Shown here: piece after piece, positions 1-64,000 of the stretch
How positions within the stretch are numbered: the first letter of the stretch is position 1
Layout of the letters: the number at the start of each line of letters is the position of its first letter
Source: Janthinobacterium sp.
GTDB lineage: Bacteria > Pseudomonadota > Gammaproteobacteria > Burkholderiales > Burkholderiaceae_D
Length of the DNA: 64,000 bases
Direction: 5' to 3'
Assembly: GCF_009923995.1 (NCBI RefSeq)
Contig: NZ_RFSK01000018.1
Location: 30,337-94,336, forward strand
Position numbers and translations under genes: made by a program
The notes under the pieces: generated by a model
Database searches by the model: none
What the model saw: only the letters and a program-made list of their open reading frames with translations
What the model was told of the DNA's origin: nothing

Positions 1-158
1 GGTTCGTACTCCCGGGGCGAGGTGCCGCCGCCAGCAGAGGCCTGCCCGGTGGCAGAAAAGGACCGGGGGCGCCGCCCGTCCTGACTGCCGATGATGTTGT
101 ATTGCTCGAGCTGATGGTGTGACTGGTGCTGCATGCCGATGAACGGTACTGCTGTCAT
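1..158 (-). CDS. Partial hypothetical protein, N-terminal ~52 aa, runs off the left edge
   Basis: Open minus-strand frame from ATG at 158 (MTAVPFIGMQHQSHHQLEQYNIIGSQDGRRPRSFSATGQASAGGGTSPREYE...). It starts 9 bp after the stop of the 68-aa ORF. No clear SD. Confidence 0.35.
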   Translation of the reverse strand, partial: MTAVPFIGMQHQSHHQLEQYNIIGSQDGRRPRSFSATGQASAGGGTSPREYE

Positions 159-166
159 GGCAGCGC

Positions 167-373
167 TTACAGGGCTGCTTTTTCTTCGGCGCTCAGGCGC
201 TTGGCGCTGACATACACGGTGTGCATGGTGGCTTGATCGGCGCTGGCGACGAGGGCGGCAGGTGCGGCTGGCGCGGCGCGGAACTTCGGCACGGCGGCCG
301 TGGCCAGGCTGGTGGCGGCGGCGATGGCGATGATGGCGACGAAGATGGCTTCCATGTTTTTAGCGATGTTCAT
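167..373 (-). CDS. Small Ala-rich hypothetical protein with N-terminal hydrophobic segment (68 aa)
   Basis: ORF with an SD-like AAAGGA upstream of the ATG; sequence MNIAKNMEAIFVAIIAIAAATSLATAAVPKFR... Confidence 0.6.
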   Translation of the reverse strand: MNIAKNMEAIFVAIIAIAAATSLATAAVPKFRAAPAAPAALVASADQATMHTVYVSAKRLSAEEKAAL

Positions 374-616
374 GATGTTTTCCTTTAAGTGGGTGGTGTT
401 TGCTGTTTGTCCTGCGATGATTGAACTTTAGGCAAATCTCCCCCGCCCTGCCACCGGATTGCGACAAAACGCACGATTGGCGGGACAGAATACAAAACCG
501 CAGGATGAAACGCGGATGCACGTCCAGTTCCCCCCATCTGACGCCTGCAAGCCGCATTCCGCGCCATTTCCCCGCCTGCGCATCCCCTAAAAGCCCTACC
601 GCGGGCCAACCTTGTT

Positions 617-622
617 TATAAT
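617..622 (+). promoter_or_regulatory. Putative -10 element (TATAAT) upstream of argH
   Basis: Perfect TATAAT 26 bp upstream of the argH ATG; no clear -35. Confidence 0.45.
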
Positions 623-647
623 CGCCCTACACTAAAGGACTTCTTTC

Positions 648-2045
648 ATGACTGATCAATTCTCCAAAAAGGGCGAAGCCTGGTCGGCCCGGTTTTCCGA
701 ACCGGTCTCGGACCTCGTCAAGCGCTACACAGCTTCTGTATTTTTTGACAAGCGCCTGGCGCTGTTCGACATCGAAGGTTCGCTGGCCCATGCGGAAATG
801 CTGCATGCGCAAGCCATCATCAGCCCGGCCGACTACGCGGAAATCCAGCGCGGCATGGCGCAAATTTCGCAGGAAATCGCCAGCGGCCAGTTCGAATGGC
901 TGCTGGACCTGGAAGACGTCCACCTGAATATCGAAAAACGCCTGACCGAACTGGTGGGCGATGCGGGCAAGCGCCTGCACACGGGCCGTTCGCGCAACGA
1001 CCAGGTGGCGACCGACATCCGCCTGTACGTGCGTGCCGCCATCGACGACATCACCGCCCTGCTGGCGACGTTCCGCAGCGCGCTGACGGACCTGGCCGAG
1101 CAGCATGCCGACACCATCATGCCGGGCTTTACCCACATGCAGGTAGCCCAGCCGATCACCTTCGGCCACCACATGCTGGCGTATGTCGAAATGTTCGGCC
1201 GCGACGCCGAGCGCATGGCCGACTGCCGCAAGCGCGTCAACCGCCTGCCGCTGGGCGCCGCCGCGCTGGCCGGCACCACCTTCCCCATCGACCGCCTGCG
1301 CGTGGCCAAGACCCTGGGCTTCGACGACGTGTGCCATAACTCGCTCGACGCCGTCTCGGACCGCGATTTCGCCATCGAATTTTGCGCCGCCTCCGCCGTG
1401 CTGATGATGCACGTGTCGCGCATGGCGGAAGAACTGGTGATCTGGATGAGCCCGCGCATCGGCTTCATCGACATCGCCGACCGCTTCTGCACCGGCTCGT
1501 CGATCATGCCGCAAAAGAAAAATCCGGACGTGCCGGAACTGGCGCGTGGCAAGACGGGCCGCGTGTACGGCCACCTGATCGGCCTGTTGACCCTGATGAA
1601 AGGCCAGCCGCTGGCCTACAACAAGGATAACCAGGAAGACAAGGAACCGCTGTTCGACACCGTCGACACCGTCATCGACACCTTGCGCATCTTCGCCGAC
1701 ATGGCCGGCGGCATCACGGTGAAACCGGAAGCGATGCGCGCGGCGGCCCTGCAAGGCTACGCCACGGCGACCGACCTGGCCGACTACCTGGTCAAGAAAG
1801 GCTTGCCGTTCCGCGACGCCCATGAAGCGGTGGCCCTGGCCGTGCGCGCCTGCGTCGATGCGGGCTGCGACCTGGCCGACCTGTCGCTGGAGCAGCTGCG
1901 CGCCTTCTCGCCCCTGACGGGCGAAGACGTGTTCGAGGTACTGACGCTGGAAGGCTCCGTGGCCGCGCGCGACCACGTGGGCGGCACCGCGCCAAACCAG
2001 GTGCGCGCCGCGATTGCCCGCGTGCGCACGCAGCTGGAAAAATAA
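648..2045 (+). CDS. argH: Argininosuccinate lyase
   Basis: 465 aa; fumarase/lyase signature [28 protein letters not shown] typical of ArgH. Confidence 0.97.
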
Positions 2046-2065
2046 GCGGCGTCGATCCCGCAAGT

Positions 2066-2097
2066 GCCCCGCTGCAGCAATGCAGCGGGGCGTTTTT
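2066..2097 (+). terminator. Rho-independent terminator downstream of argH
   Basis: Perfect 11-bp stem GCCCCGCTGCA-GCAA-TGCAGCGGGGC followed by a T5 tract. Confidence 0.9.
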
Positions 2098-2753
2098 CAT
2101 TGCGCGACGATTTTCGACAGCACGGAGAACGCCGCCCCCGTCTGCGATGCTTCCAGCAGCAGCGTCAGCTCCGTGTAGGTGCAGATGATGTTGATCAGGT
2201 TGATGCGGTCCCACGCCAGGCGCCGCAGAATGGCGTGGTACACCCCTGGCGTATAGCAGGTTTCCGGGGCCAGGTGCAAGGTCACCGCCGTCACCCGTTC
2301 CAGGCGCGCCAGTTCCTGTTCGCCGCCGAAGACTTCCTCCACCAGCGCATGCAGGCTGCGGCTGCAGATCACCATCACTTCGTTGACGCCGCGCGTCACG
2401 GTAATGAAGGTGCCCCGCTGCGGCGCGGCCAGCGCCAGCAGCTGGCGCTGGCAGGCATAGGTCTGGTCGGAATAGCGGTAGGTAAAAATCATCAGTTCAC
2501 TGCGCGTGGAAAGCTCTCCCGCCCTGTGCGCCAGCACGATTTCGCCGCTCTTCTGCTGCGGCAGCCGTTCGGCCAGGCGGCGCAGTGCCATCACCACGGC
2601 AGCCTGTCCCACGGGCTTCCACAAATCCGTCTGCAATTGCGGCTGCAGCTGGCGCGCCAGTTCCGACAGGTTGAGCAAGCCGCGTCCCAAGCCTTCGCTG
2701 AGAAAGGCCGACTCCATTACGATCTGTTCCACTTTGGTCGCTATCGAAAGCAT
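2097..2753 (-). CDS. ACT-domain-like regulatory protein (hypothetical)
   Basis: 218 aa. C-terminal pattern VTAVTLHLAPETCYTPGVYHAILRRLAWDRINLINIICTYTELTLLLEASQTGAAFSVL resembles an aspartokinase-type ACT domain. Confidence 0.6.
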   Translation of the reverse strand: MLSIATKVEQIVMESAFLSEGLGRGLLNLSELARQLQPQLQTDLWKPVGQAAVVMALRRLAERLPQQKSGEIVLAHRAGELSTRSELMIFTYRYSDQTYACQRQLLALAAPQRGTFITVTRGVNEVMVICSRSLHALVEEVFGGEQELARLERVTAVTLHLAPETCYTPGVYHAILRRLAWDRINLINIICTYTELTLLLEASQTGAAFSVLSKIVAQ

Positions 2754-2902
2754 AGTTCATCGGGCCGGTGATACCGGTGCACGCACCGGTAGCCGGCAAC
2801 CCTTCCTCAAAAAAAAGACGCACTGAACCCGCGGCCACGCCGGGAGGCGCGGCCGGACATCGTGAAAAAACCCGTTGCAGGGGCAGATCCGGGCGGCGGC
2901 GG

Positions 2903-2983
2903 CTAGGAAGGCGGATGCAGCATCAGTGCCGCTCCAGAGGGGAAATGGCTGAAACCAATGGCAGAAAACAGTACTGACGTCAT
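2903..2983 (-). CDS. Putative 26-aa small ORF upstream of the ACT-like gene
   Basis: MTSVLFSAIGFSHFPSGAALMLHPPS* with GGGAG six nt before the ATG. Confidence 0.3.
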   Translation of the reverse strand: MTSVLFSAIGFSHFPSGAALMLHPPS

Positions 2984-3425
2984 GTGAAACTCCCGATTTT
3001 TTTCCCGATGCGCGACATGGACGCGGTCATTGCCGCGTGCGCTTTTTTTGTCTGTGCGTGCCCCGCTGGGGGCAACGCGCAAAGCTAGTGTAGATCGCAA
3101 CATTTAAAAAATGCAACAGTGTTTTGCCAACAGAACGGGCAACGAGACGGACTAGTCCAAAACAGAACTTACGGTTTGCGGCAGATCAAACGTGCGCTGC
3201 ATAAATGCCAGATAAATGTTCAATTCTTAACAAAAAAAACCATCCTGACCCATTTCTTGAATTTTTTGACATGGCGATATCGACAAGTTTAGTGTCGCCC
3301 TACCCGACGCTATCCCATCACAACAACGGCAGGCTATCCGCCCGCCGCCAGGCGCGCCGGGGTGGCCATCAGACAATCGCGGCCAGCTCATTCACCATTT
3401 TCCTAACCGATACCATGGAGCAGAA

Positions 3426-5957
3426 ATGAATTTACGTTTGACGATAGTTGCCGCATCCATCGCCGCCCTGCCGCTGATGGCCACCACGGCCGATGCCGCC
3501 ACGCCGCTGCCACCCACCCTGATGGCCGCGCCGGTCAGCCTGGCGTCGCCACAAGAGACCGCCAGCCTGGTCAACAAGCTGGCGGCACAGGCGCGCAGCC
3601 GTGGCCTGAACACCGAACATGGCTTCGTGGTCGGCGCCCAGCATCCTGGCGTGAGCGGCACGCGGGTCAGCCGCGTACAGCACACCTACAAGGGCTTGCC
3701 CGTTTTCGGTTCCGAGACGGTGGTCGTCAGCAATAACGCCGGCGACATCGTCAGCGAATCGGTTTCGGACCGCGCCTCCGGCCTCGGCAGCGGTGGCGTC
3801 AACTCCGTCACCCGCAGCGCCACCGCCGACATCGACACCACGCCCGCCATCAGCGCGGCGACAGCCATCGCCGCCGCCGTCAAGAACATCGGCGTGCAGG
3901 CCGTCGATCACGTGCCGCCGCAGGCGCAGCTGCTGATCTACCCCGTCATGAAAACCGTGCGCGTGGCCGGCGCCGAGAACAAATCGGAAGCGTCGCTCAA
4001 CGCCCTGGACGTGCAGGACGTCGTCGACCACTATGAGCTGGCCTACCTGGTGCAGACGCGCATGATCAGCGGCAGCAAGCCGGTGTACTACGATACCGTC
4101 GTCAGCGCCAGGGACGGCAGCATCCTGCGCCAGTGGAAAGCCCTGAAGACCGTCGTCGGCGTCGGCAACAGCCAGTACAACGGCCAGGTGCCGATCAACA
4201 CCACCCTCACCGGCAGCACCTACACCCTGAAGGATGCCTCGCGCGGCACGGGCGGCAGCTTCGGCGCCATGGCCATTACCAATGCCAACCACGGCACCAC
4301 GTCGGGCAGCGTGTACAGCAACACCAGCAATACCTGGGGCGACGGCCAGCAATACATCAGCGGCGGCAGCACCACCAATGCCAACGGCCAGACGGCAGCC
4401 GTGAATGCGATGTGGGGCCTGATGAACACCTACGACACGCACAAGAATGTGCTGGGCTGGTCCAGCCTGGACGGCAACAACACGGCCACACACATCGCCG
4501 CCCACGTCAATACGGCCTATGACAACGCCTACTACGACAGCAGCTGCAAGTGCATGTACATCGGCGATGGCGGCAGCTCCTTCAACAGCCTCGGTTCGAT
4601 CGACGTGATCGGGCATGAAATGGGCCATGGCATCACGGACGCCACCTCGGGCCTGGTCTATTCGCAGGAGTCGGGCGGCTTGAACGAATCGAACTCCGAT
4701 ATCGCCGGCGAGATGGTGGAAGCGTATGCGCGCGCCGGCGGCACGGGCACCAGCATCCCCAACACGGGCAACGATTGGATGATGGGCAAGGAGATCGCCA
4801 AGAATGGCCAGCCGCTGCGCTGGATGTACAAGCCAAGCAAGGATGGCAGCAGCCCGAACGCGTGGAGCAGCACGCTGAAAAACCTCGACGTCCATTACAG
4901 CAGCGGTCCGAACAACCGCATGTTCTACTTCCTGTCGCAAGGTTCGAACTCCACGTCCAGCAGCGACTACTACAGCTCCTACCTGAACAAGAGCCCGCTG
5001 GCCATGACCGGTATCGGCAGCGACAAGGCTTACCGCATCTGGTTCAAGGCAGCCACCACCAAGTTCACGTCGTCGACCAACTACGCAGACGCGCGCAACA
5101 AGGTGCTGGCGGCAGCCGAGGAACTGTATGGCGTGGGCAGCGCCGAGGCGACCGCCGTCAAGCGCGCGTATGCAGCCATCAACGTGGGTACCGACGTCGA
5201 TGAAACGACCACGGGCGGCGCAGTGAGCATCACCAGCCAGCCGGCCAGCATCACCGTCGCACCAGGCGCCACCGCCTCGTTCGCCGTGGGCGCGGGCGGC
5301 GGCACGGCGCCATACACCTACACGTGGTACCGCAATGGCGCCGTGATCAGCGGCGCCACATCGCCAAGCTACAGCTTCACGACCGTGGCGGCCGACAACG
5401 GCGCCGTCTTCAAGGCCACGGTAACGGATTCCTCGTCGCCAGCCGTGACGGCAACGTCGAACAACGCCACCCTGACGGTCGGCACGAGCAGCGCCACCGA
5501 ACGCGTGACGAACGGCGGCTTCGAGTCGGGTGCCACGGGCTGGAGCGGCACCACGGGCGCCATCGGCACCTTCACCGGCCAAGTGGCGTATGAAGGCACG
5601 AAATACGCCTGGCTGGGCGGCAATGGCACGACGGCCAGCGAATCGCTGACGCAAAGCGTGGCCATTCCGGCCGCCGCCACGTCCGCCAGCCTGACGTTTG
5701 CGCTGCATATCGACACGGCCGAAACGGGCACCACCGCCTACGACAAGCTGGTCGTCACCGTGAAGAACAGCGCCGGCACCGTGCTGGGCACCCTGGCCAC
5801 GTATTCGAACGTGAACAAGGCGGCCGGCTACCAGATCCGCACGTTTGACCTGATCGCCTACAAGGGCCAGACCGTGCAGATCTCGTTTGCCGCCACCGAG
5901 GACGCTTCGCTGCAAACCTCGTTCGTGCTCGACAAGGTCAGCCTGATCACCCAGTAA
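3426..5957 (+). CDS. Secreted M4 family (thermolysin-like) metallopeptidase with Ig-like and C-terminal accessory domains
   Basis: 843 aa; signal peptide MNLRLTIVAASIAALPLMATTADA; zinc motif HEMGH plus GGLNES(N)SD; FTP-type propeptide; C-terminal ITSQPASITVAPGATASF Ig-like and NGGFESGATGW-like domain. Confidence 0.93.
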   Translation: MNLRLTIVAASIAALPLMATTADAATPLPPTLMAAPVSLASPQETASLVNKLAAQARSRGLNTEHGFVVGAQHPGVSGTRVSRVQHTYKGLPVFGSETVVVSNNAGDIVSESVSDRASGLGSGGVNSVTRSATADIDTTPAISAATAIAAAVKNIGVQAVDHVPPQAQLLIYPVMKTVRVAGAENKSEASLNALDVQDVVDHYELAYLVQTRMISGSKPVYYDTVVSARDGSILRQWKALKTVVGVGNSQYNGQVPINTTLTGSTYTLKDASRGTGGSFGAMAITNANHGTTSGSVYSNTSNTWGDGQQYISGGSTTNANGQTAAVNAMWGLMNTYDTHKNVLGWSSLDGNNTATHIAAHVNTAYDNAYYDSSCKCMYIGDGGSSFNSLGSIDVIGHEMGHGITDATSGLVYSQESGGLNESNSDIAGEMVEAYARAGGTGTSIPNTGNDWMMGKEIAKNGQPLRWMYKPSKDGSSPNAWSSTLKNLDVHYSSGPNNRMFYFLSQGSNSTSSSDYYSSYLNKSPLAMTGIGSDKAYRIWFKAATTKFTSSTNYADARNKVLAAAEELYGVGSAEATAVKRAYAAINVGTDVDETTTGGAVSITSQPASITVAPGATASFAVGAGGGTAPYTYTWYRNGAVISGATSPSYSFTTVAADNGAVFKATVTDSSSPAVTATSNNATLTVGTSSATERVTNGGFESGATGWSGTTGAIGTFTGQVAYEGTKYAWLGGNGTTASESLTQSVAIPAAATSASLTFALHIDTAETGTTAYDKLVVTVKNSAGTVLGTLATYSNVNKAAGYQIRTFDLIAYKGQTVQISFAATEDASLQTSFVLDKVSLITQ

Positions 5958-6203
5958 GCGGCTGAACATGCGGGCGGCCGGCCAGTTGCCGCCAGTCGCC
6001 CGCATCCACCGCACGACACGATTGATTTTCTTGCAATTCCAGTCTACCCTGAGGCAGTGATTGCATCTTGCTTGCTGCCGGTACCCGCGACGAATTGACC
6101 TTTTTGGATTGTTCCTGACCGATGCCTACTTCGACCTTGCCCGCACGCGCCGTCTCCCCTGCCAGCCCTTCCCTGTTCACGTCCATGCCCGCCTGACGCG
6201 GCC

Positions 6204-7397
6204 ATGCAGTTCCACCTCCAGGTACAGGGCCCGGCGGGCAGCCAGGCGCTGGCCATCGATGCCGCCAGCGAGGCCGAGGCGATCCGCGCGGCCGTGCGTG
6301 GCGGCTGGCGCGTGCTGGCCGTCGACGACGGCGCCGCGCAGGACATGGGCACCGTGGTCCGCCCGGCCAAGCAGGGCCTGCCCCTGCTGCAATTCAGCCA
6401 GGAGCTGCTGGCCCTGCTCGAAGCAGGCCTGAACCTGGGCGAGGCCATGGCCACCCTGCACAACAAGGAAACGCGCCCGGCCGCCAAAGCGACGCTGGCC
6501 GCCATCGTGCTCACCCTGCAGCAAGGCCAGAGCTTTTCCGACACCCTGGCCGATTTTCCCGACATCTTCCCCGACATTTACATCGCCACCGTGCACGCGG
6601 CCGAACGCTCAGGCAACCTGCCCGAGGCGCTGGCCCGCTTCGTCGGCTACCAGCTGCAGTTCGACGCCATCCGCAAAAAACTCATTTCCGCCGCCATCTA
6701 CCCGTGCATGCTGCTCGTCGTCGGTGGCCTGGTGACCCTGTTCCTGCTCGGCTACGTGGTGCCGAAGTTCAGCGTCGTGTATGAAAGCTCGGGCCGCGAG
6801 ATTCCCTGGATGTCGCAGATGCTGCTGGGTTTTGGCCAGACCCTGGCCGCCCATCCGCTGCTGTGCGCCAGCGCCCTGGCCGGCGCGGTGGCCGCCGTGC
6901 TGTTTGGCGTGGCCAATGCCGGCGCGCGCCAGGCGCTGGTACTGCACCTGCTGCGCCTGCCCGTGCTGGCGGAAAAGGCGGCGGAATTCCGCCTGGCGCG
7001 CTTCTACCGGGCCCTCAGCCTGCTGCTGCATGCGGGCATCCCGCTGCACAAGGCGCTGGCCATGGTCGCGCCCATGCTGCTGCCGGCGCAGCAGGAGCAG
7101 CTGGCGCAGGCGCGCCGCGCGGTGCAGGAAGGCATGCCGTTTTCCACCGCGCTGGAACAGGCCTGCATGGCCACGCCCGTGGCGCAATCGCTGCTGAAAG
7201 TAGGCGAGAACACGGGCCGCCTGGGCGACATGCTGGAACGTTCGGCCAAGTTCCACGACGAGGAATTCGCGCGCTGGGTGGACTGGGCCTCGCGCCTGCT
7301 CGAGCCGCTCTTGATGACCATCATCGGCGTCGTCATCGGCGGCGTGGTGGTGCTGATGTACATGCCGATCTTTGAACTGGCGGGGAGCTTATCGTGA
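6204..7397 (+). CDS. GspF/PilC/MshG-type inner-membrane platform protein
   Basis: 397 aa with duplicated T2SSF architecture (FSQELLALLEAGLNLGEA...; FYRALSLLLHAGIPLHKAL...). Confidence 0.92.
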   Translation: MQFHLQVQGPAGSQALAIDAASEAEAIRAAVRGGWRVLAVDDGAAQDMGTVVRPAKQGLPLLQFSQELLALLEAGLNLGEAMATLHNKETRPAAKATLAAIVLTLQQGQSFSDTLADFPDIFPDIYIATVHAAERSGNLPEALARFVGYQLQFDAIRKKLISAAIYPCMLLVVGGLVTLFLLGYVVPKFSVVYESSGREIPWMSQMLLGFGQTLAAHPLLCASALAGAVAAVLFGVANAGARQALVLHLLRLPVLAEKAAEFRLARFYRALSLLLHAGIPLHKALAMVAPMLLPAQQEQLAQARRAVQEGMPFSTALEQACMATPVAQSLLKVGENTGRLGDMLERSAKFHDEEFARWVDWASRLLEPLLMTIIGVVIGGVVVLMYMPIFELAGSLS

Positions 7398-7407
7398 CGG
7401 CTTTACC

Positions 7408-9105
7408 ATGAACGCGCGCGACGAAGAACGGGCCGTGCTCGATGCGGCCATGCTGCGCCAGGCCCACGCCAGCGCACTGGCGCAAGGCCGCCCGCAAATG
7501 GCCGTGCTGCAGGAAACGGCGGCCCTGCCGCCCGACGTCTTCGTGCGCCAGCTGGCCGCCCTGTTTCGCTACCCGGCGTGGACGATGGCCGATCTGCAGG
7601 CGGCCTTGCCCGCCTTTGTCCTGCTGCCCTACACCGACTGCGCCCAGCGCGACTGCGTGCTGCTGCAGCCGGACGCTCCCGGCGCGCCGCCCGTGCTCGT
7701 CATCGGCAATCCCTTTGCCGACGACCTGCTGCAATGGGCCGACTTCGCCCTGCGCACGCCCTTTACGGTGGGGCTGGCGCACCCGGACGATTTGACTGCC
7801 TACCTGCAGCAGCAGGAAAGCGTGCAGCAGGCGATGCAGGAAATGCAGCACGGTGATGATATGCCTGGACTGGACCAGAGCATCGAGGACATCTCGCTGA
7901 TCCGCATCAGCGAAGACAGCAGCCCTGTCGTGAAACTGGTGAACTCGACCATCTACGACGCGCTGAAATTCCAGGCCAGCGACATCCACCTCGAATGCGA
8001 CGTGGCCAGCCTGGTCATCAAGTACCGCGTCGACGGCGTGCTGGTGCAGGCGGGCCAGGTGCAGGGCTTACAAATGGCCGAACAGATCATCTCGCGCATC
8101 AAGGTCATGGCGGACCTCGACATCGCCGAGCGGCGCATTCCCCAGGATGGCCGCTTCAAGGTGCGCGTCAAAGGAGCGGAGATCGATTTCCGCGTCTCCA
8201 TCATGCCGAATATCTTTGGCGAGGACGCCGTGCTGCGCCTGCTGGACCGGCGCGCGCTGACGGAAGCGGCGCAGGCGCTGCGCCTGGAAAGCCTGGGCCT
8301 GAACGGGGACGCCATCGAACAGATCCGCCGCCTGGCCGCCAAGCCGCACGGCATGCTGCTGGTGACGGGTCCCACCGGTTCCGGCAAGACCACCACGCTG
8401 TACGCGGCCATCACGGAAATCAATACGGGGCGCGACAAGATCGTCACCATCGAGGACCCCGTCGAATACCGCTTGCCGCGCGTGCTGCAAATCCCCGTCA
8501 ACGAAAAAAAGGGGCTGACGTTTGCACGCGGCCTGCGCTCCATCCTGCGCCACGATCCCGACAAGATCATGATCGGCGAAATCCGCGACGACGAGACGGC
8601 GCAGATCGCCGTGCAGGCGGCGCTCACGGGCCACCTGGTGTTTACCACCGTGCATGCGAATAACGTCTTCGACGTGGTGGGCCGCTTTCTGCACATGGGC
8701 GTGGACGCCTACAGCTTTGCGGCGGCCCTGAACGGTATCGTGGCGCAGCGCCTGCTGCGTCTCAACTGCGCCCATTGCGCCGTCGACGCCAGCGCCGAGG
8801 TGCTGGCCGATACCCAGCAGCTGCGCGACAGCGGCCTGGCGGCGCACCAGGTGCAGGACTGGCAGTTCATGGCCGGCAAGGGCTGCGGCCATTGCCGCGG
8901 CACCGGCTACAAGGGCCGCAAAGCCGTCGCCGAAGTACTGATGCTCAGCGACGCCATGCGCGAAATGATCTGCACGCGCGCACCGCTGAGCCAGATGAAG
9001 GAGGAAGCGGCACGCAACGGCTTTCGCCTGGCGCGCGAAGCGGGCCTGGACCTGGTGCGGCGCGGCGAAACCACTCTAGCGGAGCTCAATCGTGTCACTT
9101 ATTGA
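7408..9105 (+). CDS. GspE/PilB/MshE-type secretion/pilus assembly ATPase
   Basis: Walker A GPTGSGKTTTLYAAI; IGEIRDDETAQIAVQAALTGH; C-terminal CxxC...CxxC zinc motif. ATG at 7408 preferred over 7372. Confidence 0.93.
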   Translation: MNARDEERAVLDAAMLRQAHASALAQGRPQMAVLQETAALPPDVFVRQLAALFRYPAWTMADLQAALPAFVLLPYTDCAQRDCVLLQPDAPGAPPVLVIGNPFADDLLQWADFALRTPFTVGLAHPDDLTAYLQQQESVQQAMQEMQHGDDMPGLDQSIEDISLIRISEDSSPVVKLVNSTIYDALKFQASDIHLECDVASLVIKYRVDGVLVQAGQVQGLQMAEQIISRIKVMADLDIAERRIPQDGRFKVRVKGAEIDFRVSIMPNIFGEDAVLRLLDRRALTEAAQALRLESLGLNGDAIEQIRRLAAKPHGMLLVTGPTGSGKTTTLYAAITEINTGRDKIVTIEDPVEYRLPRVLQIPVNEKKGLTFARGLRSILRHDPDKIMIGEIRDDETAQIAVQAALTGHLVFTTVHANNVFDVVGRFLHMGVDAYSFAAALNGIVAQRLLRLNCAHCAVDASAEVLADTQQLRDSGLAAHQVQDWQFMAGKGCGHCRGTGYKGRKAVAEVLMLSDAMREMICTRAPLSQMKEEAARNGFRLAREAGLDLVRRGETTLAELNRVTY

Positions 9106-9868
9106 CCATACCCTGTGCCTGCACCTGGCGCCGCAGGCGCTCTACGGCGTGCAGCGCCGCGCCGGCCGTCCCGTCGCGGACAGCGCTTTTCACGTGCCCA
9201 TCCTGAATCCCGGCGCCAGCTGGGAAGGGGCGCTGGCCGGCTTGCGCGACTGGCTCGAACAGCACCATGAAAAAAAGCTGCCGCTGGCCGTCAGCCTGGC
9301 CAGCCGCTGGTGCGCCATGCTGATGGTGCCGTGGAGCGGCGCCCTGCTCGATGCCGACAGCGCGCAGCGTTTTCTGCACAGCCAGTTCGGCGCCGTGTAT
9401 GGCGACGGCGCCCGCGCCTGGCGCCTGGCCGCCGACGGCGCGCCGTATGGCCAGCCGCGCCTGGCCTGCGGCATCGATGCGGCCCTGCTGCAGGGGATAC
9501 AGGAGGCGGCCGGCGCGCATGGCCGGCGCTGCCTGTCCATCGAGCCCATCGTGGGACCGGCGTGGCGCAGCATCGCCGGCGGCAAGCCGGCCGCCTTCGC
9601 CCTGGTAGAGGAGGGCCGCCTGCTGCTGGCGACGACCGGCGGCGGGCGCATCACGGCCCTGCACAGCCAGTCCTGCGACACGGCCTGGGGCGATGAACTG
9701 GAGCGGGCCTGGCGACGCTGGAACCTGCGCGCACCGCAGCTCGATGCCATCGAACAGGTGGCGCTGCTGGACTTGAGCGGCGTGCCGCAAGTGGCACTGT
9801 CGGCGCGCTTCCAGTCCATGCCAGCGGCCAGTCCGGCACACCTGATGCGGGAGACCGCATGGGCCTGA
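9092..9868 (+). CDS. GspL/PilM/MshI-like assembly protein (hypothetical)
   Basis: 258 aa; position between the E ATPase and the PilN-like gene; overlaps the upstream stop. Confidence 0.6.
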   Translation: MSLIDHTLCLHLAPQALYGVQRRAGRPVADSAFHVPILNPGASWEGALAGLRDWLEQHHEKKLPLAVSLASRWCAMLMVPWSGALLDADSAQRFLHSQFGAVYGDGARAWRLAADGAPYGQPRLACGIDAALLQGIQEAAGAHGRRCLSIEPIVGPAWRSIAGGKPAAFALVEEGRLLLATTGGGRITALHSQSCDTAWGDELERAWRRWNLRAPQLDAIEQVALLDLSGVPQVALSARFQSMPAASPAHLMRETAWA

Positions 9869-10413
9869 GCCGCATCGAATTCATGCCCGCCAGCGCGGAG
9901 CAGGCTTTTTCCGGCTGGCGCCTGGTCCTGTGCCTGACCGGAGCCCTGTTCCTGCTGCCGGCCTCCCTGTTCTGGCTCGTACAGGCGCAGGAGGTGCGGC
10001 GCCTGGAAGCACAACTGGCGCAGCTGCAGCCCGCCAAGCCCGTGCGCGCGCCGCTGTCCGCCAGCCAGCAGCGCGAGCGCGACATCGAACTGAAACAGGT
10101 GGCCCTCGCCGTGCGGCAGCTCAACCTGCCCGTCACACGCCTGATCAAGACGGTGCAGGCGCCACGCGACGTGCGCGTCGCCCTCCTGGGGCTGGACCTG
10201 AATGCGCAGCAGGGCCAGGATGGCGCCAGCGCCCTGAAAATTGCTGCCGAAGCGGAAACGCCGCAGGACATGCTCAACTACCTGGCCTTCCTGAACCAGC
10301 AGCCCATGTTCAGCTCCGTGTACCTGCTCAAGCACGAGATGAGCGGCAGCGCGGACGCCAGCGCCCCTCAACATCCCTACCGTTTTCAGCTGGAGGCACA
10401 ATGGCGGCAATAA
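9859..10413 (+). CDS. PilN/GspL-C-like inner-membrane assembly protein
   Basis: 184 aa with a single N-terminal TM (LVLCLTGALFLLPASLFWLV) and a coiled segment; operon context. Confidence 0.65.
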   Translation: MGLSRIEFMPASAEQAFSGWRLVLCLTGALFLLPASLFWLVQAQEVRRLEAQLAQLQPAKPVRAPLSASQQRERDIELKQVALAVRQLNLPVTRLIKTVQAPRDVRVALLGLDLNAQQGQDGASALKIAAEAETPQDMLNYLAFLNQQPMFSSVYLLKHEMSGSADASAPQHPYRFQLEAQWRQ

Positions 10414-11021
10414 AACCCGTGCTGACGGTCCGCACGCAGCCTGCACGCCCGCGCCTGCAACTGCGCCTGCCGCCGCGCCTGCAGTGGGAAGCGCAGCACC
10501 TGTGGCGTACCCTGGGCTGGCCCTGCGCCATCGGCGCGGCCTGCCTGGCGCTGGCCGCCGTCGCCGTACAGCAGGGCAAGGCGCTGGCGGCGCGCCAGCA
10601 GCATCTGGCGACGCAACTGGCGGTGGCGGCAAGACAGTCGGCGCTGCCGCCGACACCCGCCACGCTCGATACGGAAGCCGACAGCCTGGCCGCCTTCCAC
10701 GCCTACCTGCCCGCACATGACAGCATTCCCGAGCAACTGAAAACCTTGCTGGAAGTGGCGCAAAAGAATGGCGTCACCCTGGCCAAGGCCGACTACAAGC
10801 CGCAGGAGGACGGCAACACGGCCTTCTTGCGCTATCAGGTCACCCTTCCCGTGAAGGCCGAATACGCGCAGCTGCAAGCCTTTATCGTCGACGCCCTGCA
10901 GGAACTGCCCACGCTGACGCTCGACTCCGTGCTGTTCAAGCGCGAGCAGATCGAGGCAGGCGAGATCGACGCACGCATCCAGTTCGTCCTGCTGGTGAAA
11001 AAGCCGGAGGTGCGTTCATGA
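10401..11021 (+). CDS. PilO/GspM-like inner-membrane assembly protein
   Basis: 206 aa from the ATG at 10401 (MAAIKPVLTVRTQPARP...); TM plus a YAQLQAFIVDALQELPTLTLDSVLFKRE fold typical of PilO/GspM. Confidence 0.65.
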   Translation: MAAIKPVLTVRTQPARPRLQLRLPPRLQWEAQHLWRTLGWPCAIGAACLALAAVAVQQGKALAARQQHLATQLAVAARQSALPPTPATLDTEADSLAAFHAYLPAHDSIPEQLKTLLEVAQKNGVTLAKADYKPQEDGNTAFLRYQVTLPVKAEYAQLQAFIVDALQELPTLTLDSVLFKREQIEAGEIDARIQFVLLVKKPEVRS

Positions 11022-11557
11022 AAAAAGCCGTACTGGGGGCGGCCGCCGTGGCGACCCTGCTGGCCGCGATCTTCGCGCCCGAGGACGAAGGCAGCATCGT
11101 CGGGCCGGCCACGGCCACGCCGCGCCAGGTGGAGCGCGTGCCGGCACCAGCCATCGTCACGGCGGCCAGTACCGCGCCCGCCCGTTCCGCGCTGGCCATC
11201 GAGCCGCGCCGGGCACTCGACGATGACGAAGCTGCCACCTTGTTCGCCAAGCAAAGCTGGCAGCCGGAGACGCCGAAAAAAATCATGCTCGACCAGCAGG
11301 CGGCCCAGGCCACGCGCACCGTCGCCGCCATCGACCCGAATGCGCCGCCTCCGATGCCATTCCAGTTCCTTGGCCGCTTCGTCGACGAAGGCAAGGCCGC
11401 CTACTTCCTGCAAGCAGGCGAACGCAACGTGGTGGCGCGGCCCGGCGACACCCTGGAAGAACGCTACCGCTTCGACGGCGTGGTGCAGGGTTCCCTGCAA
11501 TTTACCTATCTGCCGCTCAACCTGAAACAGACACTCGCCGTAGGGGACCTCAATTGA
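11018..11557 (+). CDS. PilP/GspC-like protein of the secretion operon
   Basis: 179 aa; N-terminal hydrophobic segment; C-terminal PPPMPFQFLGRFVDEGKAAYFLQAGERNVVARPGDTLEERYRFDGV resembles an HR/PilP-type domain. Confidence 0.6.
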   Translation: MKKAVLGAAAVATLLAAIFAPEDEGSIVGPATATPRQVERVPAPAIVTAASTAPARSALAIEPRRALDDDEAATLFAKQSWQPETPKKIMLDQQAAQATRTVAAIDPNAPPPMPFQFLGRFVDEGKAAYFLQAGERNVVARPGDTLEERYRFDGVVQGSLQFTYLPLNLKQTLAVGDLN

Positions 11558-13455
11558 AACGACGCGCACCACGTACGATCTTCACCCTGCTGCCCATGCT
11601 GTCCCTGCTGGCTGGCTGCGCCGGCAACCAGGCCTACAACGATGGCCAGGCTATGCTGGGCGCGGGCCACACGCAGCAAGGGCTGGCCCTGCTGGAACAG
11701 GCGGCACAAGCCGAACCGACGAATGCGAAGTACCGCATCGCCGTCACGAACGGCAGGATGCGCGCCCTGAACAAGCTGAATGGCGCTGCGGAAGCGCTGC
11801 GCCAGCAAGGTAATTTACCCGAAGCGCAAGCGCTGTACCGCCAGGCGCTGGCCCTGGACGCCAGCGACGACGTGGCGCAGCGGGGCCTGGCCAGCGTGGC
11901 GCAGGACGAGCGCCACCGCAAGCTGGTGCAGGAAGCACAGGCCAGCTATCAGCGCGGCGGCGACGCGAATGTAGCGCAGGCGCAGGAAGCCTTGCGCCAG
12001 GTGCTGCAGGAGCGTCCCGCTCAGCGCGACGCGCTGGCCCTGAAAAGCCGCATCGGCGACGAACAGGCCAAAGCCCGCCCGGCCGGCGGCAAGCTGGCCG
12101 CCGCCTACCGCAAACCCGTGACCCTCGAATTTCGCGACGCGCCCCTGCGCTCCGTGTTCGATTTTCTCGGCAAGGTCTCCGGCCTGAACTTCGTCTTCGA
12201 CAAGGAAGTCGATCCCGCCCTGCGCGCCACGATCTCCGTGCGCGACACCAGCATCGAGGAAGCCATCGCCATGCTGCTGGGCGCGAACCAGCTGGAACAG
12301 AGCGTCACCAGCGACAAGTCCATCACGATTTACCCGAACACGCCGCAAAAGGTGAAGGATTACCAGCAGCTGGTGGTGCGCACCTTCTTCCTCGCCAATG
12401 CGGACGTCAAGACGGTGGCGTTTTCCATCAAGACCCTGCTCAAGGCCAAGGATGTCGTCACCGACGAACGCCTGGGCATCATCATGCTGCGCGATACGCC
12501 GGAAATGGTGCGCATGGCCGAGCGCATCATCAACGTACAGGACCTGGCCGACCCGGAAGTGATGCTGGAGGTGGAAGTACTGGAAGTCAAGCGCACGCGC
12601 CTGATGGAGCTGGGCATCCGCTGGCCGGACCAGGCCAGCCTGACCCTGGCGGGCAGCGGCACGGGCCTGGGCGGCCTGAAAGTGGCCGACCTGCGCCGCA
12701 TCAACGGCGAGAATATCAACCTGGGCATCGGCGGCGTCACCCTGAACGCCAACAAGACCGACAGCGACAGCAACATCCTCGCCAACCCGCGCATCCGCGT
12801 GCGCAACAAGGAAAAGGCCAAGATTCTCATCGGCGACCGCGTGCCCGTGATTACCGTCACGACGAACAACGGCGTCAGTTCCGACAGCGTCAATTACATC
12901 GACGTGGGCCTGAAGCTCGACGTCGAGCCGAACGTGTATCTTGATGACGAAGTGGCCATCAAGATCAACCTGGAAGTATCGAACGTCGTCAAGGAAGTCA
13001 TCAGCAAGACGGGCACGCAAGCGTACCAGATCGGTACGCGCAGCGCCTCCACGGTGCTGCGGCTGAAGGATGGCGAGACGCAGGTGCTGGCGGGCCTGAT
13101 CAGCGACGAAGACCGGGGCACGGCCAACAAGGTGCCCGGCGTGGGCGAACTGCCCGTGCTGAACCGCCTGTTCGGCAGCCAGAAGGATGACGCCATGCGC
13201 AGCGAGATCGTGCTGTCGATCACACCGCGCCTGCTGCGCAGCATCCGCCGCCCGGACCTGATGACGGCCGAATTCAATTCCGGCACCGAGGCCTCCGTAG
13301 GCGGACGCGCCAGCGTGGGCGGCAGCCCGGATTCCGTCGCCGCACCCGAACAGGCCGCGCCGCGCGCCGGTTCGCCCATGACGGGCGGCGACGAGGCGCC
13401 TGCCGGCGACAAGTCTGCCGCTACGCCCGCCGCCACCGTCAAGGGCGGCCAGTGA
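11554..13455 (+). CDS. GspD/MshL-type secretin with lipobox and N-terminal TPR-like region
   Basis: 633 aa; LSLLAGC lipobox; TPR-like repeats; secretin signature VPGVGELPVLNRLFGSQ...EIVLSITPRLL. Confidence 0.92.
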   Translation: MKRRAPRTIFTLLPMLSLLAGCAGNQAYNDGQAMLGAGHTQQGLALLEQAAQAEPTNAKYRIAVTNGRMRALNKLNGAAEALRQQGNLPEAQALYRQALALDASDDVAQRGLASVAQDERHRKLVQEAQASYQRGGDANVAQAQEALRQVLQERPAQRDALALKSRIGDEQAKARPAGGKLAAAYRKPVTLEFRDAPLRSVFDFLGKVSGLNFVFDKEVDPALRATISVRDTSIEEAIAMLLGANQLEQSVTSDKSITIYPNTPQKVKDYQQLVVRTFFLANADVKTVAFSIKTLLKAKDVVTDERLGIIMLRDTPEMVRMAERIINVQDLADPEVMLEVEVLEVKRTRLMELGIRWPDQASLTLAGSGTGLGGLKVADLRRINGENINLGIGGVTLNANKTDSDSNILANPRIRVRNKEKAKILIGDRVPVITVTTNNGVSSDSVNYIDVGLKLDVEPNVYLDDEVAIKINLEVSNVVKEVISKTGTQAYQIGTRSASTVLRLKDGETQVLAGLISDEDRGTANKVPGVGELPVLNRLFGSQKDDAMRSEIVLSITPRLLRSIRRPDLMTAEFNSGTEASVGGRASVGGSPDSVAAPEQAAPRAGSPMTGGDEAPAGDKSAATPAATVKGGQ

Positions 13456-13934
13456 GCTGGCCCATGAAGCCGCGCGGCTTTACCTTCATCGAGCTGATGA
13501 TCACCCTGGCGATCATGGCGACCTTGGCCACGGTCGCCGTGCCGATGGCGCAGGTGGCGCAGCAAAGGGCGAAGGAACACGAATTGCGCAGTGCCCTGAT
13601 CGAGATCCGCGAGGCCATCGATGCCTACAAACGCGCTTCCGACAATGGCCGCATCAAGCTGTCGCTGGGCGCTTCCGGCTATCCGAAGAAGCTCGATGAA
13701 CTGGTCGAGGGTGTGCCCGACCAGCGCAGCCCCTCGAAGCAGAACATGTATTTTCTGCGCCGCCTGCCGCGCGATCCGTTCCAGCCACGGGAAGAAGGCA
13801 GCGCAGCCGACAGCTGGAACAAGCGCGCCTATGCCTCGCCGCCCGACAATCCCAGCGAAGGCGAAGACGTGTTCGACGTCGCCTCGCGCTCGACCAAGGC
13901 GGGCCTGAACGGCGTGCCGCTCAATCAATGGTGA
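13452..13934 (+). CDS. GspG-like pseudopilin 1
   Basis: Prepilin motif PRGFTFIELMITLAIMATLATVAVP. Start could be GTG 13452 or ATG 13464. Confidence 0.88.
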   Translation: MSWPMKPRGFTFIELMITLAIMATLATVAVPMAQVAQQRAKEHELRSALIEIREAIDAYKRASDNGRIKLSLGASGYPKKLDELVEGVPDQRSPSKQNMYFLRRLPRDPFQPREEGSAADSWNKRAYASPPDNPSEGEDVFDVASRSTKAGLNGVPLNQW

Positions 13935-14323
13935 CCGACATGTCCTACCCGTACTTGCGGCGTGGCTTTACCCTGGTCGAACTGCTGGTGGTGCTGGCCA
14001 TCATTTCGCTGCTGCTGACGATCGCCATTCCCCGCTATTTCGGTTCGGTGGAAAAGTCGAAGGAGGTCGCCCTGAAGGAAAACCTGCAGGTGCTCAGGAG
14101 CGGCCTGGATAAATACTATGCCGACAAGGGCGAGTATCCGGCCGCGCTGGCCGACCTGGTCACCCACCATTATTTCCGCAGCGTGCCCATGGACCCCGTC
14201 ACGGAGTCGTCCGCCACGTGGCAGCTGGTGCCGTCGCCGAATGGCGAAATCGGCGGCGTGGCCGACGTGCGCAGCGGCGCCAAGGGCAAGACGCGCGAGG
14301 GCATCCCGTTTGAACAGCTCTAG
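13928..14323 (+). CDS. GspG-like pseudopilin 2
   Basis: Prepilin motif RRGFTLVELLVVLAIISLLLTIAIPRYF. Start could be 13928 or 13940. Confidence 0.9.
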   Translation: MVTDMSYPYLRRGFTLVELLVVLAIISLLLTIAIPRYFGSVEKSKEVALKENLQVLRSGLDKYYADKGEYPAALADLVTHHYFRSVPMDPVTESSATWQLVPSPNGEIGGVADVRSGAKGKTREGIPFEQL

Positions 14324-14846
14324 TTTTCGACGCCGTGCGCGGGGATTTGCATACGTCTGGACCCTGCTGCTGGTGGCCTTCATGGGCGTGGGCCTGGTCG
14401 TGGCCAGCGAACTGCTAGCCACGGCCGCGCGGCGCGACAGGGAGCGCGAGCTGCTGTTCATCGGCCATGAATTCCGCAATGCGCTGGGGCGCTACTATGA
14501 CAGCACGCCAGCCGACGGCCGCCCGCGCTACCCGCTGACCCTGCAGGAACTGCTGAAAGATCCGCGCTTCGCCAACGCCCGGCGCCATCTGCGCCGCGTG
14601 TATGCGGACCCCGTCACGGGCAAGGCGGAATGGGGACTGCTGCGCCAGGAAGGACGCATCGTCGGCATCCATTCCCTGTCGCCGCAGCTGCCCATCAAGC
14701 AGGACAACTTCCTTGATGAAGACGCCAGCCTGCGCCGCAAACAGCGCTACGCGGACTGGCAGTTCACCTATCCGCACGACCTGGTGCTGGCCCCGCCCGA
14801 TGCCGCTGGCGGGGTGCCCGGCCTCAAGCCGAAAGGCGCAAACTGA
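14310..14846 (+). CDS. Minor pseudopilin-like protein without Glu+5
   Basis: Likely TTG start at 14310 overlapping the previous gene; N-terminus LNSSSFRRRARGFAYVWTLLLVAFMGVGLVVASELL. Confidence 0.7.
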   Translation: MNSSSFRRRARGFAYVWTLLLVAFMGVGLVVASELLATAARRDRERELLFIGHEFRNALGRYYDSTPADGRPRYPLTLQELLKDPRFANARRHLRRVYADPVTGKAEWGLLRQEGRIVGIHSLSPQLPIKQDNFLDEDASLRRKQRYADWQFTYPHDLVLAPPDAAGGVPGLKPKGAN

Positions 14847-14902
14847 TATCATGCGGCTTTCCGCAACACGCATCGGCATCACGCATCGAACAAGGAGCAG
14901 GC

Positions 14903-16126
14903 ATGAGCATAGGTGGCACTTCCATCGAACAGGCATTGGCATCGCTGTCGGACATGACGTCCGGCATGGTCGCCATCGGCAAGGACGAACACGCGCAGCG
15001 CATCGCCAAGGCGCAGGCATTCATGCGCCAGCAGGGCATCGCCGCGATCTATCTGAACGCGGGATCCAACCTCACCTATTTCACGGGCACCAAATGGTAT
15101 GCCAGCGAACGCATGGTGGGCGCCATCCTGCCGGCCAGCGGAGATATCGAATATATCGCGCCCGCCTTCGAGGAAAGCACCCTCACGGGTTTCATGCTTA
15201 TCGAAGGCAAGGTCAATTGCTGGGAGGAGCATGAAAGCCCGTATCAGCTGTTCGTCGACGTGCTGGCGCGCATGGGAATCGCCCAGGATGCCGCCGCGCC
15301 GCCGCGCGTGGGCATCTGCGAAAGCGCCGCCTTCTTCATCTACGACGGCATCCGGCCGCTGGCGCCAGGCTATATGCTGGAAAACGCCCGCGCCGTCACG
15401 GCGTACTGCCGCAGCCGCAAGTCCGCGGCGGAAATCGCCCTGATGCAGCGCGTGATGGACATGACCCTGGCCGTGCACGTGGCTACGGCCAGCATGCTAT
15501 ATGAAGGCATCACGACGGTGGAAGTGGAAGAATTCATCCAGCGCGCGCACCGCAAGGTGGGCGCGCCGCGCTCGTATTTCTGCATCGTGCTGTTCGGCGA
15601 AGCGACGGCCTATCCGCACGGCGTCAACTACGTGCAGACCCTGAAGGCGGGTGATACGGTGCTGATCGACACGGGCTGCCAGGTAATGAACTACATTTCC
15701 GACATCACGCGCACCTATGTGTTTGGCGACATCAGCGAGCGCCAGCGCTCCGTGTGGAACAGCGAAAAGGCGGCGCAGGCCGCGGCGTTTGCCGCCGCCC
15801 GGCTGGGCGTGCCCTGCGGCGACGTGGACCGCGCCGCCCGCGTCTCTTTGGCGTCGGACGGCTTCGGCCCCGGCTACAAGCTGCCCGGCCTGCCGCACCG
15901 TACGGGCCACGGCATCGGCCTCGATATCCACGAATGGCCTTACCTGGTCGGCAATGACACCACGCCGCTGGACGTGGGCATGTGCTTCTCGAACGAGCCG
16001 ATGATCTGCATCCCCGGCGAATTCGGCATCCGCCACGAAGACCATTTCTACATGACGGAAAACGGCCCGCGCTGGTTCACCGAACCGGCGCACAGCATCG
16101 ACGACCCGTTCGGCTTGCAGGCTTAA
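14903..16126 (+). CDS. M24 family metallopeptidase (Xaa-Pro aminopeptidase/creatinase fold)
   Basis: 407 aa; IDTGCQVMNYISDITRTYVFGD...GLPHRTGHGIGLDIHEWPYL...FSNEPMICIPGEFGIRHEDHF. Confidence 0.93.
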   Translation: MSIGGTSIEQALASLSDMTSGMVAIGKDEHAQRIAKAQAFMRQQGIAAIYLNAGSNLTYFTGTKWYASERMVGAILPASGDIEYIAPAFEESTLTGFMLIEGKVNCWEEHESPYQLFVDVLARMGIAQDAAAPPRVGICESAAFFIYDGIRPLAPGYMLENARAVTAYCRSRKSAAEIALMQRVMDMTLAVHVATASMLYEGITTVEVEEFIQRAHRKVGAPRSYFCIVLFGEATAYPHGVNYVQTLKAGDTVLIDTGCQVMNYISDITRTYVFGDISERQRSVWNSEKAAQAAAFAAARLGVPCGDVDRAARVSLASDGFGPGYKLPGLPHRTGHGIGLDIHEWPYLVGNDTTPLDVGMCFSNEPMICIPGEFGIRHEDHFYMTENGPRWFTEPAHSIDDPFGLQA

Positions 16127-16307
16127 GCGGCCTGCGCCAACGCCAGCCGCCGCACCGCCGGCGCGCTGGTGATCGCTGGCGCACCGGCCGGCGCCAGCTT
16201 GAACACGGCCAGCGCCGTGCCCAGCTGCACGGCCTGTTCCTGCAGCGATTCGGCCGCCGCGACGCTTCTGCCACCAGGGCCGAATTCTGCTGCGTCATCT
16301 GGTCCAT
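16127..16307 (-). pseudogene. C-terminal remnant of a methyl-accepting chemotaxis protein, frameshifted
   Basis: Two minus frames join as MDQMTQQNSALVAEA / SVAAAESLQEQAVQLGTALAVFKLA..., matching the MCP C-terminus (compare [17 protein letters not shown]...[17 protein letters not shown] of the intact MCP at 53.8 kb). Frame change near 16263-16266; the upstream MCP body is absent. Confidence 0.8.
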
Positions 16308-16550
16308 GTGGCATGTGACCAGCGAGCAAAACCATGCTACAGAGAAAAGACTTTGCTTTGGAAAGTTTTCTGCTGGCAATGCGCTATTTCACCGATTTTC
16401 AAGGAAAAAGCACGCGTTTTAGAAGTTTTTTTCTAAAACAGCACCTCATGCAAAACCACACTTTTGCCTATATTTTTCATACACGTATGGATGATTCAGC
16501 CAGCAAGAAACCTTGGCATCCTGCCCGGCGCGCCAGGGTTTCTTAATCCT

Positions 16551-18026
16551 TCAAGCGCACGCTGGCGGTGCCGGCAAGGGACCGAACAGCGCCTCCAGCG
16601 ACAGACCGATGGCCAGCAAGCGACTGTCGCTGCCCAGCGGTCCGTCGATCTCCATCCCCACCGGCAAGCCCTCTGCCGTGATGCCAGCCGGCAAGGACAA
16701 GCCGGGTATGCCCGCGTTGCTGGCCGGGTCCGTATTGCGGATCAGGGTGGTGAACGCATCGCCCGCGGCGCCGCCGTCCACCGCGATGGTGGACGAGCCA
16801 TGTACGCCATCGATGGCTACGGCGCACACGGGCGTGGTGGGGAAAAAGATCGCGTCCAGGCGGTGCCGCGCAAAATAGTCGCGGTACAAGGCCTGCAAGC
16901 GGGGCCGCTGCACCAGCAGGGCGTCGGGGTACGCCGCGCCAAACGCATCGCCCAGGATGGCGCCAAACGCATGCTGCACGTCGGGGCTGGCCACCTGCGC
17001 GGCGATGTCGTCCAGCGTGAGTGGCGCGCCGCCCGCGGCCAGGTAGGCGGGAATCGCCTGGCGCGGCTCGTGCAGCGCCAGCGGGAACGACACCTTGCCG
17101 TTCGCCTCCATCACGTCCTGCATGCCGAGTTCGACCAGCACCACGCCCGCCTGCGACAGGGTTTCCCTGGCTTGCGCCATGACGGCCGCCACGTCGGCGT
17201 CCAGCGGCTGCCAGAAAGCGGCCGGCACGCCAAAGCGCAGGCCGGCCAGCGGCTCCGGCGAGGGCACGCTCCGGCCGGACAGCACGCTGTCGAGCAGGGC
17301 CACGTCGGCCACCGTGCGCGCCATGGGGCCCAGCGTATCGCGCGTGTGGCTGATCGGCACCGTGCCGCTGGAATCGTAGCACCGCTCGGCGCCGCCGTCG
17401 CCCACGGACGGGCGCAGGCCGACGATGCCGCACAGGGCGGCCGGCACGCGCGTGGAGCCGCCCGTATCCGTGCCCAGGCCTGCCGGCGCGATGCGCGCGG
17501 CGATCGCCGCCGCCGTGCCGCCGGAAGAACCGCCCGGAATGCGCGCGCTGTCATACGGATTTTTGACATGTCCGGCAAAACTGGAAAAATTCGTGCTGGT
17601 GGCGCCAAACGCCAGCTCGTGCAGGTTCGCCTTGCCCAGCACGATGGCGCCCGCGTCCAGCAAGCGCTGCACGCCGGGCGCATTCGCCGACGGATACCAG
17701 TCGCGCAGGGCCGGCGTGCCGGCGGTCGTCGGCATGCCATGCGTGTCGATATTGTCTTTGACAACGATGGGCAAGCCCGCCAGCGGCGGCAAAGGCTGGC
17801 CCGCCGCGCGCGCCGCATCGACACGCATGGCGGCGGCCAGCGCGGCATCCGCATTGACCGTGATCAGGCTGTTCAAGCCCGCTTGCGCGCGCGCCTGCGC
17901 CAGCAAGGTACGCATGTAGTCGGCCGCACCCAGGCTGCCGTTGGCGATGGCGGCCACGGCATCGCTGGCGCTCAGGGCCAGCTGCGCCTGCGCGGCGATG
18001 GAAGCTTGATCGTCTGCCTTGTTCAT
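16551..18026 (-). CDS. Amidase signature family protein (indoleacetamide-hydrolase-like)
   Basis: 491 aa; amidase signature GGSSGGTAAAIAARIAPAGLGTDTGGSTRVPAALCGIVGLRPS; VKDNIDTHGMPTTAGTPAL. Confidence 0.9.
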   Translation of the reverse strand: MNKADDQASIAAQAQLALSASDAVAAIANGSLGAADYMRTLLAQARAQAGLNSLITVNADAALAAAMRVDAARAAGQPLPPLAGLPIVVKDNIDTHGMPTTAGTPALRDWYPSANAPGVQRLLDAGAIVLGKANLHELAFGATSTNFSSFAGHVKNPYDSARIPGGSSGGTAAAIAARIAPAGLGTDTGGSTRVPAALCGIVGLRPSVGDGGAERCYDSSGTVPISHTRDTLGPMARTVADVALLDSVLSGRSVPSPEPLAGLRFGVPAAFWQPLDADVAAVMAQARETLSQAGVVLVELGMQDVMEANGKVSFPLALHEPRQAIPAYLAAGGAPLTLDDIAAQVASPDVQHAFGAILGDAFGAAYPDALLVQRPRLQALYRDYFARHRLDAIFFPTTPVCAVAIDGVHGSSTIAVDGGAAGDAFTTLIRNTDPASNAGIPGLSLPAGITAEGLPVGMEIDGPLGSDSRLLAIGLSLEALFGPLPAPPACA

Positions 18027-18107
18027 TACATCTCTCCCTTAAAAAAAAGGCGCCGCCCACGCGCACATCGCAGGCGGCGCCGGTCAAGCCTGTCCTGCCA
18101 ATGTGCC

Positions 18108-20159
18108 TTACTCGCGCTTGGAAACGAGGGTCAGGATGTCATAGCTGGCCACCAGCTCCTCGTTCTGGTTCGTCACCTGCACATCCCACGCGACCACGCC
18201 CTGGCCCACGCCAAACACGTCCTTGCGGTTGCGGTCCACCTTGCGCTTGCACGTCAGGCGCGCGCGGATGGTGTCGCCGATGGCGACGGGCGCGACGAAG
18301 CGCAGGTTATCCAGGCCATAGTTGGCCAGCACGGGGCCGACGCCGGGCGAAACGAACAGGCCGGCGGCGGCCGACAGCACGAAGTAGCCGTGGGCGATGC
18401 GCTTGCCGAACTGCGATTCCTTGGCGGCGATTTCGTCGAAGTGCATGTAAAAGAAGTCGCCCGAGATGCCGCCGAAGGCGACGATGTCCGCTTCGCTGAC
18501 GGTGCGGCGGTGCGTCAGCAGCGAGTCGCCCGTCTTCAAGTCCTCGAAATGCTTGCGGAACGGGTGGATCGGGCTTTCATTGACGTCCGCGCCGCGCACG
18601 TATTCGCCCGTGATGGCCGCCAGCATGGTGGGCGAGCCTTGCACGGCCGCCCGTTGCAGGTAGTGGCGCACGGCGCGCACGCCGCCCAGCTCTTCGCCGC
18701 CGCCCGCGCGGCCAGGGCCGCCGTGCTTCAGCTGCGGCAGGGGCGAGCCATGGCCCGTCGAATCGACGGACGCCACGCGTTCGAGCACGTGCACGCGGCC
18801 ATGCGTGGCCGCCACTTGCGGCACCACGCGCGCGGCGATCTTCGGATCGCGCGTCACCAGGGTGCTCACCAGGCTGCCCTTGCCGCGCGCGGCCAGGGCC
18901 AGCGCCTCGTCGATATCGTTATAGCCCATCATGGTGCTGACGGGGCCGAAGGCTTCCACGTCATGCACGGCATCGTTGCCAAACGCGTCGCGGCACAGCA
19001 GCAGGGTCGGCGAGAAGAAGCTGCCGTCACTGGCGCCATCGCCCAGCGGGTTGAAGCCATCGGCCGCACCGAACACCACCTCGTTGCCCTGCGACAGGGT
19101 GGCGACGCGCTCGGCCACGTCATTCTGCTGCTCCTTCGAGGCCAGCGCGCCCATGCGCACGCCCTCGATGGACGGATCGCCCACCACCACCTTGGCCAGG
19201 CGTTCGCGCAGGCGCGTGCCGACAGCGTCCATCAGGTGCTCGGGCACGATAATGCGGCGGATGGCCGTGCACTTCTGGCCCGACTTGCCCGTCATCTCGC
19301 GCACGACTTCCTTGACGAAGAGGTCGAACTCCACGTCGTCCGGCGTGACGTCCGGCGCCAGGATGGCGCAGTTGAGCGAATCGGCTTCGCCGTTGAACGG
19401 CACGGAATTGGCGATCAGGTTCGGATTCGTGCGCAGCTTGGCGGCCGTGGCGGCCGATCCCGTAAACGTCACGAAATCCTGGCCATTCAGGCGGTCCAGC
19501 AAGTCGCCCGTGGAGCCGATCACCAGCTGCAGACTGCCCGCCGGCAGCAAGCCCGATTCGTGCATCATGCGCACGACGGCCTGCGTCAGATAGCTCGTCG
19601 CCGTGGCCGGCTTGGCGATGCAGGGCATGGCCGCCAGGAAGCTCGGGGCGAATTTTTCCAGCAAGCCCCAGATGGGGAAGTTGAAAGCGTTGATGTGCAC
19701 GGCCAGGCCGCCGCGCGGCACCAGGATGTGCGTGCCGGCGAAGCCGCCCTTCTTGCCCAGCGCGATGGCCGGGCCTTCGTGCAGCACGTTCGACGACGGC
19801 AGCTCGTTGCTGCCCATGCTGGCGTAGGCGAACAGGGTGCCCGTGCCGCCTTCGATATCGACCCAGCTATCGGCCCGCGTGGCGCCCGACAGGTGCGAGA
19901 TCGCATACAGTTCTTCCTTGCGCTCGACCAGGTACAGGGCCAGCGCCTTCAGGCGCGCGGCGCGCTGCTGGAAGTCGAGCGCCATCAGGCCAGGCACGCC
20001 CGTCTTGCGCGCATACGTGACGGCTTCGTCGAAGTCGATCTTTTCCGCATGCGTGTGATAGATGACGCGGTTGTTCAAGGCGCTGTGCAGGGGCACGGCG
20101 GCGCTGTCGCCCAGCCAGCGGCCGGCGATCAGGCTTTGCAGGGTAGATATTTCAGCCAT
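18108..20159 (-). CDS. paaZ: Phenylacetic acid degradation bifunctional protein (oxepin-CoA hydrolase/aldehyde dehydrogenase)
   Basis: 683 aa; aldehyde dehydrogenase domain ([14 protein letters not shown]...; [11 protein letters not shown]) fused to a MaoC-like domain ([36 protein letters not shown]). Confidence 0.95.
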
Positions 20160-20180
20160 GTGGTTTACTCCTATGTTGGT

Positions 20181-20795
20181 TTACTGCGCTGCTGCGTTCT
20201 TGTGCAGGTGCAGCGGCAATGCGGATTCAAAATTCAGGCGCTGGCGGTTCGCCTCGACTTCCGTCAGGGCTTCCACCTCGCGCATCGTCTGCATGGAGCG
20301 CACGGCCAGTTCGTGGTACTGGCCCGTGCCCGAGCTTTTCCATTTGATTTCATCGTCGGTGAGCGCGCGCATCACCTTGGCCGGCGTGCCGACCACCATG
20401 CTGCGCGGCGCGATGATCATGCCCGCCTTCACGAAACTCATGGCGGCGACGATGGATTCCTCGCCGACGATGGCGTTGTCCATCACCACGGCATTCATGC
20501 CGACGAGCGCATTGCGGCCGATGCGGCAGCCATGCAGCACGGCGCCGTGGCCGATGTGGCCATCGACTTCGACCACCGTGTCGCAGCCGGGAAAACCGTG
20601 CATGACGCAGGTGTCCTGCAGGTTGGCGCCCTCTTCCAGGATCAAACGGCCGAAGTCGCCGCGGATCGAAGCCAGCGGGCCGATATAGCAGCGCGGGCCG
20701 ACGATCACGTCGCCGATCAGCACGGCCGACGGGTGCACGTAGGCGCTGGGGTGGACGACGGGGGTGACGCCGTTGATTTCGTAGACTTTGACCAT
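20181..20795 (-). CDS. paaY: Left-handed beta-helix (gamma-carbonic-anhydrase-like) PaaY protein
   Basis: 204 aa; hexapeptide repeats; [39 protein letters not shown]; paa cluster context. Confidence 0.92.
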
Positions 20796-20853
20796 GTTGT
20801 TCTCCTATTATGCAATGGGGTGACGCTTTCCTGTACCCCACAACCTTGCACTG

Positions 20854-20884
20854 CCGGGGTCGGACCCTGAGGGTTCGACCCCGG
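20854..20884. repeat. Palindromic intergenic repeat, copy 1
   Basis: CCGGGGTCGGACCCTGAGGGTTCGACCCCGG; near-perfect dyad just 3' of the minus-strand livF stop. Confidence 0.75.
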
Positions 20885-20898
20885 TATTTTCCTTCGGG

Positions 20899-21633
20899 TT
20901 ACATCCCCAAATAAGCGCTCTGCACCTGCTCGTTATGCAGCAATTCGGGACCCGGGCCGGACAGGGTGATGGCGCCCGTCTCGATCACGTAGCCCACGTC
21001 GGCAATCGACAGGGCCGCATGCGCGTTCTGTTCGACGAGGAAGATGGTGATGCCCTGGTCGCGCAATTCGGCCACGATGCGGAAGATTTCCGCGATCAGC
21101 AGAGGGGCCAGGCCCATGCTGGGCTCATCGAGCAGCAGCAGTTGCGGACGGCCCATCAGCGCGCGCGCCATGGCCAGCATCTGCTGCTGCCCACCGGAGA
21201 GCGTCCCGGCCAGCAGCAGGCGCTTTTCCTTCAAAATCGGGAACAGGCCGTACATGCGCTCCATGTCGCCCGCCACGTCCTGCGGCGGGCGCGTGAAGGC
21301 GCCCAGACGCAGGTTGTCTTCCACCGTCATGGGGCCGAACACTTGCCGCCCTTCCGGCACCTGGCAGATGCCGCTGCGTACACGCCTGTCGGCGCTCATG
21401 CGGCTCACGTCCTGGCCGGCGAAGGCGATGCTGCCGGCGCTGATCGGCTGCACGCCGGAGATGGCCCGCAGCAGGGTCGTCTTGCCCGCGCCATTCGCGC
21501 CCACCAGCGCCACCAGCTGGCCCTGGCGTACCTGCAGGGCTATGCCGTGCAGGGCCTGGATGCGGCCGTAGTGGCTAGTCAGCCCCTGTATATCGAGCAC
21601 CAGCGGTGTCTGAGGTTTTTCCATCTTCATCAT
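20899..21633 (-). CDS. HAAT-family ABC transporter ATP-binding protein (LivF-like)
   Basis: GANGAGKTTLLRAISG; LSGGQQQMLAMARALMGRPQLLLLDEPSMGLAPLL. Confidence 0.93.
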   Translation of the reverse strand: MMKMEKPQTPLVLDIQGLTSHYGRIQALHGIALQVRQGQLVALVGANGAGKTTLLRAISGVQPISAGSIAFAGQDVSRMSADRRVRSGICQVPEGRQVFGPMTVEDNLRLGAFTRPPQDVAGDMERMYGLFPILKEKRLLLAGTLSGGQQQMLAMARALMGRPQLLLLDEPSMGLAPLLIAEIFRIVAELRDQGITIFLVEQNAHAALSIADVGYVIETGAITLSGPGPELLHNEQVQSAYLGM

Positions 21634-22385
21634 GCCGCCACTCCCAGATACGCCGCCACCACATCGGGATTGGCGCGCACTTCGGCGGCGGTCCCTTCGG
21701 CCAGCTTCTTGCCATAGTCGAGCACCAGGATATGGTCCGACAGATTCATCACCAGTTTCATGTCATGCTCGACCAGCACGACCGTCACGCCCGACTGCGC
21801 CACCTTGCGGATCAGGGCTTCGATCTCGCCCGTCTCCGTGTGGTTCAGGCCCGCCGCCGGTTCATCGAGCAGCAGCACTTTCGGCTTGGCCGCCAGCGCG
21901 CGCGCGATTTCCAGGCGTTTCAAGGCGCCATACGACATCTGGCCCGCCTCGTCATCGATATGCCGTCCCACGCCGACAAACTCCATCAGGCCCGCCGCCT
22001 CGTCGCGGCATGCCGCATCGGCGCGGCGCACCGACGGCAAACGCAGCATGGAAGCGAACAAGTTCTGGTTCAGGCGCAGGTGCGCGCCCACCATCACATT
22101 GTCGATGGCCGTCATGTTCATGCACACCTGCAGGTTCTGGAAAGTGCGGCTCATGCCGCGCCGCGCCAGCGCGTCGGGCGGCATGGCGGCCACGTTTTCG
22201 CCATTGAGCAGAATCTCGCCCTTGCTCGGCGTGTACACGCCCGTGATCAGGTTGAACAGGGTCGTCTTGCCCGCGCCGTTCGGCCCGATCACGGAGTGGA
22301 TATTGCCTTCCTTGACGGTAAAACTGACATCCTGCACCGCGTGCACGCCGCCGAAGCTCTTGCTCAGGTTCTTAATCGTCAGCAT
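21630..22385 (-). CDS. HAAT-family ABC transporter ATP-binding protein (LivG-like)
   Basis: GPNGAGKTTLFNLITGVYTPSKGEILLNG; LEIARALAAKPKVLLLDEPAAGLNHTET. Confidence 0.93.
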   Translation of the reverse strand: MLTIKNLSKSFGGVHAVQDVSFTVKEGNIHSVIGPNGAGKTTLFNLITGVYTPSKGEILLNGENVAAMPPDALARRGMSRTFQNLQVCMNMTAIDNVMVGAHLRLNQNLFASMLRLPSVRRADAACRDEAAGLMEFVGVGRHIDDEAGQMSYGALKRLEIARALAAKPKVLLLDEPAAGLNHTETGEIEALIRKVAQSGVTVVLVEHDMKLVMNLSDHILVLDYGKKLAEGTAAEVRANPDVVAAYLGVAA

Positions 22386-22386
22386 C

Positions 22387-23370
22387 TCACACCTCCTGCG
22401 CGGATTTGACGGGTGCCTTGGGCGTGGCAGCCCGCTTGCGCGAACGGCTGGCCAGGCTCGGCACGAGGCCCTTGGGCATGAAGATCATGGTGGCCATCAG
22501 GATCACGCCAAACACCACCGTTTCCCAGCCTTCAAAGCTGGACAGCAGCTGCGGCAAAATCGTCAGCAGGGCCGCGCCGATGATGGAGCCGAAGATCGAC
22601 GCCATGCCGCCCACCACCACCATCGTCACCAGCTCGATCGAGTGGAAGAAGCCGGCCAGGTTGGGCGTGATGAAGCCGATGTAATGGGCGCTGACGCTGC
22701 CCGCGATGCTGGCGATGATGGCCGACAGCACGAACACGCGCACCTTGAAGCGGGTCGTGTCGACACCCACCACGCGGGCCGCCACTTCCGAGCCGTGAAT
22801 GGCCTGCAGCGCGCGGCCGACGGGCGAATCGATCAGGTTCAGGGCCAGCCACGTGACCAGCAACAGCAGCACGGCGCACACCAGGTACCACGATTTCTCG
22901 CCGGCGATTTCCAGGCCGGCCACCGTGAAGGCGGAGACGCCGATGCCATCAGGACCGCCCGTCCATTGCGTCTCGTTGTTGATGACGATGGAGATGATGA
23001 TGCCCAGGCCCAGAGTCGCCATGGCCAGGGTATGGCCCTTGAGTTTCAGCACCGGGCGCGCCAGCAGCAGCGCCAGCAGCCCCGTGGCGACGGCGCCGGC
23101 GCCCAGGGCAGCCAGCGGCGGCCAGCCGTAATGCGTGGTCAGCACGGCCGACGCATACGCGCCCAGGCCATAGAAACCCGCGTGGCCGAGGCTGATCTGG
23201 CCCGTGTAGCCCATCAACAGGTTCAGGCCGATGACGACGATGGCGTTCAGGGCGATGCGGATCGCCACGTCATAGTAAAACGCGTTGGCGAGGAACAGGG
23301 GCAGGATGGCCAGCACCAGCGCCAGCACCAGCAAGCCGCCGTGGCGCGGGCGTGTAAAAAAGTTGGTCAT
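22387..23370 (-). CDS. HAAT-family ABC transporter permease (LivM-like)
   Basis: 327 aa; NLLMGYTGQISLGHAGFYGLGAYASAVL. Confidence 0.93.
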   Translation of the reverse strand: MTNFFTRPRHGGLLVLALVLAILPLFLANAFYYDVAIRIALNAIVVIGLNLLMGYTGQISLGHAGFYGLGAYASAVLTTHYGWPPLAALGAGAVATGLLALLLARPVLKLKGHTLAMATLGLGIIISIVINNETQWTGGPDGIGVSAFTVAGLEIAGEKSWYLVCAVLLLLVTWLALNLIDSPVGRALQAIHGSEVAARVVGVDTTRFKVRVFVLSAIIASIAGSVSAHYIGFITPNLAGFFHSIELVTMVVVGGMASIFGSIIGAALLTILPQLLSSFEGWETVVFGVILMATMIFMPKGLVPSLASRSRKRAATPKAPVKSAQEV

Positions 23371-24245
23371 ACACGCTCCGAATTTTTGGCGCCAAACAAG
23401 CCTTGCGGCAGGAAGAACAGGATCAATAAAATCAGCACGAAGGGTACCGCGTCCTTGTAGGCCGAGGATATGTAGCCGGCCGTCATGGCTTCGGCGATGC
23501 CCAGGATCAGGCCACCGGCAATCGCGCCCGCGCCGCCGCCCAAGCCACCCAGCACGGCGGCGACAAAGCCTTTCAGGCCCAGCATGATGCCCGCGTCATA
23601 CGAGGTATACGTGATGGGCGCGACGAGGATGCCGCCCGCCGCGCCCAGCAGGGCCGACAGGCCGAACGAGAACAGCAGCACCTTGCGCGTGTTGATGCCC
23701 ACCAGTTGCGCGGCCAGCTTGTTGTGCGACGTGGCCAGCATGGCCTTGCCCATCAGGGTGCGGCCAAAGAACCATCCCAGCACCAGCACGATGACGACCG
23801 TCACGCCCAGCACCCACAGGCTTTGCGGCAGCAGGCTGGCGCCGAGGAATTCGATCGGCGCATCGCCGGAAAAGGCCGGCAGCGAATGCGTATCCTTGCC
23901 CAGCCAGATCTGCACCAGGCCGCGCAGCACCAGCGAGGCACCGATGGTGATGATCAGCAGGGTGATGACCTGCGCGTTCTGCGCAGGTTCGATCACGGTT
24001 TTTTCCATCAACAGGCCAACCAGACCGGTGGCGATGACGGCCAGGATGATGGCCAGCGGCAGCGGCATGCCGGCGGCCGACATCACGGCGGCCAGCATCC
24101 CGCCCAGCATGATGAACTCGCCCTGGGCGAAGTTGATGACGCCACTGGTGTTGTAGATGATGGTAAAGCCCAGCGCCGCCAGCGCATAGGCGGAACCGAC
24201 CGTCATCCCCGAATACAAAAATTGTAAAAATTGAGCGACTTCCAT
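23367..24245 (-). CDS. HAAT-family ABC transporter permease (LivH-like)
   Basis: 292 aa; YNTSGVINFAQGEFIMLGGML; multiple TM segments. Confidence 0.93.
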   Translation of the reverse strand: MEVAQFLQFLYSGMTVGSAYALAALGFTIIYNTSGVINFAQGEFIMLGGMLAAVMSAAGMPLPLAIILAVIATGLVGLLMEKTVIEPAQNAQVITLLIITIGASLVLRGLVQIWLGKDTHSLPAFSGDAPIEFLGASLLPQSLWVLGVTVVIVLVLGWFFGRTLMGKAMLATSHNKLAAQLVGINTRKVLLFSFGLSALLGAAGGILVAPITYTSYDAGIMLGLKGFVAAVLGGLGGGAGAIAGGLILGIAEAMTAGYISSAYKDAVPFVLILLILFFLPQGLFGAKNSERV

Positions 24246-24269
24246 GGTGTCTCCATTATGTTCGGCGAT

Positions 24270-24300
24270 GCGCGGGCCGCCATCGGGGGCGGCCTCGCGC
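24270..24300 (-). other. Stable intercistronic hairpin between SBP and permease genes
   Basis: GCGCGGGCCGCC - 6-nt loop - GGCGGCC(T)CGCGC: 12 bp with one bulge. Confidence 0.7.
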
Positions 24301-24327
24301 AGGTACTTCCGGCTTACCTACTCGAAC

Positions 24328-25479
24328 TTATTTGGACAATTGCCATTCGCCGTTCTTCACTTCGACCATGCGGAACGCCGACAGGTCCAGGCCCATGTGG
24401 TCTTTCGCCGACATGTTGAAGACACCCGTCGTGCCCACGAAGCCCTTGGTCTGTTCCAGCGCCGTGCGCACTTTTTCGCGGTCCGTGCCGCCGGCGCGCT
24501 TGATGGCGTCGACGGACAGATTCAGGGCGTCCAGCGCATAGCCACCGAAGGTCGACGGGTCGATCTTGTAGCGCTCCTTGTAGGTCTTGTCGTAGCCGAC
24601 GACGACGGCCTTCTGCGCGTCGCTGTCGGGCAGCATGGCGCCGATCAAGAGGGCTGGCGTCGGCAGGCGCACGCCTTCGGCGGACTTGCCCGACAATTTC
24701 AGGTACTCGTCGGAGGCCACGCCATGCGACTGGTACAGCGGCAGCGCGGCCATGCCCAGTTGGCCGTAGTTCTTGGTGACGACGGCCGGGCCCTGGCCCA
24801 GGCCGAAGACGAAGACGGCTTGCACGCCCTTGGTATTCTTGATGCGGGTCAGCTGCGCCGTGATGTCCGTATCCTTCGGACCGTAGGTTTCATCGGCCAC
24901 CAGGGTAATGCCGTATTTGGAGGCGACGATCTGCGATTCCTTGCGGCCCGAGGCGCCAAAGCCGCTCGTTTCCGACAGCAGGCCCACCTTGCTGATGCCG
25001 CGCTTCTTCATGTCCTCGAACACCTTCTCGGCCGCCATGCGGTCCGTGTGCGGCGTCTTGAAGACCCATTTCTTGACCGGATCGATGATCACCACGGCGC
25101 CCGCCAGCGAAATGAAGGGCATGCTGGCGCGGTCCACCAATGGCGCCATCGCCATCGTCGCACCGGTGGTGGTGCCGCCGATCAGCACATCGACCTTGTC
25201 CGACTCGATCAGGCGTTTCGTGAAACCGTTGGCCTTGGCCGCATCGCTGCCGTCGTCGTAGTGCACCAGTTCCAGCTTGCGCCCCAGGACGCCGCCGGCC
25301 GCGTTGATCTTCTCGATATACAGCTGCAGGGTTTTCAGCTCCGGATCGCCCAGGAAGGCAGCCGGTCCCGTGACGGACAGCACGGAACCGATCTTGATGT
25401 TCTCGGCCGCATACGCGCCCGCGGCGGACATGGCCAGCACGCCGGCGATCAGGGTTTTCTTGAAGATATTGGCAATCAT
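24328..25479 (-). CDS. ABC transporter periplasmic substrate-binding protein (branched-chain/aromatic type)
   Basis: Signal MIANIFKKTLIAGVLAMSAAGAYA; IKIGSVLSVTGPAAFLGDPELKTLQLYIEKINAAGGVLGRKLELVHYDDGSD. Confidence 0.93.
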   Translation of the reverse strand: MIANIFKKTLIAGVLAMSAAGAYAAENIKIGSVLSVTGPAAFLGDPELKTLQLYIEKINAAGGVLGRKLELVHYDDGSDAAKANGFTKRLIESDKVDVLIGGTTTGATMAMAPLVDRASMPFISLAGAVVIIDPVKKWVFKTPHTDRMAAEKVFEDMKKRGISKVGLLSETSGFGASGRKESQIVASKYGITLVADETYGPKDTDITAQLTRIKNTKGVQAVFVFGLGQGPAVVTKNYGQLGMAALPLYQSHGVASDEYLKLSGKSAEGVRLPTPALLIGAMLPDSDAQKAVVVGYDKTYKERYKIDPSTFGGYALDALNLSVDAIKRAGGTDREKVRTALEQTKGFVGTTGVFNMSAKDHMGLDLSAFRMVEVKNGEWQLSK

Positions 25480-25566
25480 TGTGGTCTCCACCAGGTTGGC
25501 ACTACGGTCAAATTGGATGGTGCTATCTTGCACCTTGGTTTTTTATTATTTAACTATCTACTGCTT

Positions 25567-26772
25567 TTATACGCGTTCAATCACCACGGCGATCCCCTGC
25601 CCCACGCCGATGCACATGGTGCACAGCGCATAGCGCCCGCCCGTGCGTTCCAGCTGGTTCAGCGCGGCCATCACCAGGCGCGCGCCCGATGCGCCCAGCG
25701 GGTGGCCGATGGCGATCGCGCCGCCATTCGGGTTCACGTGGGCGGCATCGTCGGCCAGGCCCAGGTCGCGCGTAACGGCCAGCGCCTGCGCGGCAAACGC
25801 CTCATTGAGTTCGATGACGTCCATCTGCTCGATGGTAAGACCCGTCTGCGCCAGCACCTTGCGCGAGGCCGGTGACGGGCCAAAGCCCATGATGCGCGGT
25901 GCCAGGCCGGCCGTGGCCATGCCCAGTACTTTCGCGCGGGCCTTCAATCTGTATTTTTCCACGGCGGCGGCGGATGCCAGCAAAATCGCGCAGGCGCCAT
26001 CGTTCAGGCCCGAGGCATTGCCGGCCGTGACGCTGCCATCCGGCTTGACTACACCTTTGAGCTTGGCCAGCATCTCCAGCGAAGTGTCGGGACGCGGATG
26101 TTCGTCGCTGGTGACCATCTTCGGATCACCCTTCTTCTGCGGCACGGCGACGGGCACGATTTCGCGCTCGAACACGCCGGCAGCATGGGCGGCGGCCCAG
26201 CGCTGCTGGCTGCGCAGGGCGAGCGCATCCTGGTCGGCGCGGCTGATGCCAAATTCCACGGCCACGTTTTCCGCCGTCTCCGGCATGGTGTCGATGCCGT
26301 ACTGCGCCTTCATCTTGCCGTTCACGAAGCGCCAGCCCAGGGTCGTGTCCTCGATTTTCGCCGCGCGCGAGAAGGCACTGTCAGCCTTGCCCATGACGAA
26401 AGGCGCGCGCGTCATGCTTTCCACGCCGCCGGCAATGATCAGTTCCGCCTCGCCCGCCTTGATGGAGCGGGCCGCCATGCCGACGGCGTCCAGGCTGGAG
26501 CCGCACAGGCGGTTGATGGTGTTGCCCGGCACGGCCGCCGGCAAGCCGGCCAGCAGCGCGGCCATGCGGCCCACGTTGCGGTTGTCCTCGCCCGCCTGGT
26601 TGGCGCAACCGTAGAACACGTCGTCAATGGCGGACCAGTCGACGGACGGGTTGCGCGCGATCAGGGCGGCGATCGGCAGCGCGCCCAGGTCGTCGGCACG
26701 CACGCTGGAAAGGGCGCCGCCATAGCGGCCGAAGGGAGTGCGCACGGCGTCACAGATAAAAGCTTCGTTCAT
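25567..26772 (-). CDS. paaJ: Acetyl-CoA acyltransferase / 3-oxoadipyl-CoA thiolase
   Basis: 401 aa; NRLCGSSLDAVGMAARSI; NPNGGAIAIGHPLGASGAR; CTMCIGVGQGIAVVIERV; paa context. Confidence 0.92.
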   Translation of the reverse strand: MNEAFICDAVRTPFGRYGGALSSVRADDLGALPIAALIARNPSVDWSAIDDVFYGCANQAGEDNRNVGRMAALLAGLPAAVPGNTINRLCGSSLDAVGMAARSIKAGEAELIIAGGVESMTRAPFVMGKADSAFSRAAKIEDTTLGWRFVNGKMKAQYGIDTMPETAENVAVEFGISRADQDALALRSQQRWAAAHAAGVFEREIVPVAVPQKKGDPKMVTSDEHPRPDTSLEMLAKLKGVVKPDGSVTAGNASGLNDGACAILLASAAAVEKYRLKARAKVLGMATAGLAPRIMGFGPSPASRKVLAQTGLTIEQMDVIELNEAFAAQALAVTRDLGLADDAAHVNPNGGAIAIGHPLGASGARLVMAALNQLERTGGRYALCTMCIGVGQGIAVVIERV

Positions 26773-26800
26773 GGTGGTCCTTATTCTGTATGGTCGTCTA

Positions 26801-28132
26801 TCAGGAGAAGATCTTCGGGCGTTGGTCGATCACGCGGCGGGCCTTGCCCGTCAGCGTGCGTTCGATGCCGGAAGCGGCCACCAGGCGCACGCGCGTGCTC
26901 ACGCCCACGTGGGTCTTGATGCGGTGTTCCAGTTCGCGGGCCAAGGCGTCCGTCTCGCTGGCCGAGATGGTGGATGTCAGGTCGATGCGCAGTTCGGCCA
27001 CCACTTCGAGCTTGTCAAGGTGGCCGTCGCGTGTGACCACCAGCTGGTATTGCGGCGACAGGCGCGGCATCTTGAGGATCAGTTCCTCGATCTGCGTGGG
27101 GAAGACGTTCACGCCGCGGATGATCAGCATGTCGTCCGAGCGGCCCGTGATCTTGCCGATGCGGCGCATCGAACGCGAGGTCGGCGGCAGCAAGCGGGTC
27201 AGGTCGCGCGTGCGGTAACGGATGATGGGCAGCGCCTCTTTCGACAGCGAGGTAAACACCAGTTCGCCCTCTGCGCCGTCCGGCAGCACTTCGCCCGTTT
27301 CCGGATCGATGATCTCCGGGTAGAAATGGTCTTCCCAGATGACGGGACCGTCCTTGCTCTCGATGCATTCAGACGCGACGCCAGGGCCCATTACTTCGGA
27401 CAGGCCGTAGATATCGACGGCGTCGATGCCGGCACGCGCCTCGATTTCCGAGCGCATCGCATCCGTCCACGGCTCGGCGCCGAAGATACCCACCTTCAGC
27501 GACGACTCGGCAGGGTCCAGGCCCTGGCGCGTGAATTCCTCGATGATGTTGAGCATGTAGGACGGCGTGACCATGATGATCGATGGCTTGAAATCCTGGA
27601 TCAGCTGCACCTGCTTTTCCGTCTGCCCGCCGGACATGGGGATGACCGTGCACCCCAGGCGCTCGGCGCCGTAATGCGCGCCCAGGCCGCCCGTGAACAG
27701 GCCGTAGCCGTAGGAGATATGCACCATGTCGCCCGCGCGGCCGCCGCCGGCGCGGATCGAGCGCGCCACCACGTTGGCCCAGGTGTCGATGTCGTTCTGC
27801 GTGTAGCCGACCACCGTGGCCTTGCCCGTGGTGCCGCTCGACGCGTGGATGCGCACCACCTGCTCGCGCGGCACGGCGAACAGGCCGAAGGGATAATTGT
27901 CGCGCAAGACTTTTTTATCGGTGAACGGGAATTTCGCCAGGTCGGCCAGCGACTTCAGGTCGTCCGGATGCACGCCCGCCGCATCAAAGGCGGCGCGGTA
28001 ATGGGGCACGTTGTCATACGCGTGCTTGAGCGTCCATTTCATGCGTTCGAGCTGCAGCGCCTGCAGTTCATCCTTGCTGGCGCGTTCGATCGGCTCCAGG
28101 TCATTCGGGGCGGGATAGCGTTGGACCATCAT
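26801..28132 (-). CDS. paaK: Phenylacetate-CoA ligase
   Basis: 443 aa; HASSGTTGKATVVGYTQNDIDTWANVVARSIRAGG; LSEVMGPGVASEC. Confidence 0.96.
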   Translation of the reverse strand: MMVQRYPAPNDLEPIERASKDELQALQLERMKWTLKHAYDNVPHYRAAFDAAGVHPDDLKSLADLAKFPFTDKKVLRDNYPFGLFAVPREQVVRIHASSGTTGKATVVGYTQNDIDTWANVVARSIRAGGGRAGDMVHISYGYGLFTGGLGAHYGAERLGCTVIPMSGGQTEKQVQLIQDFKPSIIMVTPSYMLNIIEEFTRQGLDPAESSLKVGIFGAEPWTDAMRSEIEARAGIDAVDIYGLSEVMGPGVASECIESKDGPVIWEDHFYPEIIDPETGEVLPDGAEGELVFTSLSKEALPIIRYRTRDLTRLLPPTSRSMRRIGKITGRSDDMLIIRGVNVFPTQIEELILKMPRLSPQYQLVVTRDGHLDKLEVVAELRIDLTSTISASETDALARELEHRIKTHVGVSTRVRLVAASGIERTLTGKARRVIDQRPKIFS

Positions 28133-28197
28133 TGTCTCCTAATCGGTTCTTTAACTTTTCAAATCAGCTGCGGCAGTTCAACACTGCTCTTGTCACT

Positions 28198-28644
28198 TCA
28201 AGCGCTAATGACTTCTCCCGCCACGCGGATCGACTTGCCGCGGAAGAGCGCGATGGCGCGGCCTTCCTGGTTGCTGACCTTGACGTCGTAGACGCCGCTC
28301 TTGCCAGCCAGCGCCTGCTCGACGGCGTACGCCGTCAGTACGTCGCCTTCGCGGCCCGGCGCCAGGTAATCGATGGTGCAGCCGGCGCCCACGGTGTTCA
28401 GGTTGTAGCTGTTGCAGGCAAAGGCAAAGGCGCTGTCGGCCAGAGCGAAGATGAAACCACCGTGGCAGGTCTGGTGGCCGTTGAGCATATCGGCGCGCAC
28501 CGTCATGGTCATGCGCGCATGGCCGGGGCCCACTTCGGCCAGGGCGATGCCCATGGCGGCAGTGGCGTTATCGCGCGACAGCATGGAGGCGGCGGCGGCT
28601 TCGGCCAAGGCCTGGGCTGCGTGGATAGAGTCTTCCTTATGCAT
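28198..28644 (-). CDS. paaI: Hydroxyphenylacetyl-CoA thioesterase
   Basis: Hot-dog fold; GHQTCHGGFIFALADSAFAFACNSYN. Start MHKEDSIHAAQ chosen. Confidence 0.93.
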   Translation of the reverse strand: MHKEDSIHAAQALAEAAAASMLSRDNATAAMGIALAEVGPGHARMTMTVRADMLNGHQTCHGGFIFALADSAFAFACNSYNLNTVGAGCTIDYLAPGREGDVLTAYAVEQALAGKSGVYDVKVSNQEGRAIALFRGKSIRVAGEVISA

Positions 28645-30202
28645 GAAACGGTGCTCCATTGGCGAGTTTGCGGCGCAGCAGCGGCGAGACGCGGTAACGG
28701 TCTTCGCCATAGCCCAACGCCAGGTGCTGCAGTACGGTCACGATGTGGGCGATACCTACCTGGTCGGCCCAGGCCAGCGGCCCGCGCGGATAATTGACGC
28801 CCTTCTGCATGGCGATATCCACGGCGGCCACCGTGCACACGCCCTGGTTGACGGCGTCGGCCGCTTCGTTGGCCAGCATGGCCACCGTGCGCATGACGGC
28901 CAGGCCCGGCACGTCGTCCAGGCGCGTGACGATGAAGCCGGCCGCCTGGAACAGGCCCACGACGGCTGCGTAGGCGGCATCGCTGCACTGGTCGGCGCGC
29001 GCTACGGCGATGCGCCTGGCACCGGCGTAGTCGAGCGCCAGATCGAACAGCACCGTGTCCGGATGCTGGTTGTCGTGCGCGCGCTGGGTGGCGCTGCGGC
29101 CATCGGTCAGATAAATCGCGGCGCCGTTGCAATGCAGGGCCGGCGCCTCGTCATGCGCCTGGCCCTCCTGCGTGACGCGGCGGCTGACCGTGATGCCCGC
29201 CTGTTCCAGGCGCTGCACCAGACTGCGGATGATGCCGCTGTGGCCACGGCCATCGCCGCCGATGGCAGCCGACAGGGCGACGAATTCCGGCTTCGGCTGC
29301 GCGCCTTCCGCCTGCGCCACGGGTGCAGACGCGCCTTCGCCATACTGGTAAAAGCCGCGGCCCGATTTGCGGCCCAGGAAACCGGCGTTGACCATTTCCT
29401 GCTGCAGCACGGACGGCGTGAAGCGCGGGTCGTTGAAATAGGCGCCGAACACGGACTGGGTGACGGAGAAATTGACGTCGTGGCCGATCAAGTCCATCAG
29501 CTCGAAAGGGCCCATGCGGAAACCGCCCGCTTCGCGCAGCACGGCATCGATGGTGGCGGCATCGCCCGCCTGTTCGTTCAGCAAGCGCCAGCCTTCCGCG
29601 TAGAACGGACGGGCAACGCGGTTGACGATGAAGCCCGGCGTCGATTTCGCATGCACGGGACTCTTGACCCAGGCGATAGAGGTGTCGTACACGGTGGCGG
29701 CAACTTGTTCACTGGTAGCCAGACCGCTGATCACTTCCACCAGCGCCATCAAGGGCACGGGATTAAAGAAGTGCATGCCGACCAGGCGTTCCGGGCGGCG
29801 CAGCTTGGCGGCGATGGCCGTGACGGAAATCGACGAGGTATTCGTCGCCAGGATGCAGTCGTCACCGACCAAGGCTTCGAGTTCGGCGAACAGGCCGCGC
29901 TTGACGTCGAGGTTTTCCACGATGGCCTCCACCACCAGGGCAGAGTCGCTCACGTCGGCCAGGCTGCCGGCCGCCTGCAGGCGTACCGTGGCGGCCGCCG
30001 CTTCGTCCGGTGTCATGCGGCCCTTTTCGGCCAGCTTCGCGTACATCTTGCCGATATCAAGCAAAGCCTTGCTGACCGCTTCCGCCCGCGTGTCGTACAG
30101 TTTCACGCGGTAGCCGGCCGCTGCCGCCACCTGCGCGATGCCGGCACCCATGGCGCCGCTGCCGATGACGGCGACGATACTGTTGTTGTCCAGAGCTGCC
30201 AT
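28637..30202 (-). CDS. paaH: 3-hydroxyacyl-CoA dehydrogenase (3-hydroxyadipyl-CoA dehydrogenase)
   Basis: 521 aa; GSGAMGAGIAQVAAAAGYRVKLYDT; HFFNPVPLMALVEVISG. Confidence 0.94.
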   Translation of the reverse strand: MAALDNNSIVAVIGSGAMGAGIAQVAAAAGYRVKLYDTRAEAVSKALLDIGKMYAKLAEKGRMTPDEAAAATVRLQAAGSLADVSDSALVVEAIVENLDVKRGLFAELEALVGDDCILATNTSSISVTAIAAKLRRPERLVGMHFFNPVPLMALVEVISGLATSEQVAATVYDTSIAWVKSPVHAKSTPGFIVNRVARPFYAEGWRLLNEQAGDAATIDAVLREAGGFRMGPFELMDLIGHDVNFSVTQSVFGAYFNDPRFTPSVLQQEMVNAGFLGRKSGRGFYQYGEGASAPVAQAEGAQPKPEFVALSAAIGGDGRGHSGIIRSLVQRLEQAGITVSRRVTQEGQAHDEAPALHCNGAAIYLTDGRSATQRAHDNQHPDTVLFDLALDYAGARRIAVARADQCSDAAYAAVVGLFQAAGFIVTRLDDVPGLAVMRTVAMLANEAADAVNQGVCTVAAVDIAMQKGVNYPRGPLAWADQVGIAHIVTVLQHLALGYGEDRYRVSPLLRRKLANGAPFHA

Positions 30203-30203
30203 A

Positions 30204-30995
30204 TCAATGTCCCTTGAATTGCGGTGCGCGCTTTTCCATGAAGGCAGCCACGCCTTCGCGGTAATCGTCGCTGTTACCGAGATCGCTCATCATGCGCGCT
30301 TCCAGCGCCAGCTGCTGTGGCAGGGTATTGGCGCCGCTGGCTGCCAGCGCCTGCTTGGTGTAGGCAAGGCCCTTGGTTGGTGCGGTAGAAAAGTGCACGG
30401 CCAGCTTGCGCGCTTCCTGCGCCAGATCGGCGTCGTCCACGCATTTCCAGATCAGGCCCCAGTCTTCCGCCTTTTCTGCCGTGAGTTTTTCACCCAGCAT
30501 GGCCAGGCCCATGGCGCGCGCGGAACCGATCAGGCGTGGCAGGAAGAAGGTGCCGCCCGTGTCCGGAATCAGGCCCAGCTTGCAGAACACTTCCACGAAG
30601 CTGGCAGACTTGCCGGCGATGACGATGTCGCAGGCCAGCGCCAGGTTGGCGCCCGCGCCGGCAGCCACGCCATTGACGGCGCAGATCACGGGCATCGGCA
30701 AGGCCTTCAAGGCCAGCACCAGCGGCGCATAGTTCTTTTCCACCGACTCGCCCAGGTCCACGCCCTTGGAGCCTGGCTCCACGGCGCGGTCGGACAAGTC
30801 CTGGCCCGCGCAAAATCCGCGACCAGCGCCCGTCAGCACGAACACGCGCACGGTGCTGTCGGCATTGACTTTCGCAATCGCGTCGCGCACTTCCTCGTGC
30901 ATGGCTTGCGTGAAGCTATTGAGCTTGTCGGGACGGTTCAGGGTCAGGGTGGCGATGCCCTGCTCGATGGTGAAGAGGATATTCTGGTAGCTCAT
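30204..30995 (-). CDS. paaG: 1,2-epoxyphenylacetyl-CoA isomerase
   Basis: 263 aa crotonase; GAGRGFCAGQDLSDR; CAVNGVAAGAGANLALACDIVIAGKSASF. Confidence 0.92.
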   Translation of the reverse strand: MSYQNILFTIEQGIATLTLNRPDKLNSFTQAMHEEVRDAIAKVNADSTVRVFVLTGAGRGFCAGQDLSDRAVEPGSKGVDLGESVEKNYAPLVLALKALPMPVICAVNGVAAGAGANLALACDIVIAGKSASFVEVFCKLGLIPDTGGTFFLPRLIGSARAMGLAMLGEKLTAEKAEDWGLIWKCVDDADLAQEARKLAVHFSTAPTKGLAYTKQALAASGANTLPQQLALEARMMSDLGNSDDYREGVAAFMEKRAPQFKGH

Positions 30996-31035
30996 GGCGT
31001 CTCGCTATTTTTATTTATTGGCCCGCAACGGAAAT

Positions 31036-31066
31036 CTGGGGTCAGACCCGGCGGGTCTGACCCCGG
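31036..31066. repeat. Palindromic intergenic repeat, copy 2
   Basis: CTGGGGTCAGACCCGGCGGGTCTGACCCCGG; 12-bp perfect dyad GGGGTCAGACCC/GGGTCTGACCCC, 4 bp 3' of the paaE stop. Confidence 0.85.
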
Positions 31067-31069
31067 CTT

Positions 31070-32149
31070 TTATTCTGCCTGGTCGAAATCGACCACGACC
31101 TTGTCGGTCAGCGGGAAGCTCTGGCAACTGAGGACGAAACCGCGCGCCACTTCGTAGTCTTCCAGCGCGTAGTTGACGTCCATTTCGACCTTGCCGTCGA
31201 GGATCTTGCAGCGACAGGTGGAGCATACGCCGCCCTTGCACGAGTAGCGCATGTCGATGCCCTGCCGCAGGCCCGCGTCGAGGATGGATTCCTTGTCCTT
31301 GTCCATCGTGAAGGTGGTGTGGTTGCCGTCCAGGATGACGGTCACTTCCGTTTCCTGCACGGCATCCGCGGCCAGCTGGGCGCGCGGCTTGTGGGCATTT
31401 TTCGGGATGCTGGCGGCGAACAGCTCGATCTTGATGTTCTGCTTGGGCATGCCGGCCGCCTGCAGGGCAGCGGAGACGCCCAGCATCATGTCTTCCGGGC
31501 CGCAGATGAAGGCATTGTCGTAGTCTTCCACCTTGATCCAGTGCTGCAGGAACTGTTCGCATTTTTCTTGCGTGATGCGGCCGTTGAACAACTCGATATC
31601 CTGCTGCTCGCGGCTCATCACGTACACGAGGTTCAAGCGCTCCAGGTACACATCCTTCAAGTCCGTCAATTCTTCCTTGAAGATGACGGACGACGAGGCG
31701 CGGTTGCCATAGAACAGGGTGAAGCGGCTCAATGGTTCCGTCAGCAGGGTCGTCTTGATGATGGAGAGGATGGGCGTGATGCCGCTGCCGGCCGCGAAGG
31801 CCAGGTAGTGCTTGCGGTTGACGCAGTCCAGCGGCACGTTGAAGTGGCCCATGGGCGGCATGACGTCGATGGTGGCGCCAGCTTTCAGGGTGTCATTCGC
31901 CCAGGTGGAAAAGGCGCCGCCGGGGGTGCGCTTGATGGCCACGCGCAGGGTGCCGTCCTGCACTGCGGAACAGATGGAATACGAGCGGCGCACGTCTTCC
32001 GCATTGATATGGGCGCGCAGGGTCAGGTGCTGGCCCTGCTGGAAACGGAACTGCTGCTGCAGTTCGGCCGGCACGTCGAACGTGACGGCGATGGTGTCGC
32101 GCGTTTCGTTGCGCACGTTGGCCACGGACAGCGGATAAAATTTACTCAT
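31070..32149 (-). CDS. paaE: Phenylacetyl-CoA epoxidase reductase subunit
   Basis: 359 aa; FNR-like (RRSYSICS) plus 2Fe-2S ferredoxin motif CKGGVCSTCRCKI. Confidence 0.95.
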   Translation of the reverse strand: MSKFYPLSVANVRNETRDTIAVTFDVPAELQQQFRFQQGQHLTLRAHINAEDVRRSYSICSAVQDGTLRVAIKRTPGGAFSTWANDTLKAGATIDVMPPMGHFNVPLDCVNRKHYLAFAAGSGITPILSIIKTTLLTEPLSRFTLFYGNRASSSVIFKEELTDLKDVYLERLNLVYVMSREQQDIELFNGRITQEKCEQFLQHWIKVEDYDNAFICGPEDMMLGVSAALQAAGMPKQNIKIELFAASIPKNAHKPRAQLAADAVQETEVTVILDGNHTTFTMDKDKESILDAGLRQGIDMRYSCKGGVCSTCRCKILDGKVEMDVNYALEDYEVARGFVLSCQSFPLTDKVVVDFDQAE

Positions 32150-32189
32150 GCTTCATCTCCAGTTTCTTCGGAACGTGTGCCTGGTTTTT

Positions 32190-32717
32190 TTAGTGGCACT
32201 TGAAGTAATCAAACGGTTCGCGGCAAGCCAGGCATTTGTACAGGGCCTTGCACGGCGTGGAGCCGAACTGGCTGGTCAGCTGCGTATGCGTCGAGCCGCA
32301 ATTCGGGCAGATCACGTCCAGTTTCGGCATGGCCTGACGCTTGACGCCGCCACGCAAACCGCTGATGTCGATCACCTGCTGCTGCGGCGGGGCGATGCCG
32401 TAGCCTTTCAGCTTGGCCTTGCCCGTCTCGCTCATCCAGTCCGTGGTCCAGGCGGGCGCCAGCTGGTTCACCAGCGTCACCTTCTCCACGCCATGGCTGC
32501 GCAAGGCATCCGTGACGGCGTCGGCGATCACCTGCATGGCCGGGCAGCCCGAGTACGTGGGCGTGATCGTCACGGTGCAGGCGTCGCCGCCGGTGACTTC
32601 GACGGCGCGCACGATGCCCAGGTCCACCACCGAAATGACGGGGATTTCCGGGTCGGGCACGTCGCCCAGCCAGGCCCAGACCTGGGCCGCGTCCAGCGCT
32701 GCCGTGGCCGTGTTCAT
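32190..32717 (-). CDS. paaD: Phenylacetyl-CoA epoxidase accessory subunit PaaD
   Basis: MNTATAALDAAQVWAWLGDVPDPEIPVISVVDLGIV; YSGCPAMQVIAD; C-terminal CPNCGSTHT...CKALYKCLACREPFDYFKCH. Confidence 0.95.
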   Translation of the reverse strand: MNTATAALDAAQVWAWLGDVPDPEIPVISVVDLGIVRAVEVTGGDACTVTITPTYSGCPAMQVIADAVTDALRSHGVEKVTLVNQLAPAWTTDWMSETGKAKLKGYGIAPPQQQVIDISGLRGGVKRQAMPKLDVICPNCGSTHTQLTSQFGSTPCKALYKCLACREPFDYFKCH

Positions 32718-33487
32718 TACCACTCCGCCCCGGGATAGGCGCGCTGCAGGAACTGCATCTCGGCCAGGATGAAACCCAGGTGTTCCGTGTGCGTACCCTG
32801 CTTGCCGCCCTTTTGCATCCAGGCGTCGGGCGCCGGCATGGCGAGGGTGGCTTCGGCGAAGATCTCGGCCACGTGTTCCAGGAAAGCCTGGCGCAGGATA
32901 TCCGATGGGGGCGCGACACCCGCGGCGACCATGGCCTGGTCGACGGCGTCGTACTTGAACATCTCGCCCGTGTACATCCACAGCTTGTCGGCGGCGGCCT
33001 GCGTCTTGGCATGGCTTTCCGCCGTGCCGTCGCCAAGGCGCACGATCAGGTCACCGCTGCGGCGCAGGTGGTACGTCACTTCCTTGATCGATTTTTGCGC
33101 CACTTCGACGATGCGACCATCCGCCGATTTCGTCAGTTCCAGCAGCTGGAAGTAGTGCCAGCTGTCGAAGAAGAACTGGCGCATCATGGAGTCGGCGTAA
33201 TTGCCGTTCGGCTGCTCGACCAGCAGGCAATTCTTGAAATCGTGGGCGTCGCGCAAGAAGGCGATGTCGTCCTCGTCGCGGCCCGCGTTTTCCAGTTCGG
33301 CCGCATAGCTGAACCACAAACGCGTCTGGCCGAGCAGGTCCAGCGCCACGTTGGTCAGCGCCATGTCTTCTTCCAGCGCGGGACCCTTGCCGCACAGCTG
33401 CGACAGCTGCTGGCTGAGGATCAGGGCGTTGTCGCCCAGGCGCAGGAGGTAATTGACCTTGTCATCCATTGCAGGCGCTCCCATCAC
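32717..33487 (-). CDS. paaC: Phenylacetyl-CoA epoxidase structural subunit PaaC
   Basis: DDKVNYLLRLGDNALILSQQLSQLCGKGPALEEDMALTNVALDLLGQ. Confidence 0.95.
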   Translation of the reverse strand: MMGAPAMDDKVNYLLRLGDNALILSQQLSQLCGKGPALEEDMALTNVALDLLGQTRLWFSYAAELENAGRDEDDIAFLRDAHDFKNCLLVEQPNGNYADSMMRQFFFDSWHYFQLLELTKSADGRIVEVAQKSIKEVTYHLRRSGDLIVRLGDGTAESHAKTQAAADKLWMYTGEMFKYDAVDQAMVAAGVAPPSDILRQAFLEHVAEIFAEATLAMPAPDAWMQKGGKQGTHTEHLGFILAEMQFLQRAYPGAEW

Positions 33488-33768
33488 AGGTTCTTGACTT
33501 CTTCCGGCATCGGGAAGAAGGTGGGATGGCGGTACACCTTGCTGTTCGACGGTTCGAACAGGGCGCCCTTGTCGCCGGGGCTGCTGGCGACGATATCGGC
33601 CGCGCGCACCACCCAGATGCTCACGCCTTCATTGCGGCGCGTGTAGACGTCGCGCGCATGGTTGACCGCCATGGTGGCGTCGGAGGCGTGCAGGCTGCCC
33701 ACATGCTTGTGCGCCAGACCGTGCTGGCTGCGGATGAAAACTTCCCACAATGGCCATTCTTTGCTCAT
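33484..33768 (-). CDS. paaB: Phenylacetyl-CoA epoxidase subunit PaaB
   Basis: MSKEWPLWEVFIRSQHGLAHKHVGSLHASDATMAVNHARDVYTRRNEGVSIWVV. Confidence 0.96.
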   Translation of the reverse strand: MSKEWPLWEVFIRSQHGLAHKHVGSLHASDATMAVNHARDVYTRRNEGVSIWVVRAADIVASSPGDKGALFEPSNSKVYRHPTFFPMPEEVKNL

Positions 33769-33800
33769 GTTGTTCTCCCCTATCACTGTCTTTATCTGTT

Positions 33801-34790
33801 TTATGCTGCCGCTTTGACTGCGGCTTGCTTGTCGGCGTAGGCCACCAGGGCATCGCGGAACCATGCGCCGTCTTCATACGCTTTCACCCGCGTTTGCAGG
33901 CGCTCGCGGTTGCACGGGCCGTTGCCCTTCAGGACATTGTTGAACTCGGGCCAGTCGATCTCGCCGAATTCATAGTGGCCCGTTTCGGCATTGAATTTCA
34001 GGTCGGGATCGGGCACGGTCAGGCCCAGGTATTCGATTTGCGGCACGGTCTGGTCGACCATGCGCTGACGCAGTTCGTCGTTCGAAAACAGCTTGATGCG
34101 CCATTGCGCCGACTGGGCGCTGTTGACGGAAGCGGCGTCGGACGGACCGAACATCATCAGCGATGGCCACCACCAGCGGTTCAAGGCATCCTGCGCCATG
34201 GCTTTCTGCGCCGGCGTACCCTTGCACAGCGACATCATGATGTCGTAGCCCTGGCGCGCATGGAACGATTCTTCCTTGCAGACGCGGATCATGGCGCGCG
34301 CATACGGACCGTACGAGCAGCGGCACAGGGGAATCTGGTTGATGATGGCGGAACCGTCGACCAGCCAGCCGATGGCGCCCATGTCGGCCCACGACAGGGT
34401 GGGATAGTTGAAGATGCTGGAATATTTGGCTTTGCCAGAGTGCAAGGCGGCGAGCAAGTCGTCGCGCGAGACGCCCAGGGTTTCCGCGGCGCTATACAGG
34501 TACAGGCCATGGCCCGCTTCATCCTGGATCTTCGCCAGCAGGATCGATTTGCGTTTCAGGGTGGGGGCGCGCGTGACCCAATTACCTTCAGGCAACTGAC
34601 CGACGATTTCTGAGTGCGCGTGCTGCGAAATCTGGCGGATCAGGGTCTTGCGGTAGGCGTCCGGCATCCAGTCCTTGGCCTCGATCTTGATGCCTTCGTC
34701 GATGCGCGCCTGGAAAGCGCGTTCTTCCTGCCCCATGTCGTCGATGGAGCGGACATTTTTGAGGCCGGTTTCAACCATTTGTGCGTACAT
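33801..34790 (-). CDS. paaA: Phenylacetyl-CoA epoxidase catalytic subunit PaaA
   Basis: 329 aa; [34 protein letters not shown] di-iron ligands. Confidence 0.97.
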
Positions 34791-34839
34791 GATGTGTCTC
34801 CCATGTCGGTGATGTGCGCAGCAGCGCAGCGCGATGAAC

Positions 34840-34900
34840 AGATAATACGATACAAAAAACGATTTGCATACACTTGATGTGAATCATTTTAAAATTTCGT
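34840..34900. promoter_or_regulatory. AT-rich divergent paaA/paaX control region
   Basis: Divergent genes 34790(-)/35027(+); AT-rich stretch with a minus-strand TATTAT -10-like hexamer and a GAATCA half-site resembling a PaaX operator half (34881-34886). Confidence 0.4.
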
Positions 34901-35026
34901 ATCTTGTGCCGCTTTTTTGTGCGTATGATATTGCTTATGAGAAAACACTCCGGGGCCCTACCAGGGCGCCCGGCAAATTATTGCCGCGCTACCCGCGCAG
35001 CCAAGTAAACTGCTGCTTTTATTGAA

Positions 35027-35986
35027 ATGACCGCAACACGGCCAGACCGGAACCACATGAAGAACACCCGCTGCACGGCATGGATAGCCGATTTCCTGGA
35101 AAGCGACCCACCGCGCTCGAAATCCCTGGTGATGACGATTTTTGGCGATGCCATCGTGCCGCGCGGCGGCGCCATCTGGCTGGGCAGCCTGATCGACTTG
35201 CTGGCGCCGTTCGGCGTCAACGACCGCCTGCTGCGTACCAGCGTGTTCCGCCTGGCCCAGGAGGGTTGGCTCAGCTCGCAAAGGGATGGCCGCCGCAGCG
35301 CCTACACGATCCGTCCGGAGGCGCTGGCCCGCTTCGAGCGCGCCTACCGCCGCATCTATGCGCCGCTGGTGGTGCACTGGGATGGCAGCTGGACCCTGGT
35401 GATCGGCCCGGCCGGCAGCATCGGCGCGGCCGAGCGGGGCGCCTTGCGCAAGGAATTATTATGGGCCGGCTACGGACTGATCGCGCCCGGCATCTTCGGC
35501 CATCCGGCCAGCAATGGGGACGCGCTGGAAGATATTCTCGTGCGCAATGAGGTGCAGGGCAAGCTGTACGTCTGCCACACAACGGAGTTGCCGGGTGTCA
35601 GCACGCGCCCCCTGCGCGACATGGTGGGCGAATGCTGGGATCTGTCGGAAGTGATGGCCGGCTACGAAAAATTCATCGCCAGCTTCCAGCCCCTGCTCAC
35701 GCTGCTGCAGGAAGAACCCGTGTTCGACGCGGAACAGGCTTTCGTCATCCGTTCACTGCTGACGCACGCCTACCGCCGCGTGCAATTGCACGATCCGCAG
35801 CTGCCCGTCGAACTGCTGCCCGAACCGTGGCCCGGCACGCAAGCCTACGCCCTGGCGCGTGACCTGTACCGCATCACCCATGCGGCGGCCGAGGAACATA
35901 TCCTGGCAACCCTGCGGCGCGAAGATGCGCAGGCGCCGGACGTGGAGCCCTGGTTTTTTGAACGTTTTGGCGGCCTGAACACCTGA
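35027..35986 (+). CDS. paaX: Phenylacetic acid degradation operon repressor
   Basis: PaaX family: KSLVMTIFGDAIVPRGGAIWLGSLIDLLAPFGVNDRLLRTSVFRLAQEGWL. Start may be 35057. Confidence 0.94.
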   Translation: MTATRPDRNHMKNTRCTAWIADFLESDPPRSKSLVMTIFGDAIVPRGGAIWLGSLIDLLAPFGVNDRLLRTSVFRLAQEGWLSSQRDGRRSAYTIRPEALARFERAYRRIYAPLVVHWDGSWTLVIGPAGSIGAAERGALRKELLWAGYGLIAPGIFGHPASNGDALEDILVRNEVQGKLYVCHTTELPGVSTRPLRDMVGECWDLSEVMAGYEKFIASFQPLLTLLQEEPVFDAEQAFVIRSLLTHAYRRVQLHDPQLPVELLPEPWPGTQAYALARDLYRITHAAAEEHILATLRREDAQAPDVEPWFFERFGGLNT

Positions 35987-35996
35987 CAAAACGTCC

Positions 35997-36067
35997 ATGG
36001 CGGCGTTGCAGGGCCTGGGCGTACGTTCGTACTGCCTGCGGCCCCGCGCCTTGCCCTGGCCATTTTT
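35997..36067 (+). terminator. Complex structured terminator-like element after paaX
   Basis: Outer arms ATGGC...AGGGC pair with GCCCT.GCCAT; inner hairpin GGC-GTAC-GTTC-GTAC-T-GCC; ends in T5. Confidence 0.5.
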
Positions 36068-36101
36068 CAGGCGTTCAGCAAGCGTCGTTATCAAAATTTT
36101 A

Positions 36102-36353
36102 TTATTTGGCGACGACCTGCTTGGCCCCTGCCAATAAATCCTGCCCCAGCTTTTCCAGCGCATTGGCCTGCACCAGCATGGTATCGAGGATGGCCACGTT
36201 GAAGGTGAATTCGGCCGGCGTCGTATAGCCGGGGAAACGTATGATGCGCAGCAATTCCTGCAGGGTCGTGCCCTTGCCCAGGTGCGCCAGGGCGTCGCTG
36301 AGGGCGCTGATTTTCTTTTCCAGGTCGCGTATGTGTTTATCGTTGTCTTCCAT
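36102..36353 (-). CDS. Hypothetical 83-aa protein with N-terminal coiled-coil
   Basis: MEDNDKHIRDLEKKISALSDALAHLGKG...; SD GGGAG before ATG. Confidence 0.65.
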   Translation of the reverse strand: MEDNDKHIRDLEKKISALSDALAHLGKGTTLQELLRIIRFPGYTTPAEFTFNVAILDTMLVQANALEKLGQDLLAGAKQVVAK

Positions 36354-36494
36354 GATGATCTCCCGGTGTTGGAGCTTTCACCTTAGCAAAGCGTACCCGG
36401 CATCGTTTGCGCCAGCACAAAGGCGCAGGTAAAACGGGTATCATCGCGCCATTGCACACGATGCAAAACCCATACGTTTTTATCAGGAACACTC

Positions 36495-37619
36495 ATGACC
36501 ATTAAAATCAGCCAGCAATTCGACGCCGGCGCGATCGAGGTGCTGCGCGCCGACGATGCCCAATCCATCGAGCTGAACATCCGCAAGGATTCCCACGCCG
36601 ACATCACGCAGTGGTTTTATTTCCGCCTGCAAGGCGCGCAAGGCGAGGCGTGCACGATCCGCTTCATGAATGCAGGCAAGTCGGCCTATCCGGACGGCTG
36701 GAAGGATTACCAGGCCGTGGCCAGCTACGACCGCGAAACGTGGTTCCGCGTGCCCACCAGCTATGACGGCACGGTGATGACCATCGAACACACGCCGGAA
36801 GAAGAAAGCGTGTACTACGCCTACTTCGAGCCGTATCCATGGGACCGCCACCTGGCCCTGATCGACAGCGCGCAAGCGTCGCCGCTGGTGCGCCTGCTGG
36901 ACCTGGGCAGCACCGTGGAAGGCCGCGACATGAATCTGCTCGTCGTCGGCGACGCCGATGCCGAGAAGAAAGTCTGGGTCATCGCGCGCCAGCATCCCGG
37001 TGAAACGATGGCCGAATGGTTTGTCGAAGGCATGCTCGAAGCGCTGCTGGACCAGGCCAACCCGTTTGCCCGCCAGTGCCTGCAGGACGCCGTCTTCTAC
37101 GTGGTGCCGAACATGAACCCGGACGGTTCCGTGCATGGCAACCTGCGCACCAACGCGGCCGGCGCCAACCTGAACCGCGAATGGATGACGCCGACGATGG
37201 AACGCAGCCCGGAAGTGTTCCTGGTGAAACAGAAGATGCATGAAATCGGCTGCGACCTGTTCCTCGACGTGCATGGCGACGAAGGCTTGCCCTACGTCTT
37301 CGTGGCCGGCAGCGATGCGCTGGAAAACTTCACGCCCGCGCAAAAGGCCGAGCAAGACCGCTTCATCGCGGACTTCAAGGTGGCCAGCCCCGACTTCCAG
37401 GATGTGTACGGCTATGAAGACGGCCCGTTCACGCCGGAAGTGCTGACCATGGGTTCGCCCCATATCACGCATGCGTTCGGCTGCCTGTCGCTGACCCTGG
37501 AACTGCCGTTCAAGGACAACGCCAACGATCCCGACCCGCAAACGGGCTGGAGCGGCGCCCGCAGCGCTGCCCTGGGTGCTGCCGTACTGCAACCTATCCT
37601 GGCGACCCTGCGCGCCTAA
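36495..37619 (+). CDS. M14 carboxypeptidase, cytosolic carboxypeptidase (CCP)-like
   Basis: 374 aa; zinc motif RQHPGETMAEWF, ANLNREW, LDVHGDEG; N-terminal beta domain. Confidence 0.88.
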   Translation: MTIKISQQFDAGAIEVLRADDAQSIELNIRKDSHADITQWFYFRLQGAQGEACTIRFMNAGKSAYPDGWKDYQAVASYDRETWFRVPTSYDGTVMTIEHTPEEESVYYAYFEPYPWDRHLALIDSAQASPLVRLLDLGSTVEGRDMNLLVVGDADAEKKVWVIARQHPGETMAEWFVEGMLEALLDQANPFARQCLQDAVFYVVPNMNPDGSVHGNLRTNAAGANLNREWMTPTMERSPEVFLVKQKMHEIGCDLFLDVHGDEGLPYVFVAGSDALENFTPAQKAEQDRFIADFKVASPDFQDVYGYEDGPFTPEVLTMGSPHITHAFGCLSLTLELPFKDNANDPDPQTGWSGARSAALGAAVLQPILATLRA

Positions 37620-37650
37620 GCGCTTCGCTCAATCAGCGGCGCAGCAGTCA

Positions 37651-37679
37651 CGTGGCCCGTCCGTTACCGGCGGGCCACG
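37651..37679. terminator. Hairpin between convergent genes
   Basis: CGTGGCCCG-N11-CGGGCCACG perfect 9-bp stem with inner CCG/CGG pairing; no T tract. Confidence 0.5.
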
Positions 37680-37686
37680 CTCCTCA

Positions 37687-39006
37687 TCAGCCCTTCGCCA
37701 CCTGGCGCAGGGCCTCCACCAGCCTGTCCAGATGCGACTCCGGCGTAAAGATGCCCGGCGTTACGCGCAGGCATGCGCCCGAAGCGAGGCCATCGCGCGG
37801 CACGGCAAAGATGCCGTGCTCCTGCACCAGCTTTTTCGACAGGGCAAAATTGTCCGCCACGCTAGTCTTGCCCTTCAGGCGGAACGACGCGATGGCGCTC
37901 GTCAGGCGCGGATCGGCTGAGGCCAGCACCTCGATGCCATCGATGCCCCGTGCCGCCTCTACCCAGCGGTTGCGCAGCAGCCGCAGCCGGGCCTGCTTGT
38001 TGGCCACGCCGATCTGCGCATGCAGATCCAGTGCCGTCGGCAAGCTCAGGTAGGCGGCGAAATTCACCGTGCCCGTATGCACGCGCGTGCGGATGTCCCC
38101 GCCTGCCGCTTCGCCCATGTAGGGATCGATATCGGCCACCCTGCCCCGCTTGATGTAGGCGGCGCCCACGCCGACGGGCGCGCCTATCCATTTATGCAGG
38201 TTGATGCCGGCAAAGTCCGCTTGCAAATCGGGTATCGTCATGTCCAGCTGGCCAAAACCATGCGCTGTATCAACAATCACGTCGATGCCCCGTTCGCGCG
38301 CGAGGCGGCTGATCTCGGCCACGGGCAAGACCATGCCATTGCGATGATTCACGTGCGTGAGCAGCATCAGTTTCAGCTTCGGATGGCGTTCCATGGCAGC
38401 AACATACGCGGCGATCACCTTGTCGTGCGTAAACGGTTCCGGCATGGCGATCGACACGACCTGGGCGCCGCGCCGCTGCTGCAGCCAGCGCGTGACCGTG
38501 ATCATGTTGTCGTAATCGATATCCGCGTACAGCACCGTGTCACCGGCCTGCAGGCGGTTATAGCCAGCGATCAGCACTTGCAGCGCTTCCGTGGCGCCCC
38601 GCGTGAGGACGATTTCATCGGTGCCCACGCCCAGCGCCCTGGCAGCGGCCGCGCGGGCCGCCTCGAAGTCGGCGGGAAAGCGCATGCGCGCATACCAGGC
38701 GTTGTCCCGGTTGACCATGCTCAATTGCTGCTCGTAATGCGCCAGCACGGGCCTGGCCATCGAACCCCAGAAGGCGTTGTCGAGCTGCACCACCGCATCG
38801 GTCGTGTCGTATTGCGCGGCGACAGCCTTCCAGTAGGCTTCGTCGGTGGCCAGCATGTCCGGCGTGGTGCCGGCCGTAACCTTGGGCAGCACCGGCAAGG
38901 CCGCGGACACCGGCGCGGCGGCGCCCGCACTGCCGCTGGCAAACGGCAGCGCCGCCGCCAGCGAACCCGCGCACAGCAAGGCGCGACGTTGAGAATTCAT
39001 CTTCAA
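37687..39006 (-). CDS. Exported class-V aminotransferase-fold PLP enzyme (isopenicillin-N-epimerase-like)
   Basis: 439 aa; twin-arginine-like leader MKMNSQRRALLCAGSLAAALPFASGSAGA; VDTAHGFGQLDM...GINLHKWIGAPVG PLP-Lys motif. Confidence 0.85.
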   Translation of the reverse strand: MKMNSQRRALLCAGSLAAALPFASGSAGAAAPVSAALPVLPKVTAGTTPDMLATDEAYWKAVAAQYDTTDAVVQLDNAFWGSMARPVLAHYEQQLSMVNRDNAWYARMRFPADFEAARAAAARALGVGTDEIVLTRGATEALQVLIAGYNRLQAGDTVLYADIDYDNMITVTRWLQQRRGAQVVSIAMPEPFTHDKVIAAYVAAMERHPKLKLMLLTHVNHRNGMVLPVAEISRLARERGIDVIVDTAHGFGQLDMTIPDLQADFAGINLHKWIGAPVGVGAAYIKRGRVADIDPYMGEAAGGDIRTRVHTGTVNFAAYLSLPTALDLHAQIGVANKQARLRLLRNRWVEAARGIDGIEVLASADPRLTSAIASFRLKGKTSVADNFALSKKLVQEHGIFAVPRDGLASGACLRVTPGIFTPESHLDRLVEALRQVAKG

Positions 39007-39015
39007 GATTACCCC

Positions 39016-41427
39016 TTAAAATTTCACTTTGTACTCGACGTACAAGTTACGGCCATCCGTGTCGTACGGTGCGTTGCGCGAATAAATCAAGCCGCGGCTG
39101 GCCTGGAAGGTCGCCTCATCGGGATATTTATCGAGCACATTATCGACGCCCACGCGCACGGACTGCTTGTCGCTGATCTTGTAGCTGGCGGCCAGGTCCA
39201 GGAATTGCATGGCGCCGAAACGCTGGAAGATATCGCCCGTCGCGTTGCCTGAATTGTCCGTCCACGCGCCATAGTAGCGTACGCGGGCCAGGGTATTCCA
39301 GTTGCCAAGGTCATAATTTCCACTGATGGTGGCTTTCTGGCGCGGCAGGCGTTCCTCGAAGACTTGCCGCTGGGCAGGATTCGTCACCAGGCTGGAGTTG
39401 CCGCCATCGACTTTCGTCGTGTTGTAGTTGTAGGCCAAGGTCAGGTTCAGCTTGCCGTCGCCGACGCGGCTGAGGTGGCTGCCGACGATGTCGATGCCGC
39501 GCGTGGTCGTGTCGAAGTCATTCGTGAAGTAGCTGACGGAGGTGTAGCGCAGGGGATTGGCCACGCCGGCCGGCACGGCAAACGAGGCGGACGTGCTGAA
39601 ACGGTCGCTGACCTTGATGTCATACACGTCCACGGAACCGGAAAAACCGGCCGGCGTCTTCCACGTGAAGCCCAGCGACAAATTCTTCGATTTTTCCGGC
39701 TTCAAGGCCTTGGCGCCCAGCAACATGGCCAGGGGATCGTTGTTGGCCAGGCGGCCGCTGGTAAACAGCAGCAGGGTCTTGGTGTCGAGGCCCTGATTCG
39801 TGCTGTTGGTGTTCGACTGGCCCGGCGTGGGTGCGCGGAAACCCGTCGAGTAGGAGCCGCGCAAGGCCATGTCCTCGCTCAGCGCATAGCGGGCCGACAG
39901 CTTGCCGTTGACGGTGCTGCCGAACTCGGAAAAATGCTCATAGCGGGCCGCGCCGCCCAGGCTCAGTGCCTTGGTGACGGGCACTTCCACGTCCAGGTAG
40001 GCGGCATAGCTGTCCTGCCCCCAGCTGCCCGCCTGGCGGTCGCTGAAGCCGGGGGCACCGTTCGCATTCGCATCGAGGCCGATGGCCGCGCCCGGCCCCA
40101 CCAGGTAGGATGCCGCATCGCCCGCCTTCACGCCATAGGTTTCATTGCGCGCTTCCGCGCCGAAGGCGATGTTCACCGGTTGCGGCAGGGAGGCCACGGG
40201 CAATTCATAGTTGAAGTTGGCGTTGAGGATCTTTTCCGTCTGCGACAACTGGCCCAGGTAAAACGCCGTCGGGCTGCTCGGCCCCATCGACGCATTGATG
40301 GAATTGGCCAGGTGATAGTCGATGCGGTTGCGGCCGTAGGAAGCGCTCACATCCCAGCCGAAGCGGTCGTTGAAGTGGCCGCGCACGCCGGCCACCACCT
40401 GCAAATCATCCTGGTCGTTGGAATAGCTGGGGCTGAAACCGAGCGGATACAGGCTGCGCAAGTCCCAGCCGGGGAACAGGCTGCTGGTCTTGTACGCGCC
40501 CGTGCTGGTGTCCGGATTGCGCCAGTTGAAGTCCGACGTGCCATCGCTGCGGCTGAACAGGCCGAAGCCGTACAGTTCCGTCGTCTCGGACAGGGCCATG
40601 CTGGCGTTGAAGCCTACGCGCTTGCTGTCGAGCTCGGGCTGGCCCCAGCGCTGCACGGGATTCGGTACCTTCAGTTCCGGATGTGCATTCTGGAAAGCAA
40701 TGGCGTCGGCCCGCTGGCGCGTGCGCGAAGTGGGATCGGACTTGGCCAGCGCGCCGAAAATCGTCGCCTTGCCCGTCTCGCCAAAGGCAAAGCCCGTCTT
40801 CAGGTTCACTTCATTGCCCTTGCCATCGCCTTCCGAATATTGCGAATGGTGCACGGAGACTTCCGTACCCACCGTGTCGTCGAGAATGATGTTGATCACG
40901 CCGGCGATCGCATCCGAGCCGTACTGGGCGGAAGCGCCGTCGCGCAGCACTTCGATGCGCTTGATGGCGGACACGGGAATCTGTGCCAGATCGGGCGCCT
41001 GCGCGCCGCGCGCGCCCAGCAGGGCACTGCGGTGGAAGCGCTTGCCATTGACCAGCACGAGCGTCTGGTCCGGTGACAGGCCGCGCAAGGTGGCAGGACG
41101 CACGAACACTTGTCCGTCGGCCATTGGCAAGCGCTGCACCACGTAGGAAGGCACGAGTTGCGCCAGCACGTCATTCAAGTCCGACGATTCGACGGCGCCG
41201 ATATCTTCGCGGTTGAACACGTCCACGGGCGCCATGGTGTCGAACTGGGTGCGGTTGCTGCCGCGCGTGCCCGTGACGATCACGGCTTGCGGGGCTTCCA
41301 TGGATTCGCTGGCGGGAGCTGGGGCAGCGGGCGCATCGCCATGGGCTTGGGCCTGATGGGCGAAGACGGCGGTCATGGCACACATCAGGGCCACCGCGCG
41401 GGCGATGCGGGTACGGGAGTAGGTCAT
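39016..41427 (-). CDS. TonB-dependent outer-membrane receptor
   Basis: Plug motif VLVNGKRFHRSALLGARGAQAPDLAQIPVSAIKRIEVLRDGASAQYGSDAIAGVINIIL; terminal aromatic LYVEYKVKF. Confidence 0.95.
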   Translation of the reverse strand: MTYSRTRIARAVALMCAMTAVFAHQAQAHGDAPAAPAPASESMEAPQAVIVTGTRGSNRTQFDTMAPVDVFNREDIGAVESSDLNDVLAQLVPSYVVQRLPMADGQVFVRPATLRGLSPDQTLVLVNGKRFHRSALLGARGAQAPDLAQIPVSAIKRIEVLRDGASAQYGSDAIAGVINIILDDTVGTEVSVHHSQYSEGDGKGNEVNLKTGFAFGETGKATIFGALAKSDPTSRTRQRADAIAFQNAHPELKVPNPVQRWGQPELDSKRVGFNASMALSETTELYGFGLFSRSDGTSDFNWRNPDTSTGAYKTSSLFPGWDLRSLYPLGFSPSYSNDQDDLQVVAGVRGHFNDRFGWDVSASYGRNRIDYHLANSINASMGPSSPTAFYLGQLSQTEKILNANFNYELPVASLPQPVNIAFGAEARNETYGVKAGDAASYLVGPGAAIGLDANANGAPGFSDRQAGSWGQDSYAAYLDVEVPVTKALSLGGAARYEHFSEFGSTVNGKLSARYALSEDMALRGSYSTGFRAPTPGQSNTNSTNQGLDTKTLLLFTSGRLANNDPLAMLLGAKALKPEKSKNLSLGFTWKTPAGFSGSVDVYDIKVSDRFSTSASFAVPAGVANPLRYTSVSYFTNDFDTTTRGIDIVGSHLSRVGDGKLNLTLAYNYNTTKVDGGNSSLVTNPAQRQVFEERLPRQKATISGNYDLGNWNTLARVRYYGAWTDNSGNATGDIFQRFGAMQFLDLAASYKISDKQSVRVGVDNVLDKYPDEATFQASRGLIYSRNAPYDTDGRNLYVEYKVKF

Positions 41428-41625
41428 GGAGAGAGTCACTATGCTGGTTGGATCAACAACGACGCGATGCTGCAAGGTTGCATCTTGCATGAAATATCAC
41501 GAAGTTCGGCTTACTTACATTAAAAGCATCTAATTTGCGCAGATAACGTCAGATGGCGACATCATACGAAGGCAATGTTTCACCCGTATGACGACAGGAT
41601 CACGGAGCAGAAAAGCATGCGGACA

Positions 41626-41651
41626 AGAAAAAAGGCGCCGGGGGCGCCTTT
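41626..41651 (-). terminator. Rho-independent terminator of pmbA
   Basis: Minus strand AAAGGCGCC-CCC-GGCGCCTTT followed by T-rich tract. Confidence 0.85.
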
Positions 41652-41673
41652 CGGAAGGAGGGACGGGCCGGGG

Positions 41674-43026
41674 TCAACCGCCGGCCACCACCATGCTCTC
41701 GATGAGGATGGAACCCGTCTGCTTGGTGCCGCGGCGCAAGACGTCGGCGCCCACGGCAACGATGTTGCGCAGCATGTCCTTCATGTTGCCGGCGATGGTG
41801 ATTTCCTCCACCGGATACTGGATCACGCCATTTTCCACCCAGAAACCGGAGGCGCCGCGCGAATAGTCGCCCGTCACATAGTTGGTACCCTGCCCCATCA
41901 GTTCCGTCACCAGCAAGCCCGTGCCCAGCTTTTTCAGCATGGCAACAAAATCGTCGGTGGCAGCCGTCTGCGTCGACGTCAGGTACAGATTGTGCGAACC
42001 GCCCGCATTGCCCGTCGTCTGCATGCCCAGCTTGCGGGCCGTATAGGTCGACAGGAAATAACCTTGCACCACGCCATCTTTCACCACGTCGCGGCTGACG
42101 GTTTTCACGCCTTCCTCGTCGAACGGCGCCGAACCGACGCCGCCGATCACGTGCGGGTCTTCGAAGATCTGCACGTGCGACGGCAGCACCTGCGTGCCCA
42201 GGGAGTCCAGCAGGAAAGTGGACTTGCGGTACAGGGCACCGCCCGAGGTCGCTTGCACATAGGTCCCCAGCAAACCGGCCGCCAGCGGCGCCTCGAACAG
42301 CACGGGACAGGTGCGCGTGCCGAGTTTACGCGCATTCAGGCGCGACAGGGCGCGCTCGGCGGCGTAGCGGCCGATGGCTTCCGGGCTCGACATCTTGGAG
42401 GCGTCGCGCACGGAGGAATACCAGTCGTCGCGCTGCATCTTCGCGCCCTTGCCGGCGATGGGGGCCACGGACAGGGTGTGGCGCGAAAACGGATAGCCGC
42501 CGATGAAGCCGCGCGAATTGGCGGAAACAAAATGCGATTGCTGCACGTGCACGCCCGCCCCTTCGCTATTCGTGATGCGCGGATCGACGGCAAAGGCGGC
42601 CGCTTCGGCCCGCTGGGCCAGCGCGACGGCTTCTTCGGCGGAAATGCGCCAGGGGTAGAACAATTGCAGGTCGCGGGGGGCCATTTCCAGCATGTCCGCG
42701 TCGGCCAGGCCCGCACAGTCGTCCTCGGCCGTGAAGCGGGCGATGTTGTAGGCCGCGTCCACCGTGGCGCGCAGGGCGGCGGGGGAAAAATCGGAGGTGC
42801 TGGCATTGCCGCGTTTCTTGCCGACGAACACGGTCACGCCCATGCCCTTGTCCTTGTTTTGCTCGATCGTCTCGATCTTGCCTTTTCGTACAGAAACGGA
42901 CAGGCCGCCGCCTTCGCTGACTTCAACGGCGGCATCGGTGCCGCCCGCGTCCCGCGCAAAAGACAACACATCACGGGCCAGTTGCTGCAATTGCTCTTGA
43001 CTATGGGTAAATACGGAGTCGTTCAT
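41674..43026 (-). CDS. pmbA: Metalloprotease PmbA (TldE)
   Basis: TldD/PmbA family; MNDSVFTHSQEQLQQLARDVLSFARDAGGTDAAVEVSEGGGLSVSVRKGKIETIEQNKDKGMGVTVFVGKK; GASGFWVENGVIQYPVEEITIAGN. Confidence 0.95.
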   Translation of the reverse strand: MNDSVFTHSQEQLQQLARDVLSFARDAGGTDAAVEVSEGGGLSVSVRKGKIETIEQNKDKGMGVTVFVGKKRGNASTSDFSPAALRATVDAAYNIARFTAEDDCAGLADADMLEMAPRDLQLFYPWRISAEEAVALAQRAEAAAFAVDPRITNSEGAGVHVQQSHFVSANSRGFIGGYPFSRHTLSVAPIAGKGAKMQRDDWYSSVRDASKMSSPEAIGRYAAERALSRLNARKLGTRTCPVLFEAPLAAGLLGTYVQATSGGALYRKSTFLLDSLGTQVLPSHVQIFEDPHVIGGVGSAPFDEEGVKTVSRDVVKDGVVQGYFLSTYTARKLGMQTTGNAGGSHNLYLTSTQTAATDDFVAMLKKLGTGLLVTELMGQGTNYVTGDYSRGASGFWVENGVIQYPVEEITIAGNMKDMLRNIVAVGADVLRRGTKQTGSILIESMVVAGG

Positions 43027-43122
43027 GCGCTGTTTTCTTCGGAAAGCCGCTAAAAAGGTTATCATAGCAGTCGTTTACAGTTTACAGGAGCGGTCCACAA
43101 GTCCTCTCCCGCCTTATATATC

Positions 43123-43722
43123 ATGCCAAATCCAAACCGGGGAGCTTGCGGCTTCCAATCGTCCGAATTCGAACAGGAATATGAACGTCCATCGAAATCG
43201 GAACTCAAGCGCCAGATGACCGTCCTGCAAAAGCTGGGCGAAGAACTCGTCAATGAAGCACGCGACCGCGTCAAGCGCGTCCCGATGCCGGAAGACGTGC
43301 GCGACGCCATCCTCGAATGCCAGCTGATCAAGGATCACGAAGGCCGCCGCCGCCAGCTGCAATACGTGGGCAAGAAAATGCGCACCCTGGACGAGGAAGA
43401 AGTTGCCGCGATCCAACGCACCATCGATAGCTGGAAAGGCTTGTCGAAAGCCGACACGGCCGCCATGCACGCCATGGAACGCCGCCGCGACAAGCTGCTG
43501 GCGGACGACAAGGCCCTGACCGTCCTGCTGTCGGAAAACCCGGAACTGGACGTGCAGCACCTGCGCACCCTGATCCGCAATGCCCGCAAGGAACAGGCCG
43601 AGAACAAGCCGCCGAAAGCCTACCGCGAAATCTTCCAGATCCTGAAACAGATCGCCAAGAAGCAGAACGGCGGCAAGGATGAGGCGGATGAAGACGGCGT
43701 CGAGCCGGAAGACGACGAATAA
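43123..43722 (+). CDS. yjgA: Ribosome-associated protein YjgA (DarP)
   Basis: PSKSELKRQMTVLQKLGEELVNEARDRVKRVPMPEDVRDAILECQLIKDHEGRRRQLQYVGKKMR; divergent from pmbA as commonly seen. Confidence 0.93.
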   Translation: MPNPNRGACGFQSSEFEQEYERPSKSELKRQMTVLQKLGEELVNEARDRVKRVPMPEDVRDAILECQLIKDHEGRRRQLQYVGKKMRTLDEEEVAAIQRTIDSWKGLSKADTAAMHAMERRRDKLLADDKALTVLLSENPELDVQHLRTLIRNARKEQAENKPPKAYREIFQILKQIAKKQNGGKDEADEDGVEPEDDE

Positions 43723-43726
43723 GCAA

Positions 43727-43755
43727 CTGGGAGCAGACCCGGCGGGTCTGACCCC
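43727..43755. repeat. Palindromic intergenic repeat, degenerate copy 3
   Basis: CTGGGAGCAGACCCGGCGGGTCTGACCCCG; same core CAGACCCGGCGGGTCTGACCCC as copy 2, starting ~5 bp after the yjgA stop. Confidence 0.75.
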
Positions 43756-43765
43756 GAAATTAGCT

Positions 43766-43792
43766 AAAAACCGGGATCAGCCCGGTTTTTTT
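43766..43792 (+). terminator. Rho-independent terminator downstream of yjgA
   Basis: AAAAACCGGG-ATCAG-CCCGGTTTTTTT. Confidence 0.9.
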
Positions 43793-43812
43793 ACGACATA
43801 GACAGGTGCCCC

Positions 43813-44442
43813 ATGACCACACTCGAAGACGAATTGATTATCGGCCTCGTGTCGATCTCGGACCGCGCCAGCGGCGGCGTGTATGAAGACCAGGGCATCC
43901 CCGCCCTGGAAAGCTGGCTGGCCGCCGCCATCCGCACGCCCTTCCGCCTGGAAAAGCGGCTGATCCCGGACGAGCGCTCGCAGATTGAAAATACCCTGAT
44001 CGACATGGTCGACCTGAACCATTGCCACCTGATCCTGACGACGGGCGGCACGGGTCCGGCGCGGCGCGACGTGACGCCGGACGCCACGCTCAGCGTGGGC
44101 ACCAAGGAAATGCCCGGTTTTGGCGAACAGATGCGCCAGATCAGCCTGCAATTCGTGCCGACGGCGATCCTGTCGCGCCAGGTGGCCGTGATCCGCGAGA
44201 CGCCCGAGCGCGCCGCCCTGATCATGAACTTGCCAGGCCAGCCCAAGGCCATCAAGGAAACCCTGGAAGGCTTGAAGGATGTTGATGGAAATCAATTGGT
44301 AAACGGCATCTTTGCCGCCGTGCCGTATTGCATCGACCTCATCGGCGGCCCCTACATGGAAACCGACCCGGCCATCTGCAAGGCTTTCCGTCCCAAATCG
44401 GCGCTGCGTCCGGCGCAACCTTTACCTGAGGAAAATACATGA
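43813..44442 (+). CDS. mog: Molybdopterin adenylyltransferase
   Basis: LVSISDRASGGVYEDQGIPAL; LILTTGGTGPARRDVTPDAT; INLPGQPKAIKETLEG. Confidence 0.94.
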   Translation: MTTLEDELIIGLVSISDRASGGVYEDQGIPALESWLAAAIRTPFRLEKRLIPDERSQIENTLIDMVDLNHCHLILTTGGTGPARRDVTPDATLSVGTKEMPGFGEQMRQISLQFVPTAILSRQVAVIRETPERAALIMNLPGQPKAIKETLEGLKDVDGNQLVNGIFAAVPYCIDLIGGPYMETDPAICKAFRPKSALRPAQPLPEENT

Positions 44443-45107
44443 GCACTTTGCTGGAAACCATAGAACTCGACAGCGCACCGAATCCCACCGTTTCCATCAT
44501 CTGGATGCATGGCCTGGGTGCCGACGGCAACGACTTCGTACCGCTGGTCAAGGAACTCGACTTGCACGGCTGCCCCGCCATCCGCTTCATTTTCCCCAGC
44601 GCCGGCACCATGCCCGTCACCATCAACAACGGCTATGTGATGCGCGCCTGGTACGACATCCTCGTGAGCGACCTCGTGCGCCGCGAAGATGAAAGCGGCC
44701 TGCGCGCCTCGCAGGCGCAGATCGAAGCGCTGATCGCCCGCGAAAAGGCGCGCGGCATTCCCGCCAGCCGCATCATCCTGGCCGGTTTCTCGCAAGGCTG
44801 CGCCATGACCCTGCAGACGGGCTTGCGCCATCCCGAGCCGCTCGCTGGCCTGATGTGCCTGTCCGGCTACCTGCCCTTGGCCGACAAGACGGCAGCCGAA
44901 CGCACCCCGGCCAGCCTGCAGACCCCGATCTTCATGGCGCACGGCACGGCCGACCCCGTCGTGCAGATCACCCGCGCGCAGCAGTCGCGCGACTTGCTCA
45001 CCGGCATGGGTTACAAGGTGGAATGGCATGAATACATGATGCAGCACTCGCTGTGCCAGGAAGAAATCGACGCCATCGGCGCCTGGCTGAAAAAAGTATT
45101 GTCTTAA
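44439..45107 (+). CDS. Alpha/beta hydrolase (carboxylesterase/phospholipase family)
   Basis: WMHGLGADGNDFVPL; ILAGFSQGCAMTLQTGL; catalytic Asp/His region AHGTADPVV...MQHSLCQEE. Confidence 0.93.
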   Translation: MSTLLETIELDSAPNPTVSIIWMHGLGADGNDFVPLVKELDLHGCPAIRFIFPSAGTMPVTINNGYVMRAWYDILVSDLVRREDESGLRASQAQIEALIAREKARGIPASRIILAGFSQGCAMTLQTGLRHPEPLAGLMCLSGYLPLADKTAAERTPASLQTPIFMAHGTADPVVQITRAQQSRDLLTGMGYKVEWHEYMMQHSLCQEEIDAIGAWLKKVLS

Positions 45108-45164
45108 AGCAAAAACAGACGCGGTTTGCGCCGCGCCTGCTGTCTTGCGACACGCCGGGAACGC

Positions 45165-46718
45165 TCAGTTCGCCGGCGTTTTTTCATTCCAGATTTTCAG
45201 CATGTCGGACGACGCTTCCGAGCGGATGCCGTTGTCCGTCAGCACCGATTCCGTCGCCGCCAGCATCTCCTTGCGAGGCACGACGACCATTTCCGCGTCG
45301 CGTTGCTGGAAGCGGAAGGTCAGCAAGTCATCCTTCTGGTCGCGCAGCAAGGCCACCAGGTGCGCCAGGCTGCGCACAGGCACGCCATTGACGGAATCGA
45401 CGACGGAGAAGAAACGGGTGCTGTAGCCATTCATCAGCTTGTGCGGGAAGAACGGCGCGGCGACCACCACCAGTTCCTCGCGCTCGGCATCGGGCGCATC
45501 GCCGCGGCGCGTCGCCAGCGGGTTGCCGGCAAAACTCATGCCCGCCAACATGCCCGCATTGCTGTTCGGCCCTGCCATGAATTCCGAGGTGGCGCGCGAA
45601 AATACCATCGGCCCGAAGATGAAATACGAAGGATAGTTGCCCTGCAGGCTAGGAATGAGCATGGGGTGCGATGCCGACACGGGCACGCTGATTTTCAGGG
45701 GCGTGCCCTGGCGCACTACCGTCAGCGGCAGCAGGCCGTTTTTCGCCAGCTGCTGCACGCGGTACTGGAAGCGTACGCGGCTGTTGGCATTCAGCTTGAC
45801 CATGCCCTGGTTATCGATGGGAAACTCGCCGATCTGCGTGATGACATCCCACTCCTTGAGCGGATATTGCGCATCCTTGCTGGCCGGCGTCATCACGACG
45901 GCGCCCTCGACGCCCTTGGCCAGCTTCAGGTAGGTGCGCAGGGCGGGATTTTCCAGCGTCTGCGTCACGTCCAGCATGGCCGGCTTGCCCTTGGGTGCGC
46001 CGCTTTCCTGGTCGCGCAGGAACAGCTCGATTTCCTCGTTGGGGATGATATAGCCGATATTTTGCGCATTGAGCATGCCGGCGAAGGCCAGGCCGATCAT
46101 CTTGTCGCCGGCAATCACGGGGCCGCCGCTATTGCCCGGATTGATGGCCGCGTCGATCTGGATGCGCAGGCCGGAAACAGGGAAGTTGTAGCGCACGAAT
46201 TCGATGCGCGAGACGATGCCCTTGGTGATCGACAGCGAAGTGCCGCCCGTCGGATAACCGTAGGCCAGCACGGCATCGCGCACGTCCGGCAGGACGTTGG
46301 CCCGCGGCACCGGTTTGTGGCTGGCAAAAAAGCTGTCGTCGTCGACCTGCAGCAAGGCCAGGTCCATGCCGCGCGAAATGGCCAGCACCGTGGCGGGAAT
46401 CTTGTCGCCCGAGCCGTTCGCCTGGATCTGCACCTGGCTGGCATAGCCGACCACGTGCGCGTTGGTGAGGATGCGGCGGCCTTCGATGACGACGCCGGAA
46501 CCCGTCACTTCCTGCGGCTGCGCCTTGCTCCACGGCTTGTAGGGATCGGGCCCGCGCAAGGTGGAAAACACCTTGACGACGGAATTTTCCAGCGCGGAGG
46601 CGCTGGCCGTGGCGCTGGTCTCGGCAGCCAGCGCGCGCACCGTCATCAATGGGCAAAAAGAAAGGGCCAGCGCCAGGAAGGCGCGGCCCATCAGGGTGAA
46701 GCACGGACGAGTTTTCAT
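45165..46718 (-). CDS. Secreted trypsin-like (S1C, Deg-like) serine protease
   Basis: Signal peptide; catalytic ILTNAHVV, DLALLQVDD, NPGNSGGPV; PDZ-like C-terminal region. Confidence 0.88.
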   Translation of the reverse strand: MKTRPCFTLMGRAFLALALSFCPLMTVRALAAETSATASASALENSVVKVFSTLRGPDPYKPWSKAQPQEVTGSGVVIEGRRILTNAHVVGYASQVQIQANGSGDKIPATVLAISRGMDLALLQVDDDSFFASHKPVPRANVLPDVRDAVLAYGYPTGGTSLSITKGIVSRIEFVRYNFPVSGLRIQIDAAINPGNSGGPVIAGDKMIGLAFAGMLNAQNIGYIIPNEEIELFLRDQESGAPKGKPAMLDVTQTLENPALRTYLKLAKGVEGAVVMTPASKDAQYPLKEWDVITQIGEFPIDNQGMVKLNANSRVRFQYRVQQLAKNGLLPLTVVRQGTPLKISVPVSASHPMLIPSLQGNYPSYFIFGPMVFSRATSEFMAGPNSNAGMLAGMSFAGNPLATRRGDAPDAEREELVVVAAPFFPHKLMNGYSTRFFSVVDSVNGVPVRSLAHLVALLRDQKDDLLTFRFQQRDAEMVVVPRKEMLAATESVLTDNGIRSEASSDMLKIWNEKTPAN

Positions 46719-46813
46719 TGAGCAATTTAGCAATGGAAGGGAAGCAAAATTATATATTGAATAATTGCAACTTCATTACATTTTGTCCATCTTCGTCCGA
46801 AGAACCCCTCTAA

Positions 46814-47380
46814 TCAGGCAGGCAGCGGCGGCACGCCCAGGGCGGGCACAGCCGTCTGCGCGCCATTCATCACCATGGCCAGGAAGGTGTAATAGCCATT
46901 GATGCCCATCAAGTCGACCACGCCCTGCTCGCCGAACAGCGCCAGCGCCCGCGCATACGTGGCATCGCTGACATGCTTGTCCTGCTGCAGTTCGATGCAG
47001 AAGTCGTGCACGGCCTGCTCGTCGTCTTTCAGGGCCAGCGGTACGCGCCGCTGCGCGATGGCATCCACGGCCGCTTGCGCGATGCCGTTCTGCACGGCCA
47101 GCGGCGCGTGGATGGCCCACTCGACCTGCTGGTCCCACTGGCGCGCCGTCACGAGGATGGCCAATTCCGACAGGCGCGTGCCGATGGCGCTGCGGTAACG
47201 CAGGTATTCGCCCATGCGCTGCGCCGTTTCCATCAGCTCGGGGCTGCGGATCAGGGGCACGAAGGGGCCGTACAGGGCCCCGCGCGGGCCGTCGATGATG
47301 GCTTGCGCAGCCGCGCGCTGCTGGACGTCGAGCTGGTCCAGGGGCAGCGGCGGCAAACGGTCGATGTCGCTACCGGCCAT
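46814..47380 (-). CDS. Carboxymuconolactone-decarboxylase-like protein
   Basis: MAGSDIDRLPPLPLDQLDVQQRAAAQAIIDGPRG...ELAILVTARQWDQQVEWAIHAPLA; overlaps the FAH stop. Confidence 0.8.
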   Translation of the reverse strand: MAGSDIDRLPPLPLDQLDVQQRAAAQAIIDGPRGALYGPFVPLIRSPELMETAQRMGEYLRYRSAIGTRLSELAILVTARQWDQQVEWAIHAPLAVQNGIAQAAVDAIAQRRVPLALKDDEQAVHDFCIELQQDKHVSDATYARALALFGEQGVVDLMGINGYYTFLAMVMNGAQTAVPALGVPPLPA

Positions 47381-48228
47381 CAGGCGGTCCAGGCAACGAC
47401 GTCCTGCTGCTGCTCGCCCAGGCCGGCGATGCCCAGGCGCAGGCTGTCGCCCTTCTTCAGGAAACGCTGCGGCTTGCGGCCCTGGCCCACGCCCGGCGGC
47501 GTGCCCGTGGCGATGACGTCGCCCGGTTCCAGGGTCATGAATTGCGACAGGTAGCTGACGATTTGCGCGACCGTGAAAATCATGGTTTGCGTATTGCCAG
47601 TCTGCATGCGCTTGCCATTGACTTCCAGGTACAGGTCCAGGTCTTGCTCGTCGATGACTTCGTCGCGCGTCACCAGCCATGGGCCGACGGGGCCGAAGGT
47701 GTCGCAGCCCTTGCCCTTATCCCACTGGCCGCCCCGCTCCAGCTGGAACGAGCGCTCGGAAATGTCGTTGACGACGCAATAGCCGGCCACGTATTTCAGT
47801 GCGTCCGCTTCGCTCACGTACTGTGCGCGCGTACCGATGACGACGCCCAGTTCCACTTCCCAGTCCGTCTTTTTCGAGCCTTTCGGCAGCACGACATTGT
47901 CGTCGGGACCGCTCAGGCAGCTGATCGCCTTCATGAAGACGATGGGCTCGGCCGGGATCGGCATGCCCGCCTCGGCCGCGTGGTCCGCGTAATTGAGGCC
48001 GATGCCGATGAACTTGCCGACCTTGGCCAGCGGCACGCCGAAGCGGGGATTGCCGCGCACCAGGGGCAGCGTCTTTTCGTCGAGCTTGGCCAGCTTGCGC
48101 AGGGCCTTGTCGGACAGTTGCGCGCCGTCAATATCGGCAATCACGCCGGACAGGTCGCGCAGTTTGCCTTCTTCATCGATCAGGCCCGGTTTTTCCTTGC
48201 CTGGACGTCCATAACGAACGAGTTTCAT
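47380..48228 (-). CDS. Fumarylacetoacetate hydrolase family protein
   Basis: 282 aa; GIGLNYADHAAEAGMPIPAEPIVFMKAISCLSGPDD; DWEVELGVVIG; PGDVIATGTPPGVG. Confidence 0.94.
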   Translation of the reverse strand: MKLVRYGRPGKEKPGLIDEEGKLRDLSGVIADIDGAQLSDKALRKLAKLDEKTLPLVRGNPRFGVPLAKVGKFIGIGLNYADHAAEAGMPIPAEPIVFMKAISCLSGPDDNVVLPKGSKKTDWEVELGVVIGTRAQYVSEADALKYVAGYCVVNDISERSFQLERGGQWDKGKGCDTFGPVGPWLVTRDEVIDEQDLDLYLEVNGKRMQTGNTQTMIFTVAQIVSYLSQFMTLEPGDVIATGTPPGVGQGRKPQRFLKKGDSLRLGIAGLGEQQQDVVAWTA

Positions 48229-48360
48229 AGTCTTCCTTGGAGTTGATCATTGCCGCTGTGCAGGCTGCCATTTTACCGGATGGTCTGGCGCACCTGCAGG
48301 GGGCCTTGAAAAACACGGGAATCAGGCCATGCCCGCGCAGGGAGACGGCATGTCGCGCCC

Positions 48361-50091
48361 TCAGGGCACGGCCTTGCCGCCGGCCACGCCCATGGGGGCC
48401 ACGCGCGCAAAGGCCACCTCGCTGGCGCGGCTTTCCGTGACCGTGAATCCCGTGCAATCCTTCGCTGCCAGGCACTGGAACGTCACCAGGCCGAATGGCC
48501 AGGGGCCAACGAAGCTTTGCTTGCCGAATGGCGCAAGCACGATGTCGCCGCGCGAATAGCCCAGCACCACACTGCCATCCCTGGCCGTAACGGTGTAGAG
48601 CGCATGCAATTCGTCGCTGTAGTATTCCCCCTGCAAAGGCTGCAGCTCCTGCGCGGACAGCCGGGCGGGAGCAAGGCGCTTGGCCCGCACGGCCCGCGCG
48701 TTACGCAGCCAGGTGCCGCCGCCGATGACGCCGTCCGCATCGGGCGCGTCGAAACGGAAGCTGGCGTTGCTCAGCTTGACGAAGAACTCGCGCTCGCCGG
48801 CCGGGTAGAACTGCATCTTGTCGTCGCCCGCCGTCCAGCCGAACAGATGGTCTTCTTCCCTGACGAAGGTGATCGCCGAACCGTTTTCCAGCGCATAGGT
48901 GCCCAGCAAGGCATCCAGGCGGGCGGGCGCGAGCGGCACCTGCACGCCGTCCGAATAGGTGGGCACAGGTTTCGGCAAGGGTTCCAGCTGGCCATCGAGA
49001 TAGATGTCGGCGATGCGCTGGCCCAGCCGGCTGGCTTGCACGTCGGCACCGTTCGCGGCGACGATGACCGTCAGCCGTTGCCGGGGAAAGTGGGCCAGAT
49101 AGCTGCGGAAGCCGGCATCGGCGCCGCTGTGATCGATGCTTGTCAAGCCACGGTAAGTGCCGACCTCGACGCCGCCGCCATAGCCGGTAGGCTTGCCATC
49201 GTTGAAGACAGCCGATGTTTGCATCTGCGCAAGCAAGGCAGGGCCACCGACCCGGGCATCGTCGAAATTGTTTGCCCACAGCACCAGGTCATCCGCCGTC
49301 GTCAGCACGCTGGTGGGGCCGACCGTGGAATACGACAGGGCGACGCCGCCATAGCCGCCCGCCGGCGCCGGCTGGTAAGACTGCGCGCGGCGCGCCACCA
49401 GGGTGGCATATTGCTCATGGAAAACGGTATGCCGCATGCCGAGCGGCTCAAAGATGCGTTCCCGCGCAAACACGGCCAGCGGCTTGCCCGATACCTTCCT
49501 GACGATGGCCGCCAGCAAGGTGTAGCCGGTGTTGTTGTACGCAAAATCGCTGCCGGGCGCGAAATTGAGGGCGCGCTGGCGGCGCACGAGGCGCATCACA
49601 TCGTCGTCCGTGATGACGTCGTCCATGCGCCAGCCCGCCATCACCAGCAGATTCCACTGGTCGCGCAAGCCGCTCGTGTGGCTCAGCAGGTGACGGATGC
49701 GTATCGTCTGGCCGAAGTCCGGCAGTTCGGGCACGTACTTGCGCACGTCATCGTCCAGTGACAGCTTGCCCTCCTGCGCGAGCAGCAGGATCGCGAACGC
49801 GGTGAACTGCTTCGACAGCGAAGCGACGTGGATGGGGGTCGACGACGTCATCGCGCGGCCCTGTTCGATGTCGGCCATGCCGACATTGCCCCGGTAGACG
49901 ACGCGGCCATCCTGCACCACCAGCACCGCGGCGCCCGGGGAATCAGGCCTGTCCCATCTGGCAAACAGGGCGTCGACCTGCTGCCCCCGGGCGGCGTCCT
50001 GGCCAGCGAAAGGGACTGCGGGACTGGCCCAGGCGGACGGCGGCAGCGCCAGCAAAGGAAAAACGAACGCAAGATAGCGGAATGGCTTCAT
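48361..50091 (-). CDS. Serine hydrolase (class C beta-lactamase-like)
   Basis: Signal MKPFRYLAFVFPLLALPPSAWA; SLSKQF (SxxK); FAYNNTGY (YxN). Confidence 0.9.
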   Translation of the reverse strand: MKPFRYLAFVFPLLALPPSAWASPAVPFAGQDAARGQQVDALFARWDRPDSPGAAVLVVQDGRVVYRGNVGMADIEQGRAMTSSTPIHVASLSKQFTAFAILLLAQEGKLSLDDDVRKYVPELPDFGQTIRIRHLLSHTSGLRDQWNLLVMAGWRMDDVITDDDVMRLVRRQRALNFAPGSDFAYNNTGYTLLAAIVRKVSGKPLAVFARERIFEPLGMRHTVFHEQYATLVARRAQSYQPAPAGGYGGVALSYSTVGPTSVLTTADDLVLWANNFDDARVGGPALLAQMQTSAVFNDGKPTGYGGGVEVGTYRGLTSIDHSGADAGFRSYLAHFPRQRLTVIVAANGADVQASRLGQRIADIYLDGQLEPLPKPVPTYSDGVQVPLAPARLDALLGTYALENGSAITFVREEDHLFGWTAGDDKMQFYPAGEREFFVKLSNASFRFDAPDADGVIGGGTWLRNARAVRAKRLAPARLSAQELQPLQGEYYSDELHALYTVTARDGSVVLGYSRGDIVLAPFGKQSFVGPWPFGLVTFQCLAAKDCTGFTVTESRASEVAFARVAPMGVAGGKAVP

Positions 50092-50319
50092 GTCGATAAT
50101 TTCTCTACGGAAATGATTGATAGCGGGGATTGTATAATATTTAATTATCAAAAAATACAAAAAAATTGATGCTCCGGCGAAAGATTGACGCCGCGGGCGG
50201 CAATCGGCGGATGGCAGGCGACGGCGCGGGCGAAGCCGGCCGGCCAGCAAGGGTGCGCAGGGGGCAACTGCGGTGGCAGGGCAGGATGGTTTCTTGCCAG
50301 GTGACGGGCGCCAGCGTGG

Positions 50320-51600
50320 CTAGTCGTCCTTGGCCTTGAGCATGGCCGCCGTACCGGATCGCAGCGCGTCCGGAGTACGGGCACGCTGGCGCATGAAATA
50401 CATCGCCAGGCCCGGCAATTGCAGCGCCACCAGCACGCCGAACGCCGCCTGGTAAGCCTGGGCAGGGTACTGCTGGAGGCTGTTCAGGGGCCAGCAGCCG
50501 AGGACCAGTCCGAAACCGGCCTGCACCAGGAAGGCTCCCGTAAAAATGAGCAGGTTCAGGCAGGTGGCCGCCCTGCCCGTCAAACTGGCCGGCATGCTTT
50601 GCGCGACGATCGCATACTCGAGGCCCGTGACCGTGCCCAGCAGGGTGAACAGGACGGAGAGCAAGGGCAGGCTGGGCACGGCATTGCACGCCATGGCCAC
50701 TTGCGCCCCGACAAACAGGACGATGCCGGTGGCGGCAACCTGCATGGTGTCGATGCCGCGCCGGCCCGCCCATTCCGTCAGCATGCCCATGCCGATGGCG
50801 CCAAAGATGACGGCAGCCATGCCCAGGTACAACAGATACGCCACGTTATCGTCGGACAGGCCGCCCACGTCGGCCAGCCAGCGTCCTATCCACAAGCCTT
50901 GCACGCCAAAAAACACCGTATGCGGCAGCAGGATCAGCGCGATGGTGCGGCGAAATTGCGCGTCGGCATATACGCTCCAGACGCTGGCCTTGCTGGCGGC
51001 CGCGGTCGGGACAGGCATGGCGGGCGACAGCAGGCGGATCAGCAAGCCGATGGCCAGCGCCGCCAGCGCCAGCCCCAGGAAGACGCCGCGCCAGTCCGTG
51101 TAGTGCAGTGCCAGCTTGACGGGCATGGTGGCCGTGGCCGCGCCCAGGCCGCCGACGGCAATCAGGTAGCCGTGCACGGAGGGCAGGCGCGACGGCGCGA
51201 TGGCGCACGAAATCGCTTTCACGGCGGCCATGAAACAGCCGCCCAGCCCCGCCCCCATGAGGGCGCGCGCCCACATCAGCTCGGTAAAACTGTGGCCCCG
51301 GCTGAACAGCCACACGCCCAGTGCCGCCAGCGCCATCAGCCAGGCCTGCACGGCACGGGGACCATGACGGTCCAGCGCCATGCCGACGGGTAATTGCACC
51401 AGCGCAAAGGCGAGAAAGAAGGCACTGGTCAGCAGTCCCAGCTGGGCCGGCGTCAGGGGGACGGCCCCCAGCAGTTCGGCCGTCAGCACGGCATTCACGC
51501 CGCGCAAGAGACAGGACAGGTAATGCCCCAGCGCAAACGGCAGGAAGACCAGGCAAAACACGGCCACGCCGGAGCGGGCTGGCGCGCCGGCGGCGTGCAT
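50320..51600 (-). CDS. MFS transporter
   Basis: 426 aa, ~12 TM; ALDRHGPRAVQAWLMALAALGVWLFSRG MFS loop; starts 3 bp from the kamA-like stop. Confidence 0.92.
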   Translation of the reverse strand: MHAAGAPARSGVAVFCLVFLPFALGHYLSCLLRGVNAVLTAELLGAVPLTPAQLGLLTSAFFLAFALVQLPVGMALDRHGPRAVQAWLMALAALGVWLFSRGHSFTELMWARALMGAGLGGCFMAAVKAISCAIAPSRLPSVHGYLIAVGGLGAATATMPVKLALHYTDWRGVFLGLALAALAIGLLIRLLSPAMPVPTAAASKASVWSVYADAQFRRTIALILLPHTVFFGVQGLWIGRWLADVGGLSDDNVAYLLYLGMAAVIFGAIGMGMLTEWAGRRGIDTMQVAATGIVLFVGAQVAMACNAVPSLPLLSVLFTLLGTVTGLEYAIVAQSMPASLTGRAATCLNLLIFTGAFLVQAGFGLVLGCWPLNSLQQYPAQAYQAAFGVLVALQLPGLAMYFMRQRARTPDALRSGTAAMLKAKDD

Positions 51601-51602
51601 GG

Positions 51603-52967
51603 TCAGGCCGCCTGCGCCAGGCGGATGACCTTGTGCGGCAGCTGCGGTACAGGCTCATCCGTCTCGAAGAAAAACTTATCGTGGCCGAACGCCGGCTGCA
51701 GATGGTCCATCCACGTCGCTTCCGCATCGAACTTCGCATAGAACGGCCGGCGCACCCAGTCCGGGTTACGCGCCTGCAAGAATTGCAGGGCAAACAGTTT
51801 CTCGCCATTGATGGTGACGATGCCATCGATGACGATCTTGCCGGGAAAAGCGCTCATGGACGGCCCCCGCACCGTGCGCGACAGGCCGGACACCATCTGG
51901 TAGGCGGCCTGGAAAATCTCGTGCGCCTTTGCCAGCGGCAGTTCGAAATAGCCGCGCGGCCCCGTGTCGCGCTCGACGAACATGTAGTACGGAATCGCCC
52001 CCAGGCGCGTACCCGTCTGCCACAGCTCGGCCCAGCTCTTCGGGTCTTCGTTGATGTGGCGGATCAGCGGCCCCTGCATGCGCAGGGTGGCGCCCGTGGA
52101 AACGATGCGCTTGACGGCCTGCTGCGCGATGTCCTGGCGCAACTCGACGGCGTGGCTGTAATGGCCCATCACGGCCAGGTTCTTGCCCGCCTTGACGATG
52201 CGCTCGAACAGGCGCAGCAAGTCGTCCGCGTCGCGGTCCGAGACGAAGCGCTGCGGCCAGTACGCCACCGACTTGGTGCCGATGCGGATGTTCTGGATGT
52301 GTTCCAGGCCCGGCTCCAGCAGCGGCTCCAGGTAGGCTGCCAGTTGCCGCGTATTCATGATCATCGGGTCGCCGCCCGTGATCAGCACGTCGGTCACTTT
52401 CGGATGCAGTTTCAGGTAAGCCACCAGTTCGTGCGATTCGCGCGCATCGAATTTCATGTCATCCATGCCGACGAACTGGGGCCAGCGGAAGCAAAAAGTG
52501 CAATAGGCGTGGCAAGTCTGTCCCGCGCTGGGGAAAAACAGCACCGTCTGTGCATATTTATGCTGCAAGCCCCGCACGGGCGCATCGTTGACGCGGGGCA
52601 CGTTATGCGTCATCTGCCCGGCGGGATGGGGATTCATGCCCAGGCGCAAGCCATGCACATAGGCATCGATGGCCGCCTTGTCCTGTTTTACCAGCACCAG
52701 GTCGCGCAAGTGCGCGTACTGTTCCGGCGGCAGCATGTCGCGGTGAGGAAAGACGAGGCGGTAGATGGGATCGTCCGGGATGTTGTTCCAGTCGATCAAC
52801 TGATCGAGCACATATTCGTTAGTGCGAAATGGCAACACATGCGACACCACTTGCACGGCTTCGCGCTGCTCTTCCGGCAGCCAGGCCCACTGCCGCGCCT
52901 GCTGGATGGTTTGCCGTGTATACGGCTTGAATTTGGATGGGAACGGCTCGGTAATGAGTGCGGACAC
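51603..52967 (-). CDS. KamA-family radical SAM protein (lysine 2,3-aminomutase-like)
   Basis: 454 aa; radical SAM CHAYCTFC (CxxxCxxC); LITGGDPMIMNTRQL; AFPGK PLP-lysine-like motif. Confidence 0.9.
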   Translation of the reverse strand: MSALITEPFPSKFKPYTRQTIQQARQWAWLPEEQREAVQVVSHVLPFRTNEYVLDQLIDWNNIPDDPIYRLVFPHRDMLPPEQYAHLRDLVLVKQDKAAIDAYVHGLRLGMNPHPAGQMTHNVPRVNDAPVRGLQHKYAQTVLFFPSAGQTCHAYCTFCFRWPQFVGMDDMKFDARESHELVAYLKLHPKVTDVLITGGDPMIMNTRQLAAYLEPLLEPGLEHIQNIRIGTKSVAYWPQRFVSDRDADDLLRLFERIVKAGKNLAVMGHYSHAVELRQDIAQQAVKRIVSTGATLRMQGPLIRHINEDPKSWAELWQTGTRLGAIPYYMFVERDTGPRGYFELPLAKAHEIFQAAYQMVSGLSRTVRGPSMSAFPGKIVIDGIVTINGEKLFALQFLQARNPDWVRRPFYAKFDAEATWMDHLQPAFGHDKFFFETDEPVPQLPHKVIRLAQAA

Positions 52968-53247
52968 GGTCGGCTCCTTGCCAGTAAATGACGATAACTT
53001 CCACGAAATCAGCCCAACATCAGACTATTTCGCCCTGTTTGAGTGCACGCCACGTCACGCGGCATGCTGCGAAAGTCATCATAGTTCTTGCCGCCAGGAA
53101 CCAAATTGCCACACATCAACAAGCGCTGCGATATGCCGCAAGCTGCCCTCAAGCAACACCTTAGTTTGTTCCATCGCAATTTGATGCGAGCCACACCGAC
53201 GTAAATTACGACTTGGCAACACATCCCTCGATCTCAAAGGAGTTTTC

Positions 53248-53706
53248 ATGAAACGCTTATTCACGGGTAGCCTGCTGTGCCTGGCATTTGCCAGCGCCAG
53301 CGTCAGTGCCGCAGTCGAACCGACGGAAAAAGACGCCATCGCCATGGCCGAACGGGGCGCCGCCTTCATGAAGGCGCATGGCAAGGAAGAAATGATGAAA
53401 AAGATCACGGCAAAAGATCCCGATTTCGTGCAGGGCTCGCTGTATGTGGACATGCGCGACATCAAGACGGGCATCGTGCTGGCCCACCCCATCAATCCGT
53501 CCATCGTGGGCAAGGACCTGACGGACGTGCCGGATGCGAATGGCAAGAAATACCGCCGTGAAATCATCGAACTGGCGCAAAAACAGGGCAAGGGCTGGGT
53601 CGACTACCAGTACAAGAATCCCACCAGCGGCAAGATCGAGCCCAAGACCACGTACATTTTGCGCGTCAACGACGTAGTGCTGGAAGCGGGCATCTACAAG
53701 AAATAA
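53248..53706 (+). CDS. Stand-alone secreted single-Cache domain protein
   Basis: 152 aa; signal peptide MKRLFTGSLLCLAFASASVSA; GSLYVDMRDIKTGIVLAHPINPSIVGKDLTDVPDANGKKYRREIIELAQKQGKGWVDYQYKNP. Confidence 0.88.
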   Translation: MKRLFTGSLLCLAFASASVSAAVEPTEKDAIAMAERGAAFMKAHGKEEMMKKITAKDPDFVQGSLYVDMRDIKTGIVLAHPINPSIVGKDLTDVPDANGKKYRREIIELAQKQGKGWVDYQYKNPTSGKIEPKTTYILRVNDVVLEAGIYKK

Positions 53707-53787
53707 GCCCTCCCGGCGCCGTGCGGGCGCGGCGGCTGGCCGCTGCGGCGCCCCCGGCGTGTACAGCCCCACTGGCAGGAGTCAGAC

Positions 53788-55494
53788 ATGCTCAATCGAC
53801 TACGCATCGGACCAAAATTACTGCTGGCGCCCGCCCTCGTGCTGCTGCTGCTGATACTCAGCTCCAGCGGCGCCTGGTATGGCATGGTGCGGCAAAATGC
53901 CTCGCTGGAAAACATGGTACGGGTGCGCATCACGCACCTGAAGGCGGCTTCCGACGTGGCCGGTGACGCCAAGCATGTACACGGCAATATGTACCAGTTG
54001 CTGTCATGGACCAATGGCAGCTTCGCCAAGGCCCGTATCGATGCGCTGGAACAACAGATCAAGGCGCGCCACCTCGCCATCGGCAAGCAGCTGGCGGCGC
54101 TGCGCGGCACGGCCACGGGCACCGAGCGCAGCTTGCTCGATGCGGCCATCCAGGCCCTGTCCGGCTACCGCAAGGCCGTGCTGGAAACCATGGAAATGGC
54201 GCAGATGGACCAGTCCATCGCCACCAATTCCATGCTCAAGGCGGAAACGCAGTTCGTCCAGCTCAGTACGCAGCTGGCGCAACTGTCGGCGCTGGAAACC
54301 ACGCTCAGCAGCCAGGCGCACGCGACGGCCAGCGCGGAATTTCGCAGCCTGGGCTGGAGCATGCTGCTGACCGTGCTGCTCTCCATCCTCGTCTCCATCG
54401 TCGTGACCATGCTGGTGCGGCGTGCCATGCTGGGGGAAATCCGCGGCATCGCCGACGCCGTGCAAGACCTGGCGGCCGGCAAGCTGACGGCCGGCGCACC
54501 CAAGCAGGGCAGCGACGAGATCGCCGACACGTCGCGCGTGCTGGACCAGACCATCGCCAACCTGAACCAGACCTTGCGCACCATCATGGATGCCGTGCAA
54601 TCGATCGATACGGCTTCGCGCGAAATTGCCAGCGGCAACCTGGACCTGTCGGCGCGCACGGAAATGCAGGCCAGTTCGCTTGAAGAAACATCGAGCGCCA
54701 TGGAAACCCTGACGGAAGCCGTCAACGACAACGCCAACAATGCCCAGCTGGCCTGTGACCTGGCCGCGCAAGCGTCCGGCCTGGCCGTGCAAGGGGGCGC
54801 GGCGATGCAGCAGGCGGTGGCGACAATGGCGACGATACGGGCCAATTCGCGCCAGATCGTGGAAATTATCGGCGTGATCGACGGCATTTCCTTCCAGACC
54901 AATATCCTCGCCCTGAACGCGGCGGTGGAGGCGGCCCGCGCGGGCGAGCAGGGACGCGGCTTTGCCGTGGTGGCGTCCGAAGTGCGCACCCTGGCGCACC
55001 GCTCGGCGCAAGCGGCCAAGGAAATCAAGACCCTGATCGCCACGTCCGTCACCACCATCGATGGCGGCAGCGTAGCCGTGCAGAAGGCCGGCGACAGCAT
55101 GGGTGCCATCGTTGCCTCGGTGCAGCAAGTCAACGACATCATCCAGCGCGTGAAGCAGGCCAGCGCCGAGCAGGCGTCGGGCATCACGGAAGTCAATCAG
55201 GCCGTCACGCAAATGGATGATGTCACGCAGCAAAATGCCGCCCTGGTGGAACAGGCGGCCGCCGCGGCGGCCAGCCTGCAGGACCAGGCCGTGAAACTGT
55301 CGGCCGCCGTGGCCGTGTTTACCCTCGATAGCCAGGCGGCATCGCCCACCGTCACTGGCGAGGAGCAGGCGTTCCAGGAACCGGCCAGCGCGCAGGCGGA
55401 ACGCCGCGCACTGCACAGTCCGCTACGCGGCGCGCCCCGCCATGGCGCCCCCGCCGGCGCAGGCCGTACCCCGCACCGCCAGCGCGGCGCCTGA
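53788..55494 (+). CDS. Methyl-accepting chemotaxis protein (4-helix-bundle-type sensor region)
   Basis: TM-periplasmic-TM-HAMP; MCP hairpin [54 protein letters not shown]. Confidence 0.95.
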
Positions 55495-55508
55495 TACCGG
55501 CCCGCGCC

Positions 55509-56087
55509 CTAGCCCGCAGGCACGCGCATGGGCTTGCTCAAATACGGCGACCCGGCCAGCACGAAGCGCCACGGCGTCTCCATCGCCCTGGAAATGCCGA
55601 TGCGCGGCCCCGTTTGCACGCTCACCTCCTCCTCGCGCGCCAGCAAGGTGAACGGCGGCGCATCGAGCGCCAGGCGGTTCTGCAGGTGGCTCACGCCCAG
55701 CGCCTGGCACACCTTGCCCGGCCCCGAACACAGCAGCCGCACAGCGGCGACGCCGCGCCGTTCGCGCATGACATCGATGCCGGCCAGCGGCTCGATGGCG
55801 CGGATCAGCACGCCGGCGCCATGGCCCGGCTCGCGGCAGACAAAATTCAGGCACCAGTGGATGCCATACGAGCGGTACACATAGGCATGCGCGGGCGGGC
55901 CGAACATGGCCGCATTGCGCGGCGTCATGCCGCCATACGTGTGCGAAGCCGGGTCCAGCCGGTCATACGCTTCCGTTTCCACGATGCGTCCGCCCACGCC
56001 ATCGACCAGCACGGTCACACCGATCAGCTGGCGCGCCACCGTGCTGGAATCGGCCGCGAAATCTATACCGGCGAGAATTTTTTTCAT
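55509..56087 (-). CDS. DNA-3-methyladenine glycosylase (MPG/AAG type)
   Basis: ARQLIGVTVLVDGVGGRIVETEAYDRLDPASHTYGGMTPRNAAMFGPPAHAYVYRSYGIHWCLNFV. Confidence 0.95.
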   Translation of the reverse strand: MKKILAGIDFAADSSTVARQLIGVTVLVDGVGGRIVETEAYDRLDPASHTYGGMTPRNAAMFGPPAHAYVYRSYGIHWCLNFVCREPGHGAGVLIRAIEPLAGIDVMRERRGVAAVRLLCSGPGKVCQALGVSHLQNRLALDAPPFTLLAREEEVSVQTGPRIGISRAMETPWRFVLAGSPYLSKPMRVPAG

Positions 56088-56367
56088 GCGGCAATTGTAG
56101 CGCCGCCCTGCCCCGTGCACGCGCCCGACAGCCTTGAAAACAAATAAAGCTTACCGTTTCAACCATGAAAATCGCTGGAAGGCGCGTCGCAAAACGGCGA
56201 AAAGCAGGCGCTAACGGAAGAAAAAGGGGGATTTTTTCATCAAACCATTGCTGAGATGAACTATTGCCATGCATAAACAGCGATAATCGTCCGGCACTGC
56301 GCTGCACGCCCCGCGGCGGCCGGCGGCAGCGCACGACAGAATATCCACCAGCAATGCAAAGACAACG

Positions 56368-57234
56368 ATGATGAGAGCGGCAGCGCAAGCCCAGGTAGTG
56401 CAGGAAGATCCGGTCGACGCCCTGATGCGTTCCATCCGTATCCCGCCGCGCCCCAGCCTGCTGGTCGACCTGCAGCGCGAACTGGCCGAGGAAGACCCGT
56501 CGCCGCGCAGGATCGCGCGCATCATCGCCGACGACGTCGGCATGTCGGGCGCCCTGCTGAAACTGGCCAATTCGCCCTTCTATGGCGCCGCGCGCAAGGC
56601 CAAGTCCGTCGAGCAGGGCATCAACTTTCTCGGCATCAACCAGTGCAGCGCCATGATGACGGGACTGCTGGCGCGCCAGGCGCTGGAAGCGGAAGGCGTG
56701 GAACTGACGAATTTCTGGGATGTGTCGGCCAAGCGCGCCCGCGCCGTCGTGTTTACCTCGCGCAAGCTGCGCATCGCCCCGCCCGACATCGCCCACACCT
56801 TCGGCCTGTTCTGCGATATCGGCGTGCCCCTGCTGATGAACCGTTTCCCCGACTACGTCAACACCTATGCGGCGGCGGCGAACGATGCGCACAACTGCTT
56901 TACCGCCCTGGAAGATGCGCGCCACCAGACCAACCACGCGGCCATCGGCTGCCTGCTGGCGCGCAACTGGGGCCTGTCCTCCGACGTCTCGTGGGCGATT
57001 CTGCACCACCACGACTACACGGTGCTGGCGGACCCGTCCACGGACGATGCCATCCGCTCGCTCGTCGCCCTGTCCCTGCTGGCCGAAAAGGGCATTCAGC
57101 GCTACCATGGCAACAGTACCTCGCTGGAGTGGGACAAGGGCGGCAGTCTTGCTTGCCAGCATCTTGGCCTGTCGGAAGAAGAAGCGGCCGACCTGCTCGA
57201 CGAACTGCACGAGATGTTCGATACCGACCATTGA
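56368..57234 (+). CDS. HDOD domain-containing protein
   Basis: 288 aa; IARIIADDVGMSGALLKLANSPFYGAARKAKSVEQGINFLGINQ. Confidence 0.92.
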   Translation: MMRAAAQAQVVQEDPVDALMRSIRIPPRPSLLVDLQRELAEEDPSPRRIARIIADDVGMSGALLKLANSPFYGAARKAKSVEQGINFLGINQCSAMMTGLLARQALEAEGVELTNFWDVSAKRARAVVFTSRKLRIAPPDIAHTFGLFCDIGVPLLMNRFPDYVNTYAAAANDAHNCFTALEDARHQTNHAAIGCLLARNWGLSSDVSWAILHHHDYTVLADPSTDDAIRSLVALSLLAEKGIQRYHGNSTSLEWDKGGSLACQHLGLSEEEAADLLDELHEMFDTDH

Positions 57235-57318
57235 TGTCCCAGGCTGTATGATCTGTCCCGGCGCCAGGCCTAGCCTTGGCGCCCGTTTCCGTTTGCCTGA
57301 CCCGAATTACCTAACCTG

Positions 57319-58539
57319 TTGATCGCCATGCCCAAAAATAAGCGCCCTGTCCCCCGTAAATCCGCCAACACGCCTGAAGACAAGGATGAAGCCGTCACGC
57401 GCATGCTGTGCACGATGGCCCTGAACCTGGCGGAACAGGAAGACAGCGAATCGCAGGGCACGGTGCTGGCCGAGCAAGCCGTCGAGTTCGGCCGCATCAT
57501 CCGCAAGGCCTTGAATCAAAAGAAGGATGAAATCCTGTACGACGCCATCGAGCGTTCCAAGTACGAAGACGTGGGCGCCTACCAGTACCTGCGCAGCCAT
57601 ATCGAGGAAGCCGCCTCCATTTCCGTGATCCGCCGCGACAACGCGCCCGCCATGGAAATCAATGCCTTCGTCGTGCCCCTGCTGGTGCAAGGCACAGGCG
57701 GCCTGAAGGAGGCGGACAGCTTCCAGGACCAGGACGCGTTCGAGGCGCTGGTGCAGAGTTTTCAGCAATCCGAGCTGGAAAGCGCCAAGGCCAAGGTGGT
57801 CCTGATGAGCCACGCCTACGACCTCGATGAAATCGACCGCATCACCTACAGCCATCTGCACGAGATGGTGCGCGACGCGCATGCCTCGATGACGGACAAG
57901 AAGATCGTCGCCGCGCCGGGCCTGGAAAGCAGCATCGTGGGCTGGAGCGCAACGGCCTTCGGTGCGCAGGACACGGCCGTCGAGCTGCGCTTCCTGCTGG
58001 GCTTTGCCCTGAAGCGCGTGGACGACCCGTTCTATGCGGAACCGAAGGATGAAGCGGCGCTCGACGCCTGGTTCGACGCCCGCATGGCGCGCTACCAGCA
58101 ATGGACGACGAAAGTGGGCGATCTGGTGAAGCGCTGCCTGGCGCCGGCCGGCGCGGCGCTGGAAGTGAGCTTCTTGTACCAGGACCTGTTCCACGGCGGC
58201 AAGGAACAAGGCATGAGCGAATACGCCATGCTGCAGATGATGTCGGGCATCAACCACGCCCTGGCGGAACACGAGGTGGATGCCGCCGATGCCGCCGTGG
58301 TCGTGGGTCCGGCCGATGAACATGGTGAAATGTTGCTGCGCGTCAACGTCCATGCGGCGGGCGGCGCCCTGCTGCACAGCGCCGACAAGCCGCTGGACCT
58401 GGCCGCCGACCTGCAGGACGAAGTCGACGACATCTGCGACGCGCTGGCCACCATCGGCGTGACGCAACTGTCGGTGGCGCTGCGCTTCGACGCCCAGGGG
58501 CAGCCGCTGGAAGTGCAGGCCTACACCCCGGCCGCCTGA
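57319..58539 (+). CDS. Hypothetical protein, DUF2863-like
   Basis: 406 aa; conserved-looking ORF with long acidic N-terminus; family assignment from memory. Confidence 0.65.
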   Translation: MIAMPKNKRPVPRKSANTPEDKDEAVTRMLCTMALNLAEQEDSESQGTVLAEQAVEFGRIIRKALNQKKDEILYDAIERSKYEDVGAYQYLRSHIEEAASISVIRRDNAPAMEINAFVVPLLVQGTGGLKEADSFQDQDAFEALVQSFQQSELESAKAKVVLMSHAYDLDEIDRITYSHLHEMVRDAHASMTDKKIVAAPGLESSIVGWSATAFGAQDTAVELRFLLGFALKRVDDPFYAEPKDEAALDAWFDARMARYQQWTTKVGDLVKRCLAPAGAALEVSFLYQDLFHGGKEQGMSEYAMLQMMSGINHALAEHEVDAADAAVVVGPADEHGEMLLRVNVHAAGGALLHSADKPLDLAADLQDEVDDICDALATIGVTQLSVALRFDAQGQPLEVQAYTPAA

Positions 58540-58540
58540 C

Positions 58541-60070
58541 TTACCGTTCCAGCTTGAACAGGCTGACCAGCTCTGACAGCTGATGCGCCTGTTCCTGCAT
58601 GGCCTGGGCGGCAGCGGCAGCCTGCTCCACCAGGGCCGCGTTTTGCTGGGTCACGTCGTCCATGCTGATGATGGCCTGGTTGACCTGCGCGATGCCCTCG
58701 CTTTGCTCGTGCGTGGCCGTGCTGATATCGTGCATGAAGGCCGTCACCTTGGCGATGCTGTCGACCACGTGCTGCATCGCGGCGCCGGCCTGGCCGGCCA
58801 GCTCGCCGCCCGCCTCCACCTGCGTCACCGACACGCCGATCAACTCCTTGATTTCCTTCGCCGCGCCGGCCGCGCGCTGCGCCAGGCTGCGCACCTCGCC
58901 CGCCACCACGGCGAAGCCGCGTCCCTGCTCGCCCGCGCGCGCCGCTTCCACGGCCGCGTTCAATGCCAGGATATTCGTCTGGAAGGCAATCGCGTCGATG
59001 ACGCCCGTGATGTCGGCGATCTGGTTTGACGACTGGCGGATGGCGCCCATGGTGTCGACCATGCGCGCCACCACGGCGCCGCCCTGGCGCGCCAGCTGCG
59101 AGGCATCGCCCGCCAGCGCGCTGGCCTGCTGCGCATTGCCCGCATTCTGGCTGACGGTGCCCGTCAGTTCCTCCATCGAGGCCGCCGTCTGCTCGAGCGA
59201 GCTGGCTTGCGCTTCCGTGCGCGCCGACAGGTCCAGGTTGCCGTTGGCGATTTCCTGCGATGCCGTGGCGATGGCCGAGGCGTTGCCGCGGATCTGGCGC
59301 ACGGTGCCGGCCAGGTCCTGCTGCATGCGGGCGATGCTGTGCAGCAGGCTGGCATTGTCGCCTGCCCGCAGGTCCACGGGGGCGGACAGGTCGCGCCCGG
59401 CGATGCGCCGCGTGACGTCGCCCGCGTAGGCCGGCTCGCCGCCCAGGGCGCCCAGCACGCTGCGGATCACCTGCCAGCCCAGCGCCGACATCACGGCCAG
59501 GGCGGCGAGGAAGAACCACAGGAACTGCATGGCCGCATGCCAGAAGGCGTTCTCGATATCGTCATTGAAAAAACCCGTGCCTATCCACCAGCCCCAGGGC
59601 TTGAAGGCGATGATGCCATTCAGCTTGGCGACCAGTTGCCCGTCGCGGCGGCTCTTGACGGAGACGAGGCCCACTTCGCTGCTGGCCAGCGCCTCGACGT
59701 AGGCCTGCGAATCGGGCCGGCCATCCATGGTTTCGCCCTCGGCGATCACGCCGATATTCTTCGGGTTCGGGTGCACCAGGTTCAAGCCGTTCGGCAGGCG
59801 CGCCCAGTAATAGCTTTTGCCGTCATTATTGAGCTGCGTCAATGCCTCCTTGGCGGCCGCCTGCGCCTGCTCGCGCGTCAGGCGGCCAGCCTGCTCTTCG
59901 GCGTGGTAGTGGGCGGCCAGGTGTTCGCCCATCTTGAGCATGTTGACGATCTGCGCCTCGCGGTCATGCCGCATGGCCTGGTACAGATTGCGCAGGCTGT
60001 AGGCGCCCAGCAGGGCCATGCCGAGCAGTGCGGCGCCAACCAGCAGAATCAGGCGGTGAGAGACTTTCAT
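58541..60070 (-). CDS. Methyl-accepting chemotaxis protein with periplasmic Cache domain
   Basis: Cache region [24 protein letters not shown]...[21 protein letters not shown] hairpin [41 protein letters not shown]. Confidence 0.95.
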
Positions 60071-60189
60071 GGGTATCCTTTGGAGCAATCAGTGTGCATG
60101 GCTGCGCGCCATCGGCCACGACAGGCGTGGCTATCCCTGCCCGCCAGCCGGCAGCGGCCGGCGGGCAGGCGCGGGGGCGCGCAGGGACG

Positions 60190-60912
60190 CTAGCGTTTGG
60201 GTTTGACGGCGAGATGCGGCATGAAATACTCAGGCCGCAGTTTGCGGGTAATTTCCAGCACCGGCAGCACGTGGTCGAGGTGGCTGCGCATGGCCGTGAC
60301 GGCGTGCTGCGGATCGCCCGAGGCGACCGCTTCCACCACGTCACGGTGTTCGGCCATGACATCGCTCATGCGCCCTGCCAGGGGCAGGGTCAGCTGGCGA
60401 TAGCGGTCCATCTGGGTCTTGGCCTGCAGGATCATGGGCCAGACGCCGGGATAGCCGGACAATTCGGCGAGGGCGGCATGAAAGCTCTCGTCGGTGCGGT
60501 GAAAGCCGCGGATGTCGTTCTGCGCGATGCACTCGGCCTGTGCCGCCAGGATGGCGCGCAGGCTGGCGATGCCTTCCGGCGTCGCCCTTTCCGTGGCCTT
60601 TTCGATGATGGCCGTCTCCAGGGCGCAGCGCACCAGCATGGCTTCTTCCAGCGAATCGAGCGGGATGCGCGCGACAAAGGTGCCCACGCGCGGCAGCACT
60701 TCGATCAGGCCTTCCTCGGCCAGGCGCTGCACGGCTTCATGCACGGGCGTGCGGCTGGTGCCCAGTTCATCGGCCAGTTCCTTTTCCACGATGCGCGTCC
60801 CCGGCAGCATGCTCATGTCGACGATACGCTGGCGCAGCAATCCATACACGCGGCGCGCGGCGCTGACACCGGTTTCGCCATCGGCAGGAGGAAGAGAGGA
60901 CGTCAGATTCAT
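60190..60912 (-). CDS. GntR (FadR subfamily) transcriptional regulator
   Basis: 240 aa; N-terminal wHTH ELGTSRTPVHEAVQRLAEEGLIEVLPRVGTFV; FCD-type C-terminal domain. Confidence 0.93.
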   Translation of the reverse strand: MNLTSSLPPADGETGVSAARRVYGLLRQRIVDMSMLPGTRIVEKELADELGTSRTPVHEAVQRLAEEGLIEVLPRVGTFVARIPLDSLEEAMLVRCALETAIIEKATERATPEGIASLRAILAAQAECIAQNDIRGFHRTDESFHAALAELSGYPGVWPMILQAKTQMDRYRQLTLPLAGRMSDVMAEHRDVVEAVASGDPQHAVTAMRSHLDHVLPVLEITRKLRPEYFMPHLAVKPKR

Positions 60913-60982
60913 AGACTTATTTTAGCGAAACGGCAAAGTTAAACAGGAAAAAACAGTGTAATCGATGATACAGGGTCTGCGA

Positions 60983-61918
60983 TCATCCGGCAGGCATTTC
61001 CGTGCGCGCGATGATGGCGCCGCGCTGGCCGATCACGCAGGCGGCGAGGCGGTGCCCCGCGGCGGCTGCCATGGCTGGCGCTTGTCCCGCCAGCCGCGCC
61101 GCCACATAGGCTGCGCCGAACGAGTCGCCGGCCGCCGTGGTATCGACCACCTTGGCCACCGGCCGGGCCGCGACCTCCTCCACCACGCCGTGGAAACTGA
61201 CGATGCAGGGCTGCGCACCGCGCTTGAGCACGATCTCGGGCACGCCCAGGGCGCCGGTGCGCGCCAGCACCTGCGCCACGTCGGCCGGGCCATACAAGGC
61301 GTCTTCATCATCCAGCGTCAGCAAGGCCAGCGACGACAGGCTCAGTACGCGATGGTAGACCGAGGCGGCCGCATCGGCGCTTTCCCACAGGCGCGGACGG
61401 TAGTTATTGTCGAAGATGATCTGTCCGCCCTGCGCCTGGCACTGCGCCAGGGTCGCCAGCAGCAGTTCACGGTCGGCCGGCGACAGGATCGCCAGGCTGA
61501 TGCCGGACAAATACACGTGGCGCGCACCGGCCAGCTGCTGCAGGATGGCCGGCGCCTGCGGCCCGCGCAGCCAGTGGCGCGCGGCCGAATCGCTGCGCCA
61601 GTAATGGAAGCGGCGCTCGCCCTGCGCATCGGTCTCGATCAGGTACATGCCTGGCAGCTTGTCGGCCAGGCGCTGCACGCAGCGCGTGTCGATGCCCTCG
61701 TCCTGCCAGCTGGCGCACATCTCGTCGGACAGGCTGTCGCTGCCCAGCGCCGTCACGTATGCCACCGCGTGCCGGCCCGCGTCGAGCTGGCGCGCCATGT
61801 ACACGGCCGCGTTCAGGGTGTCGCCGCCAAAGCGGTAGGCCATGGCCTGTTCCTGCTCCGCGCGCTGCAATTCGATCATGCATTCGCCGATGACGAAAAC
61901 GGTTTGTGGTGCTTGCAT
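60983..61918 (-). CDS. kdgK: PfkB-family sugar kinase, 2-keto-3-deoxygluconate kinase-like
   Basis: GECMIELQRAEQ; RFGGDTLNAAVYMARQL; VVDTTAAGDSFGAAYVA. Confidence 0.82.
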   Translation of the reverse strand: MQAPQTVFVIGECMIELQRAEQEQAMAYRFGGDTLNAAVYMARQLDAGRHAVAYVTALGSDSLSDEMCASWQDEGIDTRCVQRLADKLPGMYLIETDAQGERRFHYWRSDSAARHWLRGPQAPAILQQLAGARHVYLSGISLAILSPADRELLLATLAQCQAQGGQIIFDNNYRPRLWESADAAASVYHRVLSLSSLALLTLDDEDALYGPADVAQVLARTGALGVPEIVLKRGAQPCIVSFHGVVEEVAARPVAKVVDTTAAGDSFGAAYVAARLAGQAPAMAAAAGHRLAACVIGQRGAIIARTEMPAG

Positions 61919-62030
61919 TGCGGTGTCCTCCCGATTTTTCATCGATTCAGAGCGGCGCCGCGCCGGCATCCCGAAAGATGGCCGGCGCGGCGCGTGCTAC
62001 ATTTGTGCTACCCGGGCCTGCGTGGCAGGC

Positions 62031-64000
62031 TTACTTCTTGTCCCAGGTCGAACCGAACAGGTTCGACTGGCCGATGGCCGGGAAGTCGACAAAGGCCTTG
62101 CTGCAATCGACCACTTTTTCAACGTCGACCGCCTGCGTCGCCGTGCCGCTGACGGTCACGCGCTCGGCCGCATTGGCGAAGATCGGCAGGTTGGTGCCCT
62201 TGATCGTCAGGTTCGCATCCGACGAGGTCATCGTCGTGGCGTTCGGCGAATCCGTCACCACGTTGTTCAAGGTCATGACCAGCGGATACTGCGGATTGTC
62301 AAAGCCGCCCGTGTTGGCCTTGAAGCCTTGCAGCTTGATGGCCGTGTTGCCCAGAATACGCACGTTATCGAGAGTGATGTCGTGGAAGTTCGGGTACAGG
62401 GGACCTGCCGTCGGCAATGCCTTGGTGCTGTAGTAGGTGGTAAACAACAGCGCATTCTGCGCATCGCGGATGCAGATATTGCGGTAGTGGACGTTGCTCA
62501 CTTCGCCGCCGCGCGCGTAGTCGGACTTGATGCGCAAGCCTTCTTCCGAATGCGTGAACGAATTGTCATACACCTCGACGTTGGTCACGCCCGCATTCGT
62601 TTCGCTGCCGACGGAAATGCCATGGCCCCAGTAGATGTGGTTATGCGCGATGACGATGCCGTGCTTGCGGTCCGAGCGCACGTCGCGCTTGCCGTCGATG
62701 GCGAACAGGCCCGAGCCGGCCGGCGATGGATTGGCGCTGCCTTTCAGTGCCACGTCATCGTCGCCCGTGCTGACGAAGTTATACGCGAAGACGAAGTTCT
62801 TCAGGTAGCCGTCGAACGACATGGCGCCCGTCGACGTGGTCTTGCTGCCCGTGGCCAGCTTGCCGGAAATGGCCTTGCTTGCCGCGCCCGGATCGAAGGC
62901 GTCCGTGTTCTTGACGTTGTCCGCGTTCCAGGTTTCGCCGTTGTACAGCGGGTTGCCGTTGCCGGCCGGGTTGGCGAATGCCGCCAGGGTCGGCGTCTGC
63001 ACCTTCACGCCCCACACCGTCAAGCCATCGACGCCGCTCGGCACGACGTGGAAGTTGGCGCTGTTATTGAGCGAGATGCGGTACAGGGTCAGGTTTTTCG
63101 CGTAGTTGAAGACCATCATGCGGAAGTTCGACTGCGAGCCCGTGCCCGTCACGCCGTTCTGCACCATGTTGCCCAGGAAGGCCAGGTCCCACCAGCTCAT
63201 GTTGCGCGCCGACGATTTGGAATCGACGATGGTGCCGCCGTTATCGCACGACACGCCGTCGGCCGCCTGCTTGCCGGTGGCATACATGGCGTAGGTGTTC
63301 GAGCAGGTCATGTCGACCTTCATCAGCGGATACAGCTTGTTGGTGGTGACGATTTCCGCGTAGGCGCGGCTGTCGATCGAGCCATCGCCCATGACGGCCG
63401 AGTTGACCAGGTTGGAGCCGTTGATCAGCGCCGAGCAGTTGCCCGAGCTGCCAGCCTTGCTGGAGCTGACGGCCGTGTTGCCGCAGTACGGGCCGGCCGG
63501 ATTCGGCGAGTAGGTGGTGACGTCGCGCGAGGCGTACAGGGTCACGCCCTTGTCGATCCACAGGGTCACGCCCGACGGCAGGGTCAACGGACCGCTGATG
63601 AAGCCATCGCCCACGCCGGAGCTGTTGACCACCAGGCGCACGGCAAACTTGCTGCCGCGGTATTCCGGCTTGGCCAGTTCTTCGCCCGACACGCCGGCGA
63701 TATTCACGTTCTTGACGTTGGCGGTCTTTTGCGCGGCCGTGGCGGCGGCATCGGCGGCGGCGATCTTCGCGCCCACTTCGGCATCGACGGCAGCGCCGCA
63801 GGCGTCCAGCGCGGCCTGGATGCGGGCCTGGTCCGGATTGGCCGTGGCGGTGGTGACTACCGCGCCCACGCCCGGTTTCGACGGATCGGCTTCCGGCGGC
63901 AGCGAGCCGTCCGGACGGCGCACCAGGTTGCTCGACGCTTCCAGGGTGGCGCACACCTGCGTGTCCTTCGGCAGGGTTGGCTCTGCCGGCAGGTCCGGGT
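62031..64000 (-). CDS. Glycoside hydrolase family 28 (polygalacturonase-like), 5' end truncated by the window
   Basis: Frame continues past the GTG at 63956 to the edge (PDLPAEPTLPKDTQVCATLEASS...). GH28-type STGDDDVALKGS, HGISVGSE, and beta-helix repeats. Confidence 0.9.
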   Translation of the reverse strand, partial: PDLPAEPTLPKDTQVCATLEASSNLVRRPDGSLPPEADPSKPGVGAVVTTATANPDQARIQAALDACGAAVDAEVGAKIAAADAAATAAQKTANVKNVNIAGVSGEELAKPEYRGSKFAVRLVVNSSGVGDGFISGPLTLPSGVTLWIDKGVTLYASRDVTTYSPNPAGPYCGNTAVSSSKAGSSGNCSALINGSNLVNSAVMGDGSIDSRAYAEIVTTNKLYPLMKVDMTCSNTYAMYATGKQAADGVSCDNGGTIVDSKSSARNMSWWDLAFLGNMVQNGVTGTGSQSNFRMMVFNYAKNLTLYRISLNNSANFHVVPSGVDGLTVWGVKVQTPTLAAFANPAGNGNPLYNGETWNADNVKNTDAFDPGAASKAISGKLATGSKTTSTGAMSFDGYLKNFVFAYNFVSTGDDDVALKGSANPSPAGSGLFAIDGKRDVRSDRKHGIVIAHNHIYWGHGISVGSETNAGVTNVEVYDNSFTHSEEGLRIKSDYARGGEVSNVHYRNICIRDAQNALLFTTYYSTKALPTAGPLYPNFHDITLDNVRILGNTAIKLQGFKANTGGFDNPQYPLVMTLNNVVTDSPNATTMTSSDANLTIKGTNLPIFANAAERVTVSGTATQAVDVEKVVDCSKAFVDFPAIGQSNLFGSTWDKK

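Follow-up and report, generated by a model that had tools for sequence, protein, structure and literature searches.

The Xcm system of Pseudomonas putida, an atypical type II secretion system (T2SS), is reportedly needed to export a manganese-oxidizing factor. The gene arrangement attributed to it, which is said to come from de Vrind et al. 2003, is xcmT2-xcmT3-xcmX-csmEFG. Another atypical T2SS, the Oxp/Pul system of Geobacter, was reportedly described by Mehta et al. 2006. A passage in PMC4509608 on the Xcm cluster in P. putida GB-1 and KT2440 cites de Vrind et al. 2003 (its ref. 109), and a passage in PMC3056050 states that the cluster came from Mn-oxidation mutants. The second T2SS of Geobacter has the pseudopilins PulG, OxpG and TklG and the ATPase PulE (GSU1783); its cargo is the multicopper protein OmpB (PMC3543383, PMC8557921). 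GSU1783 is listed together with PP3483 and RSp0148 among the nearest BLAST hits of a Nitrosomonas T2SS E ATPase, ahead of a drop in E-value (PMC1569441, Table 2).

Here we analyze a ten-gene operon in a stretch of 64,000 nucleotides of Janthinobacterium sp. DNA (the window). The original prediction, made from the letters of this stretch, took the operon for a system of unrecognized kind. Its kind is known: the locus is an Xcm-type atypical T2SS, a family already described as Xcm in 2003 and probably as Oxp/Pul in 2006. The Geobacter system, from another phylum, probably belongs to the same family, a likeness drawn from the literature descriptions. What is new is the protease cassette, the prediction of its cargo, a copy lacking GspG, and the breadth of the family.

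Gene content and parts of the operon

The ten genes follow one another on the + strand as F-E-M-N-O-P-secretin-pilin-pilin-x, every frame open and intact (Table 1). The original prediction had given this strand and order. It had also described the overlaps, which measure 4-14 bp at every successive pair from E onward; F and E are separated by a gap of 10 bp. E most probably starts at ATG 7408, since a homolog (locus L227) begins at the matching ATG; the TTG at 7372 is a mechanical ORF start. A sigma-70 promoter scan found no promoter. GspH/I/J/K, GspO and PilT, whose absence had been pointed out, are indeed not recognizable in the locus. Could the operon be a chance neighborhood? We reject this because it is conserved across many families.

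The window also contains argH (argininosuccinate lyase) at 648-2045 and, on the minus strand at 2097-2732, an ORF that several genera also have beside M4. A minus-strand gene at 16551-18026 encodes an indoleacetamide hydrolase (NF005688, above cut-off), possibly auxin-related; adjoining it, also on the minus strand, is an ORF of 683 aa at 18108-20159.

Table 1. Genes of the Xcm-type operon and the upstream protease gene, with positions in the window
Gene	Identification	Position	Strand	Basis
M4	M4 (thermolysin-like) metalloprotease	3426..5957	+	Pfam Peptidase_M4/M4_C; HExxH at 397
F	GspF/PilC-type inner-membrane platform	6204..7397	+	T2SSF Pfam 1.6e-52; under GspF equivalog cut-off
E	GspE/PulE-type ATPase	7408..9105	+	T2SSE Pfam; Walker A, two CxxC; distinct clade
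M	PilM / GspL-cytoplasmic-domain homolog	9092..9868	+	AlphaFold and Foldseek
N	PilN-like, one TM	9859..10413	+	PilN Pfam in orthologs
O	PilO/GspM-like, one TM	10401..11021	+	PilO Pfam above cut-off
P	putative PilP/GspC-HR-like protein	11018..11557	+	Alignment, weak PilP profile match, position
D	Lipoprotein secretin, N-terminal TPR repeats	11554..13455	+	Secretin, STN, TPR Pfam; lipobox LAGC
g1	Pseudopilin 1 (XcmT2-like), GFTFIE	13452..13934	+	N_methyl; GspG model below cut-off
g2	Pseudopilin 2 (XcmT3-like), GFTLVE	13928..14323	+	N_methyl, weak T2SSG
x	putative third pseudopilin (XcmX-like), GFAYVW, without Glu5	14310..14846	+	TTG start; alignment, structure model

No sequence model recognized M, and a PDB sequence search with it came back empty. 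Its AlphaFold model (pLDDT 91.7) folds like PilM and the cytoplasmic part of GspL: the best Foldseek match is the cytoplasmic domain of EpsL/GspL (1yf5, E 4.6e-12), with PilM next. Comparing M, N and P profiles by Hhalign with two-sequence GspL and GspC alignments yielded nothing, these templates holding too few sequences. The PilN family of Pfam (PF05137) matches 27 of 31 orthologs of N at E up to 0.1, the best at 4.7e-7, and O matches PilO in the PDB (3jc8, E 1.7e-5). The pairing of GspL-like with GspM-like inner-membrane proteins that marks a canonical T2SS is thus present, in the modeled cytoplasmic-GspL fold of M and in the PilO/T2SSM_b matches of O orthologs.

The assignments of P and x are tentative, being based on weak similarity. 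In alignment, P starts with a short TM segment, continues with a Pro-rich linker and ends in a conserved domain; PilP is its only sensible profile match, at a weak E of 0.66. The third pseudopilin, x, is conserved across 28 aligned sequences and appears by HMM and alignment to be of XcmX type. Its structure model contains a long N-terminal helix, and the best fold match, a weak one, is PulG.

Pseudopilins 1 and 2 carry class III signals. The operon holds no bona fide GspG, because both of these G-like pilins fall under the cut-off of the GspG model (37.4 and 52.3 against 88.85 bits). None of the GspH/I/J/K models scores above cut-off in the locus, and no separate pilotin gene for the lipoprotein secretin was seen.

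Natural fusions of M and N into a single protein of 425-504 aa, the architecture of GspL, occur in several lineages (loci L108, L110, L114, L115, L174, L175, L179, L181, L184, L199 and L221). Since such fusions arise inside one family, the division between GspL and PilMN is evolutionarily fluid.

Relation to known secretion and pilus systems

We built an ML tree of 78 rows, covering E alone and leaving out four wrong-frame ORF rows. A branch with SH-aLRT 100 sets all 49 Xcm-type E rows, those of Pseudomonadaceae and Aliiroseovarius included, apart from canonical GspE (12 rows, among them those of this genome and E. coli), PilB and MSHA-type E. The original prediction had proposed a distinct minimal system of the T2SS/T4P superfamily, and had named the placement of all core genes in canonical T2SS or MSHA clades, or the remaining gsp/msh genes turning up just beside the operon, as results that would speak against it. 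E, for its part, lies outside the canonical GspE, PilB and MSHA clades and so stands apart from canonical T2SS, T4aP and MSHA. It shares a group with the E of csgEFG-linked Pseudomonadaceae loci. A T4bP, Tad or Com identity was rejected because the ATPase scores far lower there.

The Pseudomonadaceae operon matches the published Xcm cluster because mnxG lies upstream and csgEFG downstream. Following x in locus L320, CsgE-CsgF-CsgG are confirmed by Pfam at 2480-4145, and most fetched loci of the family have three genes of csgE, csgF and csgG size at this place. MnxG, a manganese-oxidizing multicopper oxidase, is encoded upstream at 1-1977 in L328, the one locus checked (1254 bits over the C-terminal part). 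Other upstream genes in these two loci encode SCO1/SenC, SurA-like and periplasmic-binding proteins. The window operon shares with Xcm, as represented by these Pseudomonadaceae loci, the order E-M-N-O-P-D-T2-T3-X, the E group and the XcmX-type pseudopilin; gspG and F may lie apart, and genes of the GspC/L/M and GspH-K types are lacking. The surroundings differ. Pseudomonadaceae loci have csgEFG downstream and, where checked, mnxG and Cu-chaperone genes upstream, whereas the window has the M4 protease gene, with F inside the operon.

How widespread is the family? With the TPR-secretin as probe, positives made up 8 of 274 sampled genomes at the level of the class, 95 of 250 in the order and 108 of 246 in the family. 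Most of the 59 fetched and 80 named loci keep the order [GspG]-F-E-M-N-O-P-D-g1-g2-x with hardly any variation. This order spans Gallionella, Sideroxydans, Thiobacillus, Nitrosovibrio, Massilia, Rhodoferax, Variovorax and Chitinolyticbacter, and it occurs on plasmids too. What had been called an atypical gene order is therefore the usual one in a family with many members. Families of the Betaproteobacteria have this order; the Pseudomonadaceae have E-M-N-O-P-D-g1-g2-x. An operon of TPR-secretin type is present in 33 of 249 genomes that we take to be Pseudomonadaceae, the set having been assigned through a Pseudomonas 16S signature.

A third arrangement, O-P-D-g1-g2-x-F-E-M, is seen in L092, L095, L097, L098, L118 and L296, mostly from Janthinobacterium; these loci adjoin giant RHS-repeat, FG-GAP and SpvB/TcdB-midN-like proteins. 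An alphaproteobacterial plasmid copy from Aliiroseovarius has the same gene set, headed by an A24 prepilin-peptidase gene of its own (L298, 7886-8362).

Canonical T2SS loci (gsp of E. coli K-12, L292, and the one in this genome, L009) also have F, E, a secretin and GspL/M/C-like modules. In the window operon, however, GspG/H/I/J/K are missing, M and N are split and E falls outside the GspE clade. What is shared with T4aP and MSHA is the PilMNOP-like set. Its T4aP-style split, along with the better match of O to PilO than to GspM in most orthologs, would suit a type IV pilus-like surface filament that serves adhesion or DNA uptake in place of secretion. We consider this very improbable and reject it. 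The locus has no PilB-clade ATPase, no PilT retraction ATPase, no PilY1, no PilA and no MshM/N; by the tree, E is neither PilB-like nor near the MSHA-type E of its own genome. Moreover, the pilins are GspG-like, exoproteins are linked, and the Xcm cluster that it matches serves secretion.

A second operon copy and a linked M4 protease

Homology, size and gene order identify several related loci elsewhere in the 6.18-Mb genome: a canonical T2SS (L009), an MSHA-type locus (L010), PilB- and PilT/U-like genes, the latter on another contig, and three Tad-type loci. A search for a second T2SS and for pilD had been suggested; besides the canonical T2SS, the genome has four A24 prepilin-peptidase genes (family matches), all outside the locus, in keeping with the expectation that the peptidase is encoded elsewhere.

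A syntenic second Xcm-type operon lies on contig C82 (L011, C82:1-19000) at 6736-16161. F, E, D and the two G-like pilins are 42-57% identical between the copies; N, O, P and x are less so, and M of the C82 copy was not detectable by BLAST. A true GspG precedes this operon, and an S8 protease and PEP-CTERM-like proteins adjoin it. The genome thus has GspG though the window operon does not: in the C82 copy and, judged by position, in the canonical T2SS.

Is the window operon, then, a decaying paralog that no longer functions? That the C82 copy has a GspG equivalog and the window operon has none would fit such a history, which we nevertheless reject as even less probable than a surface filament. 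The window operon has intact frames and overlapping genes, and operons like it, also without GspG, are kept throughout the genus and beyond it in further genera. Most of the fetched Pseudomonadaceae loci likewise have neither GspG nor F beside E.

Directly upstream of the operon is the only M4 gene in the genome. Its 843 aa product has a signal-like N-terminus, an HEMGH site and a C-terminal Ig-like domain. The original prediction began its unit at position 6204 and left this gene outside; we include it because it is present with the operon, absent with it, and found together with it on a plasmid. An M4 gene lies beside or near an operon of the same type in 12 of 12 further genomes from three genera (in G726, two genes intervene), and in most of them the linked gene is the only full M4. 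M4 is absent from 18 of 20 genomes of the family that lack the secretin (two have any M4), and from both same-genus genomes without the operon (2/2). On a J. lividum plasmid, homology to the window spans the M4 gene through x only, with gspG added at the 3' end. Protease and machine form a unit, carried as a cassette. The pair need not have strictly co-evolved, given that DNA identity to the plasmid is 75% for the protease and 89% for the operon, and within one genus common descent could partly explain the linkage. In L106, a locus from another genus, M4 genes flank the operon on both sides.

By analogy with Xcm, the M4 protease is very probably the cargo of the machine encoded next to it. Taking the neighbor for the cargo is reasonable because MnxG lies near Xcm, and Xcm is reportedly required for export of the manganese-oxidizing factor. 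Canonical T2SSs, of which this genome has one (L009), export M4 proteases too. Together with the very different exoproteins that adjoin other Xcm-type loci, this would allow the machine another cargo or several, such as a surface protein, while the canonical T2SS exports M4. We think that unlikely, since protease and operon co-occur, go missing together and share a plasmid.

Proposed mechanism and significance

Taken together, these comparisons of sequence make it likely that the locus encodes a dedicated Xcm-type T2SS that mainly exports the upstream M4 protease, with GspG and prepilin peptidase supplied from other loci. The M4 proenzyme would cross the inner membrane via Sec and then fold in the periplasm. 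E would hydrolyze ATP and, with F, assemble a short pseudopilus from the pseudopilins. Jointly, M and N may do the work of GspL, while O may correspond to GspM and P to the HR domain of GspC, joining the secretin. This TPR-bearing lipoprotein would form the channel through the outer membrane. GspH-K would be replaced by pseudopilins 1, 2 and x, the last perhaps at the tip; GspG would come from the paralogous C82 operon or the canonical T2SS.

Other Xcm-type copies adjoin S8 and astacin proteases, an LTD-exo/endonuclease, Ig/FN3 giants and RHS-type proteins, and many have no evident exoprotein adjoining. With slightly more doubt than confidence, we suggest that Xcm-type operons may be a large, under-recognized clade of one-cargo T2SSs, each beside its exoprotein: MnxG, M4, S8, astacin protease, LTD-nuclease, Ig/FN3 giants or RHS-repeat proteins. 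The window would then hold a protease-exporting cassette that has shed its own GspG and uses GspG in common with other systems.

The neighboring gene lets the cargo of an atypical T2SS be predicted. If these machines are dedicated, mining the many Xcm-type loci would yield a list of the enzymes they export, with proteases and Mn/Fe-cycling oxidases among them.
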